Source: Collinsella sp. AK_207A
GTDB lineage: Bacteria > Actinomycetota > Coriobacteriia > Coriobacteriales > Coriobacteriaceae
Direction: 5' to 3'
DNA: 64,000 nucleotides
NCBI RefSeq assembly: GCF_902501965.1
Contig: NZ_CABWID010000022.1
Location: 1-64,000 of the forward strand
Shown here one piece after another: positions 1 to 64,000 of this stretch. Within the stretch, counting starts at the first letter, position 1. Each line of letters begins with the position of its first letter. The notes beneath the pieces are model-generated. The model saw only the letters and a program-made list of their open reading frames with translations. It ran no database searches and was not told the DNA's origin. Position numbers and translations under genes: made by a program.

Positions 1-2
1 GC

Positions 3-152
3 TATGACCGGCCGCTCGGTCGCCTGCCTGTCGGAGGGAGGGTTCGCCTCGTGGTAGTAGTAGGTGGAACGCGACATCCCCATGAGCTTCAGGAGCGTGG
101 AGAGTGGGTATTCCCGCCTCAGCGACTCACTATCTCGTGCTTCCGCCTGTTG
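3..152 (-). CDS. IS3-family transposase OrfB, N-terminal fragment (runs off window)
   Basis: Minus-strand translation gives REYPLSTLLKLMGMSRSTYY, the typical N-terminus of an IS3/IS150-type OrfB (DDE integrase subunit). The frame is open to the window edge, so the catalytic core lies outside. It overlaps the end of the OrfA gene at 130-615 and lies in the +1 frame relative to it. The -1 frame used by classical IS3 programmed slippage hits a stop at about 119, so either translation is uncoupled or the copy has drifted. The start codon is not determined. Confidence 0.6.
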
Positions 153-615
153 CCGAGAGATCCGTCGCCGAGGCGGCCATTCGTTTTAAGATCTCCACCT
201 CCATCTCGAGGCGGGCGCACCGCTGCTCGAGAGTCTCCTCTCTCGCGGGCTCCTTCCTCCTTCGCCCCGATGGATGGACGACGAGGGCGTCCTCGCCTCC
301 CTCTCGGTACCGCTTCACCCAGTCCCGTATCTGCGCGCCGTTGCGCGCGCCATGCTCGAGAGCGAGGGCTTTGTAGTCGCCCTCGCCGCGGAGATAGGCT
401 TCCACGACGCGAAGCTTGAACTCCTGGGGGTAGCGGTTGTTCTTCCTCGGCCTGTCTATAGCCCCGGCGCCGCCTTGGTCGATCCTCTCCCTCCAAAGCT
501 TCACGGTCGACTTCGTAAGACCGAACTCGTGTTGCAGCGCGGTGATGGTCGCGCCATCGGCGTACCTGTCCGCAAAGCGCCGCTTGAACTCAGCGGAGTA
601 ATCCTTGCTCAGCAA
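130..615 (-). CDS. IS3-family transposase OrfA (IS150/InsJ type)
   Basis: 161 aa beginning at a TTG codon (MLSKDYSAEFK). It has two helix-turn-helix segments (about residues 8-45 and 60-110) and a C-terminal coiled coil with the pattern EQRCARLEMEVEILKR, as in OrfA of the IS150 branch of IS3. This subunit recognises the element ends and is normally fused to OrfB by frameshifting. Upstream, an inverted repeat and a TGAACC-type end mark the outer limit of the element near 684. An apparently full-length OrfA suggests a fairly recent insertion. Confidence 0.8.
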   Translation of the reverse strand: MLSKDYSAEFKRRFADRYADGATITALQHEFGLTKSTVKLWRERIDQGGAGAIDRPRKNNRYPQEFKLRVVEAYLRGEGDYKALALEHGARNGAQIRDWVKRYREGGEDALVVHPSGRRRKEPAREETLEQRCARLEMEVEILKRMAASATDLSATGGSTR

Positions 616-637
616 ATCAACCCCCTAACGCAGAAGA

Positions 638-689
638 CCCCTATAGGAGAAGCAGAACATTGTCTGTCCAACTATAGGGGTTCACTGCA
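638..689. repeat. IS3 element terminal region with inverted repeat
   Basis: Read on the minus strand the element begins near 684-689 with TGCAGTGAACCCC, resembling IS3-family ends. A 9-bp inverted repeat (cccctatag 638-646, ctatagggg 672-680) lies between the end and OrfA. It could be a transposase-binding site, or a hairpin shielding OrfA from outside transcription. The exact terminal base is not fixed because the other end is outside the window. Confidence 0.45.
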
Positions 690-776
690 AACAGAGCTGC
701 CGACGGTTCTTTCTGGCTTCAGCCGAAGGGGCAAGGTCCACTATTAACCGTAGCCCAACCGAGAAAGGCTGAAAGG

Positions 777-1229
777 ATGAACGACGAGGAGCTTGGCCTA
801 CCAAGGCCGGAGAAATACGAGGGCGAGCAATTCACCGTCGAAGACTACAGGACGGAAGAATACGCGGAGGCGCGGACGCTCGAGGAGGCCATCGCCATAC
901 GGGGCGCCAAGGCGTTCCTCGGGGACGTGACCCCGGACGATTTCCTGGACGACGCCCCGCTGGGTGCCGAGAAAATTGGAATCGCGGACCTTTGGTCTGA
1001 TTCCACCTGGGAGGAAGGTGAAACCGAACGCGACGTGGACCTCGAGAGGTCGGCGGCCTCCCTTAAGGAGGGCGACCTGCTCGAGGTGCGTCCGTGCTCG
1101 GAGGACATCAGCGAATGGGGCTACAGGTTCCATCTGGCCGATGGACCCACGGTGCCATACGAGCCCTACCATGATTACGACGACCAGCTTTTCCAGGGTG
1201 CCCTCGAGAACCTGCGCGGCGGCGAATAG
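777..1229 (+). CDS. hypothetical acidic protein
   Basis: 150 aa, strongly acidic (repeated DDxxD and EE stretches), no membrane segment, no recognised motif. The ATG at 777 has a purine-rich ribosome site (agaaagg, 762-767) about nine bases upstream. It stands alone between the IS3 element and a decayed minus-strand frame. Acidic proteins of this size in islands include anti-restriction and inhibitor proteins, but nothing here proves such a role. Confidence 0.6.
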   Translation: MNDEELGLPRPEKYEGEQFTVEDYRTEEYAEARTLEEAIAIRGAKAFLGDVTPDDFLDDAPLGAEKIGIADLWSDSTWEEGETERDVDLERSAASLKEGDLLEVRPCSEDISEWGYRFHLADGPTVPYEPYHDYDDQLFQGALENLRGGE

Positions 1230-1363
1230 CTTGCTTGCCGTGTTAGAGAGGTATCCTGCTTCGGAGAAGACGGTATCGACGACGACCCTGAGTTCTGCTG
1301 GCGAGTTTACTCATGCAAGGTCACGGTGTGTCGCGGCGGTTCAGCGAAGGCGTAAGCCCCGAA

Positions 1364-1630
1364 TCAGCGCCGTGGCATCCCGAAGAGGTCATCACTGGGG
1401 TTCTTCTCGCGCGTTGCGCGCTTTCCGGACGGCGGCGCCTCGCCGGACCCGTTGAAGATCTCCATGACCAGGGCGAGCTACCTTTGGAGGTCCGCATCGA
1501 GCTCATCGGCGTCGCACACGGCGAGGAGCCGCTCGTCGGATGCCACGTCATCGCGCATCTCGATGAACTCCGCCAGCTCGTCGCGGAGGAACGCGGGCAC
1601 CTGACGGCGGGCTAGGTTCGAGAGCTGCAT
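1364..1630 (-). pseudogene. small hypothetical gene interrupted by an amber codon
   Basis: From ATG at 1630 the minus strand reads a plausible 50-residue peptide (MQLSNLARRQVPAFLRDELA and on), then TAG at 1478-1480. After it the same frame continues with protein-like sequence (LALVMEIFNGSGEAPP and on, to FGMPRR) up to TGA at 1364. Continuity of amino-acid character across the stop suggests a nonsense mutation in an older gene of about 88 codons. No family is recognised. It occupies most of the gap between 1230 and 1686. Confidence 0.35.
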
Positions 1631-1686
1631 TTTTGTCCGGTCAATGTGGCATGATTTCCGCAAAGGCGAGTTGATTGGAGGTGGAC

Positions 1687-2580
1687 ATGCGCGGAGACAC
1701 AAAAGGCAGGTTGTTGCTTGCGACGCTGCTTGCGTGCGCTGTTGCGCTTCTCTGTGCTTGCTCCTCCTCGACGGGTTCCGACCCGCAGGACAGCGCCGTC
1801 TCCGAGCAGGAGGAGATGACCGTGCGCATTACCAGCTCCGAGGACGACGTGGCCTGGGGCTGCACGCTCTCGGCCGTCGTGACCGGCGAGCCCGAGGGCG
1901 CAAAGCTCGCGTACGACTGGCAGATGCTGTCCGCGTCGGGTGACAAGTGGCTCAGCTTTGGCGAGAGCCACGAGGAGGGCCGACAGCGCAGTCTCACGAC
2001 CGAACGCGAGTGGACGGGGCTCTACTGGCGCTATGTTGTCACGGCGACCGTGGACGGCGAGGAGGCCGCCGCAGCCGCGAGCAGAACGGTGGGGCCCATC
2101 GCTTCGCAGCATGCCAAGTTCAAGGACACGGTCCATCACCCGGAGCCCATGCGCGTGGGCAAGACGGTGAGCGTGGAGCTGGAGCTCCCCGAGGGCACGG
2201 AAGCCCTCGTGCGCTGGATGCGGGCTCCCAGCTGGGACGGCGAGTACGAGTACATCGACGGAGCGACGGGCACCGAGTACACGCTCACCGATGCCGACCT
2301 CGGGTGCTACATCGCCTGCCGGGTAGACCCCGTTGGCGCGGGCTACATCTTCGACGGCGACACGGAGAAGGTCCTCATGCCGGTGCTCGCGGCGAGCGGC
2401 GGCTCCGGGTCGGGCTCGGCTTCCGTCGTCTACGTCTGCGACGGCGCGGGCGAGTCCTGGTACCACACGTACGACTGCGACGAGCTCAGCCGCCTGCGGC
2501 AGCTCGGCTACTCCACGCGCGAGGTGTCGCTTGCCGAGGCGAAGGCCTACTGCACGCCCTGCCCGTACTGCATGCAGTAA
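1687..2580 (+). CDS. secreted lipoprotein with C-terminal cysteine motif
   Basis: The ATG at 1687 is preceded by ggagg (1677-1681), so the in-frame TTG at 1675 is less likely. The N-terminus is a lipoprotein signal: charged MRGDTKGR, hydrophobic core, lipobox LLCAC with cysteine about residue 25. The body (about 30-230) resembles bacterial Ig-like repeats (YDWQMLSASGDKW, DADLGCYIACRV). The last 50 residues hold WYHTYDC, SLAEAK and YCTPCPYC, the His/Cys pattern of a small cysteine domain common at the ends of Gram-positive surface and nuclease-like proteins. Expected on the outer face of the membrane; ligand unknown. Confidence 0.75.
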   Translation: MRGDTKGRLLLATLLACAVALLCACSSSTGSDPQDSAVSEQEEMTVRITSSEDDVAWGCTLSAVVTGEPEGAKLAYDWQMLSASGDKWLSFGESHEEGRQRSLTTEREWTGLYWRYVVTATVDGEEAAAAASRTVGPIASQHAKFKDTVHHPEPMRVGKTVSVELELPEGTEALVRWMRAPSWDGEYEYIDGATGTEYTLTDADLGCYIACRVDPVGAGYIFDGDTEKVLMPVLAASGGSGSGSASVVYVCDGAGESWYHTYDCDELSRLRQLGYSTREVSLAEAKAYCTPCPYCMQ

Positions 2581-2701
2581 GGTGTACCATAGCTTACGTA
2601 TTCATCCAGAGCCGGGGTAGAGAGTTGGCTCGTTGATCCCGGCACCAACCAGGCCAAGAAGGCCAACGGTGGTACTGCCAACACCGATGAAGGGAGTTGC
2701 C

Positions 2702-3169
2702 ATGAACCTCATGGCCCGGCGGCCTCGCGTGCCGCTCACGAACCCGCACCTGATCTCGCTCAGCAAGCAGGAGCGGCTCTGCCCGCTCTGCGGTCGGCCA
2801 ACGCTCCTGAACGGCCTGGAACGCTCCGCGAACGGCGCGATGGGGGTCTGCGTCAACCCGGACTGTACCTATTTCAAGGCTGTGGCGGCGCCGGACTGGG
2901 CGTGCGTGGAAGACGAAGATGCCTCGAATGACGCAGGCGATGCGCCTGCCACCAGCACCAATGACCGTGGGGGTGACGGTCCGTGGCTCACCAAGGGCCT
3001 CTTCGACGAGCCCGTCGTGTCCCCGTACTTTCTCTCGCTCGCCAAGCAGGTGCGGCTCTGCCCTCGCTGCGTCCTCAAGACCCACTTCGCCGGGACGCTC
3101 AACCCGGACGCCGTCTACGAGGTCTGCGACGATTGCGGATATTCCTTTACGCTCGTCGCCCCCGAGTGA
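2702..3169 (+). CDS. tandem zinc-ribbon protein, probably truncated by a stop codon
   Basis: 155 aa from ATG 2702 (ribosome site gaaggga, 2689-2695). Two CxxC pairs, CPLC with CVNPDC and CPRC with CDDC, indicate two tandem zinc-ribbon repeats of similar layout (each preceded by a PxxxSLxKQxRLCP segment). After the TGA at 3167-3169 the same frame continues for 27 codons (AWVKDAPKPVGKPKSSPCFT and on) to TAG at 3250. That stretch aligns in position with the sequence following the first repeat, so TGA probably replaced a sense codon. Function unknown. Confidence 0.6.
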   Translation: MNLMARRPRVPLTNPHLISLSKQERLCPLCGRPTLLNGLERSANGAMGVCVNPDCTYFKAVAAPDWACVEDEDASNDAGDAPATSTNDRGGDGPWLTKGLFDEPVVSPYFLSLAKQVRLCPRCVLKTHFAGTLNPDAVYEVCDDCGYSFTLVAPE

Positions 3170-3249
3170 GCATGGGTCAAGGATGCGCCTAAGCCTGTTG
3201 GCAAGCCTAAGTCCTCGCCCTGCTTCACCGTGATCGAGGACGGGCTGGT

Positions 3250-3450
3250 CTAGGCTGAAGCCTGCTGCCGCGAATCTGCCTCCTCGAGGATGGCGTAGGC
3301 CCTCTCGTACTTCTCGACGCGCTCAAGGTCCTTGGGCGTGACCTCTGATAGGCGCGAGAGGTCCATGATCAGGACGAACTTACCTGGCCGTTTATGAATG
3401 ACCGAGTAAGAAGAACCTAATAGGCCAGGTTTGAGGAAGCCGATGCGCAA
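3250..3450 (-). CDS. short hypothetical ORF or gene remnant
   Basis: 66 codons; the C-terminal two thirds (MDLSRLSEVTPKDLERVEKY and on) look like a real helical, charged protein while the N-terminus does not. It follows directly after the natural end of the frameshifted ArsR gene. It may be the tail of a gene lost by deletion, or a small protein starting at ATG about 3368. No family recognised and no convincing ribosome site. Confidence 0.3.
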   Translation of the reverse strand: MRIGFLKPGLLGSSYSVIHKRPGKFVLIMDLSRLSEVTPKDLERVEKYERAYAILEEADSRQQASA

Positions 3451-3453
3451 CTC

Positions 3454-3897
3454 TACTCTGCTCGGTAGGGTGGGATCGTTCCTTGATCGCAGCTTTTAAG
3501 GTAGTCTTCCACGAAGCGTTCTGCCTGTTTGGCTAAGTGAGCGATTTGGCGCCATTTGGCCAGGTTGGAACTGGCGTGATAGAAGTTCTTGGTGCCAACC
3601 GAATACATGCTGACCCAGGCCGGCGTCTTTCAGGATCTTCAAATGGTGCGATACCGTTGGGCGCGATAACCCTACGGTATTCGTCAGCTCGCCAACGCGC
3701 ATACCGCAGTAATTCTGCAAGAGCTGCATGAATATGAGCTGCCGGCTCTCGTCACCAAGGGCGATGAAGGCATCGCGGCACATGGCGAATTCTTGGCCGA
3801 GCTCACTCATTTTGCGTGCGGTAAGGTCGGCATGTCCGATGGTGTTATTGGTTTCACTAGCGGCAGGCGCGCATTTGCGATTCGTGGAGCGCTGCAT
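3454..3897 (-). pseudogene. ArsR-family transcriptional regulator, frameshifted
   Basis: Residues about 30-95 form a typical ArsR winged helix (CRDAFIALGDESRQLIFMQL, VGLSRPTVSHHLKILKDAGL). After DAGL the frame changes and ends at 3496. With one G removed from the GGG at about 3614-3616, the frame restores a normal ArsR tail (VSMYSVGTKNFYHASSNLAK and on, to IPPYRAE) ending at 3454. So one base has been inserted, biologically or by sequencing. The gene starts at ATG 3897, overlapping the stop of the upstream nitroreductase (TAATG), so the two form one operon. It lacks obvious metal-binding cysteine pairs. The intact form would be a redox or metabolite-sensing repressor of the operon. Confidence 0.75.
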
Positions 3898-4577
3898 TAT
3901 GCTTCCCAGCGCCAGTCTTCGGATGCCGAATTCGCGCCTATCTGGAAATGGTAGCGAACGATGCCCAGGTCTATGTTCGAGTAGAACCCGCCCAGGCTTT
4001 TGGCGGAAACGGCATGCCCGTCCGAGTGCAATTCAAAGCGGAACTTCTGCTGGTTCATGGCGGTGGGGGCAAGCTGTGCTGCCTTCACGCCTCGTTCGAA
4101 CCATTCGGGCAGGACGCCGTTTACGCTGCATAGGTCTTGCACGGCTTTACTTTTGCGGGGAATCCCCTGAGTTTCGCCATAACCTAGCGCTATCGTGCAT
4201 ACCAGCTTCGAGCCTGGTTCGACCAGGCTTTTGCAAGAGCCCTTGCCGTACGTGAGTGCCACCCAGCAGGTGTTGAGTCCGAGCTGCTGGGCTTTCAGCA
4301 CCACGCACTCGACGAAGAACCCGACGCGCTCCTGCAGATCAGGGCTTGGCCTTCCGCCGCATACGATGTAATTGTTCACGCCTCTGAACTTACCGTAGTG
4401 TGCCATCATGCTGGAAAAAGCTCTAGGCTCGTCAAAGGCTATTATTAGCTGAAGGTATCCCTCTTCATTTGCCTTGTCTATTTCAGCCTGCAGCGCCTCG
4501 CGCACGGCGGCGGGAATGGGCTTGTCTTGATATTGACGCACCGAATGGCGCACTTCGATTGCTTCCATCAGATCCAT
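3897..4577 (-). CDS. nitroreductase family protein
   Basis: 226 aa. The N-terminal motif EVRHSVRQYQDKPIP is the FMN-binding start of nitroreductase-like flavoproteins. The second half contains GVKAAQLAPTAMNQQKFRF and a closing LGIVRYHFQIGA helix, as in the putative TM-nitroreductase subfamily. These enzymes reduce nitro groups or quinones with NAD(P)H in the cytoplasm; the true substrate cannot be told. It is the first gene of a two-gene operon with the ArsR-type regulator that overlaps its stop codon. Confidence 0.8.
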   Translation of the reverse strand: MDLMEAIEVRHSVRQYQDKPIPAAVREALQAEIDKANEEGYLQLIIAFDEPRAFSSMMAHYGKFRGVNNYIVCGGRPSPDLQERVGFFVECVVLKAQQLGLNTCWVALTYGKGSCKSLVEPGSKLVCTIALGYGETQGIPRKSKAVQDLCSVNGVLPEWFERGVKAAQLAPTAMNQQKFRFELHSDGHAVSAKSLGGFYSNIDLGIVRYHFQIGANSASEDWRWEA

Positions 4578-4695
4578 GGCCGCTCATTTCTATGGTCGAA
4601 TCATTTCGACCACAGTATCTGATTGCCTCGGGCGATGCAGTATCGGGAAAAAACTCGAGACGAAGGAAATCTGCTTTGTTTCGTCGCTCATCCCG

Positions 4696-5919
4696 CTACT
4701 GCAGGTCTTCATCGTTCTTCATGAAGTCGATCAAATTAAGATGCCTCACGCCTTCGCGCCTTTGCAGGAGCGGATCCAATGTGAAGAGGTAGCGCGGGTA
4801 TCCGTCTCTGATATGGCTGAACGGTCTGTACTCGCGCTCTTCTACATCACGGTCGGCGATCGTCATGGACACCTGGATGTAGGCGTAAAGGTCATGGCTC
4901 CTGGCGATGAAGTCGCATTCCAGCTTGCCGATTCGCCCGACCGAGAGCTTGTATCCACGGGACCTGAGGTAGATGTAGAGGGCGTTTTCCAAAGATGGCC
5001 CGTAATTCAAGCGCACATCGACATTCCTCGCGAAGTAAATCCCGGGATCGGCCAGGTAGTACTTCTCCTCACCTCGAAGAGACTTCCTCGATTTCAGGTC
5101 GAAGCGCTGGCATTTGTAGAGAATCTTCGCGTCGACCAGCATCTGGATGTATGCAGAGACGGTTCTTCTTTCGATGGCGATCTTCTCGACGTTCCTAAGG
5201 TGATCAACCAGGTTGGTGAGGCTTGTCGGTGCGCCGTAATTGTTGATGATATAGGCCGTGACGCGCTCGAAGGCGTCGATGTTTCGTATCTTATTCCGAG
5301 ACCTGATGTCCTTCTTGACGATTTGCCTCACGACATCCTCGATGTAGCGAGCCTTCGCCTCGACGTCGTCGTATTCGAGGGAACGGGGGAAGCCGCCGTA
5401 GCGAAGGTATTCTTCGAACTCAATCCTATCGTCCTTCGCCTCGACGCCAAGGAACTCCTTCATGGCTAGGAATTCGCTAAACGACAAGGTGAACATTTCG
5501 AACTCGATATAACGTCCCGTGAGCTTGGTCATGAGCTCACCGGAGAGAAGGTAGGAGTTCGATCCCGTGATGAAAATGGAGAAGCCGCCGTCGGTGTTGA
5601 ACGCGTTCACGACCTCCTCGTAATCGCGGACGTTCTGAACCTCGTCTATGAAGAGGTATTTAAAGTCGTCGTCGACGAGCCTCGACTCGATTGCCGCCTC
5701 AAGCTGATCCGGGGTCTTGATAGAGCGGTTACCGCGCTTGTCGAGGTCGAGGTAGACGACGTCTTTCTCTGGGACCCCTCGCTCCTTGAGCTCTTCGACG
5801 ATGGTTGCCATGAGGCACGATTTTCCGCACCGTCGTATTCCCGTGATGACTTTTATCAAGTCGTCATCGTAAAACGGGCGGATCTTCTTCAGATATTGTT
5901 CTCTGCGAAATAGCTCCAT
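4696..5919 (-). CDS. AAA ATPase with DUF4143 domain (copy 1)
   Basis: 407 aa. N-terminal AAA_14 domain with Walker A GIRRCGKS (residues 27-34), Walker B KYLFIDEVQ (about 87-95) and the sensor ITGSNSYLLSG. The C-terminal DUF4143 part is a winged helix followed by a PD-(D/E)xK-like fold (KLECDFIARS, then YIQVSMT). The family is widespread, often in many copies per genome, with no settled function; roles in nucleic-acid handling or toxin-like activity have been proposed. The leader is a perfect inverted repeat that buries the ribosome site. The start lies only about 110 bases from the repeated IEWE core at 6029, the same arrangement as copy 2. Confidence 0.85.
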   Translation of the reverse strand: MELFRREQYLKKIRPFYDDDLIKVITGIRRCGKSCLMATIVEELKERGVPEKDVVYLDLDKRGNRSIKTPDQLEAAIESRLVDDDFKYLFIDEVQNVRDYEEVVNAFNTDGGFSIFITGSNSYLLSGELMTKLTGRYIEFEMFTLSFSEFLAMKEFLGVEAKDDRIEFEEYLRYGGFPRSLEYDDVEAKARYIEDVVRQIVKKDIRSRNKIRNIDAFERVTAYIINNYGAPTSLTNLVDHLRNVEKIAIERRTVSAYIQMLVDAKILYKCQRFDLKSRKSLRGEEKYYLADPGIYFARNVDVRLNYGPSLENALYIYLRSRGYKLSVGRIGKLECDFIARSHDLYAYIQVSMTIADRDVEEREYRPFSHIRDGYPRYLFTLDPLLQRREGVRHLNLIDFMKNDEDLQ

Positions 5920-5927
5920 AGCAAGAT

Positions 5928-5963
5928 AACACCTCCTAGCGAGATTGTACGCTAGGAGGTGTT
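5928..5963 (-). promoter_or_regulatory. inverted repeat sequestering the ribosome binding site of the DUF4143 gene
   Basis: Perfect 14-bp arms (aacacctcctagcg 5928-5941; cgctaggaggtgtt 5950-5963) with an 8-base loop. On the minus strand the downstream arm contains the Shine-Dalgarno aggaggtg, about 12 bases before ATG 5919. If transcribed, the hairpin would block translation initiation; as DNA it could be an operator. Comparable inverted repeats precede the other two DUF4143 genes in this window. Confidence 0.7.
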
Positions 5964-6028
5964 TCGTGCGTTTAAGGCACCAATTATTTCAAGAATGCGA
6001 AAAATAGTCCCTTAAGTTTGATTTTTGT

Positions 6029-6043
6029 TTACTCCCACTCGAT
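6029..6043 (-). repeat. repeated integration-site core J1 (IEWE-stop)
   Basis: The minus strand reads ATC GAG TGG GAG TAA (IEWE-stop), preceded by GRTV/T codons. About 130 bases to its right (6031-6170) are closely similar to 23446-23580 next to J2, including a block coding GGTRLETAPKTGCN in one minus frame. The core is the expected 3' end of guaA, an integration target. Confidence 0.65.
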
Positions 6044-6380
6044 GGTGACGGTTCTGCCGTCCCGTCATTCCGGTTGCACCCGGTTTTCGGCGCCGTCTCG
6101 AGCCGAGTGCCGCCAGATAACGCCACGTCGCGTTTCGTCGGCTTCGGGGGGCCGACGGATGCCAACCGTTCCTTTGTGGCCAACCCAGACAGTAATGGGT
6201 GAGCTTTGCGTCAGGATGCCGGCACACGGGAGGCCCCTCCTCGCTGGGAATCCAGACAACTCGCAGCTTGGCAGGGGTCTCACTATCTGTCGTCACTCGG
6301 GCGTAAACAACCTGTCGGCACGAAACACCTAGCGGGTGGTTTCTGGTGCGGCGCGCCGCACAGGCTAAGGCCTGAAACAA
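6044..6380. other. intergenic island-end repeat, no convincing gene
   Basis: About 340 bases between core J1 and the terminator of the glycosidase. The first 130 bases are a diverged direct repeat of the sequence right of J2. The frames open here are short, lack ribosome sites and show no protein-like pattern. Confidence 0.5.
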
Positions 6381-6416
6381 ATAAAACGGGCACAGCGCTT
6401 GCGCACCGTGCCCGTT
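6381..6416 (-). terminator. rho-independent terminator of the glycosidase gene
   Basis: Arms aacgggcac (6385-6393) and gtgcccgtt (6408-6416) enclose a 14-base loop; on the minus strand the stem is followed by TTTTAT. It lies about 40 bases beyond the glycosidase stop. Confidence 0.8.
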
Positions 6417-6455
6417 CATCCGCATAAAGCACCAGCTGGTACCCGCTGCTAGGAC

Positions 6456-9400
6456 CTACTCCTCACGCTTGCGCCCGAGAAAACGGGAAGCCGCGATGGC
6501 CACCACGCCCAGGCTAAGTGCAAGACCCGCGAAGAACATGGAGTTGTCACCCGTACCGGGAAGATCGGCCTTGGTGCCCTTCTTGTCACCCTTGTTCTGG
6601 GAGCCCGTGGTGTCCTTATCTGTAGAAGCGCCACCGGAGCCGGAGCCGCCCTCGTTACCGGAGCCACCGGACTGCCGCTTGCTCCACTTGGCGTAGAGCG
6701 TCATGTCGGCACTCACCGCAGAGTCGAAGTCAAACGCGTGCTCGCCGCCCTTGTCAGTGCACCACCCAGCGAAGTCATAACCCTCTCGCGTTGGGTCAGC
6801 AGGCTTGGCCAGCTTGCCACCCTCGTTAAGCTCGACCGTAGTCCTATTCCCGCAGCCGTCGTCAAACGTCACGGTAACCTTCTTTGCGGGGGCCTTGACA
6901 ACCAGAGCGTCAAGCGCTGCCTTGAGAGCCTCGGCGGCATCCTTGACCTCGCCGTACGTCACGTCCTGCCCGGCATCGATGCGGTCGATGACGTCGTGTG
7001 CGCGCTTCAAGGGATCGGTAAGGCCCTCCACCGACTCATACGAATCGGCATTCTTCTGAGCGGTCTCTCCGCGAGCGATCAGGGAAAGCAAGCCGTTCTT
7101 GCCGTTCAGGTCGTAGGGGTCGTTTTGTTTTACGCTTCCAAAAACCTGGAGCTCAACCACATGGTTTTCCTTCGAAGTACCCGTGCCCTTGACACCGGAG
7201 GCGTACAGGCGCACGTAACGTGCCGTCGTCGCTGCCTCGGAGTTGGAGGCGTCGAAAAGCTGCTTGCCTGCAGATGTCTCGGCGTACAAGCTATCCTTCG
7301 GATCCTCGCCCAAACCGAACACGTCGCTATCGCCCGAATAGTAAAGAACCCGAGCATCCGAGAAGTCGGACTTGCTTGCAACCACAAGTGCGGTCGCCTT
7401 GTAGGTGCGCGAGTCCGTCCAATAGCGCCACAGGTTCACTCCGGTGATCTTGCAGTCAGATCCGAGGTCGACCTGCATGTACGAGCCTGCCTCCTTAGCA
7501 TCGTTGCCAAAGATGCAATAGCCGTTTGCGCTTGCATTGTTGCCATCGGTTGCAACGGTCAGAGCGCGAGAAGCGTCAGGATTCGTCACCGGAGTTGCCG
7601 TGTCGCCATCGACCCAAGCAGCCGTCGGCACCTTGCCCAAGGCAAGGTTCACAATCTTGTTCGCAGGAACGAGCTTGAGGTAACCCGCATAAAGGTTGTC
7701 ATATGCGGCCTTCTTGGCAGCAGCGTCACCCTTAAGCGCCGCCTTTGCCTGGGCCAACAGGTTGTCCATATCGGCATTTGCCCAGGATGCGTCGCTCACC
7801 AAGTCCTTCTTCGCTTCGACGGTCGCAATCAACTCCGCCAGCGCAGATGTAGGCACCTCGTCGTAGGCAAGGGCATGATCGTAGACAGCAAGCGAAGTTT
7901 GCTTCGTACCGTTACCAGCGGTAATCGCATCGACGTTCACGACATGGTCGGCATTCTTCGCACCCAGGTAGGCACTGCCGGCAAGCTCACCGTCAACATA
8001 GATCTTAAGCATGCCGTTATTCTCGCGAACACCCGTAATCGTTACGTTGCCGCCCGTAACCGTCACATCGGAGGTAGCGGTTGTACCGTTAACGACAAAG
8101 TACGCCTTGCCGTCCTTGTCGATACCGAGCTTCCACTCATTACCCTGAGAGAGAAGCACCGTCGAGGACACCGCGTCGGAAACGCTCGTGGCAACAGTAA
8201 AGCCGTTTTTGCCCTCCACGCTGTTTTTGGCATTCGAAAGCTCACCGCCGGTCGAAGTCTCCGCAGAGGCGATGATGCCATTCTGACGATAGACACCCGA
8301 GACACTTCCCTTGAGGCCGTTACCAGAAGCATCCTGGCCTTGGGCAGCCGTAACCTCAATCTTGCTGCCGCTCTTCACGGCATCAACAAGCTTGATGTCA
8401 AATGTGCGCATATCAGCAGATGCCTCAACGCTCTTGCATTCGACCTGCTTACCGTCAACAGTAACAGTGAACTTGGCACCGGTCACGTGCTCGCTTGCCT
8501 GAACACGAAGGCTCTTTGCACCCTTGACATACATCGTGTCGAGCTTCGGAGCCTGAGTGTCGCCCTTCTGGCTCAAGTTCCAAATCTGGGTCTCGCCCGG
8601 TTTGAGCGTCACGGTAACCGTATCGCCCTGGGCATAGCTATCCTTCGAAGAACCGAGTGCGCTTCCGTCCGAAGTGTAGGATTCCACGATTGAGCGCTTA
8701 AAGGTGCCAGCGTGCGAGGCACCCACACCGGCATCGAGCTTGAAGGTGATGGTCTTCTCACTGGCCGACGGGTTGCGCATCGAGATGATGCCTTCATCAC
8801 CGGCGCCGTTGAAGCAAGAGAAGCCGTAAGCTTCCTGCGTTCCCGCACCGCTAATGCCACCGAGCTTGACGCCCGAGGCCGGAACGCCGCCAATCATCTT
8901 GGCGTTCTGAAGCTTATCGAAGTTCTTCTCAGCCCACTCGAGGAAGTCGGCATTCACCAAGTACTTTTCATCGTCAAACAGGCTATCGGAATAATAGAGC
9001 TCCCAGAACGATGTGCCGCGCGTGGCCATCATGTACAGATAGTTGCGGAACTGTGCGCCGTCCATAGAGGTTGCCGTGATACCCGTGCCCTCTTTACCGT
9101 AAATCGGGTCGTGGTTGTAGAGGTTGGAAAGCGGGAACTGGAAGTCGTGGTTCTTGACGAAGTCGTAGTAGGCTCCATCTCGATAGCTCAACATGTTGTC
9201 CATCTTGTTGTTGAGCGTTGAATTGGAGACTTCGCCGCGATCGTGCGTGCACTGAATCCACACCGAGTTGGACCACTGCAAAAACCAGGGGCTCGGGTTC
9301 ACATAGCAGGTGAGAGAGACCCACAGGTTGTCGATGCCGAGCTCATCGGCCTTATCCCATACGTTCTCGAACAGAACAATCCACTTTTCCCACAAGTCGG

Positions 9401-11870
9401 TGGAATGATAGAAACCGTTTGGTCCACCATACATATGATGGTGATTCTCATCGTAGCCAACAACACCCTCGCCCTGCGCGAATGCGTTGTACTGTGCGTT
9501 ATCGGCATAGCCATCCCACTTCCAGTAGTTGACGCCGTAATCGGTCATCCACTGGAGTGCGAGCTCCTGAAACTTGTTGACATAGCGCTGGTCTGCGACG
9601 TCAATCGAGCCGCCAGCGGCCGAGCCGTTGCCCGCCTTGGAAATGATGTCCGCAAGCTGGCCGTAGAAGTTATAACCACCGCGCGGACCCACCCAAACGC
9701 CGAAGTTCGAGCCGAGCTTCTCCACAAGCGTCGAAGACGTCGAGAGCTTATTGGGGAACTTGGAGTTGAATGCCCAGAAACCTTCAGTATTCTTGCCCGT
9801 GCCGGAGCGGCCCGGGTCAACCGAAGTCTCGGTGTTGTTGTAATTGTTCCAACCGTCGTCAACAACATAAGAGTCGAGCGGACGAACACCCGTGGCGGAG
9901 AGGTTCTTGTCCACTGCCTTGAAGGAATCGAGAATGTTGTTCTCGTCGATGAGCATCATGTTGTCAAACCAGGAGTTGTACTGAATACGGAACTCACTTG
10001 GCCTAGAAATGCTCTTGATATAGCTGTAGAAATCGGTTCGGACCACATCGTTGTTCGAACCGTCGGAATGGGTAGCGCCCACGACAGTCTGCCACGAGAC
10101 GTACTTGCCATCCGAAGTGAGCTGGCCATCGCGCTCAAAATCGGTGAAATTCTTACCGGTCCAGTAGCGCATACGGCCCAGGCTATCGACAATCTGCGTA
10201 TCGGTCTCGGGGAACTCCGAGCCCATGAACATGCCGTTGACGTAGATAGGCTGGCCCAGGTTGGCACGGGCCTCGGTCATCTCGACAACGCCGCCCCTGC
10301 CCGTAGGGATGGTCCAGGTGTAGTCCGCATCCTTAACGTTGAGATGCTCACCGTCGATATAGTCAAAGCGGATGCTCTTATCCTCGGATTTGACCTCGAG
10401 GAACTTACGCATGAAGTGGTCACCGTCATACATGACGATCTTCTCGGTCACCGTGGCGAGACCGTTACCAAACTGCACCGGCTTGAAGGTGAACGTCAGC
10501 ATCTTGCCGGATTTCTTGACATCATTGATCGTCGCGGAAGTATCGCTAACCTGCGCCTCTCCATCAAGCTCAAGACTGCTCGTCTTGAGCTGCGGCTTAC
10601 CCGAACCGCTCTCGAACGTATCGAACTTCTCCTTATACAGGTCGAGTTCGGCACCAGAGGCGAAGCTGCCGCCCTGCGCCTCGAGCACGCGAATACCCAC
10701 ATAACGACCGGTTTGAGCCTTATCGAGCCCAAAATAGGTCATCTTGCAGGTGCCATCATCATTATAGGAAGAGCTCAAATCGACCGAGAACGTGCCCTTC
10801 TTGTTAGCGTTCTCGAACAGGTTATCCTTACTGTCCGAGACATACACGGCGAACTTCTTAAAGGTACCGTTAGCACCCTTGACGTTGCGACCCGCGTAAC
10901 CGACCGTCTGGAAGGAGCTCTTCGCTCCCTGGCCGCGATCGATCGTCAAATCGACAGGAAGCTTCTTCGTGTCGCCTTCGCCCGCGCCATAGCGGGAATG
11001 ATAGTAGGTGGTGAGGTCACCGTCGATCAGAGCATCATATCCCCCGCCTTCGTTGGTGGCAACGGACGTTCCCGTCACAGTCCAGCCCTTGGCCTCGTGC
11101 ACAACGGAATCGCCCGAAGTGCCGAGCACGTCGAGCTCCGCTGCGTTCATATATTTATTCTCGTTGGAAGACTGCCAATGATAGGTCGTAAGACCAGTCA
11201 GGCGAATCGCCTTTGCCTCCACAGCATTAAAGGTGATGACGGTGGCGCCCGTATCCTTCATGGTGCCATTCTCCACGAGTGTCACCCACGTGCCGTCGGC
11301 TTTCTGGTACTCGAGCTTGTACGTCTTGACTCGACCCGTGCAGTTATAGCCCGCCGAATCGTGGTGGCGCGGCGTATAGCTAACGCTTGCGATGGTTTTG
11401 ATTCCACCAAAATTTACAACAAGGTTTGCCGTGCCCGCAGTCTCTGCAGAAGAAGCCCAGTAGGTACTTGCATCTCCATCGATCGCCTTTGACGCCAGCG
11501 CACCCTCGCTCGAATCAACAGAGGACCCCACGGCAGTTGCCGCCGTAGGCCTAACACTCGTGAGTGCAGCCGTTGGTTCTAAACGCGTAGCCTCGGCGAG
11601 CGATTGAATGACGAATTCTTCGGATCCTGATCCGGGAACAAGTTTGGTCGAAGCAAGCTTGTTGTTAATCTCGACAGTTGTAAGCTTGCCGTCTGCGATG
11701 CTAAACGTTCTAGAAATCGCATCGTTCCCGATAGTTATATTACCGTTCGATTTGTTCACGTCCACGCTGCCATAGCCGTCCGCGTAAGAGGCGGGCGGAG
11801 CCGACAACCCCAAGAGCCCCCCCCCCCCCATCGCAAGAACGATAGCGGCAAAATAGCGTTTTTTGAGCAT
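6456..11870 (-). CDS. cell-wall-anchored multidomain clan GH-D (GH36-like) glycoside hydrolase
   Basis: 1804 aa from ATG 11870, which has ribosome site aaaggggag. Signal peptide about residues 1-30. Then two F5/8 type C (CBM32-like) domains (about 100-250, 255-415) and a catalytic region about 420-1130. It holds the clan GH-D pair YVVDDGW (about 670) and YWKWDGY (about 785), the second matching the nucleophile KxD motif of GH36. After that come an Ig-like domain, a laminin-G/concanavalin-like domain, a third F5/8 C domain, helical repeats, an InlB-type repeat (FDDGCGNR, FAGWC, LYAKW), and the sortase signal LPGTG (about 1767) with membrane segment and RKREE tail. Likely an alpha-galactosidase or alpha-N-acetylgalactosaminidase acting on mucin or blood-group glycans outside the cell; the substrate is inferred. 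A 13-G run inside the signal peptide could make expression phase-variable. Confidence 0.85.
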   Translation of the reverse strand: MLKKRYFAAIVLAMGGGGLLGLSAPPASYADGYGSVDVNKSNGNITIGNDAISRTFSIADGKLTTVEINNKLASTKLVPGSGSEEFVIQSLAEATRLEPTAALTSVRPTAATAVGSSVDSSEGALASKAIDGDASTYWASSAETAGTANLVVNFGGIKTIASVSYTPRHHDSAGYNCTGRVKTYKLEYQKADGTWVTLVENGTMKDTGATVITFNAVEAKAIRLTGLTTYHWQSSNENKYMNAAELDVLGTSGDSVVHEAKGWTVTGTSVATNEGGGYDALIDGDLTTYYHSRYGAGEGDTKKLPVDLTIDRGQGAKSSFQTVGYAGRNVKGANGTFKKFAVYVSDSKDNLFENANKKGTFSVDLSSSYNDDGTCKMTYFGLDKAQTGRYVGIRVLEAQGGSFASGAELDLYKEKFDTFESGSGKPQLKTSSLELDGEAQVSDTSATINDVKKSGKMLTFTFKPVQFGNGLATVTEKIVMYDGDHFMRKFLEVKSEDKSIRFDYIDGEHLNVKDADYTWTIPTGRGGVVEMTEARANLGQPIYVNGMFMGSEFPETDTQIVDSLGRMRYWTGKNFTDFERDGQLTSDGKYVSWQTVVGATHSDGSNNDVVRTDFYSYIKSISRPSEFRIQYNSWFDNMMLIDENNILDSFKAVDKNLSATGVRPLDSYVVDDGWNNYNNTETSVDPGRSGTGKNTEGFWAFNSKFPNKLSTSSTLVEKLGSNFGVWVGPRGGYNFYGQLADIISKAGNGSAAGGSIDVADQRYVNKFQELALQWMTDYGVNYWKWDGYADNAQYNAFAQGEGVVGYDENHHHMYGGPNGFYHSTDLWEKWIVLFENVWDKADELGIDNLWVSLTCYVNPSPWFLQWSNSVWIQCTHDRGEVSNSTLNNKMDNMLSYRDGAYYDFVKNHDFQFPLSNLYNHDPIYGKEGTGITATSMDGAQFRNYLYMMATRGTSFWELYYSDSLFDDEKYLVNADFLEWAEKNFDKLQNAKMIGGVPASGVKLGGISGAGTQEAYGFSCFNGAGDEGIISMRNPSASEKTITFKLDAGVGASHAGTFKRSIVESYTSDGSALGSSKDSYAQGDTVTVTLKPGETQIWNLSQKGDTQAPKLDTMYVKGAKSLRVQASEHVTGAKFTVTVDGKQVECKSVEASADMRTFDIKLVDAVKSGSKIEVTAAQGQDASGNGLKGSVSGVYRQNGIIASAETSTGGELSNAKNSVEGKNGFTVATSVSDAVSSTVLLSQGNEWKLGIDKDGKAYFVVNGTTATSDVTVTGGNVTITGVRENNGMLKIYVDGELAGSAYLGAKNADHVVNVDAITAGNGTKQTSLAVYDHALAYDEVPTSALAELIATVEAKKDLVSDASWANADMDNLLAQAKAALKGDAAAKKAAYDNLYAGYLKLVPANKIVNLALGKVPTAAWVDGDTATPVTNPDASRALTVATDGNNASANGYCIFGNDAKEAGSYMQVDLGSDCKITGVNLWRYWTDSRTYKATALVVASKSDFSDARVLYYSGDSDVFGLGEDPKDSLYAETSAGKQLFDASNSEAATTARYVRLYASGVKGTGTSKENHVVELQVFGSVKQNDPYDLNGKNGLLSLIARGETAQKNADSYESVEGLTDPLKRAHDVIDRIDAGQDVTYGEVKDAAEALKAALDALVVKAPAKKVTVTFDDGCGNRTTVELNEGGKLAKPADPTREGYDFAGWCTDKGGEHAFDFDSAVSADMTLYAKWSKRQSGGSGNEGGSGSGGASTDKDTTGSQNKGDKKGTKADLPGTGDNSMFFAGLALSLGVVAIAASRFLGRKREE
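11817..11829 (-). repeat. 13-base poly-G tract in the signal-peptide coding sequence
   Basis: On the coding strand the sequence is AT followed by 13 G, coding Met and four Gly (VLAMGGGGLLG). With 13 G the frame is open. Gain or loss of one G would abolish the remaining 1785 residues. Homopolymers of this length are classical contingency loci. Confidence 0.8.
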
Positions 11871-12402
11871 TCGCTCCCCTTTCACTTCAATCCGCGCAAC
11901 GCCCTACAGCCATCAGGCGCAACTCTGCCAGCACCTCCAGCAATAGTGGTTATGATAGCGAAGCCGTTCAGCACGAACCTCGGCAACCGATCATCAGCTG
12001 GCAAATGGTTGATATTCATCGGTTAAAGCGTGTTGAATGAGTATACGTTCTATATCCTTGATACCAACTGGCATCAACATATAAAACCGCTGGTAGCCGA
12101 TTTTTAATACCAATATATTCATGGGTTTCAATCGGGTAGTTTTGCCCTAACCCAAAATGCAAAACGGCGCACTTTTTTCTAATTCCCATCAATACAGATA
12201 ACGCTAAGCAACCCCAGCCCGGCTCGCTTCCTTGACCGATTGCATGCGCAGTCTCAAGCACATCAGGCTAGCATGGTGGTTACTTCCGCTTTTTTGGGCT
12301 CTTCGACACTTATGGTGGCTAGCACACCCCGGGCCTGATTGGGCCGAGTCCCGCGAGCGGTACGATATCGGCACGCAAGCCCGCCCGACGGGAGGTGCCG
12401 AC
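11871..12402. other. intergenic region upstream of the glycosidase
   Basis: AT-richer stretch that should carry the glycosidase promoter. It also holds the junction with the transposase remnants (about 12230-12402). A minus-strand frame of 81 codons (12016-12261) shows no family features and is not called. Confidence 0.4.
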
Positions 12403-13050
12403 ATGGACGCTCGAGCGGGGACGCCGGCCAGGCTCTTCGAGAGGTCGATGGGCCACGGCGACGCCTGGGAGGTCGCCGACGTCTGGTTTGAGCCGCATGA
12501 GGGCGCCGACGAGCTGCACGTGGGGGTCGCCCGCAGGCGCGGGGCCGCCGTGCCCTGCCCGGCGTGCGGGGCGCCCTGCGGCGTGCACGACTCGCGCGAG
12601 CGCGCCTGGCGCCACCTCGACTTCTGGCAGTACGAGACGATCGTCCACTGCGCCGTGCCGCGCGCCGACTGTCCGGAGCACGGCGTGTACACCGTCCGCA
12701 CGCCCTGGGAGGTGCGACCGAACTCGCACCTCGCCGCCCTCTTCGAGGCGCAGGTGATCGCGGCGGTCATGCCGAGCGCCACGGCCTCGGCGGTGACCCC
12801 GCGCCTGCGCGAGGCCGACGGGCGCGCATGGGCGGTCCTGCGCCGCGCCGTAGCCGAGGCCAGGCAGGCCGCCGACCACTCGGGCGTCGCCCGCGTCGGC
12901 GTCGACGACACCTCGCGCGCCAGGCGCCGCACCCACATCTCCGTGATGGCAGACCTGGACGCCAGGCGCGTGGTCGCTGTCACCGACGGGCGCGCCCGGC
13001 GTGGCGAGCCGATGGCCGACAGGGGCTGCCGCCCGCGCCGTCTGGCGAGG
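12403..13050 (+). pseudogene. ISL3-family transposase, N-terminal remnant
   Basis: From ATG 12403 (MDARAGTPARLFERSMGHGD) the frame resembles the ISL3 transposase N-terminus. It has the zinc-binding pattern CPACGAPCGVHD then CPEHG, the RAWRHLDFWQYET segment, and the start of the DDE domain (GVDDTSRARR, VVAVTDGR). Good similarity ends at about 13010, after which the frame shifts and no catalytic core follows. Nothing indicates activity. Confidence 0.7.
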
Positions 13051-13109
13051 CCCGCGCCGCCCGAGGTCGAGGCGCGCGTCGCCGATGCTCGGACGAGGCT
13101 GCCGCGGCG

Positions 13110-13720
13110 CCGCTCGCGCTGGCCGCCGAGATGCCCCGGTTTGCGGACGGCCCGATTAACCTGCAGGAGGCGCCCCGGCGGCCGACCGCGCCCATCGCCA
13201 GCGAGGCCATGGGCGCCGAGGCCGACCGGCTCTGCGGGGCCACGGGCAACGGCGGGGACGGCCGTCACGAGCGCGTAATCGCGACGTGCGTGGGGACGCC
13301 GAAGCCCAGGGTGCCGAGGCTCCGCCCGGGGAGCTTCTCCCCCGAGGACGTGCTCGAGTGCTAACAGCGCGTCGAGCGGGCCGTCGTGGCCGCCGTGGCC
13401 GAGACGTGCGCCACGGGCACCAGCGCCAGGAGGGTGCAGGGAGTGGCCGCGCTCGGGACACTTCTCGGGGCGCGTCATGCCCGAGCTCTCCGACGAGTCG
13501 GGCGCGCGGCAGGCCGCGGCGCCCACCGGAGAGCAGCTCGCGGCCTTCCGGCTCGTGGCCAGGGGGCCATCGAGGCGAGCCTCGAGCTTGCGGACGAGCT
13601 GGAAGCGGCGTGGCATCACAGGATGATCGAGGATTCGGGGCGATGGCCCGACCGGCGGACTGGCCGCTACACCAACTTTCTCGACACTACCTCCCGCTCC
13701 TTGATTCACTTCTTTTGATG
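13110..13720 (+). pseudogene. IS256/Mutator-type transposase remnant with stops and frameshifts
   Basis: Frame 13110-13364 ends GTPKPRVPRLRPGSFSPEDV, then TAA at 13362-13364. The frame goes on with QRVERAVVAAVAETCATGTS, the well-known segment of IS256 transposases, and is then frameshifted. A further piece (AAFRLVARGAIEASLELADE) follows in another frame to about 13718. The mixture with the ISL3 remnant suggests nested insertions that decayed. Confidence 0.6.
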
Positions 13721-13839
13721 TTCAGGTAACGGGGTCCTTTGCAGTTTTGGGGCGCAGTTCACGCACGGTCGGCTCCCGTGGTTTCAAGAGGCAAAACATA
13801 TCGCTAGCAAAACTTCCTCTGCACCACTGGCTCGCAGAT

Positions 13840-13885
13840 ATGCCAGGCGGGGCTTCGGTACATACTCGTCTGCCCCGCCTGGCAT
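13840..13885 (-). terminator. strong inverted repeat, probable terminator of the ABC/ECF operon
   Basis: Perfect 14-bp arms atgccaggcggggc (13840-13853) and gccccgcctggcat (13872-13885) just past the stop of the last ABC gene at 13896. The T-run is weak, so it may work with other factors or protect the mRNA end. Confidence 0.6.
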
Positions 13886-13895
13886 CGCCTTTGCG

Positions 13896-15641
13896 TTAGA
13901 GCGCCCACACCTCGCTTTCGCGCTGTAACTCCAACATACGGCGGTATCTACCATCGGGCTTCTCACGCAGCTCTGCCGGGCTTCCCTGCTCCACCACACA
14001 ACCGCCTTCGAGCACCACGATCTTGTCGGCATTGTCAACCGTGCGCATGCGATGAGCGATAACGAGGACCGTCTTGCCTTGAAGCAGTTCAGAAAGAGCA
14101 GCTTGCACGTATGTCTCGTTTTCCACGTCAAGTGAGGCCGTCGCTTCATCGAGCAGCACGATCGGAGCGTCTTTCAGCAGGGCACGCGCAATCGAGATAC
14201 GCTGGCGTTCACCACCGGAAAGCCTGCTGCCGTTTTCCCCGATCATCGTGTCGTAGCCGTTGGGCAAACGCTCCACGAACTCGTCGCAGCGCGCCGCCCT
14301 CGCCGCAGCGAGGACCTCCTCGTTCGTGGCATCCTTCTTCCCGAGGCGAATGTTCTCACGCACGGTGTCGTCAAAGAGCACCACGTCCTGGAACACCTCG
14401 GAGAATGCAGAAAGCAGCGTTTCCGGATCGACAGCAGAGACGTCAACGCCGCCCACGAAGATCGCGCCAGAGCTTACGTCCCAAAAACGTGAAGCGAGCT
14501 TGACAGCCGTGCTCTTGCCCGAACCGGACGCGCCCACAAGCGCTGTCACCTGCCCTTCCCGCGCCTTGAACGATACGCCGCTCAAGACGTCCTCGCCGTC
14601 GGCGTATGCGAAGCCCACGTCTTCGAAGACCACGTCATAGCCCTGAGGCTCGAACGAGATGCTACCCGTCTGGACCGGCTCGTTCTCGATGGTGCGCATG
14701 CGCTCCAGGCTTAAACTCATGTCCATCAGCTCGGCCACAGCCTGCAAAACAACGTTGATGGGATCGTAGACCCTCGTCACCGCCAACAGGTATACAAAGA
14801 ACACGAGAAAGTCGACTTGCCCCGTCACGAGCAGCATCGTCCCCACCACGATGACGGATGCGATTCCCAGACGCAGAAAGCCTTGGGCAGAGCATACCGC
14901 CACACCCATAGCCAGCTCGGCATCGATCTTCTCTCTCTCGAAACGATCGATGCGGCAATCAAGCTCGCCCTGGAATACGCCCACCTTATTGAGCGAACGT
15001 ATCTCACGATGGCATTCAAGGTATTCCTGCAGCGCATCGGCGAATGAAAGGGACGCCGCGTTCTTCTTCGCAGTATGCGACTTCTGGATATGCGCGGTCA
15101 AAAGCAACACCACAAGCGCCACGGGGATGGGCCAGAGCGCAGATGCCGCCAGTCTCCAGTCGAACGCGAACATCATGACAGCGAACACCAGCGTCGAAGC
15201 GCCCATACCGAAAATTTGCGGCATAGTGTGCGAGAACAGGCGCTCCTGATCGGAGCAATCCTTCATGATAACGCTTGTCAAGTCGGCCAAATCGCGCTTC
15301 CCGAAAAACGAGAGCGGAAGCAGGCGCAAACGCTCGGCGATGGAGATGCGCTTGCGGGCGCTTTCTTGGTACACCACCGTGTACGTCGCGCGATATTCCC
15401 ACATCTGCGTGACGAACATCACAACAAGTGCCGCCACAATGCCCGCTACGTAGAGCGCCATGCCCGGCAGGCCAACTGAAGGGTTGTCCAAGTACCTGAT
15501 GAAATCGCTTGCGACGAAGTACAGCACCACGATGGGCAGCATCAGCATTAGGTTCGCCAACGCACAGAACCCAGCACCGCGTATAAAATCCTTCATGCCT
15601 TGATCGGTCAAGGCAAAAGCATCTTGAATCCTACGCCACAT
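13896..15641 (-). CDS. ABC transporter, fused permease/ATPase (second half-transporter)
   Basis: 581 aa from ATG 15641 (MWRRIQDAFALTDQG). The upstream gene ends inside this start region at 15631, so translation is coupled. Six membrane helices (about 1-300), then an ATP-binding domain with Walker A GASGSGKS, signature RLSGGERQR and Walker B PIVLLDEAT. It forms an exporter-fold heterodimer with the preceding gene. Pairs of this type (YbtP/YbtQ, IrtA/IrtB) import siderophores despite the exporter fold; neighbours here (ECF module, AraC regulator) would fit metal-chelate or cofactor traffic. Substrate not determined. Confidence 0.85.
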   Translation of the reverse strand: MWRRIQDAFALTDQGMKDFIRGAGFCALANLMLMLPIVVLYFVASDFIRYLDNPSVGLPGMALYVAGIVAALVVMFVTQMWEYRATYTVVYQESARKRISIAERLRLLPLSFFGKRDLADLTSVIMKDCSDQERLFSHTMPQIFGMGASTLVFAVMMFAFDWRLAASALWPIPVALVVLLLTAHIQKSHTAKKNAASLSFADALQEYLECHREIRSLNKVGVFQGELDCRIDRFEREKIDAELAMGVAVCSAQGFLRLGIASVIVVGTMLLVTGQVDFLVFFVYLLAVTRVYDPINVVLQAVAELMDMSLSLERMRTIENEPVQTGSISFEPQGYDVVFEDVGFAYADGEDVLSGVSFKAREGQVTALVGASGSGKSTAVKLASRFWDVSSGAIFVGGVDVSAVDPETLLSAFSEVFQDVVLFDDTVRENIRLGKKDATNEEVLAAARAARCDEFVERLPNGYDTMIGENGSRLSGGERQRISIARALLKDAPIVLLDEATASLDVENETYVQAALSELLQGKTVLVIAHRMRTVDNADKIVVLEGGCVVEQGSPAELREKPDGRYRRMLELQRESEVWAL

Positions 15642-17505
15642 GGCTGTCACCCCCTTCAATCCTCCACGTCGCGCTCGTTCGGTAATCTCGCCACATGCGC
15701 GCATACAGTCCGCCTTGCGCGACAAGCTCCTCATGGGCGCCCTGCTCCACGACAGAACCATGGTCGATGACGAAGATACGATCCGCATTCACGACGGTTG
15801 ACAGACGGTGCGCAATCATAAGCACCGTCTTGTCTTTGCAAAGCGTTGCAAGAGCGGCCTGGATCAGTGCTTCGTTTTCGGGGTCGGCAAACGCCGTTGC
15901 CTCGTCGAGAACCACGATTGGGGCTCCCTTCAGAATGGCACGCGCAAGCGCGATGCGCTGACGCTCTCCCCCGGAAAGGTACACGCTAGCTTTTCCTATC
16001 ACGGTGTTCACGCCATCGGGGAACTTGGCAATGATGTCATCGCACTGGGCCGCATGAAGAGCCGCGAGCACCTCGGCATCGCTCGCATCGGGGCGGCCCG
16101 CACGTACGTTGTCCGCCAAGCTTCGCTTGAACAGCCGATCGTCTTGGAACACGAAAGAAACGGCACCCATCAATTCCTCGGCAGGAATGCGTCGCACATC
16201 CGCCCCGCCCACCAAAACGGAACCCTCATCTGCGTCCCAAAAGCGCGGGACGAGCGATGCGAGCGTCGACTTGCCTCCGCCCGACGGCCCGACAAGAGCC
16301 ACCGTCGCCCCAGCGGGAACAGAAATCGATACGTTGCGAAGCGCCGGTTCCCTGGAACCGGGGTACGTGAAGCTGACACCCGAAAGCTCGATGCTCGCCT
16401 CCTTCGGATGGAGAGCTTTGCCAGGCTCCACCTCGGCGATGGGAGCAACTTCCATGATCGTGTTCATCCGCCGCAGCGCGTCTTCGGCGATCATGACCGC
16501 CTCCGACGAATACATGACCTTCGACATCATCGTCGTCGTCATCGCCGAGAAGAACGCATAGAACAGGAAGTCGATCAGAAACGCCGGGAAATCAGGCGCG
16601 ACGGCGGCAAGCGCAATGCCCGCAGGTACGAGCACCGCAAAGGTCGAGTTGATCGCAACCAGCTGCACGACTTGGGGTCGTCGGCAATACTCGGTATAAT
16701 TCGTCGCCATGTCGCGATAGCTGATGATCGCCTCATGGAATGCCCTGAACGAAAGCACCGTCTGCTGGAATATCTTTACCACGGGTATGCCTCGAACGTA
16801 TTCGGTTGCCGCAGCGCTCATGCGCATGAGAGCCGCCTGGTAAAGCTCCATGAAATGGCGGCCGCCCTTCGCGTCCTCGCGGCCCATCATCCACCACATC
16901 GCGGCGAAGGAAACGGCGATGGGGACAAGGCACAGAAGCCCCATCCTCCAGTCGAACAGGAACGCCACGACGAAGAAGATCACCGGGGTGGCGAAAGAGC
17001 CGACGAAATCGGGCAGCTTATGGGCGATAAGGTCTTCTGTCTGGCCTGCACACCCGTCGATCACGCGGCGCATCTCCCCTGACGAGTGCACGCTGAAATA
17101 TCCCATTGGGATCCGCGCCACGTGGCGAACCATCGCTTTGCGCATATTTGCCGCAATACGGAAGGCCGCAAGATGCGAAGCCATGAGCGCACCAAAATAC
17201 ACGATAATGCCCAACACGGCGAAAACCACGGCAAGCACAGCCCACATTGCGGCAGATGACGCTTCTGCCCAGTTCGGGTACACCGAGATCAAGTCGCGGA
17301 CCACGAACCATACGCAAACAAGCGGCATCACGGTGAGCACGGCGTTTAGGATCGAAAGACAGCATCCTACATACGCCAAAACCCGCCGCTTGCCAGCAAA
17401 CCCCAACAGCTCGAGAATCGCGTTTTTCTTCTTGGCAGGACCTTCTTTCCCCACGCCCTTTCCTACTTCTGTCGTTAGAGTACCGTCTTCCCGAGTCATT
17501 GCCAT
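15631..17505 (-). CDS. ABC transporter, fused permease/ATPase (first half-transporter)
   Basis: 624 aa. About 50 mostly hydrophilic residues precede six membrane helices. The nucleotide-binding domain has Walker A GPSGGGKS, signature YLSGGERQR and Walker B PIVVLDEAT, followed by the H-loop IAHRLS. The residue after the Walker B glutamate region reads FADPENE, as in YbtQ/IrtB-type proteins. It overlaps the next gene by 11 bases and lies 21 bases downstream of the ECF substrate-binding gene, so all five genes from 20513 to 13896 form one operon. Confidence 0.85.
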   Translation of the reverse strand: MAMTREDGTLTTEVGKGVGKEGPAKKKNAILELLGFAGKRRVLAYVGCCLSILNAVLTVMPLVCVWFVVRDLISVYPNWAEASSAAMWAVLAVVFAVLGIIVYFGALMASHLAAFRIAANMRKAMVRHVARIPMGYFSVHSSGEMRRVIDGCAGQTEDLIAHKLPDFVGSFATPVIFFVVAFLFDWRMGLLCLVPIAVSFAAMWWMMGREDAKGGRHFMELYQAALMRMSAAATEYVRGIPVVKIFQQTVLSFRAFHEAIISYRDMATNYTEYCRRPQVVQLVAINSTFAVLVPAGIALAAVAPDFPAFLIDFLFYAFFSAMTTTMMSKVMYSSEAVMIAEDALRRMNTIMEVAPIAEVEPGKALHPKEASIELSGVSFTYPGSREPALRNVSISVPAGATVALVGPSGGGKSTLASLVPRFWDADEGSVLVGGADVRRIPAEELMGAVSFVFQDDRLFKRSLADNVRAGRPDASDAEVLAALHAAQCDDIIAKFPDGVNTVIGKASVYLSGGERQRIALARAILKGAPIVVLDEATAFADPENEALIQAALATLCKDKTVLMIAHRLSTVVNADRIFVIDHGSVVEQGAHEELVAQGGLYARMWRDYRTSATWRIEGGDSHVA

Positions 17506-17526
17506 ATTTACCTCCCGGCCGTTAAC

Positions 17527-18150
17527 CTACATGCCAAGCTTGGCAAAGTGCTTCGAGAACACCTTGGTACCGATGAATCCGCCGACGAGGCCGCCAGCGA
17601 TGGTGGCAGCGCCGGTAACGACGCCCATTGGGCTTAGAATCGAGTTAACGAGCGCCTGTCCGTACTCGAGGGTCATGCCAGCTTGAACGCACATCTCGGC
17701 ATACGCCTCGCCCATCATAAGGATGAGGGAGATCTGCCCCAGCCAGAAGCAGAACGTGAACGCGGCAAAGGCGCAGATAAGCTTGGTCTTGGTGCGCTTC
17801 TGCGGATCGCCTGCGATAAGGTCTGCCACGATACCGCCCACAACAATGCCGACAGGACCGCTCCAGAACATGCCCATCAGAAGGCCGACCGCACCAACGA
17901 TGACGCCCATGATGGCGATTGCGCCACGCTTCGGCACGCGATAGGCCAGGTACATGAACACGGTACCGGCGAACAATGCGCCTACCGTGTGAGTAAACCA
18001 GCACAGGTTGGCATTCGCGCTGAAGATGATCGAGAACACCATGAACACCAGGAACAAAAGGATGCCGAACACGGCGATAAAGACGAAGTCTTTCGGGTTC
18101 AAGCCATTACGTTCCTTGGCGGCAGAACCGATCGTTGCTTTACTTGTCAT
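17527..18150 (-). CDS. ECF transporter S component, MptD/Trep_Strep family
   Basis: 207 aa with five to six hydrophobic helices and the family pattern NPKDFVFIAVFGILLF near the start and GFIGTKVFSKHFAKLGM at the end. S components bind the substrate in the membrane and dock on the shared EcfT/EcfA module encoded just upstream. Members of this family cluster with AraC regulators and YbtPQ-like exporter pairs, as here. The ligand is unknown. Confidence 0.8.
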   Translation of the reverse strand: MTSKATIGSAAKERNGLNPKDFVFIAVFGILLFLVFMVFSIIFSANANLCWFTHTVGALFAGTVFMYLAYRVPKRGAIAIMGVIVGAVGLLMGMFWSGPVGIVVGGIVADLIAGDPQKRTKTKLICAFAAFTFCFWLGQISLILMMGEAYAEMCVQAGMTLEYGQALVNSILSPMGVVTGAATIAGGLVGGFIGTKVFSKHFAKLGM

Positions 18151-18168
18151 TGTGAAACCTTTCTCTTG

Positions 18169-19740
18169 TTACTGTATTGCTGCAAACCCGAAATTGAGCT
18201 TCAACTTCGGAAGTGTTGCCTTGTTTAAGGGGAAGCGCTCGGCGATGCGCCCGTCTTCGACCAGGGCTATCTCATCGCATGCCGAGCAGAGGAATTCATA
18301 GTCGTGCGAGACAACGCAGACAGCGATGCCCGCATCGCGCATGCGCGCGATCTGGGCATCTATTCGACGCATGTTGCGATAATCCAAGCCACTCGTAGGC
18401 TCGTCGAGAATCATCGCGCGGGCACTCGAAAGCAAGCCGGCAGCGATGGAGAGCCGCTGGCGTTCCCCGCCTGAAAGGGAGAGCGGGTGCCTGTCGGCAA
18501 GACCCTCGAGGGCAAGCGCAGCCTTTATTGCTGCAATCCGGTCCTTATCATCTAGGCTGTCTTCCGCGCCATCCGAAGAGCACGCGCTTGCGAGCTCATC
18601 GTCGACCGTGCTGCTGAACAACTGGTATCCCGGTTCTTGCATAACCAGGTACACGCGCCCCGCCCGTTTCCTTGCGCGGAGCGGCATGCCGTCGACCTCG
18701 ATCACCCCCGCCTTTTCCTTGAGAAGGCCGGCCATGCACCGGGCAAACGTCGTTTTCCCGGCCCCGTTGTGCCCCACAATGCCGACGACACTCCCCGGAA
18801 GGAGGCAGAAATCGAGACCGTTCAAGACTGCAGGCGCACCGCGGTAGCCAGCAACTACGCCGCCCATGCGTACGATGGCTTTTCCGTAAGAAGGTGATCT
18901 GGAGGCAGTCGATGCGACCGCATCGCCCAAGGGCGACACTGCCGCAGCAGAGTCGATTTCAGCAAGAGAGGCGGCGCGCAGCCCCATATCGGCTCTCGTT
19001 TCAAACGGCATGGCAAGGAACTCTGCCGCCGCCCAGTCTCCTATAACCGAACCATCGCCTATAACCACATAGCGGTCTGCAATACCATCAAGCCACCACA
19101 GGCGATGCTCGGAGATAAGCACGGTCTTCCCCTGACTCTTCAGAAGCGCAACCGTGCGCGCAAGATTCCGCATCGCATGCACATCGAGCGACGCGGTTGG
19201 CTCATCAAGCACGAAGACGTCAGGATGCACCGCATAGGCCGATGCCAGGATAACCGACTGCTTCTGCCCGCCGGAAAGCGCCTCGGTACCGCGCCCGAGC
19301 AGACCCTCAATACCGAGCGTTGCCGCTGCCTGCGCCACACGTTCGACCATTTCCTCGCGATCGATTCCGAAGTTCTCGCATCCGAAGGCGATCTCCGAGG
19401 TCACGTCGAGATTGACGAACTGGCTACGCGGGTTTTGGAACACCGATCCGACATGCGCGGAAAGCTCGCCCATCGTCCATGCGGAAACGGGTTTTCCCGA
19501 AACGAGCACCTCGCCTTGAAGGTCCCCTTCGTACATAAGAGGAATGAGCGCATTAACGAGGCGCGTAAGCGTTGTCTTGCCACATCCCGACTGCCCGGTC
19601 ACAACAACGCATTGACCGCGAGGGATCTTCAGCGAAACGTCACGAAGCGATGGACGGGAAGCGCCTTTGTAGCAAAACGTGCATCCATCGAGCTCGATGG
19701 CATAGGGCGAAGCCTTCGCCGCGGCGGCATTTTCCGTCAT
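18169..19740 (-). CDS. ECF transporter ATPase with two fused ATP-binding domains
   Basis: 523 aa from ATG 19740, which overlaps the stop of the EcfT gene (ATGA). Two complete ABC cassettes are fused. The first has GQSGCGKT, EALSGGQKQS and VFVLDEPTASLD; the second has GHNGAGKT, SLSGGERQR and AMILDEPTSGLD. This equals EcfA1 plus EcfA2 in one chain, energising the S component at 17527-18150. An upstream extension of the frame to 20067 overlaps EcfT and is not used. Confidence 0.85.
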   Translation of the reverse strand: MTENAAAAKASPYAIELDGCTFCYKGASRPSLRDVSLKIPRGQCVVVTGQSGCGKTTLTRLVNALIPLMYEGDLQGEVLVSGKPVSAWTMGELSAHVGSVFQNPRSQFVNLDVTSEIAFGCENFGIDREEMVERVAQAAATLGIEGLLGRGTEALSGGQKQSVILASAYAVHPDVFVLDEPTASLDVHAMRNLARTVALLKSQGKTVLISEHRLWWLDGIADRYVVIGDGSVIGDWAAAEFLAMPFETRADMGLRAASLAEIDSAAAVSPLGDAVASTASRSPSYGKAIVRMGGVVAGYRGAPAVLNGLDFCLLPGSVVGIVGHNGAGKTTFARCMAGLLKEKAGVIEVDGMPLRARKRAGRVYLVMQEPGYQLFSSTVDDELASACSSDGAEDSLDDKDRIAAIKAALALEGLADRHPLSLSGGERQRLSIAAGLLSSARAMILDEPTSGLDYRNMRRIDAQIARMRDAGIAVCVVSHDYEFLCSACDEIALVEDGRIAERFPLNKATLPKLKLNFGFAAIQ

Positions 19741-20513
19741 CAGAGCACCCCCGCTCTGAAGCAAACGGAAAGTGCAAGGAGCACCATCGCAGCGATGAGA
19801 CACGCAACATCGATAGCTCGCAGCCTTAAGTGGTAATACGAGGTGCGGTGCGTACTCGCCCCCACGCCGCGGACGACGACCGCGTTCCCCAGTTCGTCGG
19901 CGATCTGGCCCAAACGCGCGATCACGGGCACAAGGAAATGTTCGGCGGTCCTCGCGGGATGGCGCACGACCGACTTCGGCGTAAGTGCGATACCGCGCGT
20001 CTTCATAGCATCGGCGACAGCGCAGAATTCGCGTCCCATGGTGGGAAGGAAACGAAATGCCACGCACACAGCCACCGACACGTTCACAGGAACATGCATC
20101 GCCTGCAGCGCAGAAGCGAGCTCACCAAGACGCGTGGTTGCGATCATATTGAAAGCGAACATAAAGGCGGGCAGAACATGACGATACATTAGAAGCGACG
20201 CCGCAAAGGGCGAAAGCAAAGTGTTCCCACTCGCCACGAACAGCTGCGCCGTTACGGCGAACAGCACGTAGAAGGCAAGCCAACGCACAATCGCGAAGAA
20301 GCGGCGGCAATATGCCATCACGACAACGGTAAGCGCCAAAACGCCCATCTCGGCAAACAGGCTTTGCGTAAGCGCCATCTGCACGTTGATTGCCACCAGC
20401 ACCGCAAGCGACGCGCGCGGGTCGAGATGGCGCGGCGCGGCGTTGGCAGACGTCGAAGGCCGCGTCTGTGCTACCGCGCTCAAGGGCAAAGGCGTACCTA
20501 TCAAAAGAGCCAT
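19740..20513 (-). CDS. ECF transporter transmembrane component EcfT
   Basis: 257 aa. It contains the LDPRASLAVL start, several membrane helices, and the cytoplasmic coupling motif VAFRFLPTMGREF with ADAMKTRGI, both diagnostic for EcfT (CbiQ-like) proteins. First gene of the operon; it overlaps the fused ATPase by four bases. The promoter should lie in 20514-20624, shared with the divergent AraC gene. Confidence 0.85.
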   Translation of the reverse strand: MALLIGTPLPLSAVAQTRPSTSANAAPRHLDPRASLAVLVAINVQMALTQSLFAEMGVLALTVVVMAYCRRFFAIVRWLAFYVLFAVTAQLFVASGNTLLSPFAASLLMYRHVLPAFMFAFNMIATTRLGELASALQAMHVPVNVSVAVCVAFRFLPTMGREFCAVADAMKTRGIALTPKSVVRHPARTAEHFLVPVIARLGQIADELGNAVVVRGVGASTHRTSYYHLRLRAIDVACLIAAMVLLALSVCFRAGVL

Positions 20514-20624
20514 GTGATTTTTGTCTCTCTTCCTAATAGTTAGCCATGGATAACTCTTTCATATATAATAAGACTCGATGAGGCGAATCGAAGGACGGAA
20601 CGACAGAATGGGAACTGCACCGAA

Positions 20625-21665
20625 TTGAATTCAAGTTCTACCGAAAAATCAAACGGGAGCTACGCCACGGGACTGAGAAACCCGCTTTACGACATGTTCG
20701 TCACGCAGCTCTCCCAGTTGCACACTGTATGCGCGGAGGAAGCGCTCGCACGCGGATTCGGACAGGCCAACCTGGTGCGAAGCGTCGGCGAGACATGGTT
20801 CGTCGACCCTCGATACGGCAGGGGCTCTTATTGGTTCTACCTCATGGACCGTGACACCATCGTCGTGTCGATGGACATCACATACGAACGCGCCGTGGAG
20901 GCAGTCATAGAGACTATTCCCTATCTGGGGTTCGGCCTCTATGAACATGCGATGCCCATGTATTGCTCGCCTGAGTGTGCCGGATCAAACTGCAAGCTCA
21001 TAGGGCACGACTGGGATGGCGGCCTCCACATAAGCTCGTTCGAACCCGGCAAGCGACTGTCATCGGCGTCGATCACCATAGCCCCTGAAGCAATACGCCG
21101 CTATGCGGATGCCTTGCACTGCAATGAAAAGAAACTACGCTGTGCCATCGGGCGGCTCACCACGTCGGACGGCGTGCCCGGCTTGCCCTTGGCGCTTCGA
21201 GGGCTCGACATCACCTACCCCGCCGCATCGGTCGCCGATTCGTATTATCACGCCAAGGCGATTGAATGCTTCGCGCTGCTGGCAAGCAGCATTCCCGAAA
21301 GGGTCACGGCAGCCGACGCCGTACGCATAAGCGACAGAGAATGCGTCGAGGGCATCTGTTCCTACATCGACGGCAACCTATCGTCCGATCTCAGCACGAA
21401 AACGCTGTGCGACATCGCCCATGTAAGCGAGGGAAAGATGATATCGGCATTTCGCAATGTGCAGGGAGACACCCCACAAAGCTACATCCGCGCACAGCGT
21501 CTGGAGTACGGTCGGCGCCTCCTCCTTGATGGAAGCCACAAAATCAGCGAAATCGCCAAAAGCGCGGGCTACCGCAACCAAGGAGCGTTCGCTGACGCAT
21601 TCAAGCGTGCCTACGGCACGACGCCACGCACCTATCGCAAAAGACTACGAATCGAATTGGAGTAG
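20625..21665 (+). CDS. AraC-family transcriptional regulator
   Basis: 346 aa. The C-terminal 100 residues carry two helix-turn-helix motifs (LCDIAHVSEGKMISAFRNVQ; ISEIAKSAGYRNQGAFADAF followed by YGTTPRTYRK), typical of AraC/XylS. The N-terminal 200 residues are a ligand domain of unknown type. It is divergent from the ECF/ABC operon and probably controls it, as YbtA controls ybtPQ. The start is uncertain: the TTG at 20625 is used, while an ATG at 20608 with a better ribosome site opens a six-codon frame (MGTAPN) ending at TGA and out of frame by one base. Confidence 0.8.
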   Translation: MNSSSTEKSNGSYATGLRNPLYDMFVTQLSQLHTVCAEEALARGFGQANLVRSVGETWFVDPRYGRGSYWFYLMDRDTIVVSMDITYERAVEAVIETIPYLGFGLYEHAMPMYCSPECAGSNCKLIGHDWDGGLHISSFEPGKRLSSASITIAPEAIRRYADALHCNEKKLRCAIGRLTTSDGVPGLPLALRGLDITYPAASVADSYYHAKAIECFALLASSIPERVTAADAVRISDRECVEGICSYIDGNLSSDLSTKTLCDIAHVSEGKMISAFRNVQGDTPQSYIRAQRLEYGRRLLLDGSHKISEIAKSAGYRNQGAFADAFKRAYGTTPRTYRKRLRIELE

Positions 21666-21857
21666 CATCGGGCGATGCCCACCTCATTACTGTCCGAGAT
21701 AAGCCATCGATGAACTTCGGTGGCGATCATTCGGCGCACGGCCTACAGTTTGGCCAAACTACGAGGGGCCGCCGATTGGCCTGACGGCTTCCTCCCAAGC
21801 CCGCGCCTCTTCCGCCGTCGCGAACCCGCGCTTGCATTTGTGCACTTCGTTGCCGAA

Positions 21858-21955
21858 CAGAAGCCTACAGCGCCATCGCTGGCAAAAAAGCCGATGGGGA
21901 CAACCGAAACGAAATAGACCTGAAAGGACTTGGATTGAATCAAGAAAATCGATAA
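21858..21955 (+). pseudogene. 3' half of a small membrane protein gene (duplicate of 26116-26307)
   Basis: The frame reads EAYSAIAGKKADGDNRNEID and on to LNQENR-stop, nearly the same as the C-terminal half of the intact small protein at 26116-26307. Similarity continues past the stop for about 100 bases. The 5' half with the membrane segment is missing. Confidence 0.6.
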
Positions 21956-22091
21956 GTCCAATCTCGCTGGCTCTGAAACGGCCTCGTGCCTTGCCGTCTT
22001 CAGCACGAGGAGTAAGTAGCGAGATCGCAGGTGAAAGGAAGTAAAACGACTAAGAAACAGCCCTCCTCTCCCAGCTAGGTGAGTTATCAAA

Positions 22092-22122
22092 GGGAGGCAT
22101 TGCCCTCCTAGAATGCCCTCCC
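22092..22122 (-). terminator. terminator-like inverted repeat at the end of DUF4143 copy 2
   Basis: Arms gggaggcat and atgccctccc flank the stop codon of the ATPase gene at 22108. On the minus strand the stem is followed by TTTG only, so strength is doubtful. Confidence 0.45.
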
Positions 22123-23352
22123 TTCCTGCATGAACTCGGGGATGTTGGCATGAATGATGCCATCCCTTTGCTGGATGGGGTCGCTTCGCGTCAACAGGTA
22201 CTTGGGATAGTCGTCCTTAATCTGAGTGAAGGGCCGGTATTCGCGCTCCTCCGTTGCCCGGTCGGCCATGATGGTCATGGCGACCTGGACGTATGCATAG
22301 CCCATCTCGGGGTTCCTGAGGATGAAATCGCATTCCAGCTTGCCGACGCGTCCGACGCTGACCTTGCAACCCTGCGCGAGCGCGTAGCGATAGACGATGT
22401 TCTCCAGCACGGGCCCGTAGTCGATGCGGTCGTCGGTGTTGAGGGCGAAGTGGAAGCCCAGGTCCGCCAGGTAGTACTTCTGCTCGCCCCGCAGCGACTT
22501 CCGCGACCTCAGGTCGAAGCGGGCGCACCTGCTGACGATCTTCGCGTCCTCGAGGATCTGGAGGTATCGCGCGAGCGTCCCGCGCTTGACCTTCACGCCC
22601 TGCCTGCTCTCGAGGTCCGATTGGATGTTCGCAAGCGACGTGGTGGCGCCGAAGTTGTTGATGACGTAGTCGCGCACCTGGTTGAACACGGAGACGTTCT
22701 TGATCTTCACGCGCCTGCGGATGTCCTTCTCGAAGATCTCCTGGATTACCGCCGCGACGTAGACGCGCTTGTCGGCGAGCCGCGGGTAATCCATCGCTTT
22801 CGGGAAGCCGCCCTCGAGGATGTAGGCGTCGAACTCCGCGACCGGGTTCGGGTTCACGGGCAGTCCCAAGAAGCGCTTCATCTGGCAACACTCGCCGAAG
22901 TCCAGCGTCTGCATCTCGAACTCGATGCAGCGCCCGGTTAGCTTCGTGGCCAGCTCGCCCGAGAGCAGGTAGGAGTTTGAGCCGATGATGAAGATGGAGA
23001 AGCCGCCTTCGGTGCGAAGCCCGTTGAGCACGTCTTCGAAGCCCCCGACGTTTTGCACCTCGTCGATGAAGAGGTACTTCGTGCCCGAGACAGCGAGCAG
23101 GGGCCCGACGAGGGCCTCGAGCTGTCCCGGGGTCTTGACTGACCGGTACCCGTATCGGTCGAGGCCGAAAAAGACGATGCGCTCGTCATCGACGCCTTCG
23201 GCCCTCAGCTCTTCGGCGATGCACTGCATGAGGCGGGACTTGCCGCCCCGGCGGACGCCGGTGATGACCTTGATCATCCCGTCGTCGTGGTAGAAGCCGC
23301 GAATCTTCTTCAGGTAGTTCTCTCTTGGGGAACAAACGCATACCGGCTCCAA
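22108..23352 (-). CDS. AAA ATPase with DUF4143 domain (copy 2), frameshift at the N-terminus
   Basis: 414 codons from TTG 23352. Walker A GVRRGGKS, Walker B KYLFIDEVQ, sensor IIGSNSYLLSG, and C-terminal KLECDFILRN with YVQVAMT match copy 1 along the full length. The natural start is probably ATG 23341 (MRLFP then REN YLKKIRG, compare MELFRREQYLKKIRP in copy 1). Reaching the main frame from that ATG needs one C fewer in the CCCC that follows. The gene is therefore off, slippage-dependent, or misassembled. A 14-bp inverted repeat overlaps the start, and the IEWE core J2 lies about 100 bases upstream. Confidence 0.8.
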   Translation of the reverse strand: MEPVCVCSPRENYLKKIRGFYHDDGMIKVITGVRRGGKSRLMQCIAEELRAEGVDDERIVFFGLDRYGYRSVKTPGQLEALVGPLLAVSGTKYLFIDEVQNVGGFEDVLNGLRTEGGFSIFIIGSNSYLLSGELATKLTGRCIEFEMQTLDFGECCQMKRFLGLPVNPNPVAEFDAYILEGGFPKAMDYPRLADKRVYVAAVIQEIFEKDIRRRVKIKNVSVFNQVRDYVINNFGATTSLANIQSDLESRQGVKVKRGTLARYLQILEDAKIVSRCARFDLRSRKSLRGEQKYYLADLGFHFALNTDDRIDYGPVLENIVYRYALAQGCKVSVGRVGKLECDFILRNPEMGYAYVQVAMTIMADRATEEREYRPFTQIKDDYPKYLLTRSDPIQQRDGIIHANIPEFMQEGRAF

Positions 23353-23371
23353 TCTTCATTGGGGCCGGTAT
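23340..23371 (-). promoter_or_regulatory. inverted repeat overlapping the start of DUF4143 copy 2
   Basis: Arms ataccggctccaat (23340-23353) and attggggccggtat (23358-23371) pair at 13 of 14 positions with a 4-base loop. On the minus strand ATG 23341 sits in the last bases of the downstream arm. A copy with the same central core (ctccaatcttcattgg) remains at 36802-36819, where the gene itself is gone. Confidence 0.65.
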
Positions 23372-23442
23372 ATCGAATCACGGGTTTATTGGTGCATTCA
23401 TTATCGACTAAACGATTTATGCCCCCATAACTAAGGAATTAC

Positions 23443-23457
23443 TTATTCCCACTCGAT
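23443..23457 (-). repeat. repeated integration-site core J2 (IEWE-stop)
   Basis: The minus strand reads ATC GAG TGG GAA TAA preceded by GRINA codons. The 130 bases to the right repeat those right of J1. The 25 bases to the left (cccataactaaggaatt) are repeated at 36881-36897 left of J5. Confidence 0.65.
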
Positions 23458-24005
23458 GGCGTTGATTCTGCCGTCCCGTCATTCCAGTTGCATCCAGTTT
23501 TCGGCGCCGTCTCAAGCCGAGTGCCGCCAGATGACACCATGTCGTGTTTTGTCGGCCTCGGGGACAAAAGCTGGGACAACTTAATTACTTTTTTCAAACT
23601 CAGGACGTTGAGTTTTTGTTTTTGTCCCAAAGCGCGTGGCAGATGGCCCCCACAAACTCAATAGCACCGAAAACGCCCGTTCTGAAACTCAAGTGCCTTT
23701 TCGCGTGCGAGCCGCCAGCTACAATAGGAAGCGAATCAACGCAGGTGGCTCGCGCACCGTTTGCATAACCCCAGGTCGCTGGTCTTCGCCATCGGTGGGC
23801 AAAGTGAGTAGTCTCAGGTGGCTTGCCCATGAGTTGGCGAACAGGTTGGGGCTTCGTTGTTGGCGCGATCGCTTCGTGCGCACTCGAAAGGCCTGTTTAA
23901 CAAAAAACTAATCGGATGCGACTGGCCGCCCATACGGGGACGGCTTTTCTCGTGCGGGCACGAACGGCCCCGCGTGCCCTGTCGAGCGATATCCCCATAT
24001 GACGC
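23458..24005. other. island-end region without a supported gene
   Basis: The first 125 bases are the J1/J2 direct repeat. Then comes gggacaaa-type sequence resembling the segment right of J3. The frames present (for example 23636-23911) lack ribosome sites and family patterns. Confidence 0.45.
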
Positions 24006-25214
24006 TCAGAGCCCCTGCTCGCCGAGCAGCCACCTCGCGAGGTCCAGCACGAGAACGCCCTCCCGGGTATAGGGCTCGTGCCTCGTGCGGGCGATAAGAA
24101 CCTTCGGGAACGCGTCCCTGACGGACAGCAGCGGCGCGAGCTCCCTCTCGAGCGTCGATTCGGAGCTGATGTCGTCGCTCACCTGGATGTAGACGAGCTC
24201 CGACCCCCTCTTCGCGACGAAGTCGACCTCCTTTTGGTACAGCTTCCCGACGTAGGTCTCGTAGCCTCGCCTCATCAGCTCCAGGAAGACCGCGTTCTCG
24301 TACATGCGGCCCCAGTCCATGTCGCGCGTCCCCAGGACCGCATAGCGCATTCCCGAGTCGCATACGTAATGCTTCGCCTGCGTGCTCAGGTACCTCCTCC
24401 CCTTGATGTCGTAGCGCCTCGCCTCATAGAAGACGAAGGCGTCGCGGAGGTAGGAGATGTAGCGCCCGACGGTGACGTGGTTGGTGGGAACCCTGTTGGC
24501 GTCGAGGACGTTTGCGATGTTGTTGGGCGAGTTGAGGTTGCCGGAGTTGTCCATCATGTACTCGGCCAGCCTCTCCAGCACGGTGGAGTCGGGCAGCGAG
24601 AACTTCTGGACGAGGTCGCGCGTGAGGATGGTCTTGTAGACGTCGCGGATGTAGCCGTACGACTCCGAGATGTCATCGTAATCGTAGGACCCGGCGAGCC
24701 CGCCGCGCCTGATGAACCCGTCGAAGTCGTCGTCGACGGCTCCTTGCCCGCCGAAGTAGGAGCGGTATTCGCCGAAGCTGAAAGGGAGGATGTGAACCTC
24801 CCTGTGGCGCCCTGTGAACAGCGTCGCCAGGTCCGAACTCAGGAGGAACGCATTCGATCCCGTGAGGTAGATATCCCATCCGCCGCGTGCGTGAATGCTG
24901 TTAATTGCCTTCTCGAAGCCCTCGCACAGCTGCACCTCGTCGATGAAGAGGCGGTTGCAGGCGCCCTCTTTGTGCCGTTCCATGATTTCGCGATGCAGCG
25001 CGTGGTACTCGAGCAGCGGCTCGTTGTCGAGGTCCAGCAGGTCGATGTAGACGTTGTTTGAGGACGGGTCCTCCCGCGCGACGGAGGCGCAGAACGCCTT
25101 CATGAGCTCGGACTTGCCGGAGCGGCGCATCCCCGTGATCACCTTGATGTCCCGGGTGCCCTCGAGCGCCCAAAGCCGCTCCATGTACGTATTGCGGTCT
25201 ACCCAAGCCATCAT
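24006..25214 (-). CDS. AAA ATPase with DUF4143 domain (copy 3, divergent)
   Basis: 402 aa. Walker A GMRRSGKS (about 29-36), Walker B NRLFIDEVQ (about 90), sensor LTGSNAFLLSS, then the DUF4143 half with KEVDFVAKRG and YIQVSDD. It is only distantly related to copies 1 and 2, so a separate acquisition rather than a local duplicate. Ribosome site aaggagcgg precedes ATG 25214. Two copies of a GTTTCGAAAC palindrome lie just upstream. Confidence 0.85.
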   Translation of the reverse strand: MMAWVDRNTYMERLWALEGTRDIKVITGMRRSGKSELMKAFCASVAREDPSSNNVYIDLLDLDNEPLLEYHALHREIMERHKEGACNRLFIDEVQLCEGFEKAINSIHARGGWDIYLTGSNAFLLSSDLATLFTGRHREVHILPFSFGEYRSYFGGQGAVDDDFDGFIRRGGLAGSYDYDDISESYGYIRDVYKTILTRDLVQKFSLPDSTVLERLAEYMMDNSGNLNSPNNIANVLDANRVPTNHVTVGRYISYLRDAFVFYEARRYDIKGRRYLSTQAKHYVCDSGMRYAVLGTRDMDWGRMYENAVFLELMRRGYETYVGKLYQKEVDFVAKRGSELVYIQVSDDISSESTLERELAPLLSVRDAFPKVLIARTRHEPYTREGVLVLDLARWLLGEQGL

Positions 25215-25227
25215 CCGCTCCTTATCG

Positions 25228-25263
25228 GTTTCGAAACTCGAATTATTTTAAAGTTTCGAAACT
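25228..25263 (-). promoter_or_regulatory. paired GTTTCGAAAC palindromes upstream of DUF4143 copy 3
   Basis: Palindromes at 25228-25237 and 25253-25262, centres 25 bases apart, separated by an AT-rich segment (aattattttaa) that could hold the -10 element. Spacing of about two and a half helical turns and position suit a dimer-binding operator. The two halves can also form a hairpin. Confidence 0.6.
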
Positions 25264-25482
25264 GAGAAGGCAATATACACAAGGATGCATCAAGGAGCGA
25301 ATCCCAGCCACGTCATGTCGGCAGCGATGAAGGGCACGTCCGCGCGTGCTACAATGCGGGCACCAGAGATGAAAACACAGTCCCCGTCGGGTAGTCGTGG
25401 GCGTGCGGGAATCCGCATCAGTAACCTGCCTCCTTGGTTGTCCCTTCTCTGCATGGTCATCTACATAAAGGAGGAGCCAACC
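25264..25482 (+). promoter_or_regulatory. promoter and long 5' leader of yjdF, possible riboswitch
   Basis: A TACAAT -10-like hexamer at about 25350-25355 implies a transcript start near 25362 and a leader of about 115 bases. In other bacteria yjdF genes are often preceded by the yjdF RNA motif, a riboswitch for azaaromatic compounds. The leader has GC-rich pairing potential (cgtcgggtagtcgtgggcgt; gcgggaatccgc), but I cannot match it to the consensus by eye. Confidence 0.35.
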
Positions 25483-25902
25483 ATGCAGATCAGCGTGTCG
25501 TCCACCCTGACCGTATATCACGACGGCCAATTCTGGGTCGGGCTGGCGGAGCGCGTCGAGGGCGGAAGGTACGGCGCCGCCCGCATCGTCTTCGGCGCAG
25601 AACCGTCCAATGAGGAGATCCTGCGATTCGTTACAAGCAAATGGGCGAAGCTCCCGTTCTTCGGTGGCAAACCGGCTGAGGCAAGCAAGCCCGCGAAGAA
25701 CCCCAAGCGACGCGCTCGCGAGGCGGCGAAAACCCTCAAGCAGCCGGCAATGAGCACAAAGGCGCAGCAGGCGCTCGCGAGTCAGCGGGAGGCAATGAAA
25801 CGGGAGTCGGTCCGCGCAAGAAGCCAACGTCGCGCGGACGAGGCGGAGGCGCGCTTCGAGCAGCGGAAGCTGAGACGCAAGCAGAAGCATCGCGGGCATT
25901 GA
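25483..25902 (+). CDS. yjdF: YjdF family protein (DUF2992)
   Basis: 139 aa from ATG 25483 with a very strong ribosome site (aaggaggag, 25467-25476). The N-terminal 60 residues match the family: LTVYHDGQFWVGLAERVEGG, ARIVFGAEPSNEEILRFV. The C-terminal half is basic and helical with QKH-type repeats, as usual for the family. Role unknown; in other bacteria linked to a riboswitch sensing planar heteroaromatic molecules, suggesting protection against such compounds. Single gene, convergent with nothing close. Confidence 0.85.
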   Translation: MQISVSSTLTVYHDGQFWVGLAERVEGGRYGAARIVFGAEPSNEEILRFVTSKWAKLPFFGGKPAEASKPAKNPKRRAREAAKTLKQPAMSTKAQQALASQREAMKRESVRARSQRRADEAEARFEQRKLRRKQKHRGH

Positions 25903-26115
25903 TCGCCATCTGCAGGATGCTCTATACAGAAGCGATGTCATTTTCACTTGAAAACCGATACCGCTATCTATTGCGCCGTTCGTCAGCGGCGCATCCTCGC
26001 TTTCAACACAACTGCTCAAAGATGACGACCGCAATTGTCCTAGACAGCGCTGCAGGCCCAAGTCATAATTCGAGTACAAAATCGAGCTACAAATCGGAAT
26101 AATGAGGATTGAATC

Positions 26116-26307
26116 ATGTGGGATGAATTAGGCATAAGCGCAGGAACGGCAGTCCTTATTTTGATTTCGCTGTATTTCGTTATCAAATGGGCAGTGAAGA
26201 ATGGCATAAAAGAAGCCTACGGTGCCATCACTGGCAAGAAAGCCGATGAAGACATCCGAAACGAAATAGACCTAAAAGGACTTGGATTGGATCAAGAGGA
26301 TCGATAA
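26116..26307 (+). CDS. small single-pass membrane protein
   Basis: 63 aa: MWDELGISAGTAVLILISLY starts a clear membrane helix (about 9-30), followed by a charged helical tail (KKADEDIRNEID). A purine-rich aatgaggattg precedes the ATG. A partial duplicate lies at 21858-21955, so this unit has moved or been copied between the two adjacent islands. No known family recognised. Confidence 0.6.
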   Translation: MWDELGISAGTAVLILISLYFVIKWAVKNGIKEAYGAITGKKADEDIRNEIDLKGLGLDQEDR

Positions 26308-26717
26308 ATCCAGTTTCGCCGTCTCCGAAACGGCCTCGTTTCGTCCTCGGGAGCAATAAACGCTTGTTCATTCATTTGGGTTAAATCGTTATTTCCGTTC
26401 CTCCGACTATCTCCCTGTACTTTGCCGCCTCAAGAAACATGGAATAGAGTACAAAATCAAAGGTGAAAAGGAGCAAACAACAAAGAAATAATCTCTGCTC
26501 CGACGTGGAACGGATGCTAGATCGTTGTTTTACTCACCGCTATCGCTGACAGCTTTACCATGGGTTCTCGTACGAAAGAAAGCCTAACGGTACTCAAAAG
26601 TGCAGCTCAAATCCTTATCGGCTTACCCTTGCCTTTCGCGTCGATTCGTTTATGCACCGTCGTTTGATGTAGCCTGGTGGCAAATTTAAACGTATTCTGC
26701 TGTCAGGCTTTCAGGGT
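26308..26717. other. AT-rich intergenic stretch
   Basis: About 410 bases with low GC. The first half, up to about 26500, is repeated in diverged form at 21956-22060 (for example gtgaaaaggagcaaac against gtgaaaggaagtaaaac). No frame, hairpin or RNA gene is convincing. Confidence 0.4.
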
Positions 26718-28973
26718 TTAAGAACTAATTAAATTGCTCTGTCCATGGCACTTTTTGTACTTCCTTCCACTCCCACAAGGGCAGGGTTGATTCCTTCCTA
26801 TTTTTCCATGCTCCCTCTTGTATTTGACAACCCTAAAATCACCCATTTGCTCACCGCGGCTTTTCAATTCATCAATTCGACTCGGCGGGATTTGGTCAAT
26901 GTCGATTGAACGAGCATTAACACTTTGTAGAACGTAATTCGCATCGAATCGAAAGGACAGCATCATTCGATCCTTCTCGCCATTTGCGAGAAGGATCGAA
27001 GCGGCATAATCGAACATCTCTTGATCCGTCTGTGCATCATGCAACTCATCTTGAAGAACAAAGTAAGTCATACGAATCGAGTCTCCCTTGCCCGAAAACG
27101 AGAGAGCACACTGTCTACCGGTTCTCGCCTGCTGTTTTAAAACCTTATCTATGTCATCTGAAAGCTGCTGACGAGCATCACTGGAGAAGTCCAGCAAATA
27201 TGAAGATATGCTGACAGCTTGGGAATTGTTGGATTTGAATAATACGTCGATAATTTCGCGGAAACGCTTCGGCATGTTTTGCCGAGGTTTCTCGAGTTGC
27301 GGCAAAGGTGTATCAACCCTCTCGAAATAACTATCCAGATCTTCCCTATAGCCCGTTATGCATAGAATCTCCCCTTTAGGGGCGTTGTCAATCTCGAGGG
27401 AATAACAGTTGTGGGCAATATACATGCCGAGATGGTCAAACTCGTCGTTAAGGGCAATTCTTTCGTTAAGAGATGCCATCTCCCTTTGTTTGAGAAAATG
27501 CAGGAATTCAAGAGGATTATCGAAGTACTCTCTGTAGGTCATTAGGTCATCAATGGCAATGCAAGACACACCCTCCCTCAATTTTAAGAATCCGAGTTTT
27601 TCGGCGCGCGCTGCATAAGTGTTGATGTTCTCCATCGTCACCGAAAGGCAGAAAATTCTATTGATATTTGAGATATTGAGAGCCGCTTTCGGCAGCATGC
27701 CCTGATCATACAGAAGCAATTCCGCACCAGAATCTCTAATGTAGTCCTTCATATGCGCACATTGGCTATTTGATTTCTGTATCAGCTCTTTGTAGCGTTT
27801 AATGTGCGAATCGAAATCAGACACTGGTGGAGCGTCGGTAAAGCGGCCCGCTTTGACCTCAACTACCAAAAGCGCATCTCTGTAAATGACCAGAAGATCA
27901 TTCTCATTTCGATGTTTCTTGCTTCCGTAGTAATTATCGGCATATGAAATGCATCCAGGAAGCATTTCCTTGAAAACGGATTCGACCATGCTTTCGCTGG
28001 CTTCTTTTTGCCTTTGCTGCCACTGCTCTGAATAGCCAGGATCGAGACGCAGAATCGCTTTCTGGACTGCTCTATAAAAGATATCAGTAAGCGAGTAGTA
28101 GTCGAAGCAATAAGTTTCCCCGTTTAGCGTGATGAAAGGCCTGTCGACAATGGGAAGCGTGACGATGGGCCAGTATCGCATCTCTCCTTCTTCGAAGAAG
28201 GAGGCCTCACCAGGAGCGAACGACAAGGCGTCCATAAACGTCTTTGGCCAGTTGGTTATTCTACCTACATTGAAATGATGCACGGAGCACGCTTCAAGGA
28301 ACGCTTCCTCAGCCGCCCGTAAATCCTTCTCTGGAATTATCGAAAAGTCAGCCTCGTCAGCAGAACCGGCTTTTTCAAAGAGCTCCCTCAAAGCGGCCAA
28401 GCCCTCAAGTCTTCCGTTCGACAAAGCCTTTTCGAGCCTTTCATATCCGTCAATCACAGCATTTGCGGAAACTCCAAACAGCTTTTGGAATTCGCTGTCG
28501 TGAACGAGCACGAGTGGTTGAATATAATCAAGTTGGAGAAAGCGGTATCGATTCCCTCTAACCATGTGCATCATTTGGGCTTCAAAGACCAGACAGCTAG
28601 TTTCGCTGTCGTCCTCGATCACCAAACTTCGAAACATCAAATACTGCGTCGCTTTTTCAAATAGCATTTCCTGATCGTGCAAGTATTGGTGGGCAAGCCG
28701 CTCGATATCTTCGTCCGTGACATGAAGACAAATCGTGTTGTTCGTTGAAGCGATAAGACTTTGCAAGTATTCGACAGGGCGGGACGGCAAGCCACCTTGC
28801 TTATAGAAAAGAATGTCGCCTTCGGGAGAGGGATTGCTGAAATTCGAAATATCGGTAACGGCCATCAGCAGAATTTCTTGCTGGTCGATCTGGATATAGT
28901 TCCTGATCGACTCGATGCATTCTCTGATTTCCTTAGCAAGGCATTCCATTTTAGTCGGCGCAATGGCCTTCAA
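26718..28973 (-). CDS. large protein with PD-(D/E)xK-like motif and C-terminal SEC-C zinc motif
   Basis: 751 codons from TTG 28973 (an in-frame ATG at 28949 is the alternative; neither is well placed behind gcgaggagtgag). AT-rich compared with its neighbours. Around residues 357-377, ENDLLVIYRDALLVVEVKAG has the acidic-spacer-ExK form of restriction-like nucleases. The last 25 residues, KIGRNQPCPCGSGRKYKKCH, are a textbook SEC-C zinc-binding motif. The remainder is not recognised. A SEC-C plus nuclease combination in an island suggests a defence protein, but this is inference. Single-gene unit. Confidence 0.7.
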   Translation of the reverse strand: MKAIAPTKMECLAKEIRECIESIRNYIQIDQQEILLMAVTDISNFSNPSPEGDILFYKQGGLPSRPVEYLQSLIASTNNTICLHVTDEDIERLAHQYLHDQEMLFEKATQYLMFRSLVIEDDSETSCLVFEAQMMHMVRGNRYRFLQLDYIQPLVLVHDSEFQKLFGVSANAVIDGYERLEKALSNGRLEGLAALRELFEKAGSADEADFSIIPEKDLRAAEEAFLEACSVHHFNVGRITNWPKTFMDALSFAPGEASFFEEGEMRYWPIVTLPIVDRPFITLNGETYCFDYYSLTDIFYRAVQKAILRLDPGYSEQWQQRQKEASESMVESVFKEMLPGCISYADNYYGSKKHRNENDLLVIYRDALLVVEVKAGRFTDAPPVSDFDSHIKRYKELIQKSNSQCAHMKDYIRDSGAELLLYDQGMLPKAALNISNINRIFCLSVTMENINTYAARAEKLGFLKLREGVSCIAIDDLMTYREYFDNPLEFLHFLKQREMASLNERIALNDEFDHLGMYIAHNCYSLEIDNAPKGEILCITGYREDLDSYFERVDTPLPQLEKPRQNMPKRFREIIDVLFKSNNSQAVSISSYLLDFSSDARQQLSDDIDKVLKQQARTGRQCALSFSGKGDSIRMTYFVLQDELHDAQTDQEMFDYAASILLANGEKDRMMLSFRFDANYVLQSVNARSIDIDQIPPSRIDELKSRGEQMGDFRVVKYKREHGKIGRNQPCPCGSGRKYKKCHGQSNLISS

Positions 28974-29088
28974 TTCGTTATTTATCTAACTCACTCCTCG
29001 CAATGCTATTGATTTTCTTCTTGAAATTGTATGTCGTCGTAGCTGCCCCTGGAATTAGAGCTTTCCGTCGATATCGGTCCAGATATAG

Positions 29089-29124
29089 TAATGGGCGCGG
29101 CTTCGGAAGAAACCGCGCCCATTA
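29089..29124. terminator. hairpin beside core J3 (repeated at J4)
   Basis: Perfect arms taatgggcgcgg (29089-29100) and ccgcgcccatta (29113-29124) around cttcggaagaaa. The block from about 29064 to core J3 is repeated, diverged, at 35843-35944, where the hairpin is weakened (caacggg/cccgttg). It probably insulates the island end. Confidence 0.6.
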
Positions 29125-29157
29125 GCAGGTATTATATCATATGGTCGAACGTCTGTT

Positions 29158-29172
29158 CTACTCCCACTCTTT
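29158..29172 (-). repeat. decayed integration-site core J3 (KEWE-stop)
   Basis: The minus strand reads AAA GAG TGG GAG TAG, preceded by TSV codons. The sequence immediately left (gcaggtattatatcatatggtcgaacg) is repeated left of J4. The I codon has changed, so the site may have been altered by recombination. Confidence 0.5.
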
Positions 29173-29607
29173 CACGCTCGTTTGTCGTGGTGCCATTCCA
29201 ATTGGGTCTAGTTTGGTTGTCGGTTTTGTCCACCTTGCCGCCGAATCCCTCCGTGTGTCCTCGCGTAGGCGTTTGGGACAAACCCTGGGACAAATTCGCA
29301 AACTATTTCGAAACCGCAAGCCCGCAGTTTCATTTTTGTCCCGGGGACAAAAACGGGTTGGTTTTGAGGCCCTGAAATGTCCGATATGAACGCCAAAACA
29401 GCCGACTATCATCTTCGACACCCGTTTGGCATAGTGAATCGTAGCCAGTGGCTTTAACGTCTTGCATTTCCGCAGGTCATGAGGGATGCACAAGAGCGAT
29501 GACCGGAAGAATCGTCGCGGGTGGCTTTGTTTTCGCCCTTATGAACCGGCTCTAAGCGCCTTAGGAACCGAGCGGGAAATCCGAGCTAGAGGATCCCAAT
29601 CGTCGCC

Positions 29608-29740
29608 TTATTTCAGGCTGATTGCAACCGGCTGTTCGCCTTCCCACGCCAATGGCGTGCAGACATCTTCGATATTCTTGCTCGTTATGGCAAAAATCAC
29701 GTCTCCAGGGTTTGCCTTTTTCGATTTAGCGTATTGCTCT
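29608..29740 (-). pseudogene. type I restriction hsdS fragment
   Basis: The minus frame reads EQYAKSKKANPGDVIFAITS and on to EGEQPVAISLK-stop. The kGDvifai-type segment and the Ge-pvaiS pattern are characteristic of HsdS target-recognition halves. Only about 44 codons remain, and no hsdM or hsdR is near. Confidence 0.5.
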
Positions 29741-29850
29741 TCAGATCATCGTGGTGTGCTCGTAGCCGCGCTCCACGAGGAGCCGCTCGGCAACGTCGAG
29801 GATCTTCTCGACGTTGCCGAGCGGGTCGAGAAGGGCTGGCGCCAAAAGAG
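29741..29850 (-). pseudogene. TetR-family regulator N-terminal fragment
   Basis: The minus frame reads LGNVEKILDVAERLLVERGY, EHTTMI-stop, the opening helix of TetR repressors cut off before the recognition helix. It contains a perfect 15-bp inverted repeat (gctcggcaacgtcga 29787-29801; tcgacgttgccgagc 29810-29824), largely fortuitous within the GC-rich code or a secondary hairpin. Confidence 0.45.
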
Positions 29851-29968
29851 CCCAACGGCCGTTACGGCTTCGTTAGAAACGCGCCCCACCATGGATGGTG
29901 AACCCGAAAGGTGAGGCGCGCGGGCACGGCGACTCGGCCCGCGCGCCCGGCGGAGAAAGGACGACCCC

Positions 29969-30693
<725 letters not shown>

Positions 30694-30697
<4 letters not shown>

Positions 30698-31464
30698 CGG
30701 GCGAGAAAGGCGGCCTGCTCGCGGGCCTGCGCGCCGAGGTCCTGAAGTCGCGCCACGCGGCACCGGTTCGCCTGACCGTGCTCATGGCGCTGCCGATGTC
30801 GCTGCTCGGCGCGATGCCCTACCGGGGCGCGCAGTCCTTCAGCGCGTGGAACTACTGGTACGCGCTCTTCCTGCCCGTGGCTCTCTCGCTCGTGGTGGCG
30901 TGCGTCGCGCGGGCGGACGCGCGCACGCGGATGCGGGGGCTTCTGGGCCTGGGCTTCCCGCTCGGGCGCGCCTGGTGGGCCAAGGCGCTCTGGTGCCTCG
31001 CGCTCTGCACGCTCTCGAACCTCGTGGTCTTTGGCATCTACCTCGCGGGATCAGCGTTCTCCTCGCAAGGCCTCACGGCCGCGGGCGCGCTCACGATGCT
31101 CCTCTGCGCGCTCGTCAACACGGTGACCGCGGCGTGGATGATCCCCGCAGGGCTCTTCCTCACAGCGCGGCTCGGCATGCTCGCGGGCATCTTCTGCCCG
31201 CTCGCCGCTCAGCTCGTGGGTGGGTTCGCCTGGTCGCTGGTGCCGCTGCCGCAGCTCTTTCCGCCGTCGGCGAGCATGGTCATCCCCACGAGCTTCATCC
31301 CCGTGCTGCCGAGCGGCGAGCCACTCGCGGCGGACATGGCGCTCGGCGGGGCGCTCGCGGCGGACGGCATGCTCACACGGGCGGGCCTTGCGGTCTGCGC
31401 GCTCGCGTTCGCCGCGCTCACGGCGGCGGGCGCGGCCTGGTTCGCACGCTCCGAGGAGAGGTGA
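30694..31464 (+). CDS. lantibiotic-immunity ABC permease, MutE/EpiE type
   Basis: 256 aa, six hydrophobic segments (for example VALSLVVACVARADA, LGMLAGIFCPLAAQLVGGF). Family features include LRAEVLKSRHAAPVRLTVLM at the start and IPTSFIPVLPSGEP near the end. It overlaps both neighbours by a few bases, so it is translationally coupled in a tight immunity operon. No lanthipeptide precursor or synthetase is seen in the window, so this is an orphan immunity cassette. Confidence 0.8.
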
Positions 31465-32278
31465 TGGCCATGACACGACTCTCCGGCCCGATGCCGCGCA
31501 TGACTCTCTCGCGGGCCCTGCTCTCCGAGGTCCTGCGCCTGGCGCGCTCCCCGCTCGCGACGGTGCACCTCGTCTGCGGCCTGGCAGCCGGTCTTGCCTG
31601 CGGCGAGTACTTCTCTGTAACCCGATGGGACCCGGCGCTGGGCGCGGACGCCTACGCCCAGTTCCTCGGCGCCCTCATGCCGCTCATGTCCGCCATCGTC
31701 TGCAGGCTCGCTGTGGACGAGGAGCGCGCTGCCGGGCGCCTCGCCAACCTCACGGCGGTCCCCTCGCGCGGGCGCGCCGTCGCGGCGAAGCTGCTCGCCC
31801 TTGCGGCGCTCGGCGCGGGCGCGCTGGCCGTGGCGCTCGGCGTGTTCGGGGCCGTGCTCGCCGTCGCCGGGCGACTGCCGCTCGGACCCGCCCCGCTTGC
31901 GGCCGCCTGGGCGGGCATCGTGCTGGGCAGCCTGCCCCTCTACGCGCTGGGGCTCGGCGTGGCCCTGCGCCTCGGCCGCAACGCCGCCATCGGCGCTGGC
32001 GCGGCGGGGATGCTCCTCGCGTTCTTCTCAGTGGGCGGACTTGCGCACGGCCTCATGACCGGCGAGCTCACCGGTGCCCTGGAGACGCCCCTGAGCTGGG
32101 TGCCGCTCGCCTGCCCGCGCGCCTGGGGTCGCTCGGGGTGGAGGCCTTCATCGACGCCGCACGCGCGGCGGGGGCCCTCCTCACGACTGCGCTCGCCGGC
32201 CTCGTGCTCACCCTGGCAGCCGCCGCCGTCCTTCTCGCCTGGTTCTGCCGCTTCGAGGACGGGAGGGCAGATGCGTAG
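31464..32278 (+). pseudogene. lantibiotic-immunity ABC permease, MutG type, frameshifted
   Basis: ATG 31464 overlaps the preceding stop (TGATG). The first 215 codons (LSRALLSEVLRLARSPLATV, membrane helices) are in one frame. At the cgcgcg run near 32115-32122 the frame is lost. The correct continuation (LGSLGVEAFIDAARAAGALL, a membrane helix and FCRFEDGRADA-stop at 32278) lies in another frame. A two-base gain in the CG repeat or a one-base loss would explain it. As read, the protein runs into the next gene out of its natural frame and ends at 32672. Confidence 0.75.
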
Positions 32279-32672
32279 GAAGCCGCTCGCCGCCGTGCTC
32301 GCCCTCCTCTCCGCGGCGCTCGTCCTGGGCGGGAATACCCTGCTCGACGCCGGCTGGGGGTCGGCACTGCGCTCGGTCGCCGACCGCGTGCTGCCCAACC
32401 CAGAGATCGCCATGTGGGCACCCGCGCCCGAGCCCGGCAGCCACGCGAGCTCCTACGCCGACGCCACTGGGGCGGGGGCGAACTACGTCTACCTGGTGGA
32501 CGCGGCGGACGACAGAGGCAATGTCCGAGAGCTCCAGCTCATCTTCTTCGGGCGGGAGTCGGACGGCGAGGGCTGGCTCGAGATCGAGGCACGCGGCGGC
32601 TCGGGCGTGCGCTACCGCGCGTGCGACGCGGCCGAGGCGCCCGCGGCTGCGCGCGGGGCCCTGGACCGCTGA
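32271..32672 (+). CDS. YxeA-like secreted small protein
   Basis: 133 aa from ATG 32271, overlapping the natural MutG stop. A signal sequence (KPLAAVLALLSAALVLGG) is followed by a small beta-rich domain (NYVYLVDAADDRGNVRELQL, WLEIEARGG). YxeA proteins (DUF1093) are regular companions of MutFEG-type immunity transporters, which supports the assignment more than sequence does. Because of the MutG frameshift this gene is also fused in frame to the aberrant MutG product. Confidence 0.55.
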   Translation: MRRKPLAAVLALLSAALVLGGNTLLDAGWGSALRSVADRVLPNPEIAMWAPAPEPGSHASSYADATGAGANYVYLVDAADDRGNVRELQLIFFGRESDGEGWLEIEARGGSGVRYRACDAAEAPAAARGALDR

Positions 32673-32717
32673 GCGCGGCGCCGGCACAATGCCGACGAGA
32701 GTTTCAGGAGGCCGAAC

Positions 32718-33380
32718 ATGGCGAGGATACTGGCAGTGGATGATGAGCGGGCGATCCTCGACGCGCTCGCGCGCGTCCTCGGCCGCGACGGCCATGAGGT
32801 CGTCAAGGCAGCGGACCCGACGACGGTCCCGGGGATGGACCTCTCGCGCTTCGACCTCGTGCTCTGCGACGTCATGATGCCGGGGCTCGACGGCTTCGAG
32901 CTCGTGCGGCAGATCCGCCCGGACTTCGACGGGCCCATTATCTTCCTGACCGCGCGCGTGGCCGAGGAGGACGCCGTGGCCGGCTACGGCCTGGGCGCCG
33001 ACGACTACGTCCGCAAGCCCTTCGGGGCCGCGGAGCTGCGCGCCAAGGTCGCGGCCCATCTACGCCGTGAGCGCCGGCCGCGCTCGCACGCCCTCTCCTT
33101 CGGGGAGGTGCGGATCGACCTCGGGGCGCGCGGCCTCGCCGTGGGCGGCGAGACCGTGCCGCTCACGCCCACTGAGTACGCCATCTGCGAGCACCTCGCC
33201 CGCCACCCCGGGCAGGTCATGAGCCGCGCGCAGATCCGCGAGGCGGTGCTCGGCTGGGAGAGCGACGCCGACGACGCGGCCATATCCATGCAAGTCAGCC
33301 GCGCCCAGAGGAAACTCTCCGAGGCCGGCGCCGACCCGATCGCGACCGTCTGGGGGATGGGGTACAAGTGGCAGCTCTGA
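32718..33380 (+). CDS. response regulator, OmpR family
   Basis: 220 aa. Receiver domain with acidic pair DDE (residues 8-10), phospho-acceptor in VLCDVMMPGLDG (Asp about 54), Thr in IIFLTAR and Lys in RKPFGAAEL. C-terminal winged helix with PLTPTEYAICEHLARHPGQV and VWGMGYKWQL. Start ATG 32718 behind caggagg. It precedes and slightly overlaps the histidine kinase and most likely controls the immunity genes upstream, as NisR/SpaR-type regulators do. Confidence 0.85.
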   Translation: MARILAVDDERAILDALARVLGRDGHEVVKAADPTTVPGMDLSRFDLVLCDVMMPGLDGFELVRQIRPDFDGPIIFLTARVAEEDAVAGYGLGADDYVRKPFGAAELRAKVAAHLRRERRPRSHALSFGEVRIDLGARGLAVGGETVPLTPTEYAICEHLARHPGQVMSRAQIREAVLGWESDADDAAISMQVSRAQRKLSEAGADPIATVWGMGYKWQL

Positions 33381-33406
33381 GGACCGGGGCGCGAGGTCGC
33401 GGGGGC

Positions 33407-34906
33407 ATGCCGCTCTCCTTCGTCATCGCGCGCTACTTCGCCTACGCGTTCGCGGCGGTCGCCACGGCGTGGCTCGCCTCGTTCATGGCGCTCTCCGCGG
33501 CGATCAACGCGGGCTTCGTCTACGAGGCAAGCTGGGGGCCGGCCAAAGCGCGCGAGGTCGCGGAGGGCCTGGCACGCGACGGCGTCTGCGGGCAGCAGGA
33601 CGTGCCGACGGCGTACCGCTACCTCATCCTGGACAAGGACGGATACGTGCTGATGACAGACTTCGAGGGCACGCGGCTCGAGGGCGCGGCAAAAATGGCC
33701 CGTGCGGCACTCGCCGCGGATCCGGGCACAGTGGAGATCGAGGGCGGGGGCTCGGGCCTCACCTACGCCGCGTTCCCGCTCGAGGGCGGCGGGGCCTGCG
33801 CACTCGTCAGCGAGTACCTGCCGCAGTGGGTCTCGCGCGACCTCGCCGGCCTGCTTCCCAACCCGCAGAACCTCATGCTCGCCGGCGCCGCAGGGGGAAG
33901 CGCGCTCGCGCTCGCGCTCGTGGCTCGCCGCGCGAGCCGCGTGATCTCGCGCAAGATGGCACCGCTCGCGGAGGCGGCGGGGCGCGTCGGCGCGGGGGAG
34001 CTCGACTTCGCGGTCGGCAGCACCAACGTGCGCGAGGTGAACGACGTGCTCGCCGCGATGGACGCCATGCGGGCCTCCCTCGCCGAGTCGCTCGAGGCCC
34101 GCTGGGCCGCGGAGCGGGGGCAGCGCGAGCAGGTGGCGTCGCTCGCCCACGACCTCAAGACGCCGCTCACCGTGCTTCGCGCCAACGCCGACTTCGTGGC
34201 GGAGGAGCTGGAAGACGAGAAAGACGCCGACCTCGCGGCCGCCGCGCGCGACATAGCTGGCAGTGTCGAAAGGCTCGACGGCTACGTGCGCCTGCTCATC
34301 AAGGCCTCGCGCGGGTCCGGCGGGGCGGAGAGGGCCCCCATGCGGCCGGCCGAGCTCTGCGAGCAGGTCCTCGCCGAGGCCGCCCAGATCGCCCGGGCGC
34401 GAGGCGTGACGCTCGACGCGGCCACGGGCCCCGCTGTCGCGGGCGCGCCCGAGGCCCCGCTCGACCGAACCACCCTGGCGCGAGCCGCCGCGAACCTCGT
34501 GGCCAACGCCGCCGAGCACGCGCGCTCGCGCGTGGCGGTCTCCTGCGACGTCGCGGGCGGCCACCTCGTCATCGAGGTGTCCGACGACGGACCGGGCTTC
34601 TCTCCCGCCGCCCTCGAACGCGGCTGCGAGCGCCTCTTCACAGACGACTCCTCCCGCTCCTCGCGCGACGGAGGCCGCCACTACGGGCTCGGCCTCCACG
34701 CCGCCTCCGAGGCCGCGAGCGCCCACGGGGGCTCCGTCTCGCTCGCCAACAGCCCCTCGGGCGGCGCGGTGGCCACCATCGCGGTCCCCCTGTGGGGGCC
34801 TGACGACTCAGGCCCCGCACACCGGCGTGGCTCGCAACCAAACGCTTCCCGGATAATACTGCCCGTTGCGGGGATCGCCCTGGCTAGTCGCCGCCCATGT
34901 GCATGA
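33407..34906 (+). CDS. sensor histidine kinase
   Basis: 499 aa from ATG 33407; a GTG at 33368 overlapping the regulator stop is an alternative start. Two membrane helices flank an extracytoplasmic domain. Then come a HAMP-like segment, the phosphorylation site VASLAHDLKTPLTVL, N-box LVANAAEHARSR, DDGPGFSP and the G2 region HYGLGLHAAS. It pairs with the OmpR-type regulator. The last 35 residues after IAVPLWG are unusual and may be a frame extension past the original end. Confidence 0.8.
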   Translation: MPLSFVIARYFAYAFAAVATAWLASFMALSAAINAGFVYEASWGPAKAREVAEGLARDGVCGQQDVPTAYRYLILDKDGYVLMTDFEGTRLEGAAKMARAALAADPGTVEIEGGGSGLTYAAFPLEGGGACALVSEYLPQWVSRDLAGLLPNPQNLMLAGAAGGSALALALVARRASRVISRKMAPLAEAAGRVGAGELDFAVGSTNVREVNDVLAAMDAMRASLAESLEARWAAERGQREQVASLAHDLKTPLTVLRANADFVAEELEDEKDADLAAAARDIAGSVERLDGYVRLLIKASRGSGGAERAPMRPAELCEQVLAEAAQIARARGVTLDAATGPAVAGAPEAPLDRTTLARAAANLVANAAEHARSRVAVSCDVAGGHLVIEVSDDGPGFSPAALERGCERLFTDDSSRSSRDGGRHYGLGLHAASEAASAHGGSVSLANSPSGGAVATIAVPLWGPDDSGPAHRRGSQPNASRIILPVAGIALASRRPCA

Positions 34907-35170
34907 GCATGTCGGCGATGCGAGTCGCCATCTCGTCCGCCGCTGGACGGACGTTGGCGACCCAGGACGCAAGGCCGGCCTGATCGGATGCCTCCGCCTC
35001 AAGCACGTCGCAGCTCGCGGTCACCGCCATAAGCGGGGTGACGAGGTCGTGCGAGGCGGTGCAAACGAACGCCCCCCCGCCTCGGCCTCCGCCACCGGTC
35101 GCAGGGCGTGTCCCGCTGCCGCCCACGCCGCGGCGAGCCCCCAAAAGCCGAAGCGCGCGGCGCCACTCGC
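34884..35170 (-). pseudogene. histidine kinase remnant
   Basis: The minus strand reads AFVCTASHDLVTPLMAVTAS and on to MATRIADMLMHMGGD-stop, a HisKA phosphorylation helix. Upstream, FWGLAAAWAAAGHALRPVAE lies in a different frame, joined through a run of seven G at about 35071-35077. ATP-binding domain and sensor part are absent. It opposes the intact kinase and appears to be a leftover of a second two-component system. Confidence 0.6.
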
Positions 35171-35174
35171 TTCG

Positions 35175-35810
35175 CTACATCGACTTTATGGGATGACGGA
35201 TCACGGTCTTGAGCTTCTCCGGTGCGCACTTGCGCGGGTCGGAGAGATAGATCTCGTGATGCAGGCGGGCTTCGGAGAGGTCGGGGGCGTAGCCCCGTTC
35301 CGCCGCGAATGTGCGCATGGCGTCTATGGTCGCCGGCTCGTCGTCGTAAGGCCCGGTATGCATGCACTGAACGCAAAGGCCCTCGTCGACCCTCAGCAGC
35401 TCGACCGCCGAGAAGTCCAGCTTCTTCTTGGCGGCAGCTTCCGAAACTGCCCAGTCGAAGTCCTCGCGAGTGACGAAGTCGGGCAGGCGGATGCACGAGA
35501 TGAAGTTGAAGTCATCCTTCCGCGCATAATCAATCTCGCCATCGGTGCGGTCCTGCCACCAGAAGCCCTCGAGCGGAGGCACGACGAAGTCGAAATAGCC
35601 CTCGATTTCCCGCGGGCCCTTCTTCGACATCTTGATGGCATATGCGACGCCGTAGAGCAGCGGCAACGCGTTCTGGTACTCGCCGCCTTCGGCATTGGGA
35701 TCGCCCTTGCCCCGCACGGCGACGTAGCTCATAGGCGGAACGGTTACGACGCTCGGCTTGCCGGACGGCCTGTAGAGCTCCCTGAACTCCTTCTTGAAAT
35801 CGTATGCCAT
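35175..35810 (-). CDS. GyrI-like domain protein
   Basis: 211 aa from ATG 35810 with ggagg upstream. It reads FKKEFRELYRPSGKPSVVTV, SYVAVRGKGDPN, GFWWQDRTDG and CMHTGPYDDEPATIDAM, the usual order of GyrI-like small-molecule-binding proteins. These proteins bind or hydrolyse hydrophobic compounds and are often paired with regulators; here it stands alone before the J4 core. Cytoplasmic. Confidence 0.75.
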   Translation of the reverse strand: MAYDFKKEFRELYRPSGKPSVVTVPPMSYVAVRGKGDPNAEGGEYQNALPLLYGVAYAIKMSKKGPREIEGYFDFVVPPLEGFWWQDRTDGEIDYARKDDFNFISCIRLPDFVTREDFDWAVSEAAAKKKLDFSAVELLRVDEGLCVQCMHTGPYDDEPATIDAMRTFAAERGYAPDLSEARLHHEIYLSDPRKCAPEKLKTVIRHPIKSM

Positions 35811-35929
35811 CGCAACAAACCTCCCTGAGCTTGGGTTTCCGCTGATATCCGAACAATTATAGCAACGGGCGCCGCTTTGGAAGAAACCTCCCGTTGGCAG
35901 GTATTGTAACATAGAATCGAACGCGTGTT

Positions 35930-35944
35930 CTATTCCCATGCGAT
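35930..35944 (-). repeat. integration-site core J4 (IAWE-stop)
   Basis: The minus strand reads ATC GCA TGG GAA TAG after GV codons. The sequence to the left is a diverged repeat of that left of J3 (hairpin, gcaggtattgtaacatagaatcgaacg). Confidence 0.5.
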
Positions 35945-36074
35945 GACCCCTGGCGTCTTGGACGCGATGTCGTAGCACGCCGTAGACGCTGTTGGTGATG
36001 GCTATGCACGGGCACGGGCGCGCCGCCGCACTTCACAGCTTGTTTCTCAAGTATTCGGGGCGCACACGCGGCGT

Positions 36075-36573
36075 TCAAAAATGCGAAGCGACTCCGCATA
36101 GCTCGAGACTGAGCCGAGACGCCCTACTTCCCGCCCTCCAGCAGCCCCACGATGCGGTCGATGTCGACGGCGAAACGAGGCCTCCCTCGCGCTCGTAGCG
36201 GTCGAGGTACGCCTGGCACTCGGAGACGATGCGCTTGGTGTTGCCGTCGATGATGCGCTGGAGCGTCTCGTAGTAGGCCGAGCCCTCGGTCCTGAAGCGG
36301 CGCTGGCAGGCCTTGGTTATGGGGAACATCTTGACGTAGTGGATGCCGTGGCGGCAGCCGGGGCGCGTCGCGGGGCGGGGCGGTAGCGCGAAGTACTGGT
36401 CTTTGGGCACGTTGGGGGCGATGTTGGAGCGCAGCGGCACGGCGAAGTCCCTGCGCTTTCCGCGGAAACGCAGCCTCACCACCACGATGCAGGGGCGATT
36501 GTGCTTGAGCATGAGTTCGCGGTCGCCCTCGACGAGGCTGAAGAAGTCCTGGGAGATGGATACGATCTTCACC
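36075..36573 (-). CDS. type III toxin, ToxN/AbiQ-like endoribonuclease, C-terminal frameshift
   Basis: Start GTG 36573 behind gaaggggg. Family pattern: KHNRPCIVVVRLRFRGK, FAVPLRSNI, YFALPPRPATR, HGIHYVKMFPI, then YLDRYE. These enzymes cut RNA and are held inactive by a small structured RNA encoded just upstream. After YEREGG the frame changes. With one more G the sequence would continue RPRFAVDIDRIVGLLEGGK-stop, ending at 36124. The present frame ends at 36075 with an unrelated tail. About 130 family-like residues are intact, so activity cannot be excluded. A terminator hairpin lies 25 bases upstream, as expected for this system. Confidence 0.65.
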
Positions 36574-36597
36574 GGTTCGCCCCCTTCATACGAAGCG

Positions 36598-36619
36598 GGG
36601 CCCGCATCGCTGCGGGCCC
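36598..36619 (-). terminator. hairpin between putative antitoxin RNA and toxin gene
   Basis: Arms gggcccgca (36598-36606) and tgcgggccc (36611-36619) with loop tcgc. Type III systems place an imperfect terminator here to set the ratio of antitoxin RNA to toxin message. Confidence 0.6.
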
Positions 36620-36725
36620 CTACAGGTGGGCGATACTCTACGCCTTGCGGCACCCCGTCGCCCACGGAGGTTAAACGTACACGTAAACCGCACTCTAAAA
36701 GCCGCGACTTCCGGTGGTTAGTTTA
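36620..36725 (-). ncRNA. candidate type III antitoxin RNA region
   Basis: Between a TATAAA-like element on the minus strand (about 36722-36728) and the terminator lie about 100 bases. They contain an 8-bp stem (gtgggcga 36626-36633; tcgcccac 36658-36665). I see no clear tandem repeat units, unlike classical ToxI, so the assignment rests on position. Confidence 0.35.
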
Positions 36726-36801
36726 TACCACGAAATCTCGCCTTCGATGCGCATAGCTCACAAAATAACACTTGCTGGGCCGTCACCCCCCGGCCGTTAC
36801 C

Positions 36802-36819
36802 CTCCAATCTTCATTGGAG
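36802..36819 (-). repeat. orphan leader hairpin of a lost DUF4143 gene
   Basis: The core ctccaatcttcattggag is the same as the centre of the inverted repeat at DUF4143 copy 2 (23340-23371). It again lies about 80-100 bases left of an IEWE core (J5). The gene body is missing; its tail may be the fragment at 37143-37200. Confidence 0.5.
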
Positions 36820-36897
36820 CCAGCAGATCAATTCATATAGTTATGGGGGTTTATCCTAAAGTAAATCAAATTTATACGCCCATAACTAAAGAATTTC

Positions 36898-36912
36898 CTA
36901 TTCCCACTCAAT
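36898..36912 (-). repeat. integration-site core J5 (IEWE-stop)
   Basis: The minus strand reads ATT GAG TGG GAA TAG. The left flank (cgcccataactaaagaattt) matches the left flank of J2 (cccccataactaaggaatt). Confidence 0.6.
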
Positions 36913-36961
36913 AGTTAGAAACTCTCTCCAGTTTGGGCTGGTTTGTCGCAGTTTGCTCCAA

Positions 36962-37025
36962 TTTGTCCTATTTACACCTAGTCTCAAAATTGACGAAATT
37001 CCATGGGGTCAAATCTGGGTCACGG
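36962..37025. repeat. direct repeat flanking the helicase cassette, left copy
   Basis: 64 bases (tttgtcctatttacacctag through caaatctgggtcacgg) nearly identical to 40031-40095. Both copies are also preceded by ctctctccagtttg. Confidence 0.75.
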
Positions 37026-37142
37026 TTGTCCGAGTCATTCGAAGCATTTTTGTGAGTCACGGCAAGCTGCGAGCAGTACCGAATAGTCGCACGGGCACTA
37101 TATATCAAGGGAGGGCAAGGTAGAGAAGCTCTACAAACCCTT

Positions 37143-37200
37143 AAAAGATCCTCCCTTCCTGCATGAACTCGAGGATGTTGGCATGGATGGATGCCGCCAA
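37143..37200 (-). pseudogene. C-terminal remnant of a DUF4143 ATPase
   Basis: The minus frame ends IHANILEFMQEGRIF-stop, almost the same as the end of DUF4143 copy 2 (IHANIPEFMQEGRAF). Only about 16-19 codons remain, directly before the helicase gene. Confidence 0.55.
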
Positions 37201-37330
37201 AACTTCTGTGCATCCGTTATCCAGCACTTGCCTCTTCTGAAAACTAAGATCAGCCGTTGCAATGACCAGGATTGAAAAACATCTCAAGCGCTTTAATACG
37301 GTCGGTTTTGGCGAGGAATCCACCACGAGT

Positions 37331-39871
37331 CTACCTTTGTTCCTTAGCTATGAATGTTTCAACCCTGGTATCAAGGATCTGGTCGGGGCGAAGGTTGTGC
37401 TGGTCGATTAGCATCTCGCATTCCGCCAATCGACCTCCCTCATTAAGCGTTCCATGACTTAGGATCGCAATCAATTGACCAATCGATTTTACAAGTTCGT
37501 TAAGCTTATTAAGCGTAAGCACTAATGCTGATTCTGCACTTGCATTCTTGTATGCCAAATTATTTGGATGAACAGATATTGCAAAACATTTCATTTTTGG
37601 ATACTGAGCTCGTAACCACTCTTTTGCGACCTGAAGCTGTCCATGTTCTTGTTTCGTGAGCGGATTATCCGAAAGTTTTTCGTTTTTTGCTTCAAAGGCA
37701 AAAGCAATATCCTCTTCTTCAAAAACCCAGGCAACGTCGGGTCCGTCACCGTTATCGTCGTAACGTTTCGAGCTGGCACCAAGGTATTTCCCCAGCAGCT
37801 CAAGTTTTGATTCGAATTCTTTTGAATCGCATTGCTCCGATAAGGAATTCAAGTCTGTGTCGAATTTCGTCGACACATCGCTGCTTTTTCGAGTTTGGTA
37901 CGAAATGAATTCAATTATCTTTCTTGCTTGCAAGCTAACGTCAGAGTCTGAGCTAGAGAACATGGGCTTAGCAAGTGAACGGTTGAGCCCGTTTGCGCGA
38001 GTTTGTAGCTCTCTGGAAGTCTCTACATCGTCATCCGAATAGGCAATTTGAGCTGCCAGGCGGAGGACAAGTCCCTTTACTGAATTGTCTATATTTTCAC
38101 TATTCGTAAATTGTTTTAGGAGCTCGACAGCTCGACCACTCCTGCCTTTGCGCCATTCGTTTAGCGCTTTTCTTTCACAGAGAGCAAAATCTTCGAGCAT
38201 GCTGTCGTCAACAGATTCAAAATCGTTGACCTTATCTGCCACATAGCTTGACAAATAGGCTGCAAAATCGGGGTCGTCATTGACTCCCTGATCGATAACC
38301 TCAACGAAGTCATTTGCTGACTTTACTTCGTTCATAATGCCTTGCCCGCATTCGATTTGGGCTCTTGTTGTAGGGGTCAAGAACACAGCATGGCGGTTGT
38401 CATTAACCCACTCGCAAAGATCGAATCCAATCAAAGCAACGACACAGTAATCACCCGAACCCCTTGTACCTCTGCCCATTGCTTGCTCAATGTTTTGGGC
38501 GATTGAGCGGGCATAGACTTTGCTATGGACTAGGTTTTTCGACATCAATTTATGGTGATCGGACATCCCCTTGGGGATGCCTGAGACGACAAGCATACGG
38601 CATGCATCGCCTGGCAAGTCAATACCGTTGTATCGATTTGCAAATACAATTGGTGTGTCCAGCTTGCTTACCTTCAGGTCGTTTACAGCCTGAACAACCT
38701 CGCTTCCTTTTACAGTGGGGATTCCCAATTGTTTCCATTGCTCTGCAGTTGCAAAGCTCGGTTCGAGAACTACGACGCCCTTTTTGTCTTTCGCAAGGGC
38801 AATCATTTTCTCGACGAGCGCGGTTCGAAGCTCTTCTTTTGCCCCAATCTCGAGAACCATCCTCCGCCCTACACCAGCAAGTGTTTTGGGGGAGATGACG
38901 TTGATGTCATCTTTCTTGCATCCAAACGATCTAACGATTGCACTTTCGTCAGCAAACGTTGCAGACATGTACACTCTTCTAGGTGCTTCTTCGAATGTCG
39001 GAAACTTCTCCACAAGGGGAAGAATTGGAGTAATTGAGAATCTGTCGCGACTCAGTGTTGCAAGACAGTACTTGAGATCGTCTTTGATGAGATCCCAGCC
39101 AAAGCTTATAGAGTTTGCCGTAAGCGTGCCTTTTTTATTTGACGCTGCGAAATCAGAAATGCTTCGGGCGACCTTCTGTCGATGCTTTTCCCACGCCCAG
39201 AATGGGACCTCCAGCACCTCTTCGCCAGCTGTGCGAGTCCCAGAAACGAAATCGTCGAAAGTTGACACTTTATCGATATCATCAAAGCTTGAGCGAAAGA
39301 GCATCGCAACTTTTTGATATAAGTCAGGTGCATCCGATGCATTTACCTCCACCGTGAATGCGCTTCGAACCGAGTCAAAGGAAGAGTGCGCATCATCTAT
39401 GATGATTACTGAAACTTCCTCGGCTTCGGGTCCTCCTTCCAAGCCGAAGGAGGACTTGCCGTTAAAGAGGGCTTGATAATGGGCAACGAGAATCGTTGAG
39501 CCATTTCTGAAATCCGCAGTAAGCGATCCCCTTCCGTTATATTCGGAAGCGGGTATTCCAAGTGTCCTTGCTTGTTCGCACACTTGATGGACAAGCTGTT
39601 TGTTGTCGACAAGGTACAATGCTCCACGTTTTAGCTCTCGTGCACTAGAGAGGGCAATCAGCAGGCCTATAAGGGTTTTGCCGCCTCCCGTATTAAGCTT
39701 GATAACGGTGTCTTTCGTTTTTCTGTTAGCAAACCATGCATCAAGTACCTCAGCCTGGCTGCTATGTAAATCATCAAAGGATTGGGGTTTCGGCAGCCTA
39801 TCGAAAATCTCATCAGGCTTTATGCGCAGCGTAGAGTTCTGCGATGCTGCCATCTTTTTAAAATCAACCAT
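37331..39871 (-). CDS. DEAD/DEAH-box helicase with C-terminal nuclease-like domain
   Basis: 846 aa, AT-rich. Helicase motifs in order: KLNTGGGKT (Walker A, about 60), IIIDDAHSS (DEAH variant, about 160), YMSATF (about 300) and QAMGRGTRGSG (motif VI, about 465). Near residue 715-740 the sequence GPDVAWVFEEEDIAFAFEAK has the D-spacer-ExK form of PD-(D/E)xK nucleases. The layout suits a DNA-degrading defence protein or single-chain restriction factor; I cannot assign it to a named system. It is flanked by 64-bp direct repeats, indicating a unit that was inserted or could be lost as a cassette. Confidence 0.75.
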   Translation of the reverse strand: MVDFKKMAASQNSTLRIKPDEIFDRLPKPQSFDDLHSSQAEVLDAWFANRKTKDTVIKLNTGGGKTLIGLLIALSSARELKRGALYLVDNKQLVHQVCEQARTLGIPASEYNGRGSLTADFRNGSTILVAHYQALFNGKSSFGLEGGPEAEEVSVIIIDDAHSSFDSVRSAFTVEVNASDAPDLYQKVAMLFRSSFDDIDKVSTFDDFVSGTRTAGEEVLEVPFWAWEKHRQKVARSISDFAASNKKGTLTANSISFGWDLIKDDLKYCLATLSRDRFSITPILPLVEKFPTFEEAPRRVYMSATFADESAIVRSFGCKKDDINVISPKTLAGVGRRMVLEIGAKEELRTALVEKMIALAKDKKGVVVLEPSFATAEQWKQLGIPTVKGSEVVQAVNDLKVSKLDTPIVFANRYNGIDLPGDACRMLVVSGIPKGMSDHHKLMSKNLVHSKVYARSIAQNIEQAMGRGTRGSGDYCVVALIGFDLCEWVNDNRHAVFLTPTTRAQIECGQGIMNEVKSANDFVEVIDQGVNDDPDFAAYLSSYVADKVNDFESVDDSMLEDFALCERKALNEWRKGRSGRAVELLKQFTNSENIDNSVKGLVLRLAAQIAYSDDDVETSRELQTRANGLNRSLAKPMFSSSDSDVSLQARKIIEFISYQTRKSSDVSTKFDTDLNSLSEQCDSKEFESKLELLGKYLGASSKRYDDNGDGPDVAWVFEEEDIAFAFEAKNEKLSDNPLTKQEHGQLQVAKEWLRAQYPKMKCFAISVHPNNLAYKNASAESALVLTLNKLNELVKSIGQLIAILSHGTLNEGGRLAECEMLIDQHNLRPDQILDTRVETFIAKEQR

Positions 39872-40030
39872 TTGATAGTCCTTAGCTATGCTGTTCGACG
39901 TTGCAAATCAGATGTTGCCTGTTTTGACCATTTCATCGCTTCGAAGCTGCAGTTCGATTCTGCCTTGAGGTTTTCAGTTTGTTCCAGGACCTTCTCAGAT
40001 ACCTCTTCAATAGCAAAAACCTCTCTCCAG

Positions 40031-40095
40031 TTTGTCCTATTTACGCTCAGTCTCAAAAATTGACGAAATTCCATGGGGTCAAATCTGGGTCACGG
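40031..40095. repeat. direct repeat flanking the helicase cassette, right copy
   Basis: Matches 36962-37025 with few differences; after it both copies continue with diverged sequence ending in gtcac repeats. Confidence 0.75.
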
Positions 40096-40263
40096 CTTTT
40101 CGGGTCATCGGAGGCTATTTTGTAGGTCACAGTGGGTCACGAAAGCTGGCGAGTGGGTTCTCAAGGTGTTTTAATTGCATGGCAAGAGAGAAGCGGTAGA
40201 CAGGCCCCGTTCCTACTGTGCGCTTTCCCCAGGCCGGCGCCGCCCGTCTGCTTCCGCCCGAGC

Positions 40264-41085
40264 CTACCGGGCGTCTTCGATCCTGGCGACGAATTCATTG
40301 ACCCACCGAATCGCCTCGTCAACATCCTGGAGCACGGGCAGGCCCTCTGCGAGGGAGGCGTACATCTCATCCCATCCCTTTTGCTTGGCAATGGCCGGCG
40401 GCCAGGCCTGCGCTCGCCTGTAGGAGAAAAGCCTCCGGCAGGCGGCCCTCGCAGCCGTAAGGTCGACCTCGGCTCTGGCGTCGATCAGCTGGAGGTCGAT
40501 GAGATCGCGGGCCCGATCACCCGGACCGGAGACGGCGTGGAGCTTCTGGGCGACCTGGTGGTCGAGCGGCATGAGGGGAACTCTGCCGGGCGCGGGGAAC
40601 CCCATCGCCTCGAAGAGCTCGCCGGCGTCCGTCAGCTCGGCCCAGTCTGGCGCGTCGGCGTCGCCTATCTCGTTGTGGCCGACCTCGAGCGGCACCGTGC
40701 ACCAGGGCTTCCCGAGGTAGTCCAGCTTGACGTCATACGGCTGCATGACGTACTGCTCGGGAATCCCATCGGGTGAGGCCGGGTCCTTTTCTACCACGCG
40801 GCCGGAGAACCCCTCCCAGCCGGAGCGGAGCCCCGAGTCGAGCTGGGCGGCGTAGGCTGCGGGATCGGTCGCCGTGGCGGTGTCTAGGTCCGTGGTGAAC
40901 CGCGTGTTATCCTCGCCGAAGCGCATCTTGAGCGCGCTGCCGCCCTTGACGACCCCGTCGGGGAGCATGCTCGCCACGATCGCGTTCGCCATCACGGTGC
41001 GCGCCCTCACGAAGTCCTGGGGCGCGCCCCCGCAGAGCCTGCGTATCGCGTCGTCGAGATGGCGCATGCTGTTGGGCCTCTTCAT
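40264..41085 (-). CDS. AbiEii-type nucleotidyltransferase toxin (type IV toxin-antitoxin)
   Basis: 273 aa. The nucleotidyltransferase signature VVKGGSALKMRFG followed by FTTDLDTAT is the defining motif of AbiEii/AbiGii toxins. Other family marks are PYDVKLDYLGKPWCTVPLEV and LDHQVAQKLHAVSG with DLIDLQL. AbiEii members transfer nucleotides to tRNA 3' ends and block growth during phage infection. It overlaps the antitoxin gene upstream by four bases. Confidence 0.85.
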   Translation of the reverse strand: MKRPNSMRHLDDAIRRLCGGAPQDFVRARTVMANAIVASMLPDGVVKGGSALKMRFGEDNTRFTTDLDTATATDPAAYAAQLDSGLRSGWEGFSGRVVEKDPASPDGIPEQYVMQPYDVKLDYLGKPWCTVPLEVGHNEIGDADAPDWAELTDAGELFEAMGFPAPGRVPLMPLDHQVAQKLHAVSGPGDRARDLIDLQLIDARAEVDLTAARAACRRLFSYRRAQAWPPAIAKQKGWDEMYASLAEGLPVLQDVDEAIRWVNEFVARIEDAR

Positions 41086-41606
41086 CGGGTTATCTCCTCC
41101 TTGATCCGCTCTTCCTCCTCTTTGGTTATGTAGCCGCGCGCGAGCGCCTCGCTTGCGGCCTCGACGGCCCTGTCGGCCCCCATGGTCTTCGAGGCCGCCG
41201 CGATGGCGGCCGGCAAGGGCTGGCAGGCGATGCCCTCCAGGTAGACGGGGACCGTCCCGCCCATTCGCTCCAAGGTGACCCCGGGGCCCAGATTGCGCCG
41301 GCAGCGCCTCGGCGACGCGAGACGCATTTTAGTAGGGTCGGTCGGCGCCAGCCCCAGTAGCGCCACAACCGATTCTCCGCAGAGGAAGGCATCTTCACCC
41401 GCCGCCTTCACGGCGATGGCATAGGGCGCCTGCGGCTGCGATGGCCAAATGGGCATGCGGTACACGCCGCGCGCGACGCGCACGAGCTTCCCCAGCTTTT
41501 CTTGCTGGACCATCTCCGCCCTGGACATGCCGAGCCCGGCTGCCTCAGCAGAGGTGATTAGGCCGAAGTCGTCTACCGCCTCGTATATGTCGTCGATTTT
41601 AGCCAT
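41082..41606 (-). CDS. AbiEi-type antitoxin / transcriptional regulator
   Basis: 174 aa. The N-terminal winged helix (DDFGLITSAEAAGLGMSRAE, LVRVARGVYRMP) matches the AbiEi antitoxin domain. The C-terminal part (PLPAAIAAASKTMGADRAVE) is the effector domain. AbiEi proteins repress their own promoter at inverted repeats and neutralise the toxin without stable contact. The inverted repeat just upstream of ATG 41606 is the likely operator. Confidence 0.8.
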   Translation of the reverse strand: MAKIDDIYEAVDDFGLITSAEAAGLGMSRAEMVQQEKLGKLVRVARGVYRMPIWPSQPQAPYAIAVKAAGEDAFLCGESVVALLGLAPTDPTKMRLASPRRCRRNLGPGVTLERMGGTVPVYLEGIACQPLPAAIAAASKTMGADRAVEAASEALARGYITKEEEERIKEEITR

Positions 41607-41609
41607 ACC

Positions 41610-41635
41610 GAAAGTATAGCGTATTTACTATACTT
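41610..41635 (-). promoter_or_regulatory. probable AbiEi operator
   Basis: Arms aaagtatag (41610-41618) and ctatacttt (41627-41635) surround an AT-rich centre overlapping the presumed promoter, four bases before the start of the antitoxin gene. Confidence 0.65.
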
Positions 41636-41740
41636 TTGACCTATCAAAAGTATGCAGCCCTGAGATGGTGCCTGCAGTGCGCCATGGGTGCTGGGGGTGC
41701 GCCCCAAATCCTGGAGATAATCTCTCGAGGAGGAATCGAA

Positions 41741-41893
41741 ATGGCGTACTCAAAAGAAGCAATCGATGGAGTTCTGGCATATTTGGACGAGGGACACTCG
41801 GCTCGAGACGCGGAGCGCCGCTTCGGCGTGAGCCATGAGAGCGCGGCCAGGTGGAGGCGCAAACGCGACGGCAAGCCCATCCAGCCATCCTGA
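41741..41893 (+). CDS. short helix-turn-helix protein (transposase OrfA-like remnant)
   Basis: 50 aa from ATG 41741 with ribosome site cgaggagg. One HTH motif (ARDAERRFGVSHESAARWRR) like the first domain of IS3/IS630 transposases. Too short for a full OrfA; either a remnant or a small DNA-binding protein. The following 225 bases (41894-42119) hold no supported gene. Confidence 0.45.
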   Translation: MAYSKEAIDGVLAYLDEGHSARDAERRFGVSHESAARWRRKRDGKPIQPS

Positions 41894-42119
41894 GTTCATT
41901 GCGCAGACCCCTATGCCGGGACGTCCCCCTTCGCCTTCCTTGGCTCCGCCACACTCGCTCAGAACCAGGCTCTTCAGGCAAGGCGCGAAAAACTTTTACT
42001 GCGCAAAACTCGAGCCCTACCGGGTTTTCGCTTGATTCCTTGCCCTCGGCCAGAACCTGAGCGGCTTCCGAATCACAAGGCAGGCCAAAGGGGCCGGCCA
42101 CGAACAAACGGAGGTCATC

Positions 42120-42474
42120 ATGAGCAATTTCGAACTTCAGGAGAAGGCAGTCAAGGCAGCCACCCGCTTCATCGAGCGCAAGGGCTTCGAGCTTTTTGAG
42201 ACCGGTTGGACTTCCCCCCGAGGGAACCCAGATCGACCTGATCGCCAGCGACGAGGACACCCTGGTCTTCATCGACGTCACCGCAACCGAGTACGGCGGG
42301 GGCGGCTTCGGGGGCGGCAAGATCCCCCGCAGCGACCTTGGGATCGCGGCAGCGTCCTGGCTCGCAGGCAACACGCCCGACGGCGACATCCAGGTCCGCT
42401 TCGACATCATCGACATGCTGGTCGTGAGCACCGACAGGGCGCTCCCGAGGCACCACATCAACGCCTTCAGCTGA
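42120..42474 (+). pseudogene. YraN/UPF0102-like nuclease-fold protein, frameshifted
   Basis: Start ATG 42120 behind cggaggtc. Residues 1-31 (MSNFELQEKAVKAATRFIER and on) then a frameshift at six C (about 42216-42221). One C fewer gives a continuous product: EGTQIDLIASDEDTLVFIDV, GKIPRSDLGIAAASWLAG, to HHINAFS-stop at 42474. The E(G)xxIDLIA-(13)-FIDV/E pattern is that of the YraN restriction-like fold (E-D-ExK with the last residues changed to DVT). Candidate cargo of an island. Confidence 0.55.
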
Positions 42475-42593
42475 GGGGTCGAGTAACCGACCTCCATCCC
42501 GGCCCCAGCTGGAGGGCCGGGAGCCCTGGATTGGCTACACTATCTTGGGCAGGAAAACGAGGGAGGAAGATCGCTTGAGAGAAAGGACCTGAG

Positions 42594-42869
42594 ATGGTGG
42601 ACCCGCAGCACCCCAGGCACTTCAGCGAGGAGTTCAAGCGCCAGATAGTCGAGCTCTACAACGCTGGCAAGCCGGTTTCGAAGATCATGTCCGAGTACGA
42701 CTTGGGCCGGTCCACGGTGAGGCGCTGGATCACCAGGATCAACGAGACCGGATCCAGCAAGGCGGCCGGAAGCAGGACACCCGAGCAGCAGCGGCTTCTG
42801 AAGCTCGAGAAGGAGAACAAGCGCCTGCGGCGTGCTGCGGTGTTGTCAGCGAGCAGCCCCACGCTGTAG
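42594..42869 (+). CDS. IS3-family OrfA, truncated at the C-terminus
   Basis: 91 codons. HFSEEFKRQIVELYNAGKPV starts a typical HTH, followed by the coiled coil EQQRLLKLEKENKRLRRA. The expected leucine zipper end and OrfB are missing. From about 42845 the sequence becomes the antisense of a methyltransferase gene, so a deletion joined the two. Confidence 0.7.
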   Translation: MVDPQHPRHFSEEFKRQIVELYNAGKPVSKIMSEYDLGRSTVRRWITRINETGSSKAAGSRTPEQQRLLKLEKENKRLRRAAVLSASSPTL

Positions 42870-43126
42870 GGGCTCGACACCGCGAGGAACGCGTTGCGCT
42901 CGTAGTCGGATGCCGACTTGCCGTGGTTCTTTTTGACAACCGAAAGCTTGCGGCGCAATACCTCGGCTAGGAAGCTCACATCGCCGCAGGCGGGCTCAAG
43001 GAAGCGGCTTTCAATGCGCTCGCATTCGGAAGCCACCTATCGAGCATGGCGTTGACCTCGCGCTCGTTAGTGAAGACCTCGCCGTGGTCCATGACTCGAT
43101 CTCGGGATTTGACCTGTTTGGCCATA
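42862..43126 (-). pseudogene. DNA methyltransferase N-terminal remnant
   Basis: From ATG 43126 the minus strand reads MAKQVKSRDRVMDHGEVFTN and on. After about 35 codons a frame change leads to ECERIESRFLEPACGDVSFL (motif I, usual form DPACGxGNFL) and AEVLRRKLSVVKKNHGKSAS with YERNAFLAVSS. These are adenine-specific methylase features. The gene is cut at the IS3 OrfA fragment, so the catalytic NPPY part is lost. Confidence 0.6.
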
Positions 43127-43333
43127 GGTGCCCCTGAAAGATCGCGGAATATTGCACTGCTTCAGAATGTATCAAGGCCCATCTTGATACAAGGTAGAAA
43201 TTGATGCGCAGAACTTGTCGGTGCGGTTTTGTCTCCAGGTGGCTGATAGAATACTCGTGATTAATAAACTGACTAAACATAAATCAAGAAGCTACGAACG
43301 TGTCTCTATAGCTTGATTCGATAAGGAGGAGCC

Positions 43334-44104
43334 ATGACTGTTAATTCGTATTTGCAGGGCAGAGCAAATGACTTGGTTATTCGTGAAACCGAGAAAGAGA
43401 AGATTCAAAAATCGGTTGATACCATAAAATTAAGGCTCAACGGTTATTATGGTAGCGACTTGTCAGATGTCCTTTTATTCGGGTCTTACACGAGGGGGAC
43501 TATCCTCCCCCGCTCGGCAGACTCACGCTCAGACATTGACATCATGGCAGTATTCAAAAATGAGTACGGATGCAAGCCGCAAACTTTCCTAGACAAACTT
43601 AAGAAATTTGCTGAATACCGGTACCCAAATAGCATCGTTGCTCAATCGAGTCCCTCGATCGTTCTGAAAATGGAACATATCACGTTCGAAATTACCCCTG
43701 CATACAAGAGCTGGTACGGCTACTATATACCGGCAAGCAGAAGCGAATGGCAAGCAACCGATCCGAACGGATTTAACAACATCCTCGTCGAGTGCAACAA
43801 GAACAACGAATACAAGATCAAACCTGTCGTTCGCCTCATGAAGCTATGGAACCTTTCGTTAAACGGCAGAGACATGGCATCTTTCGAGCTAGAGAAGAAG
43901 ATCGCTGAAGAGCTGAAATATGCATATCTCTGCTGCTCTTCCTACACCGAATATCTGAAAAAGGCCTTCTTCGCCATTCAATGGGATACGAATTGGAAGA
44001 AAGTCGACGATGCGGTCCAACATATCGACAATGCTCTGGAATACGAGGCGGATGATATGCCGTACAGCGCTCTCTCGGAAATAAAAATAATTTTCCCGGA
44101 GTGA
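43334..44104 (+). CDS. CD-NTase-like nucleotidyltransferase (SMODS domain), CBASS-type
   Basis: 256 aa. The nucleotidyltransferase core is clear: LFGSYTRGT (residues 48-56), metal-binding SDIDIM (Asp67, Asp69) and a third acidic position in TFEITPAYK. The C-terminal helical half has IKPVVRLMKLWN, common to SMODS proteins of the OAS/cGAS-like class. Such enzymes make cyclic or linear oligonucleotide messengers upon phage infection. The gene is AT-rich, has ribosome site aaggagg and lies five bases from a multi-pass membrane protein, its presumed effector. Confidence 0.75.
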   Translation: MTVNSYLQGRANDLVIRETEKEKIQKSVDTIKLRLNGYYGSDLSDVLLFGSYTRGTILPRSADSRSDIDIMAVFKNEYGCKPQTFLDKLKKFAEYRYPNSIVAQSSPSIVLKMEHITFEITPAYKSWYGYYIPASRSEWQATDPNGFNNILVECNKNNEYKIKPVVRLMKLWNLSLNGRDMASFELEKKIAEELKYAYLCCSSYTEYLKKAFFAIQWDTNWKKVDDAVQHIDNALEYEADDMPYSALSEIKIIFPE

Positions 44105-44108
44105 TTCC

Positions 44109-44882
44109 ATGAGCACCAGGGATGACCACTCATCAGTATACAAAGTTGCCACAGGTCTCGGCGTAGCCGAAACCGTACTGTTCGCGTTGACGGTAGTTTT
44201 AAACCTGGCTGCGACAGTGGCTCCTAACGATATATCGTTCTGCCTGAACATCGCAATCGCGATATCGGCGTTCACTTACTCGGCTATATATATGATCGAC
44301 GACCTCCATGTGTGGTACCAAGCTGAGAACGGGCGGCGAAAAGGCGCCATTGAAAACGCTTTCCATACCAAGTTGACGCCGATGCGCACGGAAGGTTATT
44401 ACAACAACGGCGCCGGCGATTCTGAAACGAAATATGCGCTCAACCTATACGAAAGCTGCTATTTCACTGAGGCAATCTTGAAGAAAATGCTTCCTGGGAT
44501 AATCGTGAAAATTACTCTATCGGCAATCGCTCTGACTGTTTTCATGTTCTGCTTCGATCCTGCGGTGGTAGTGATCTTGGCTCAGGGCATTTTCTCTACT
44601 TGCGTTCTCTTCGGCTGTACGGGAAGCATAGTATGCTATACACGGGTCAAACGATTGAACGAGATCTTTTTTGACATCTTTGTCACTCGGCAATACGACG
44701 GAAGTGGCATCGATGCAATTAAGCTCAAATCGACGGCCCTAGAATACGAAGCCGTGAAGGCGCATTACAAAACTAGGCTTAGTTCTAGAGTTTTCAACAA
44801 GCTCAATGATCAGCTTTCTCGAAAATGGAATGATTTGCTGCAAGAAATGAATCCCGCGACCGTTTTGGCGAGTGCATCGTAA
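44109..44882 (+). CDS. four-helix membrane effector of the CBASS-like operon
   Basis: 257 aa. Four membrane helices in two hairpins (about 15-37, 43-65, 120-142, 146-170), then a cytoplasmic helical tail. This layout resembles the S-4TM and SLATT effectors found beside CD-NTases, which are thought to permeabilise the inner membrane on binding the messenger. No ancillary gene (Cap2/Cap3, HORMA) is present, so this would be a minimal two-gene system. Confidence 0.6.
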   Translation: MSTRDDHSSVYKVATGLGVAETVLFALTVVLNLAATVAPNDISFCLNIAIAISAFTYSAIYMIDDLHVWYQAENGRRKGAIENAFHTKLTPMRTEGYYNNGAGDSETKYALNLYESCYFTEAILKKMLPGIIVKITLSAIALTVFMFCFDPAVVVILAQGIFSTCVLFGCTGSIVCYTRVKRLNEIFFDIFVTRQYDGSGIDAIKLKSTALEYEAVKAHYKTRLSSRVFNKLNDQLSRKWNDLLQEMNPATVLASAS

Positions 44883-44893
44883 ATCTCGAATCA

Positions 44894-45545
44894 TTAGGCT
44901 GCCGACAACGCATAAACGACTGTTCGAGAATTGACGGTCTGGTATGAGCAGGTCGCGAAAGCGAATACTTTGCTCGACCCATCGTATTCAAGCAGAACGA
45001 GGTCGCTTTTGCCAATCCACTCGGCAATCGCGCTTGGGTCGTCGAAGCTTGGGCATACGGTCTCAGCACTGGCGTCCACGACGTCCATGGCAATGACCGA
45101 TAGCTCATACGTGCCGCCATCGCGGGTATGCAGGAAGATGCGCGAATGGCTTCGCGCGTAATCTTCCTCGCTGTACTTCGTGAAATCCGCGAACGCGCTG
45201 CCGTCGGACATGCTGCGCCCGTAGATCGGGACGAGGAGCGACTCTTCCGTGCAGTCGGCGTCGATGTATGGGGTGCCGCAGCCGCCTTGGCCGAGCGCAT
45301 CCAGGTAGAGATAGGCCTTCGGGTTCCGCTTATCGGGCCTGGCTACCGGTTGGCTTATGTTCGTGCTGGGCACCTCCATCCAGGCGACGATTTCCTGGGA
45401 CAAGCTGTCCCAGTCGATACCCCGGGGCTCCTCATGCTCGCTTTCCCCTGACACGGCGCCTTCGAGCGGCTCCGCGATCTCGGCCTTGTCGCTGTCGTCT
45501 GTGGCGATCCAGGTGCATAGCGCGGCGACGGCGAGTGCGGCGAGC
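44894..45545 (-). pseudogene. class B-type sortase, degraded
   Basis: The minus strand carries one membrane helix (LGLVLAALAVAALCTW), then the sortase fold: EIVAWMEVPSTNISQPV, LVPIYGRSM, FATCSYQ and SRTVVYA. The catalytic Cys and Arg are present, but the usual His of the YGH motif is Arg (YGRSM). The 5' end merges at about 45545 with sequence that codes plausibly on the other strand, so the start is lost. Probably inactive. Confidence 0.55.
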
Positions 45546-45716
45546 ACCAGGCCAAGGCCTTGGAGCTCATCTTCAGGATTGATGAGGAGTTCGGCCTCAA
45601 GCCGAAAGAGATCGGGGGGGGGCGAGGTCGTCCTGACGATCGGCCCGTCGTCGAAGAAAGCGCCCAAGCTCGCTCAGGCGCTCAAAGCTTGGCTTGCGCA
45701 GATTGATTCGGAATAG
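45530..45716 (+). pseudogene. 3' fragment of an unidentified gene with G-run frameshift
   Basis: The plus frame reads KALELIFRIDEEFGLKPKEI, then a run of nine G (about 45614-45622). One G fewer would continue into GEVVLTIGPSSKKAPKLAQA and LKAWLAQIDSE-stop at 45716. The protein-like character on both sides supports a decayed gene end. A plus-strand terminator follows at 45970-46021. Family not recognised. Confidence 0.4.
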
Positions 45717-45969
45717 TCCGGCGAAATCACCTCCGAGCAGCTCGCCGAATGGAAGGCGAAATTCGGAGCCTAGCAAGCCACTTTGGGAATGATTGAGAAT
45801 CACTTCTTGCGGTCAAAACCACTTTTTTCGTTGTTGCAAGGGGCATTTTGAGGCTGAGATCAGCTTAATTATTGATTTGTCATCCCCTCAATTTGACCTG
45901 GTGTTTTAGTCAAATACCACCGAAAAAGGCCCAGTGATTCGCGATTGATTCGGATCACCCTCAAACAGC

Positions 45970-46021
45970 GCGACAATCGCCAGAACACTCGTCGCAGGTG
46001 GTTTGGCGATTGTCGCTTTTT
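45970..46021 (+). terminator. rho-independent terminator
   Basis: Perfect 13-bp arms gcgacaatcgcca (45970-45982) and tggcgattgtcgc (46004-46016) followed by TTTTT. It would end the plus-strand fragment at 45530-45716. Confidence 0.75.
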
Positions 46022-46110
46022 CACTATGTTGTCGCATGGTCGCCATGGGGTGTAACGAATACCGAATCCATAGAATGACAGCAAATCAAAATACCTGTTC
46101 AAAGGCATAA

Positions 46111-46140
46111 AAATACCCCGGAAACTTACGCTTCCGGGGT
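46111..46140 (-). terminator. rho-independent terminator
   Basis: Arms accccggaa (46115-46123) and ttccggggt (46132-46140); on the minus strand the stem is followed by ATTTTTAT. Positioned to stop transcription leaving the element from the repressor gene side. Confidence 0.75.
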
Positions 46141-46247
46141 GGAATCATTCTCTTGTTTTGCAAGTGCCTTGATTCGCTATGACCCTCAATGGAACTTTAT
46201 GAGCCATGGTGAATCATTTCAGGTGGCTTGGCAAAATTAGCCTAGGG

Positions 46248-46262
46248 TCACTCCCACTCGAT
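46248..46262 (-). repeat. integration-site core J6 (IEWE-stop), left end of the mobilizable element
   Basis: The minus strand reads ATC GAG TGG GAG TGA after a protein-like VEAIRAPHLPATLV; this frame is open for only about 33 codons. It lies about 120 bases from the repressor gene and one kilobase from the integrase, as an element-chromosome junction should. Confidence 0.65.
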
Positions 46263-46380
46263 AACGAGCGTCGCAGGTAGATGGGGCGCTCGGATTGCCT
46301 CAACCTGTCTTATCAGGCATTTTCTCATCACAGCTTGATACACATTTGGTCCTCACAGGAAGGAATGATCAAGGCGCAGG

Positions 46381-47001
46381 CTATATCTTCCCCGCTCGAT
46401 GAGCACGATCCAGCTCATTCTGGAGTGACTCCGGCATCATCTCCACGGCGTGTACGGCACCTTCCCGCTCTTCGCCCGCAAGAGTCTTTCCCGTATAGGG
46501 ATCAGGAATCTCTTCACCCATCCAGTTATTCAAAATCGTCGGGTTATAAGTGTCCTTCCAGTCTTCGTATTCCTCGCGCGAAATCTTGCCTTCTTCAAGC
46601 TGTGCGAACTTCCTCCCCCAGTCCATAAGTGCTTTCGGTACCATTCCGTACCCATAAGCGCGCAAGCTGGGAGAACCTTCTCCATTCGGCTCCAATTTGA
46701 ATGATTGCTCAAAGTTAAACAGCATGTGAATAAATTGGAGTTCGTTTTCGACTCCATAGACTTCAAATGCCTCCGGGCGCACTTTAAGCGCTTTTGCCAG
46801 CGATTCGAGATGTTTCTCCTTCGGATAGCGCGCGCCCAACTCATAGCTTCTCAGGGCAGATTCCCCTAGACCCGCCACCTTTGCCAGGTCTTTCTGTGTC
46901 ATTCCCCGTCGTTCGCGTAACGCACGGATCTTCATGCCCATACGCAGCTTGTCCGAATTGCGCATCATCGCTTCTTTCGTGGTCAATTCCCCGTCGTTCA
47001 T
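46381..47001 (-). CDS. XRE-family transcriptional repressor
   Basis: 206 aa. HTH at about 22-78 (GMKIRALRERRGMTQKDLAK, LGESALRSYELGARYP), followed by a helical dimerisation part and a C-terminal segment (DTYNPTILNNWMGEEIPDPY). It is divergent from the excisionase-integrase genes, with palindromic operators between, the usual control switch of integrative elements. No S24 peptidase domain, so induction is probably not by RecA-type cleavage. Confidence 0.8.
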   Translation of the reverse strand: MNDGELTTKEAMMRNSDKLRMGMKIRALRERRGMTQKDLAKVAGLGESALRSYELGARYPKEKHLESLAKALKVRPEAFEVYGVENELQFIHMLFNFEQSFKLEPNGEGSPSLRAYGYGMVPKALMDWGRKFAQLEEGKISREEYEDWKDTYNPTILNNWMGEEIPDPYTGKTLAGEEREGAVHAVEMMPESLQNELDRAHRAGKI

Positions 47002-47019
47002 TAGGTTAAACGAGATACA

Positions 47020-47114
47020 TCACATTTTCGTGATGATAATTCAGTTTTTCACTTTACCTCACATTTTTGTGAGCTATTCTATCTTTCGAAGCACCTCACA
47101 TATTCGTGAGGTGC
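47020..47114. promoter_or_regulatory. three palindromic operators between repressor and excisionase
   Basis: Related palindromes TCACAtttTcGTGA at 47020-47033, CTCACAtttttGTGAG at 47058-47073, and gcacCTCACAtattcGTGAGgtgc at 47091-47114. Consensus TCACA-N4/5-GTGA. Centres are about 39 and 37 bases apart. They cover both promoters and are the likely binding sites of the XRE repressor. Confidence 0.75.
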
Positions 47115-47138
47115 AAACCGACTGAAAGGAGCATTCCA

Positions 47139-47348
47139 ATGTCCAGCCAATTCATGAACGCCGAGGAGGTTGCAGGGGCCACGGGCATGAGTAAGTCTTA
47201 TGCGTTCAAGCTGATCAAGACTTTGAATGCAGAGCTTGCAGCTCAGGGAATCATGACTATCCCCGGAAAGGTCCAGCGCTCGTACTTTGAGGCACGGCTT
47301 CTCTCCGCCCCCTCTAGGCAGAAGGCGGCGATGAGCCATGTCGGTTAG
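47139..47348 (+). CDS. excisionase-like DNA-binding protein
   Basis: 69 aa from ATG 47139 (ribosome site gaaagga). A short winged-helix protein: FMNAEEVAGATGMSKSYAFK, LIKTLNAELAAQG, GKVQRSYFEARL. Such proteins precede tyrosine integrases and steer them to excision. It overlaps the integrase start by 11 bases. Confidence 0.75.
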   Translation: MSSQFMNAEEVAGATGMSKSYAFKLIKTLNAELAAQGIMTIPGKVQRSYFEARLLSAPSRQKAAMSHVG

Positions 47349-48402
47349 CCAGGACAAGAAGCGCGGGACCTGGACAGTCGAAGCGTGGTACCGCAACTCC
47401 ATGGGCGAGCGTCACAAGAAGACGAAGCGCGGGTTCACCTCCAAGAAGAAGGCCGTCGCTTGGGAGCGCGACTTCCTCGCGTCCTGCGAGGAGCGCGTCG
47501 AGGTCACCGTCGAGACCTTCGTCAAGAACATGTACGCACGCGACGTCTATCCCCGGCTCCGCACCGGCACCAAGCTCACCAAGGATGCCATCATCAACAA
47601 GTACATCCTCCCGTTCTTCGGTAAGATGCGCCTCTGCGACGTCAAGGCCGCAGACGTTGTGCGTTGGGAGAATTGGCTCCTTGAGCAGGGCCTGTCGCAG
47701 AGCTATCTCCACACCATTTGCAACCAGTTCTCGGCCATCTTCAACCACGCCGTCCGATTCTACCGCTTGCCCCAGAACCCCATGTTGGCGGCGGGAAAGG
47801 TCGGCTCCAAGCGCCCTGAGAAGGAAATGCTTTACTGGACCCCTGCCGAGTTCAAGCTCTTCTCCCAGGCCATCGAGGATAAGCCTCTCATCTACCTCGC
47901 TTTCCTGACGCTCTATCTATCTGGCTGCCGCGAGGGCGAGCTCCTCGCCCTTCGCCCGGAGGACATCGACTTCGAGCTCAATGTCATCCGCATCCGTCGC
48001 TCCTACGCCCGCATCAAGGGAGAGGACGTTATCGGCCCGCCCAAGACGCGAGCCTCGAAGCGCGACATTGTGATGCCGAGTCTTCTCCGCGAGGAGCTGC
48101 ACGATTATCTGGCAATGCATCCTGAGATCGCTCCTACCGACCGGCTCTTCCCCGTCACGAAGCACGCATTGTCCCATGAGATGAAGAGGGGTTGTGACCT
48201 CTCGGGTGTGAAGCGCATCCGTATCCACGACATCCGCCACTCTCATGTAAGCGCCCTCATCAACAGTGGTTACTCGCCCACGGCGATCGCCGACCGCATG
48301 GGCCACGAGACCGCCGAGGTCACGGAGATGTATGCGCATCTGTTCCCCTCGACCCAGCACGATCTTGTGGAGGCCCTCGATGGGGTGATGTCGGATGTCT
48401 AG
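47338..48402 (+). CDS. int: tyrosine recombinase (integrase of the mobilizable element)
   Basis: 354 aa. N-terminal arm-binding part (GTWTVEAWYRNSMGERHKKT), SAM-like core-binding domain (about 60-150), then the catalytic domain with Arg in SGCREGELLAL, Lys about 235, HDIRHSH box, and the tyrosine in EVTEMYAHLFPS. Integrases of this size on Gram-positive ICEs and IMEs insert at gene 3' ends. The IEWE core J6 lies about 1.1 kb away on the other side of the repressor, consistent with attachment at the end of guaA. Translation is coupled to the excisionase. Confidence 0.9.
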   Translation: MSVSQDKKRGTWTVEAWYRNSMGERHKKTKRGFTSKKKAVAWERDFLASCEERVEVTVETFVKNMYARDVYPRLRTGTKLTKDAIINKYILPFFGKMRLCDVKAADVVRWENWLLEQGLSQSYLHTICNQFSAIFNHAVRFYRLPQNPMLAAGKVGSKRPEKEMLYWTPAEFKLFSQAIEDKPLIYLAFLTLYLSGCREGELLALRPEDIDFELNVIRIRRSYARIKGEDVIGPPKTRASKRDIVMPSLLREELHDYLAMHPEIAPTDRLFPVTKHALSHEMKRGCDLSGVKRIRIHDIRHSHVSALINSGYSPTAIADRMGHETAEVTEMYAHLFPSTQHDLVEALDGVMSDV

Positions 48403-49033
48403 GCCGATTTTGGACGCCAAGGGGCGCCGTCGCTGCAAGACCATCGCCTTTCGCATGTCGCCCGCAGAGGCAGACCAGCTCGACCTCCGCGTCGCCCTGA
48501 GCGGCCTGTCGAAGCAGGACTTCATCGCGAGAAGCCTGTTGGAAGGCACTTTTACCGTGGTCGCGACCACCCGTATGCGCAAGGCGGTCAAGGAGCGCGT
48601 GGGGCCTGTCGTAGCGGAACTCCGACGTATCCGGCGCGCAGGAGATATGGACGACGAGCTCGTCGAGTCGCTTGAGACGCTCTCCGCCTTCGCCGGGTCG
48701 TTCGTACCCGAGCGCTCCCCCGTGGAACTTGAAGACGCGCTTATCGCAAACCTCGGGATGGACGACGGCCTCCCCTACCAAAGCTCGACCGTCGCCCAAA
48801 AACATGAGCCCAACGTAAGGAGGACCCTGTCGATGAATCTTAGCATGATGAATTCCGCCCGACGCCGCGCCGTCTTGCGCGACTACGGCCTCGACCACCC
48901 CCTGTCGGAGGAAGAGCTGGTTGAGCGTCTGGTCGACGTGGAGCTTCGCCTCAGCCGGCTCGAAGCGCTTGTCTCCGGCAAGAACTACCCCGTCAATGGC
49001 CCTCGACGCCCCCAGTCTCGTGGGGTGGCCTGA
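48395..49033 (+). CDS. mobilization accessory protein with ribbon-helix-helix-like N-terminus
   Basis: 212 aa; overlaps the integrase stop by eight bases. KTIAFRMSPAEADQLDLRVA with SKQDFIARSLLEG is a MobC/RHH-like DNA-binding segment. The middle is acidic, and the C-terminus has a coiled coil (EELVERLVDVELRLSRLEAL). Probably a relaxosome or replication helper; the identification is by motif and neighbourhood. Confidence 0.55.
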   Translation: MSRPILDAKGRRRCKTIAFRMSPAEADQLDLRVALSGLSKQDFIARSLLEGTFTVVATTRMRKAVKERVGPVVAELRRIRRAGDMDDELVESLETLSAFAGSFVPERSPVELEDALIANLGMDDGLPYQSSTVAQKHEPNVRRTLSMNLSMMNSARRRAVLRDYGLDHPLSEEELVERLVDVELRLSRLEALVSGKNYPVNGPRRPQSRGVA

Positions 49034-50262
49034 TGGGTACGCAGAAGCACGACGACGTCCCCGAGCCGCAGCCCCCGGAGCGCCGCTCCCCGCCGACGGT
49101 CAACGAGATCGTCGAAGAGCTCAAGTCCCTCCCCTTGAACGTCGGCTACAACCGACTCGCGAACGAGCTCTTCAAGACCGGGCCCCTCCCCTGGGACGCG
49201 GATGCGAGGGAACGCCGGTGGCGCGACAGCGACGACGCGCGGCTCTTCGCCCTCCTCCAACAGACCATCTCCCTCCAGAAGGAGAAGTTCATGCTGCTCG
49301 CATTGACCATCGTCGCCGAGGACAACGCCTACGACCCGCTCGTCGCCATGCTCGACGCCCTCACCTGGGACGGCACTCAGCGCGTAGGGACGCTTCTCAA
49401 CGCCTATCTCGGTGCGGAGAAGAGCGTATACGTCTCGGAGGTCGAGCGCATCCTGTTCTGCGAGGGCATCGCCCGCGCCTACAACCCGGGCTGCAAGGCC
49501 GACTACATGCCTATCCTGTGCGGTGCCGGGGGCATCGGCAAGTCCTCCTTCGCGAGGGGCCTTGCCATGCGCGACGAGTACTTCAGCGACTCCGTGATTA
49601 ACCTCGGTGACGTCAAGCTCACGGGCGAGCAGAACCGGGGCAAGTGGATCATTGAAATCCCCGAGCTCAACGGCATGTCCGAGCGCTCCGTCGAGAGTGT
49701 CAAGGCCGGAATTACCCGCCAGGTCGACGAATTCCGCGGGGCCTACTGCCGGCGGACGGAGGCTTTCCCACGGCGCGTGGTCTTCGTCGGTACCACGAAC
49801 GAGGCCGACTTCATCCGCGAGCGGACGAGCGGCGCAAGGCGCTTCCTCCCAGTGCTCTGTGGCATCGAGCGCACAGAGAATTCCGTCTTCGACGAGGACT
49901 TTCCCGCCGCCGTCCGCCAGGCATGGGCGGAGGCCCGTACCTGGATGAAGACGGGCGACCCCCGCTTCTCAACCATCCTCACACCTGAGATGGAGGCCGA
50001 GGCAGCCATGCAGCGCGGACGCTTCGTCGAGGAAGACCCCTGTGTGCAGAAGGTCCTCGCATATCTCCCCGGTAATACCGACCGTCCCATGTGCACGTTC
50101 GAGATCCTCGATAAGGCCCTCCACCTTGAGAAGACCAAGGCCAACTGCAAGATGGTCAGCCGCATCCTCTCGTCGCAGTGCCCCGGTTGGGTTCCGGGCA
50201 ACAAGCGTCTCTGCCCTCCATACGGCAAGCAGCGCTGTTGGGTGTTCCGGGGAATGGATTAG
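49033..50262 (+). CDS. virulence-associated E (VapE)-type helicase/ATPase
   Basis: 409 aa. VapE/DUF3987-like core: LTWDGTQRVGTLLNAYLGAE, Walker A GAGGIGKSSFARGL, YFSDSVINLGDVKLTGEQNR, IIEIPELNGM and RRVVFVGTTNE. The last residues form a winged helix (CTFEILDKALHL). These are SF3-type replicative helicases of phages, satellites and IMEs. The usual N-terminal primase half is absent. It may support replication of the excised circle. Confidence 0.8.
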   Translation: MGTQKHDDVPEPQPPERRSPPTVNEIVEELKSLPLNVGYNRLANELFKTGPLPWDADARERRWRDSDDARLFALLQQTISLQKEKFMLLALTIVAEDNAYDPLVAMLDALTWDGTQRVGTLLNAYLGAEKSVYVSEVERILFCEGIARAYNPGCKADYMPILCGAGGIGKSSFARGLAMRDEYFSDSVINLGDVKLTGEQNRGKWIIEIPELNGMSERSVESVKAGITRQVDEFRGAYCRRTEAFPRRVVFVGTTNEADFIRERTSGARRFLPVLCGIERTENSVFDEDFPAAVRQAWAEARTWMKTGDPRFSTILTPEMEAEAAMQRGRFVEEDPCVQKVLAYLPGNTDRPMCTFEILDKALHLEKTKANCKMVSRILSSQCPGWVPGNKRLCPPYGKQRCWVFRGMD

Positions 50263-50485
50263 GGCCGATGGGGTGCCACAGCATGCTGCAGCGGCACCCT
50301 ATCTTCCGCCCTTCACCTGCAAGACCTTGCGGACGGTGCCGAAGGTGCCATGGATTCCAAAACTCTTAACCGAGCTTGGGCACCTTTGGCACCACGCAAC
50401 CTCCCCGCAGCTAGAACCATCACCGACCAAGACATTCGAGCGAATTGCCGGCACCCGTACGGCACCGGCAGAAAGGAAAACCACG

Positions 50486-50971
50486 ATGGAACTGATCAAG
50501 AAAATCAAATCGCGCCTCGACGACCTTCTCGGGACGATCCCCGAGCACAAGGGCGACGCCGTTGGCTCCGTGCTCGCCCATCTGCTGGAGTCCGATCCCG
50601 GCCTGAGCTTCGCACGAGCGGCGCGAGCCAGTGAACGCCCGGGCTTCACGCGCATTGTCCGCGCGGGGATCGCCTACTACGCAAAGCCGGAGTACAAGGT
50701 CCTGAATCCGTTCAAGGAAGGCGGGAACGGCGTCTACTTCGTCAAGGGCTGCAACGACGACCCCACCGGCATCTTCTTCACCGACGCCTACAACGTCGAC
50801 AATATGGAGTACAGCGATGCCATCGCGGCCTACCTCTTCGCCTACGGCATCCCCCGCGACGACCTCGTCATGGTGCCCGTCACCTTCTGGCCCAAGACCT
50901 ACGAGCGTACGCCCGAGAACATCGCCGCCCTCCGCTCCGTCGGCGCGCCCCTCCCGAACGAGGGGATCTGA
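50486..50971 (+). CDS. hypothetical protein of the mobilizable element
   Basis: 161 aa from ATG 50486 with gaaagga upstream. A helical N-terminus (KIKSRLDDLLGTIPEHKGDA) is followed by a mixed domain (PGFTRIVRAGIAYYAKPEYK, YFVKGCNDDPTGIFFTDAYN, PVTFWPKTYERTPENIAAL). No family recognised. It sits between the VapE gene (223-base gap without a gene, 50263-50485) and the mobilization genes. The position suits an antirestriction or copy-control role but nothing proves it. Confidence 0.55.
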   Translation: MELIKKIKSRLDDLLGTIPEHKGDAVGSVLAHLLESDPGLSFARAARASERPGFTRIVRAGIAYYAKPEYKVLNPFKEGGNGVYFVKGCNDDPTGIFFTDAYNVDNMEYSDAIAAYLFAYGIPRDDLVMVPVTFWPKTYERTPENIAALRSVGAPLPNEGI

Positions 50972-50972
50972 T

Positions 50973-51437
50973 ATGGCCGCCGGCAAAGACCGGTCGAAGG
51001 TCATGAGCCTTCGCCTCCCCGACAAGACCTACCGTCGGCTCCACGCCTACGGGGTTTCCAGGGGTCTCAGCGACAGTGCAGCCACGCGCGAGCTCATCAC
51101 CGCCGGGCTAGCCTCCGACGGGCTCTCGCTCTACTCCACCGAGCTCGGCACCTATCTTCGCGGCGTCATGCAGCCGCTGCTGGAGCAGCTCGACCGCACG
51201 CTCGGCGAGCGCAACGCCGAGCAGGAGGACCGCATCGCGCGCGTCGTCCACCGAGCGACACGAGCCTCCATCGTCGCAGCTATCGCGGCGGTCGAGATCG
51301 AGAAGGGCACGTTCGAGGGCCTGGGCGGCGTGAGCGCCTCGGACATCTATGCCGCCTACGACAAGCAGGCCGGTCTCATGCAGCGCGGCATGACGCTCTC
51401 GGAGGCGAGGGAGCGCCTGTCAGATGGCAAGTCGTAG
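50973..51437 (+). CDS. relaxosome accessory protein (MobC-like, ribbon-helix-helix)
   Basis: 154 aa. VMSLRLPDKTYRRLHAYGVS is a ribbon-helix-helix DNA-binding motif; the rest is helical with a long coiled coil (MQPLLEQLDRTLGERNAEQE). It starts two bases after the preceding gene and overlaps the relaxase start by 14 bases, as MobC-type helpers usually do. Probably assists nicking at oriT, which should be nearby but is not identified. Confidence 0.65.
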   Translation: MAAGKDRSKVMSLRLPDKTYRRLHAYGVSRGLSDSAATRELITAGLASDGLSLYSTELGTYLRGVMQPLLEQLDRTLGERNAEQEDRIARVVHRATRASIVAAIAAVEIEKGTFEGLGGVSASDIYAAYDKQAGLMQRGMTLSEARERLSDGKS

Positions 51438-52782
51438 CAGCCTCGTCGTGAATGCCCACGTGCACCTCTCCGGGTCGCGCGGGCGCTCCGCCGTCATCAC
51501 CAACAACGTCGAGTACATCGCCACACGCGAGGGAGCCGACAAGTCCGCCACCGTCGACGACCTCAGGCGCTCCGCGCTCGCCAAGAGGATGGGTCTCGTC
51601 GGCTACTGCGCCGAGAGACCCGGGTCGACCGCGCTCTTCGACCAGGACGGGGCCATCCCGCTCCGCGCAGCCCGCAGGGAGCTCGAGAAAGCCGATGGCG
51701 CGATCGCCACCGTCGTGCTCAGCGTGCGAAGAGACGAGGCGAGCGAGCTCGATCTCGCCTGCAAGGAGGATTGGCAGCGCTTCTGTCGCCGGAACCTCAC
51801 ACCAGCACTCGCCGAGGCGATGGACGTCCCCGAGTCAAGCGTCCGCTGGGTGGCCGCCGAGCACGAGAACCACCCGAGCTCCAAGCACGTGCACGTCATA
51901 GCGTGGTCGTCCGACGGCTTGTTCGACTCGCTCATAGCCCGCAGCAGGCTCAATCGGGCAAGAGGGGCGCTTACCGACGCGGCCCTGGCCCCAGCTCTCG
52001 CGGCCGAGCACGAGGCTCGCGACCTCGCGAGATCGCGAACAGTCGAAGCCACCCGCCGCGTTCCCGCCGAGGAGATAGACGTCGCGCTGCCGCCGAACGG
52101 CCGCATATCCTACGCACACCTCCACCGCTGGCACCCAGATGTCGCCAGGGCGGTCGACACCGCGATTGCGAAAGCCGAGTCAAAGCACCCTGAAATCAAG
52201 GAAGCGGGCACCTCCTACCGCGAATCCGTGGAGCGCTGCGCCGGCCTCAAGGGCCTCGAAGGCGTCGCAAGAGACCGTTACGTAAACGACGCCGTTCGCG
52301 AACTGCGCGTACGCCAGGGCAACGCCCTGCTGAGAACCATCGCGCCAGACCGAACGACGGCCAACGAGCGGGAACCGATAGCGTCTGCAAGGCTGGACGA
52401 CGGCCCCGCAACGGAACGCAAGCGCATGAGGACGCTCATCGGCGAAATCCGTGCCTGCGTCACAGGTAAAGACCTGGAGGAGGCGCGGAAAGCCGTCCGC
52501 GAGCGGAGGCCCATCCCGGAGAGTTGTCTCCGGCCATGCCCGTCCTACGCGCTCTCCATGGCAAAAGCCCCCGTTGCGGCGGGAAAAGCTCTTGCCAAAG
52601 CGCTCGTATCCGCAACGGAAAACTCGAAAGGCAGGAAGGACCTGTCAGACGAGGTCGGGCGAAAAGCCGAGCGCGTGCTCGCAAGAGCATTGGCAGCGGC
52701 CATATCGGCCGCGATCAGGGGCGATGCAGCTGGCATCGTGCTGGCACCGGCGAAAACGATAGTGAAGGGAATGATTCTATGA
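51424..52782 (+). CDS. MobP-type relaxase
   Basis: 452 aa. The three-histidine metal motif is visible in AEHENHPSSKHVHVIAWS (about 155-170). The N-terminus has VEYIATREGAD and RMGLVGYCAERPGS, preceding the catalytic region, as in MobP3-like relaxases of Coriobacteriia and Firmicutes. The C-terminal third is a basic helical tail. The enzyme nicks oriT and pilots the strand. It overlaps the coupling-protein gene by four bases (ATGA). No type IV secretion genes are in the window, so transfer would need a helper element. Confidence 0.8.
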   Translation: MASRSSLVVNAHVHLSGSRGRSAVITNNVEYIATREGADKSATVDDLRRSALAKRMGLVGYCAERPGSTALFDQDGAIPLRAARRELEKADGAIATVVLSVRRDEASELDLACKEDWQRFCRRNLTPALAEAMDVPESSVRWVAAEHENHPSSKHVHVIAWSSDGLFDSLIARSRLNRARGALTDAALAPALAAEHEARDLARSRTVEATRRVPAEEIDVALPPNGRISYAHLHRWHPDVARAVDTAIAKAESKHPEIKEAGTSYRESVERCAGLKGLEGVARDRYVNDAVRELRVRQGNALLRTIAPDRTTANEREPIASARLDDGPATERKRMRTLIGEIRACVTGKDLEEARKAVRERRPIPESCLRPCPSYALSMAKAPVAAGKALAKALVSATENSKGRKDLSDEVGRKAERVLARALAAAISAAIRGDAAGIVLAPAKTIVKGMIL

Positions 52783-54719
52783 GCAAGCAGAAGAGTTTCA
52801 ACGTTGACGAGGCCGCGCACTTCAAGCGCTGTGTCGCCACCAGCGCGGCCGTCGGGGTCGCGATCGCACTCGTGCCGTTGCCCGCAATATGGCGCTGGCT
52901 GAGGGCATGGGTTGTCGGCACGGCAGCGACACTCGCCAGCTTCGGCACAGCTATGGTGCCCAAACTCCCCGAGACCGTGCTCCAAAACCCGCTCGAAGCC
53001 CTGCCGGAGCTGATCGGGGACGACACCTTCCTCGCGGGATGCGCGACAATCCTCGTCCTCTCAATAGCCGCCGGTATCTGGAGCCACCTCGACTGGTCCC
53101 GTTGGCTCCACGACGGGACCTGGGTCGGCGGACGTCGCGCGCCAGGCGCACCCATCCACGGCGACGCAAGGCTCATCTCAGCACACGGTGAGCTAAAGCG
53201 CAGAAGCGAATCATGGCAGGAAGGCAAAAGGCCCTCAGGCGGCACACTGGTCGTGGGCGAGGTCGGAAAGAGCATCAGGCTCATCGACTCGGTCCACGCC
53301 TGCATCCTCGCCGAGAGTGGCGAGGGCAAGAGTCGCCGTATCGCGATCATGTCCGCCATGGCAAACTTCGAGCAGGGTCGCTCGATCGTGATCAACGACA
53401 TCAAGGGCGAGCTCAGGGCCTACCTTGAGCCAGCGTTCGAGAAGGCGGGCACGCACCGCATCGTCGACGTTATGTTCGACGCGCCCGCGTCCTCAGTACG
53501 ATTCAATCCGCTCGAAAGGGCAAAAGAGGCCTTTAGGGCGGAGGGGGCCGGCGGCTGTGCGAGGGAGCTGCGCGAGCTCGCGCGCTGCATCGTACCCTCA
53601 CCGTCGAAAGGCCAGCCATTCTTCTACGACGGCGCTCGAAACCTCTTCGTCGGCATCTCCCTCACCCTCATCGAGAACGCCTCCATTCCGGAAGACGAGA
53701 AGACCGTCATGTCCGTCGCGGCCGCGATCTCGCCCTTGGGCGACCAGGGCCCGCTCGACCGCATCGCCGCCCTGGCAGCATCCCTGCCCGCTAGAGACCC
53801 CGCGCTCCCCTTCCTCGGCGGACTCAACGGCGAGCACGGGGGCGGGCCCGGCATCGTCTCGACCTTGAGCAACTGCCTCACCGAATACGTCGATGGCAAC
53901 GTGGCCCGGATGCTCCACGATGACGAGTGCGGTCTCGGGGGCATCGGCGAGGAACCCACGGTGGTCTTCATCTCATCGTCCTCGGCAACGGGCAACTACA
54001 AGCGACTCGTCCAGACGTTCGTTTCGCAAGCGCTCTCGGCGCTGCGCTCCTGCGCTGCGGGCCATGCCGGACGCTGCCCCGTCGAGACCGTCCTCCTCCT
54101 CGACGAGGCGGCCTCCCTCGGCCGCAACGAGAGGATCGTCCAGGACCTGGGAGAGATGCGCTCGGAGGGCATCCACGTCCTCTGGTTCTGCCAGTCGCTC
54201 CTCCAGCTCCAGTCCGTCTCCGGCTACAGCCAAGAAGAGGCCGAGACGATACTCGACCTCCTCAAGGACAAGGTCGTTCTCTCCTGCTCCAACCTGGACA
54301 CCGCACGCAAGCTCTCGGAGTCGATGGGCTCCTACACAGCGATCGCACAGTCCACGAGCCGAACGAAGGGAACGAACACCGGGTCGACGGGCACGAGCGA
54401 GGGGCTCGTGCGCAGGCCGCTCATCACGCCCGACGAGCTCCAGCGTTGGACCGGCCGCGAGACGGGAGCCCTCGTTATCCACGACGGCGTGCCGATGGCC
54501 TTTCCCAGCAGAGACGTCACCGAGACTTTCGTGGGAACCATGCTCGGGATGACGTCGCCCGATGCCGAGCGGGCGCTCATGGAGCAATCGACCGCTCGTC
54601 GTAAGGTCAGGAACGGGACGGTCCCGGAGGTTTGGCAGGGCCCGACCGCCCCCGATGCCACGGCGGCAGCGCCAACGAAGCCGAAAACGGTCGCAGGTTA
54701 CGTTCCCGAGGGCTTCTAG
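52779..54719 (+). CDS. VirD4/TraG-type coupling protein
   Basis: 646 aa from ATG 52779. Two N-terminal membrane helices (about 22-45 and 85-105), then the ATPase: Walker A-like LAESGEGKSRRIAIMSAM, NDIKGELRAYLEP, FNPLERAKEAF, Walker B VETVLLLDEAASLGR, and LWFCQSLLQLQSV. Coupling proteins link the relaxosome to a secretion channel. Walker A reads GEGKS instead of GxGKS/T with a preceding E-S, still functional in the family. It ends the element's core operon; a terminator follows. Confidence 0.85.
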   Translation: MSKQKSFNVDEAAHFKRCVATSAAVGVAIALVPLPAIWRWLRAWVVGTAATLASFGTAMVPKLPETVLQNPLEALPELIGDDTFLAGCATILVLSIAAGIWSHLDWSRWLHDGTWVGGRRAPGAPIHGDARLISAHGELKRRSESWQEGKRPSGGTLVVGEVGKSIRLIDSVHACILAESGEGKSRRIAIMSAMANFEQGRSIVINDIKGELRAYLEPAFEKAGTHRIVDVMFDAPASSVRFNPLERAKEAFRAEGAGGCARELRELARCIVPSPSKGQPFFYDGARNLFVGISLTLIENASIPEDEKTVMSVAAAISPLGDQGPLDRIAALAASLPARDPALPFLGGLNGEHGGGPGIVSTLSNCLTEYVDGNVARMLHDDECGLGGIGEEPTVVFISSSSATGNYKRLVQTFVSQALSALRSCAAGHAGRCPVETVLLLDEAASLGRNERIVQDLGEMRSEGIHVLWFCQSLLQLQSVSGYSQEEAETILDLLKDKVVLSCSNLDTARKLSESMGSYTAIAQSTSRTKGTNTGSTGTSEGLVRRPLITPDELQRWTGRETGALVIHDGVPMAFPSRDVTETFVGTMLGMTSPDAERALMEQSTARRKVRNGTVPEVWQGPTAPDATAAAPTKPKTVAGYVPEGF

Positions 54720-54763
54720 CCGTGTAATCGCCCATACCCAGCGGAAATGTCCCGATCGATTAC

Positions 54764-54804
54764 ACGCCCGCGCCTGCGCACTTCACGCGGGCGCGGGCGT
54801 TTTT
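54764..54804 (+). terminator. rho-independent terminator after the mobilization operon
   Basis: Arms acgcccgcgc (54764-54773) and gcgcgggcgt (54791-54800) followed by TTTTT. Just before it a second inverted repeat (cgtgtaatcg 54721-54730; cgattacacg 54757-54766) overlaps the first arm, so two alternative hairpins are possible. Confidence 0.75.
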
Positions 54805-54921
54805 CATGCTTGGCACAGCTATCTACCTGCACCTTCGAACTCGGCTCGCCGAGTTGCGCCGTTCGCCTTCGGCGAAACGTAGTGGAGCCTTATCCTGCAC
54901 CGCCGCCCGCGGCGGAAAAAC

Positions 54922-54954
54922 AGCGGGGCGAGGGTCCCTGCGCCTCGCCCCGCT
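54922..54954 (-). terminator. rho-independent terminator of the DUF2958 operon
   Basis: Arms agcggggcgagg and cctcgccccgct; on the minus strand the stem is followed by GTTTTTCC. It lies 25 bases past the stop of the small gene at 54979. Confidence 0.75.
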
Positions 54955-54978
54955 TCTGCGTGTCCAGCCGGGCCGGCG

Positions 54979-55182
54979 TCAGCGGCCGCGCCTCCCATAA
55001 AGCCTCGCGAGGACGGCGCCCACCCTGTCTGCGTCGGCACTGAGGGCGCTCGCCATCTCCTCGCCGATGAGCTGATGGTCGCAGTCCTCGTGCCCGCTGA
55101 CCGTCCCCACCTCGGCCCAGAAGTAGAGGTGGCGCCTGACCTCCTCGAGGGTGTCCAGGTCCTCCAGGTCCTCCGGGTCCAT
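54979..55182 (-). CDS. small acidic hypothetical protein
   Basis: 67 aa (DLEDLDTLEEVRRHLYFWAE and on), start ATG 55182 behind aaggaga. No recognised family, but start, ribosome site and terminator are all good. It lies downstream of DUF4313 and DUF2958 genes on the same strand, separated by two GC-rich palindromes (55201-55222 and 55239-55268). Confidence 0.6.
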   Translation of the reverse strand: MDPEDLEDLDTLEEVRRHLYFWAEVGTVSGHEDCDHQLIGEEMASALSADADRVGAVLARLYGRRGR

Positions 55183-55200
55183 ACGGGTCTCCTTCCCCTA

Positions 55201-55268
55201 GGCGGGGCGGGCCCGCCCCGCCCCCATGCCCACAGTGTGCCCCGGCCGGCGCTCGCGCCGGCCGGGGC
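55201..55268. repeat. two GC-rich palindromes between small genes
   Basis: A perfect palindrome ggcggggcggg/cccgccccgcc (55201-55222) and a hairpin with arms gccccggccggcg (55239-55251) and cgccggccggggc (55256-55268). They may attenuate transcription into the 67-aa gene or stabilise mRNA. Confidence 0.6.
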
Positions 55269-55275
55269 GTCGGCG

Positions 55276-55692
55276 TCAGCCCGCGGGCAGCGGCCCCGCC
55301 TCGGAGAGCAGCGAGCGCGCGGTGCCCTCCGCGTCCTCGAGCGCGTCCATCGCCGCGGCCGAGAGACACGCGAGAGGGTAAAGGCAATGGCCCGAGCGCA
55401 CGGAGGCAGGCGCGACCCGCAGGACCCCCTGCTCCTCCAGCGCGCCCACGAGGAGGGCGGGGTTGTTGTTGGTGTCCACCACGACGTGGCCCGGGCAGGC
55501 GCACCACCTGGCGGCGGCGGGGTCGCAAGGGAGGTTCACCGTAAGGACGCCGTACTCCTCCAGGTACCCGTCCTCGCGGGGGTCGGTCGCGTCCAGCATA
55601 ACGAGCGCGAGGTTGCCGCCCGCGGCGTAGGCGTCGCGGTAGACCGCGAGCCTACGCCTCTCGCCTCGGTGCTCGAACTCGAAGGAGAGCAT
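55276..55692 (-). CDS. DUF4313 family protein
   Basis: 138 aa from ATG 55692. LSFEFEHRGERRRLAVYRDA, LALVMLDATDP, LTVNLPCDP, VVVDTNNNPALL and the closing SGHCLYPLACLS follow the DUF4313 pattern. These proteins occur on conjugative and mobilizable elements of gut bacteria, mostly next to DUF2958, as here. Function unknown; an accessory role in the recipient is possible. Confidence 0.7.
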   Translation of the reverse strand: MLSFEFEHRGERRRLAVYRDAYAAGGNLALVMLDATDPREDGYLEEYGVLTVNLPCDPAAARWCACPGHVVVDTNNNPALLVGALEEQGVLRVAPASVRSGHCLYPLACLSAAAMDALEDAEGTARSLLSEAGPLPAG

Positions 55693-55694
55693 CC

Positions 55695-55997
55695 CTACCT
55701 CCCCTCGATGCGGCTCGCCGGGGCGGGCGAGAAGCGCTCGCCGCGCTCGATGGCCCCGAAGCCCTTGGAGCGGTTGAGGCCCTCCATCTCGGGGATGGAG
55801 AAGTAGCCCCATTCCTCGGCGAGCCCGCGCACGAGGCCGAACGCCTCGCCGGTCGCCGGGTCGTACTCGGTGAGCCACCAGTCCCACCCGCTCACGCATG
55901 AGAAGTAGTGGACGAAAACGGTCGGGTCGTCGGCGCCGTCCTGCGCGTACAGCGCCGGCAGCCCCTTGGCGATTTCCTCGGTCATGAGTGCTTGCAT
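55695..55997 (-). CDS. DUF2958 family protein
   Basis: 100 aa from ATG 55997 (ribosome site ggagga). LMTEEIAKGLPALYAQDGAD, FSCVSGWDWWLTEYDPATG, FGLVRGLAEEWGYFSIPEME and IERGERFSPAPA match DUF2958, common on conjugative plasmids and ICEs. Two bases separate it from the DUF4313 gene, so they form an operon. Function unknown. Confidence 0.75.
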   Translation of the reverse strand: MQALMTEEIAKGLPALYAQDGADDPTVFVHYFSCVSGWDWWLTEYDPATGEAFGLVRGLAEEWGYFSIPEMEGLNRSKGFGAIERGERFSPAPASRIEGR

Positions 55998-56280
55998 GTC
56001 TTCCTCCGTTCCGGGCGCGTGGCCCTTAGAATCTCGAGCCCTTGCGGGCAAAGCGAATGGCGACGCCGCGCGTCGTCGTTCGCTTTGCTCCCCGCAAAGC
56101 CGCGCCGGAGCGAAGAGGGGTCAAGGGAGGTCCGCGAGACCTCCACCAATCGGAGCGAAGCGTAGATTTGTGCGGGGTCTCGTGGGCCCCCTTTACGCCT
56201 CGCAGCGGAGGCGCCACCCGGCCGCAGAGCACGAGGACGCAACCGGCGCATGCCGTAAGGGCTGCTCGAAAGGCCGCTCA
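55998..56280. other. junction region between mobile-element genes and silent hsdS
   Basis: About 280 bases with partly repetitive GC-rich sequence (gagacctcc and ggaggtc inverted pair around 56127-56145). It has no start codon or ribosome site for the hsdS frame that begins at 56281. An upstream continuation of that frame to 55966 has no protein-like character. Confidence 0.4.
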
Positions 56281-56376
56281 GGTTCCGATGGCTCCCCCTA
56301 TGAGAAGCGCGTCGACGCCAAGGGGCGCGTGCTGAGCGACAAGAGCATCGCGGAGGAGGTGCCGTTCGAGATTCCC
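56281..56376 (+). repeat. hsdS inverted repeat 1, left copy
   Basis: About 96 bases inverted at 59806-59901 with about two differences. Lies before recognition domain 1 in both genes, so inversion here exchanges both domains. Confidence 0.85.
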
Positions 56377-56760
56377 GGCGGATGGACATGGACGAGAATC
56401 GGCGCGCTCTTTGAAATGAAGGCCGGTAAGAATATCAAGGCAGCCGAGATTTCTGAAGTGGCGGACGACAAGGCCCTGTATCGCTGTTATGGAGGCAATG
56501 GAGTCCGTGGGTACGTTTCACGTTTCAACAATGAGGGGGATTTTCCAATAATCGGGCGCCAAGGTGCTCTTTGCGGAAATGTCCAACGAGCAACCGGTAG
56601 GTTCTATGCGACTGAGCATGCAGTTGTAACTACCTGTCCATCCGAAGTTAGCGTTGCTTGGGCATGCCTATTTCTTAGGGCGCTCGACCTGAATCAATAT
56701 GCGACCGCGACCGCTCAACCCGGTTTGGCCGTCTCTAAGATTACCGAGGTTTTGATCCCC

Positions 56761-56915
56761 CTCCCTCCCCTGGCCGAGCAGCGCCGCATCGTCGAACGCG
56801 TCAACGAGCTCATGCCCCTCGTCGAGGAGTACGGCGAGCTCGAGGACGCCCGCGAGGAGCTCGACGCCGCGCTGCCCGGGCGCCTGCGCAGATCCGTGCT
56901 TCAGGAGGCCGTGCA
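56761..56915 (+). repeat. hsdS inverted repeat 2, left copy
   Basis: Conserved central helix region, inverted at about 59220-59370 with a few differences (EELDAALPGRLRRS against EALDAALPGRLRKS). Inversion here exchanges domain 2 only. Confidence 0.8.
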
Positions 56916-57057
56916 GGGCAAACTTGTATCGCAGGACCCCGACGACGAGCCCGTTGGCGTCTTGCTTGAGCGCATCCGTGAACAGCGCAGGCAGCTTATA
57001 AACGAGAAGAAGATGAAGCTCCCCAAGGGCGGCGAGTCCGTCATCTACACCGCTTCC

Positions 57058-57176
57058 GATGGCCGCCGCTATGAGAAGCGCGTCGACGCCAGGGGCCGCG
57101 AGTCCGAGCCCGTCTGCATCGAGGACGAGATCCCCTTCGACATCCCGGAGAGCTGGGCGTGGGCGAGGCTGGAGAG
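57058..57176 (+). repeat. hsdS inverted repeat 3, left copy
   Basis: Segment coding GRRYEKRVDARGRESEPVCI and on to SWAWARLES, inverted at about 58957-59073. Directly precedes domain 2 in both genes. Confidence 0.8.
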
Positions 57177-57710
57177 CGTGACCTCGTACATCCAGAGGGG
57201 CAAGTCGCCCAAGTACTCGATGGTCGAGAAATACCCCGTGGTTGCCCAGAAATGCAACCAATGGGCAGGTTTCTCCCTTGAGAAGGCGAAGTTCGTCGAC
57301 CCCGACACCGTAGAGAAGTACGACGATGATCGCATCCTCAGGGACGGGGACCTCCTCTGGAACTCCACCGGGCTGGGCACGCTGGGACGCATGGCCGTTT
57401 ACGACTCGAAGAAGAACAAGTACGGCTGGGCCGTTGCGGACAGCCACGTGACGGTCATACGGACACACGAGGACTGGCTCTGCTTCGCGTACGCCTTCGC
57501 GTACTTCGCCGGGCCATCGGTCCAGTCCGTCATCGAGGACCAGGCGAGCGGCAGCACGAAGCAGAGGGAACTTTCGCAAGAAACGGTAAAGCAGTATCTC
57601 GTCCCCCTCCCGCCCCTGGCCGAGCAGCGTCGCATCGTCGAGCGCGTGGAAGAGGTGCTCTCACAACTAATCTAAACTGTAGTTTCATGGCATCAACGAA
57701 GGGGGATGTC

Positions 57711-58508
57711 ATGGAACAGTTCGCTAGTTATTTGTTGTTTAGAGGCTTTTCGAAAAAAACCGTAGACTCCTATACGTTTGCCGCAAGACAGCTCAGATCA
57801 AGATGCCAGTACTTAACGGACCAGTCGCTCCTAGAGCACAAGGAGTGGCTGGTCGCCTCTTTTGCGCCAAAGACCGCAAACAATCGCATCGGGGCTATTA
57901 ACGCGTATTTGGACTATCTCGGCTACGAAGGTCTGCGGTTAAAAGGAGTCCGCGTCCAACAGAAGCCGTTCTTGGACAAGGTAATCAGCAACGAGCAATA
58001 CGGCATCATCCGGCGCGGTCTTGAACGCGATGGGGACTGGTATTGGAATCTCGTTGTCCGGTATTTGGCGTGTACGGGAGCCCGCGTGAGCGAGCTGCGT
58101 AAGTTCACCATTGCACATGTGCGCAATGGTTACATGGACATTCTTTCCAAAGGCCAGAAGCTGCGCCGTATTTGGATACCACGGGAGCTTCAAGATCATA
58201 CGCTTGAGCTGTGCTTGAGCAAATCGGGTGACGACCCACTGTTTCCGGGCCCGTCGGGCGATGCTATTTCGCAGAGGGGCATAGCCTTGGGACTAAAGCG
58301 AATCGCAGTCCGCTACGGAGTTGATCCGGATGTCGTTTATCCGCACTCCTTCAGGCACCTCTTTGCAAAGAACTTCATAGCCCGAGACCCCGACATCGCT
58401 TTTCTAGCCGATCTCATGGGGCACGAAAGCATCGAGACGACCCGCATATACCTGCGGCGCACTGCTAGCGAGCAGCGCGCCGCAGTTGATAGGACTATTG
58501 ACTGGTAA
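57711..58508 (+). CDS. tyrosine recombinase of the hsdS inversion system
   Basis: 265 aa from ATG 57711, which has ribosome site gggggatg; an ATG at 57687 is less well placed. XerC/D-like: core-binding domain (EQFASYLLFRGFSKKTVDSY), catalytic Arg in CTGARVSELRKF, Lys in LSKGQKLRRI, box PHSFRHLFAKNF, His in LMGHESIETT and Tyr in RIYLRRT. Recombinases of this group lie between expressed and silent hsdS genes (PsrA/CreX type) and invert them. Its 3' end overlaps that of the expressed hsdS by 14 bases, tail to tail. Confidence 0.9.
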   Translation: MEQFASYLLFRGFSKKTVDSYTFAARQLRSRCQYLTDQSLLEHKEWLVASFAPKTANNRIGAINAYLDYLGYEGLRLKGVRVQQKPFLDKVISNEQYGIIRRGLERDGDWYWNLVVRYLACTGARVSELRKFTIAHVRNGYMDILSKGQKLRRIWIPRELQDHTLELCLSKSGDDPLFPGPSGDAISQRGIALGLKRIAVRYGVDPDVVYPHSFRHLFAKNFIARDPDIAFLADLMGHESIETTRIYLRRTASEQRAAVDRTIDW

Positions 58509-60084
58509 TCAGAGCCAATATTGCATTGGCGGTCGTCACGATACGAACTTGCTCTTGAAGGGGAGGGAAGGGAACAAGTGCGTGGAGCAGGGTCGAGCGC
58601 TCTATCCCCGGAATAACCCCCTTCGCCTGAGATTTGATGGCTTCGACCATGCAGCCAAGGAACACGGTGATGTAGGGCAATGTCTGCTTTTTAGATGGCA
58701 TTATCGACATGATCTGGCGAGCGATGTGTGCCTGGTCAAACGAATTTAGCGCCATCTCACCCACTGTGCCTTTACATGTAAATAAAAGCTCGCCGCGACG
58801 GCTTATCCGACTCACTTCTTCCGTCCAGCGATTCTCAATCAATGAGCCGTGTTTGAAATTAGAAGCCCCGGTGAGATAAGGGACTCCTTTCCCCAAATCG
58901 TTATATTGGGCTGGCTTTAGGTCTGTTCCCGACAGCAGGGTAATTAAACTTTCCAGCCTCGCCCACGCCCAGCTCTCCGGGATGTCGAAGGGGATCTCGT
59001 CCTCGATGCAGACGGGCTCGGACTCGCGGCCCCTGGCGTCGACGCGCTTCTCATAGCGGCGGCCATCGGAACCGGCGAAGACGACGGACTCGCCGCCCTT
59101 GGGGGCCTTCATCTTCTTCTCGGCCACAAGCTGGCGGCGCTGCTCGCGGATGCGCTCAAGCAACTCGCTCGCGGGCTCGTCGGAGGGATCCTGCGGCACG
59201 AGCTTGCCCCGCACGGCCATCTGCAGCACCGACTTGCGCAGACGGCCGGGCAGGGCGGCGTCCAGCGCCTCGCGGGCGTCCTCGAGCTCGCCGTACTCCT
59301 CGACGAGGGGCATGAGCTCGTTGACGCGTTCGACGATGCGGCGCTGCTCGGCGAGGGGCGGGAGGGGGACGAGCAACCTCTTAACCATGGAGACGTTGAT
59401 GTGCTTAACACCGGTGCCAACGTTGGCTACAAGGTAAAGGTCCCATGCATAGGGTGAAGAAAGAACGACTTGACAATATTTGTTGAGAAGGAGCTTGGGA
59501 TTGGAGCTCAACAGCATTACGCGTTGGCCAAGACATACACATTCTGAATCGAGGATTACGGACCTGCCGATGGATCCTTCGCGAGAAAAGACGATGTCTC
59601 CAGGTCTTGGGACATATCTTCCGGTGCGCCTCCTGTAGCTTTCCTCGGATAGATTTCTGAGATCCGTAAGATTCCAATTGTCATCCATGCAGTTGGTGTC
59701 AATTGCGGTAAAACCTGTTGCGGCTGCAAGGTACTGTGGAGTTGAGTGCGGGCAATCAACAACGTTCTTGCAGCAGTCCTCCAACCTCGCCCAGGTCCAG
59801 TTTCCTGGAATCCCGAACGGCACCTCCTCCGCGATGCTCTTGTCGCTCAGCACGCGCCCCTTGGCGTCGACGCGCTTCTCATAGGGGGAGCCATCGGAAC
59901 CGGTATAGATAATGCTCTCGCCGCCCTTGGGGAACTTGACCTTCCCCTCAACGATGAGCTTGTGCCTCTCCTCACGAATACGCTCGAGCAAAACACTTGC
60001 TGGCTCGTCATAGGGGTCCTGAGGCACGAGTTTGCCCTCGACCGCCATCTGGAGGATTGAGTTCTTGAGGTCCTTTGCCTTCAT
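58495..60084 (-). CDS. hsdS: type I restriction specificity subunit HsdS (expressed allele)
   Basis: 529 aa, longer than the usual 400. N-terminal helix region (MKAKDLKNSILQMAVEGKLV), recognition domain 1 (about 85-235), central conserved helices (LPPLAEQRRIVERVNELMPL), domain 2 (about 365-500), short tail. Each half carries an extra conserved stretch with the KGGES and YEKRVDA motifs, which are the inverted-repeat recombination sites. Starts directly after the hsdM stop codon. The two domains each recognise half of a bipartite DNA site; the site itself cannot be read from sequence. Confidence 0.9.
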   Translation of the reverse strand: MKAKDLKNSILQMAVEGKLVPQDPYDEPASVLLERIREERHKLIVEGKVKFPKGGESIIYTGSDGSPYEKRVDAKGRVLSDKSIAEEVPFGIPGNWTWARLEDCCKNVVDCPHSTPQYLAAATGFTAIDTNCMDDNWNLTDLRNLSEESYRRRTGRYVPRPGDIVFSREGSIGRSVILDSECVCLGQRVMLLSSNPKLLLNKYCQVVLSSPYAWDLYLVANVGTGVKHINVSMVKRLLVPLPPLAEQRRIVERVNELMPLVEEYGELEDAREALDAALPGRLRKSVLQMAVRGKLVPQDPSDEPASELLERIREQRRQLVAEKKMKAPKGGESVVFAGSDGRRYEKRVDARGRESEPVCIEDEIPFDIPESWAWARLESLITLLSGTDLKPAQYNDLGKGVPYLTGASNFKHGSLIENRWTEEVSRISRRGELLFTCKGTVGEMALNSFDQAHIARQIMSIMPSKKQTLPYITVFLGCMVEAIKSQAKGVIPGIERSTLLHALVPFPPLQEQVRIVTTANAILALITSQ

Positions 60085-61563
60085 CTACGCCTCAATTCCG
60101 AGAATCTCGCAGATCTGGGCAAGCTTCTGGTCAATCTCGGCGTCAAGCCTGGCACGCTCCGCCTTGTAGCTCCTGATGAGCTCGTCGGGCGGCAGGATTT
60201 CCTCCTCCTCGTGTGGGTAGCCGCACAGGTCGAAGTTGAAGCCACCGTCGCGCAGCTCATCAACGGTGTAGAACCTGGCCTTCGGGTTTCCGTCCTCAAC
60301 GATCTCCCAGCGGTTCTCCCACCATTCTTTCACGGGCGCAAAGTGATCCGATTTGATGGGCTTGGTCTTAGAGAAGTGCTTGTAACCCTCGGGCATATCC
60401 ATGCGATAGAACCAGACGCCTTCGGAAGGTGTGGTGTTGTCGAAGAACAGGACGTTGGTGGTGATGGGCGTATAGGGAGCAAACACGCTCTGCGGAAGAC
60501 GCAGGACGGTGTGCAGGTTCATCTCCTCCAACAAGCGCCGCTTGATCTCGGTCTTGGCGCCGTCCTGGCCGAACAGGAAACCGTCCGGGATGATAACAGC
60601 GGCGCGACCGTTTCTCTTAAGACGGTAGAGGATGAGAGCTAAGAACAGGTCAGCGGTCTCGGAGCTGCGAAGCGCGGCCGGGAAGTTGTTCTGAACAGAA
60701 GCGCTCTCGGAGCCTCCGTAGGGAGGGTTCATGAGCACGACATCAAACTGACCGTCGGGCTTGTGTCGCCACTCGCGGACGTCCTTCTCGAGGGAGTTGT
60801 CATGGAACACCTGCGGGTTATCGATGTCATGCAGAAGCATGTTGGTCACGCAGAGAAGGTAGGGAAGCTGCTTTTTCTCGATACCGTAGATTGATTTTGC
60901 GTAGAGCTCGCGGTCGGCCGGAGTCTGCACTTGAGCGTCGAGGATTTTGAGCGCGCTCGTAAGGAAGCCGCCGGTACCGCACGCGAAGTCGGCCACGGTC
61001 TCGCCGAGTTTAGGCGCAAGTGCCTGGGCCATGAAGTCGGTAACGGCGCGCGGGGTATAGAACTCGCCGGCGTTGCCCGCCGACTGCAGATCTTTAAGGA
61101 TGGTCTCGTAGATCTCACCGAAGGCATGGCGTTCCTTGTACTCGGTGAAGTCGACGGCGCCGTCGATCTCGTTGACGACCTGGCGCAGCAGGATGCCGTC
61201 CTTCATGTAGTTGTTAGCGTCGGTGAAGGCCGCCTTCACGACGGCGTGGCGCAGCGGCGCGTCTGGCGCGAGCTCGAGGCTCTCAAGGGTCTTGAACAGG
61301 TCATTGTTTACGAAGTCAAGCAGCTCGTCGCCAGTAAGCGCCTTGCCGTCCATGTTGTCGTGCGCCCAGCTGTGCCAGCGCAGGCGCTCGGGGATGATGG
61401 ACCTATAGGAGTCGTCGTGGAACTCCCACTCTTGCTCCTTGGCGTCGTATATCTTGAGGAAGAACAGCCACGTCATCTGTTCGATGCGTTGGGCATCGCC
61501 GTTGATACCGGCGTCCTTGCGCATGATGTTCTGAAGGGTCTTTACGAGAGATCCCAGCGCCAT
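60085..61563 (-). CDS. hsdM: type I restriction-modification DNA methyltransferase subunit HsdM
   Basis: 492 aa. N-terminal helical domain (LGSLVKTLQNIMRKDAGING, WLFFLKIYDAKEQ). SAM-binding motif ADFACGTGGFLTS (about 190), catalytic LMNPPYGG (about 272), then PDGFLFGQDGAKTEIK and FAPYTPITTNVLFF. It methylates adenine in the sequence set by HsdS and forms the M2S and R2M2S complexes. Ribosome site aaagg, 19 bases after hsdR. Confidence 0.95.
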   Translation of the reverse strand: MALGSLVKTLQNIMRKDAGINGDAQRIEQMTWLFFLKIYDAKEQEWEFHDDSYRSIIPERLRWHSWAHDNMDGKALTGDELLDFVNNDLFKTLESLELAPDAPLRHAVVKAAFTDANNYMKDGILLRQVVNEIDGAVDFTEYKERHAFGEIYETILKDLQSAGNAGEFYTPRAVTDFMAQALAPKLGETVADFACGTGGFLTSALKILDAQVQTPADRELYAKSIYGIEKKQLPYLLCVTNMLLHDIDNPQVFHDNSLEKDVREWRHKPDGQFDVVLMNPPYGGSESASVQNNFPAALRSSETADLFLALILYRLKRNGRAAVIIPDGFLFGQDGAKTEIKRRLLEEMNLHTVLRLPQSVFAPYTPITTNVLFFDNTTPSEGVWFYRMDMPEGYKHFSKTKPIKSDHFAPVKEWWENRWEIVEDGNPKARFYTVDELRDGGFNFDLCGYPHEEEEILPPDELIRSYKAERARLDAEIDQKLAQICEILGIEA

Positions 61564-61582
61564 TTGCTACCGTTGCCTTTCT

Positions 61583-63931
61583 TTACGCGACGTAGAGCTC
61601 GTCCTCGAGCCTCTGCGCCGCCTGGATGTACTGTTGCTTGCCTCCGAACGCGGCGACGATCTTCATGGGGTTGCCAAAGCGCCGAAACTCCTCGAGGTCA
61701 AGGACGTGGGTGTCGTCCAGGTCGACGAGGTTTGACGTCGCGTACTTGTCGAGCAGGGCCTCGAGGACCTCACGGGCCACCCCGGCGTACTCATAGAGCA
61801 CGCCCTTCTTCTTGACGTTGTTGGCCCTCTCGCTCCGCGTGAGGGGCCTCTGGTCGTAGGCGATGTGGCAGATGAGATCGAAGTCGCTCATCTGCTCCTG
61901 CCCCGATTCGCGGCGGAGTTCGTCGAGGAACACGCCGTGGGCGCGCAGCTCGTCGATGATGGCCTGTTTCTTGTGCTCCGAGTTCCACGCCGCGAGGAAG
62001 TGGTCCAGGGTGTCGAACTCTCCCAGGATGTTCTTGCGGGTGTAGTCTTTCAGGCTCTCGGTCACGAGCTGCCCGTCAGAGGAGTAGTACTGAACAATCT
62101 CGGAGACGACGTAGACGTCGGCGCCGTGCACGTGGTACTTGATATGGCCCGGAGGGTCGTCCGGTGGGTCGACGGGCGACCATTCCGGGCCGGGCGGGTC
62201 GACGATGACGCCAGGGTCGTCCCCCGTGCCGGGATTCGTCGGGTCGTCTTCCGGAGGCGTCATAGGTCCGTCCTCGGGGGGATCGAAGATGACGACTGGT
62301 TCGCCGTCGAAGTCCGGATCGGCGAACAGGCGCGACGCGTCGCGGAAGTCCAGGATGGTGAAGTAGCGCTTGCCGTAGTCCTCACAGATTCGCGTGCCTC
62401 GCCCGATAATCTGCTTGAACTCGGTCATGCCATGCCCGCCGAACTTGTTGTCCAGGACGATGACCTTGCAGGTCTTGCAGTTGACGCCGGTGGTGAGGAG
62501 CTTAGACGTGGTGACGATGGTCGGGAACTTCTCGTCCGGGTCGATGAAGTTGTCGAGCTGCGCCTTGCCTTCCTTGTCATCGCCCGTGATCTTCATAATG
62601 TAGGTCGGGTGGTCCTTCACGATGTCGGCGTTCTCGTTCACGAGTGCGCGGCGCATGTTCTCCGCATGCTCGATGTCTACGCAGAAGACAATGGTCTTCG
62701 AGTAGCGGTCGGTCTCCTTGAGGAACTGGGTGACCTTCTTGGCCACCTGCTCGTAGCGCTCCTTGATGACGATCTCGCTGTCGAAATCCTGCTTCTCGAA
62801 GACGCGCTTGGGCAGAACCTCACCGCGGTCGTCCTTGGCGCCCTCCTCAGTGCGATACCCGTTGACGTCAACGCTCAGCTTGGGGCGGATGACCTTGTAG
62901 GGTGCCAAGAAACCGTCCTCTATTCCCTGCTTGAGCGAGTAGGTATAGACGGGTTCCCCGAAGTAGGTGATGTTGGAAACGTCCTCAGTCTCCTTAGGCG
63001 TGGCCGTCATGCCGATCTGGATGGCGCCGCTGAAGTACTCGAGCACCTTACGCCAGGCGGAGTCCTCCGCCGCGCTGCCGCGATGGCACTCGTCCACGAT
63101 GATGAGGTCGAAGAACTCGCGGTCGAATGCACGGAATATCTCCTCGCCGTCCTCCCCAACGAGCTGCTGATAGAGGGAGAAGTAGACCTCAAACGCCGAA
63201 TCGAGCTTTCGACCAGTCACCTTGGTCGTGACCTTCTTGAGCGGCTTGAAGTCCCCGTCGATGGTCTGATCAACGAGGATGTTCCGGTCGGCCAGATAGA
63301 GGACCTTGCGGACCTCGGTCGACTGGCGCAGGCGGTGCACGATCTGAAAGGCGGTGAACGTCTTGCCCGTTCCCGTGGCCATGACGAGGAGGATTCGGTC
63401 CTTACCTTGCGCTACGGCCTCGAGGGTGCGGTTGATGGCGATGCACTGGTAGTAGCGCGGTCGGTTGCCGCCGCGCTCCTGGTAATAGGGAGCGGTAACG
63501 ATCTCCTGACTGTGCGGGTTCTCGAGGCCTTTGGCTTTTGAGTAGCGCGCCCAGAGCTCGGCCGGAGATGGAAACTCGTCCATGGCAAGATCTCGTTCCT
63601 TGCCCGTAAGGAAATCATGTTCCACGAAGCCCTTGCCGTTGGAACTGTAGGCAAATGGAACATCGAGGGCCTCGGCGTAACCCATGCCCTGTTGAAGGCC
63701 AGCGTCGACGGTGTGGTCGGTATCCTTGGCCTCAACAATGGCAATAGGGATGTTCGGCGCATACATAAGAAGATAGTCGGCCTTCTTCTTGTCCCTGCGC
63801 GTGACCATGCTCCCTCGGACGACGATTTCGCCATCCGTGAAGTAGTACTCGGTGAAGACCTGGCTGTCGCGATCCCATGACTTCATGATCACGGGGTCTA
63901 TCAGCTTCAGCCGTGTGTCAGATTCATTCAT
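61583..63931 (-). CDS. hsdR: type I restriction endonuclease subunit HsdR
   Basis: 782 aa from ATG 63931 (ribosome site aggag; TTG 63940 is too close to it). N-terminal nuclease domain with KKADYLLMYAPNIPIAIVEAK (D-spacer-ExK). Motor domain with MATGTGKT, IIVDECHRG, GMTATPKE and IIGRGTRICEDYG. A proline/aspartate-rich linker (about 580-620, VDPPDDPPG-like repeats) joins the C-terminal EcoEI_R-type domain (YEYAGVAREVLEALLDKYAT). It translocates and cuts DNA lacking methylation. First gene of the hsdRMS operon; its promoter lies in 63932-64000. Confidence 0.95.
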   Translation of the reverse strand: MNESDTRLKLIDPVIMKSWDRDSQVFTEYYFTDGEIVVRGSMVTRRDKKKADYLLMYAPNIPIAIVEAKDTDHTVDAGLQQGMGYAEALDVPFAYSSNGKGFVEHDFLTGKERDLAMDEFPSPAELWARYSKAKGLENPHSQEIVTAPYYQERGGNRPRYYQCIAINRTLEAVAQGKDRILLVMATGTGKTFTAFQIVHRLRQSTEVRKVLYLADRNILVDQTIDGDFKPLKKVTTKVTGRKLDSAFEVYFSLYQQLVGEDGEEIFRAFDREFFDLIIVDECHRGSAAEDSAWRKVLEYFSGAIQIGMTATPKETEDVSNITYFGEPVYTYSLKQGIEDGFLAPYKVIRPKLSVDVNGYRTEEGAKDDRGEVLPKRVFEKQDFDSEIVIKERYEQVAKKVTQFLKETDRYSKTIVFCVDIEHAENMRRALVNENADIVKDHPTYIMKITGDDKEGKAQLDNFIDPDEKFPTIVTTSKLLTTGVNCKTCKVIVLDNKFGGHGMTEFKQIIGRGTRICEDYGKRYFTILDFRDASRLFADPDFDGEPVVIFDPPEDGPMTPPEDDPTNPGTGDDPGVIVDPPGPEWSPVDPPDDPPGHIKYHVHGADVYVVSEIVQYYSSDGQLVTESLKDYTRKNILGEFDTLDHFLAAWNSEHKKQAIIDELRAHGVFLDELRRESGQEQMSDFDLICHIAYDQRPLTRSERANNVKKKGVLYEYAGVAREVLEALLDKYATSNLVDLDDTHVLDLEEFRRFGNPMKIVAAFGGKQQYIQAAQRLEDELYVA

Positions 63932-64000
63932 AAGTCTCAAAACTCCTAAGCGCGGCAGGACGAAGACCGCTTGTGGGAATTCGTTACTTTTATCATCGCA

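Follow-up and report, generated by a model that had tools for sequence, protein, structure and literature searches.

An hsdS gene that faces a second, incomplete hsdS gene across the gene for a tyrosine recombinase raises the question of whether the domains of the encoded protein are exchanged by inversion and on which of the inverted repeats at the locus the recombinase acts. The locus was analyzed in a window of 64,000 nucleotides (the whole stretch of DNA under study), which represents contig C22 of a Collinsella-like genome of 2.1 Mb in 24 contigs. Three pairs of inverted repeats, termed A, B and C, connect the two hsdS copies. We assign a probability of about 0.9 to the reading that the locus is a phase-variable (inverting) Type I restriction-modification (R-M) system of the PsrA/CreX kind, whose dedicated recombinase acts on repeats A and C.

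Organization of the hsd locus

The genes hsdR (61583-63940, minus strand), hsdM (60085-61563, minus strand) and a full hsdS (58495-60084, minus strand) form one operon. HsdR belongs to the EcoAI/FtnUII family of restriction subunits (NF046051, 1106.7 bits versus a cut-off of 550), HsdM is an N6-adenine methyltransferase subunit (PF02384, PF12161), and the operon is an EcoAI-like (Type IB) Type I R-M system. The expressed hsdS encodes 529 amino acids with two TRDs, PF01420 matches it in two stretches, and its AlphaFold2 model (pLDDT 80.9) yielded a fold match to PDB 3okg with an E value of 5e-17. The silent hsdS (56281-57675, plus strand), which was delimited by alignment of the two copies and by PF profiles, is opposite in orientation and carries a different TRD1 and TRD2; the best stretch shared between corresponding TRDs comprises 76 residues at 30% identity. 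It is N-terminally incomplete and lacks the segment of 61 amino acids encoded at 59902-60084 (minus strand) in the expressed copy. A PsrA-like tyrosine recombinase (57687-58508, plus strand; PF00589) is encoded between the two copies, and the reading frames of hsdR, hsdM and the two hsdS copies are uninterrupted.

This gene layout bears out the arrangement described in an earlier note on this DNA, in which an expressed and a silent hsdS face each other across a tyrosine recombinase. Promoter-like matches in the locus did not rise above chance when compared with shuffled sequences; terminator matches were barely above the shuffles. The description of the silent copy as start-less holds for the missing first 61 HsdS residues but not for the reading frame itself, which is open upstream to 55966 and contains in-frame ATG, GTG and TTG codons. 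This upstream extension was searched and revealed no likeness to the HsdS N-terminus.

Homology to other Collinsella copies extends approximately over positions 56270-64020 and stops at both ends, which indicates that the R-M locus acts as a cassette of 7.7 kb placed in varied surroundings. Genes for a VapE-like protein, a MobP3-type relaxase and a CD1115-family VirD4 coupling protein adjoin it at 49033-54719, and this neighboring element is probably mobilizable or conjugative.

Inverted repeats and proposed recombination sites

The three repeat pairs are located where the earlier note had placed them, before TRD1 and between the TRDs. Repeat A (88 bp exact) precedes TRD1 at 56281-56368 (plus strand) in the silent and at 59814-59901 (minus strand) in the expressed copy. 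Repeat B (85 bp exact) follows TRD1 at 56773-56857 (plus strand) and 59268-59352 (minus strand), and repeat C (120 bp exact) precedes TRD2 at 57054-57173 (plus strand) and 58952-59071 (minus strand). A simple base-match estimate of the chance expectation for an exact inverted repeat of at least 85 bp in 6.5 kb amounts to ~1e-43. B and C are two exact blocks of a single homologous stretch of 421 bp; of its 41 mismatches, 38 are found in the 196-bp linker between B and C (81% identical). When the mismatches were placed at random, the fraction of trials with a run of at least 120 bp was 1e-5, and none of 200,000 trials had a second run of at least 85 bp.

As a correction to the earlier reading, only A and C of the three pairs hold the recombinase core, and B does not. 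The sequence CTATGAGAAGCGCGTCGACGCCA is common to all four copies of A and C, which are the only repeats with the core TATGAGAA. The window contains four instances of the more general core TATGRGAA, all at A and C, and a search for it in B was negative. In the two closest fully assembled relatives, Collinsella G001 (locus L098) and locus L006, B, linker and C are continuous as one repeat. As far as can be judged from the sequence, B is no separate recombinase site, and it was dismissed as a third one on account of the missing core.

Core sites of the dif/Xer type consist of two inverted 11-bp arms around a 6-bp center. A dif-like site of 28 bp with an 11+6+11 division, GGTTCCGATGG-N6-CTATGAGAAGC, is proposed for A and C. 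Candidate site A reads GGTTCCGATGG-CTCCCC-CTATGAGAAGC in the silent copy (56281-56308, plus strand) and has the same sequence in the expressed copy (59874-59901, minus strand). Candidate site C reads GCTTCCGATGG-CCGCCG-CTATGAGAAGC in the silent copy (57052-57079, plus strand), where it begins with GC and not GG, and GGTTCCGATGG-CCGCCG-CTATGAGAAGC in the expressed copy (59046-59073, minus strand). The centers and right arms of A and of C are thus identical between expressed and silent copies, and the two 6-bp centers, CTCCCC and CCGCCG, are unlike each other. When GGTTCCGATGG and GCTTCTCATAG are compared, 7 of 11 positions match. In the AlphaFold2 model of HsdS, both sites (residues 67-72 and 343-348) fall on the second strand of a small hairpin, which lies between the helices and the respective TRD and would be a sensible spot to join domains.

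The pattern TTCCGATRR-N6-YTATGAGAA, with at most one mismatch, is present exactly four times in the whole 2.1-Mb genome, all at A and C. A scan of 45 Collinsella genomes detected the exact site in five, the same five that possess a related hsdS; no match to the exact pattern was obtained in viral contigs. The motif ATAA-N6-TTATGT was found at one place in the strain's own genome, an AT-rich stretch at C14:227769.

The recombinase

The predicted recombinase carries all catalytic residues (R133, K155, H220, R223, H246 and Y255), which are near-invariant in 81 sequences; an inactive enzyme had been named beforehand as an observation that would speak against inversion. Over its full length the protein is 47.7% identical to WP_000651186.1, which is annotated as DNA invertase PsrA of a Streptococcus dysgalactiae plasmid, and the locus therefore encodes a PsrA-related enzyme. 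The nearest named locus, judged by the recombinase, belongs to Collinsella sp. BG-O-102 (66%). ATG 57711 is a more likely start than 57687; it is preceded by AAGGGGG (upstream sequence AAGGGGGATGTC), and relatives align from residues 4-12 onward. In the present state the recombinase gene is convergent with the expressed hsdS and overlaps it by 14 bp. Its orientation relative to hsdM among relatives is convergent in 15 and codirectional in 12 cases.

Recombinase similarity had retrieved 80 loci, and in 28 of them the profile search found no hsdS-like open reading frame; either some hsdS genes were missed or recombinases of this family also occur apart from hsdS. Several relatives display other arrangements. 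In Lachnospiraceae bacterium 3-2 (L009:7840-8023), the recombinase relative is followed by two inverted copies of a 26-bp palindrome, TTCCGATAA-GAAATA-TTATCGGAA, and the general form TTCCGATAA-N6-TTATCGGAA thus stands beside a member of this family; the copies bracket ~130 bp, adjoin an open reading frame of 831 residues and look like an invertible promoter. At L023:3850-5880, a relative lies by two open reading frames with an exact 43-bp inverted repeat that covers the codons of the methyltransferase NPPY motif and has the TTATCGGAA core, possibly an invertible methylase gene. The relative in locus L122 (genome G059, another genus of the family) contains an in-frame TGA.

Comparison across related loci

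Among the loci fetched by recombinase similarity, together with the window, 53 had enough flanking sequence on both sides. In 29 of these the recombinase is spanned by exact inverted repeats with a length of 22 bp or more, and in six more such repeats were seen on one side. Where hsdS genes flank the recombinase, the repeats recur on the Y-E-K codons before TRD1 and before TRD2. In 44 pairs of partner sites, the 30 bp to the left of the arm share 39% identity and the 30 bp to its right 86%; the left flank is thus tied to its slot, and the right flank is mobile. In low-GC relatives the left arm is poorly conserved in silent cassettes, and a full left arm may therefore not be required. One side result concerns the silent TRD1 of the window (56369-56755), which stands at position 1 and is 62-68% identical to position-2 TRDs in loci L008, L010 and L011; TRDs have thus changed position during evolution.

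The six central bases are identical in all ten same-class pairs, taken from relatives in several phyla. Comparisons between the A and C centers within a locus gave identity in none of 41 cases and at least two differing positions in every one. The site Tyr codon is TAT in 50 of 50 and the site Glu codon GAG in 48 of 50 instances, although GAG accounts for 28% of Glu codons in the low-GC loci; these fixed codons and the A/C difference are partly shared by descent, and nominal probabilities overstate their independence. The columns that are invariant in an alignment of 25 HsdS proteins served for comparison, and for most of the other invariant residues that have synonymous codons, between two and six of these are in use. 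This codon test ruled out chance or plain protein conservation as the source of the shared core. In locus L085 both sites encode NSYYEK with different synonymous codons, and the centers thus still differ. By comparison of relatives, the recombinase target appears narrowed to a short site embedded in invariant codons.

Rearrangement between Collinsella species

One and the same TRD1 occupies the expressed slot in Collinsella G001 and the silent slot in Collinsella G010 (95.6% identity over 800 bp). To the left of the site, the silent slot of G010 matches the silent slot of G001 at 94-99% identity and the expressed slot of G001 at 24-35%; to the right, it is 98-100% identical to the expressed TRD1 of G001. 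All these sequences agree over a stretch of 27 bp, and the switch falls within it. G001 and L006 have a common TRD2 (97% over 513 bp) and different TRD1s. Judged by these alignments, a rearrangement at A is shown between Collinsella species, and the site has recombined within the genus. The G001 recombinase is 67% identical to that of the window, and none was found in the broken assembly of G010. Separately, the hsdR of G001 (L098:12106-13764) matches residues 307-785 only and may be broken.

Proposed switching mechanism

In the proposed mechanism, the targets of a dedicated Xer-like tyrosine recombinase would be two sites within the coding sequence of hsdS. An inversion at the A sites would swap the whole unit of TRD1, linker and TRD2, one at the C sites would swap TRD2 alone, and the two inversions in succession would swap TRD1 with its linker. 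Sequence to the left of each center would stay with the expressed or silent slot, and sequence to the right would move. Four expressed HsdS proteins would result, presumably with four working specificities. The idea put forward in the earlier note, an exchange of both domains or of the second one with four specificities, is supported in this form and appears consistent with sites A and C and with all evidence at hand. For this strain, known in one assembled state, switching and a change of its methylome are predicted.

As the recombinase gene lies inside both invertible segments, each inversion is expected to flip it. Situated between the two TRD2s in a rigid block, it would be codirectional with the operon exactly when the now-silent TRD2 is expressed; it would then follow hsdS downstream on the same strand, and its expression may be linked to orientation. 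In pneumococcus, creX was 2.6-fold higher when oriented with the operon (PMC6620402).

Because the centers of A and C differ, A should not recombine with C. Extended to PsrA-type systems in several phyla, this leads to a model to which we give even odds: the 6-bp centers would act as an address code, with identical centers permitting A-A and C-C exchange and different centers forbidding A-C exchange, and selection at the DNA level would keep the site codons fixed. If true, such a switch forbids the A-C exchange that would yield proteins with one or three TRDs.

Three other explanations of the repeats have to be weighed. General recombination or gene conversion acting on long repeats could account for most of the exchange between the copies, and the recombinase would then contribute little. 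The exactness of B over 85 bp despite its missing core and the continuous B-linker-C repeat of L006 and G001 fit this idea. Loss of CreX had no effect at the pneumococcal 85-bp repeat, and inversions at the 85-bp and 333-bp repeats persist without it (PMC6620402). Some pneumococcal inversions thus proceed without CreX (PMC6620402), which makes other routes possible at the Collinsella locus as well. In most relatives, however, partner sites match only from the 6-bp center rightward, often over a few tens of bases, which is short for homologous recombination; the fixation of site codons at the DNA level and the switch between G001 and G010 inside the 27-bp site likewise argue against this explanation, and we regard it as unlikely.

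A locked relic, which inverted in ancestors and no longer does so in this strain, would account for the single assembled state known, and the stop codon in the recombinase of L122 demonstrates that decay occurs. Yet the window's recombinase is intact with its full catalytic set, the centers and right arms of A and C match between the copies, and both hsdS genes, hsdM and hsdR are open, which leaves little room for this idea. Slightly less probable again is B as a third independent site with a different core, by which the linker would be exchanged too and eight gene forms would arise. The exact 85 bp of B beside a linker of 81% identity would be explained, but the core in the window stands at A and C alone and no separate B block exists in L006 and G001. 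Inversion by the dedicated recombinase at A and C is thus the preferred reading.

Relation to known systems

The closest comparison is the pneumococcal SpnIII/cod locus with CreX (PsrA), which likewise combines a Type I operon, a silent hsdS donor and a dedicated tyrosine recombinase at the locus. The pneumococcal core ATTATGGGAA (PMC6620402) and the Collinsella core CTATGAGAA are near-identical, and in both systems the bases beside the core vary between repeats; in pneumococcus the core follows GAAAC in the 85-bp repeat and CTCTT in the repeats of 15 bp and 333 bp (PMC6620402). The C-type site of several Clostridia loci reads CTCTTA followed by TTATGAGAA, and the centers of the S. dysgalactiae locus are GAAACC and CTCTCC. 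The identity to PsrA and the matches of core and centers indicate that the system of the window belongs to the known PsrA/CreX kind. Unlike SpnIII, the Collinsella locus has two and not three hsdS genes, hence four forms instead of six, in a high-GC host, and its left arm GGTTCCGATGG is conserved in the expressed and the silent slot alike.

The four-way switch SsuCC20p of Streptococcus suis also places a CreX-family tyrosine recombinase among hsdS genes with four variants (PMC5198162; PMC7394358). It differs in host lineage, and isolates of S. suis displayed all four variants, whereas those of Collinsella are predicted from sequence alone. Inverted repeats before the 5' TRD and between TRDs also characterize the inverting Type I systems of a REBASE repeat search (PMC7394358); the main text of that paper mentions neither Collinsella, Eggerthella nor Actinobacteria. 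The gut 'inverton group 145' of a defined community, in which invertons overlap genes for restriction subunit S with a tyrosine recombinase and mobilization genes nearby, is similar by description, and the text does not name Collinsella (PMC11892184). A literature search for Collinsella with hsdS inversion found no report; the matches concerned hydroxysteroid dehydrogenases.

The type of system is already known and the reading has good support; what is finer here than in the earlier note is the definition of its sites, each of the two being narrowed to 28 bases. The system is documented in Collinsella, a common human gut genus, together with a natural rearrangement at a 27-bp site, and the comparison across relatives suggests why the two exchange reactions stay separate. 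The pneumococcal puzzle of repeats that have the same core and behave differently thereby becomes directly testable through the six central bases.
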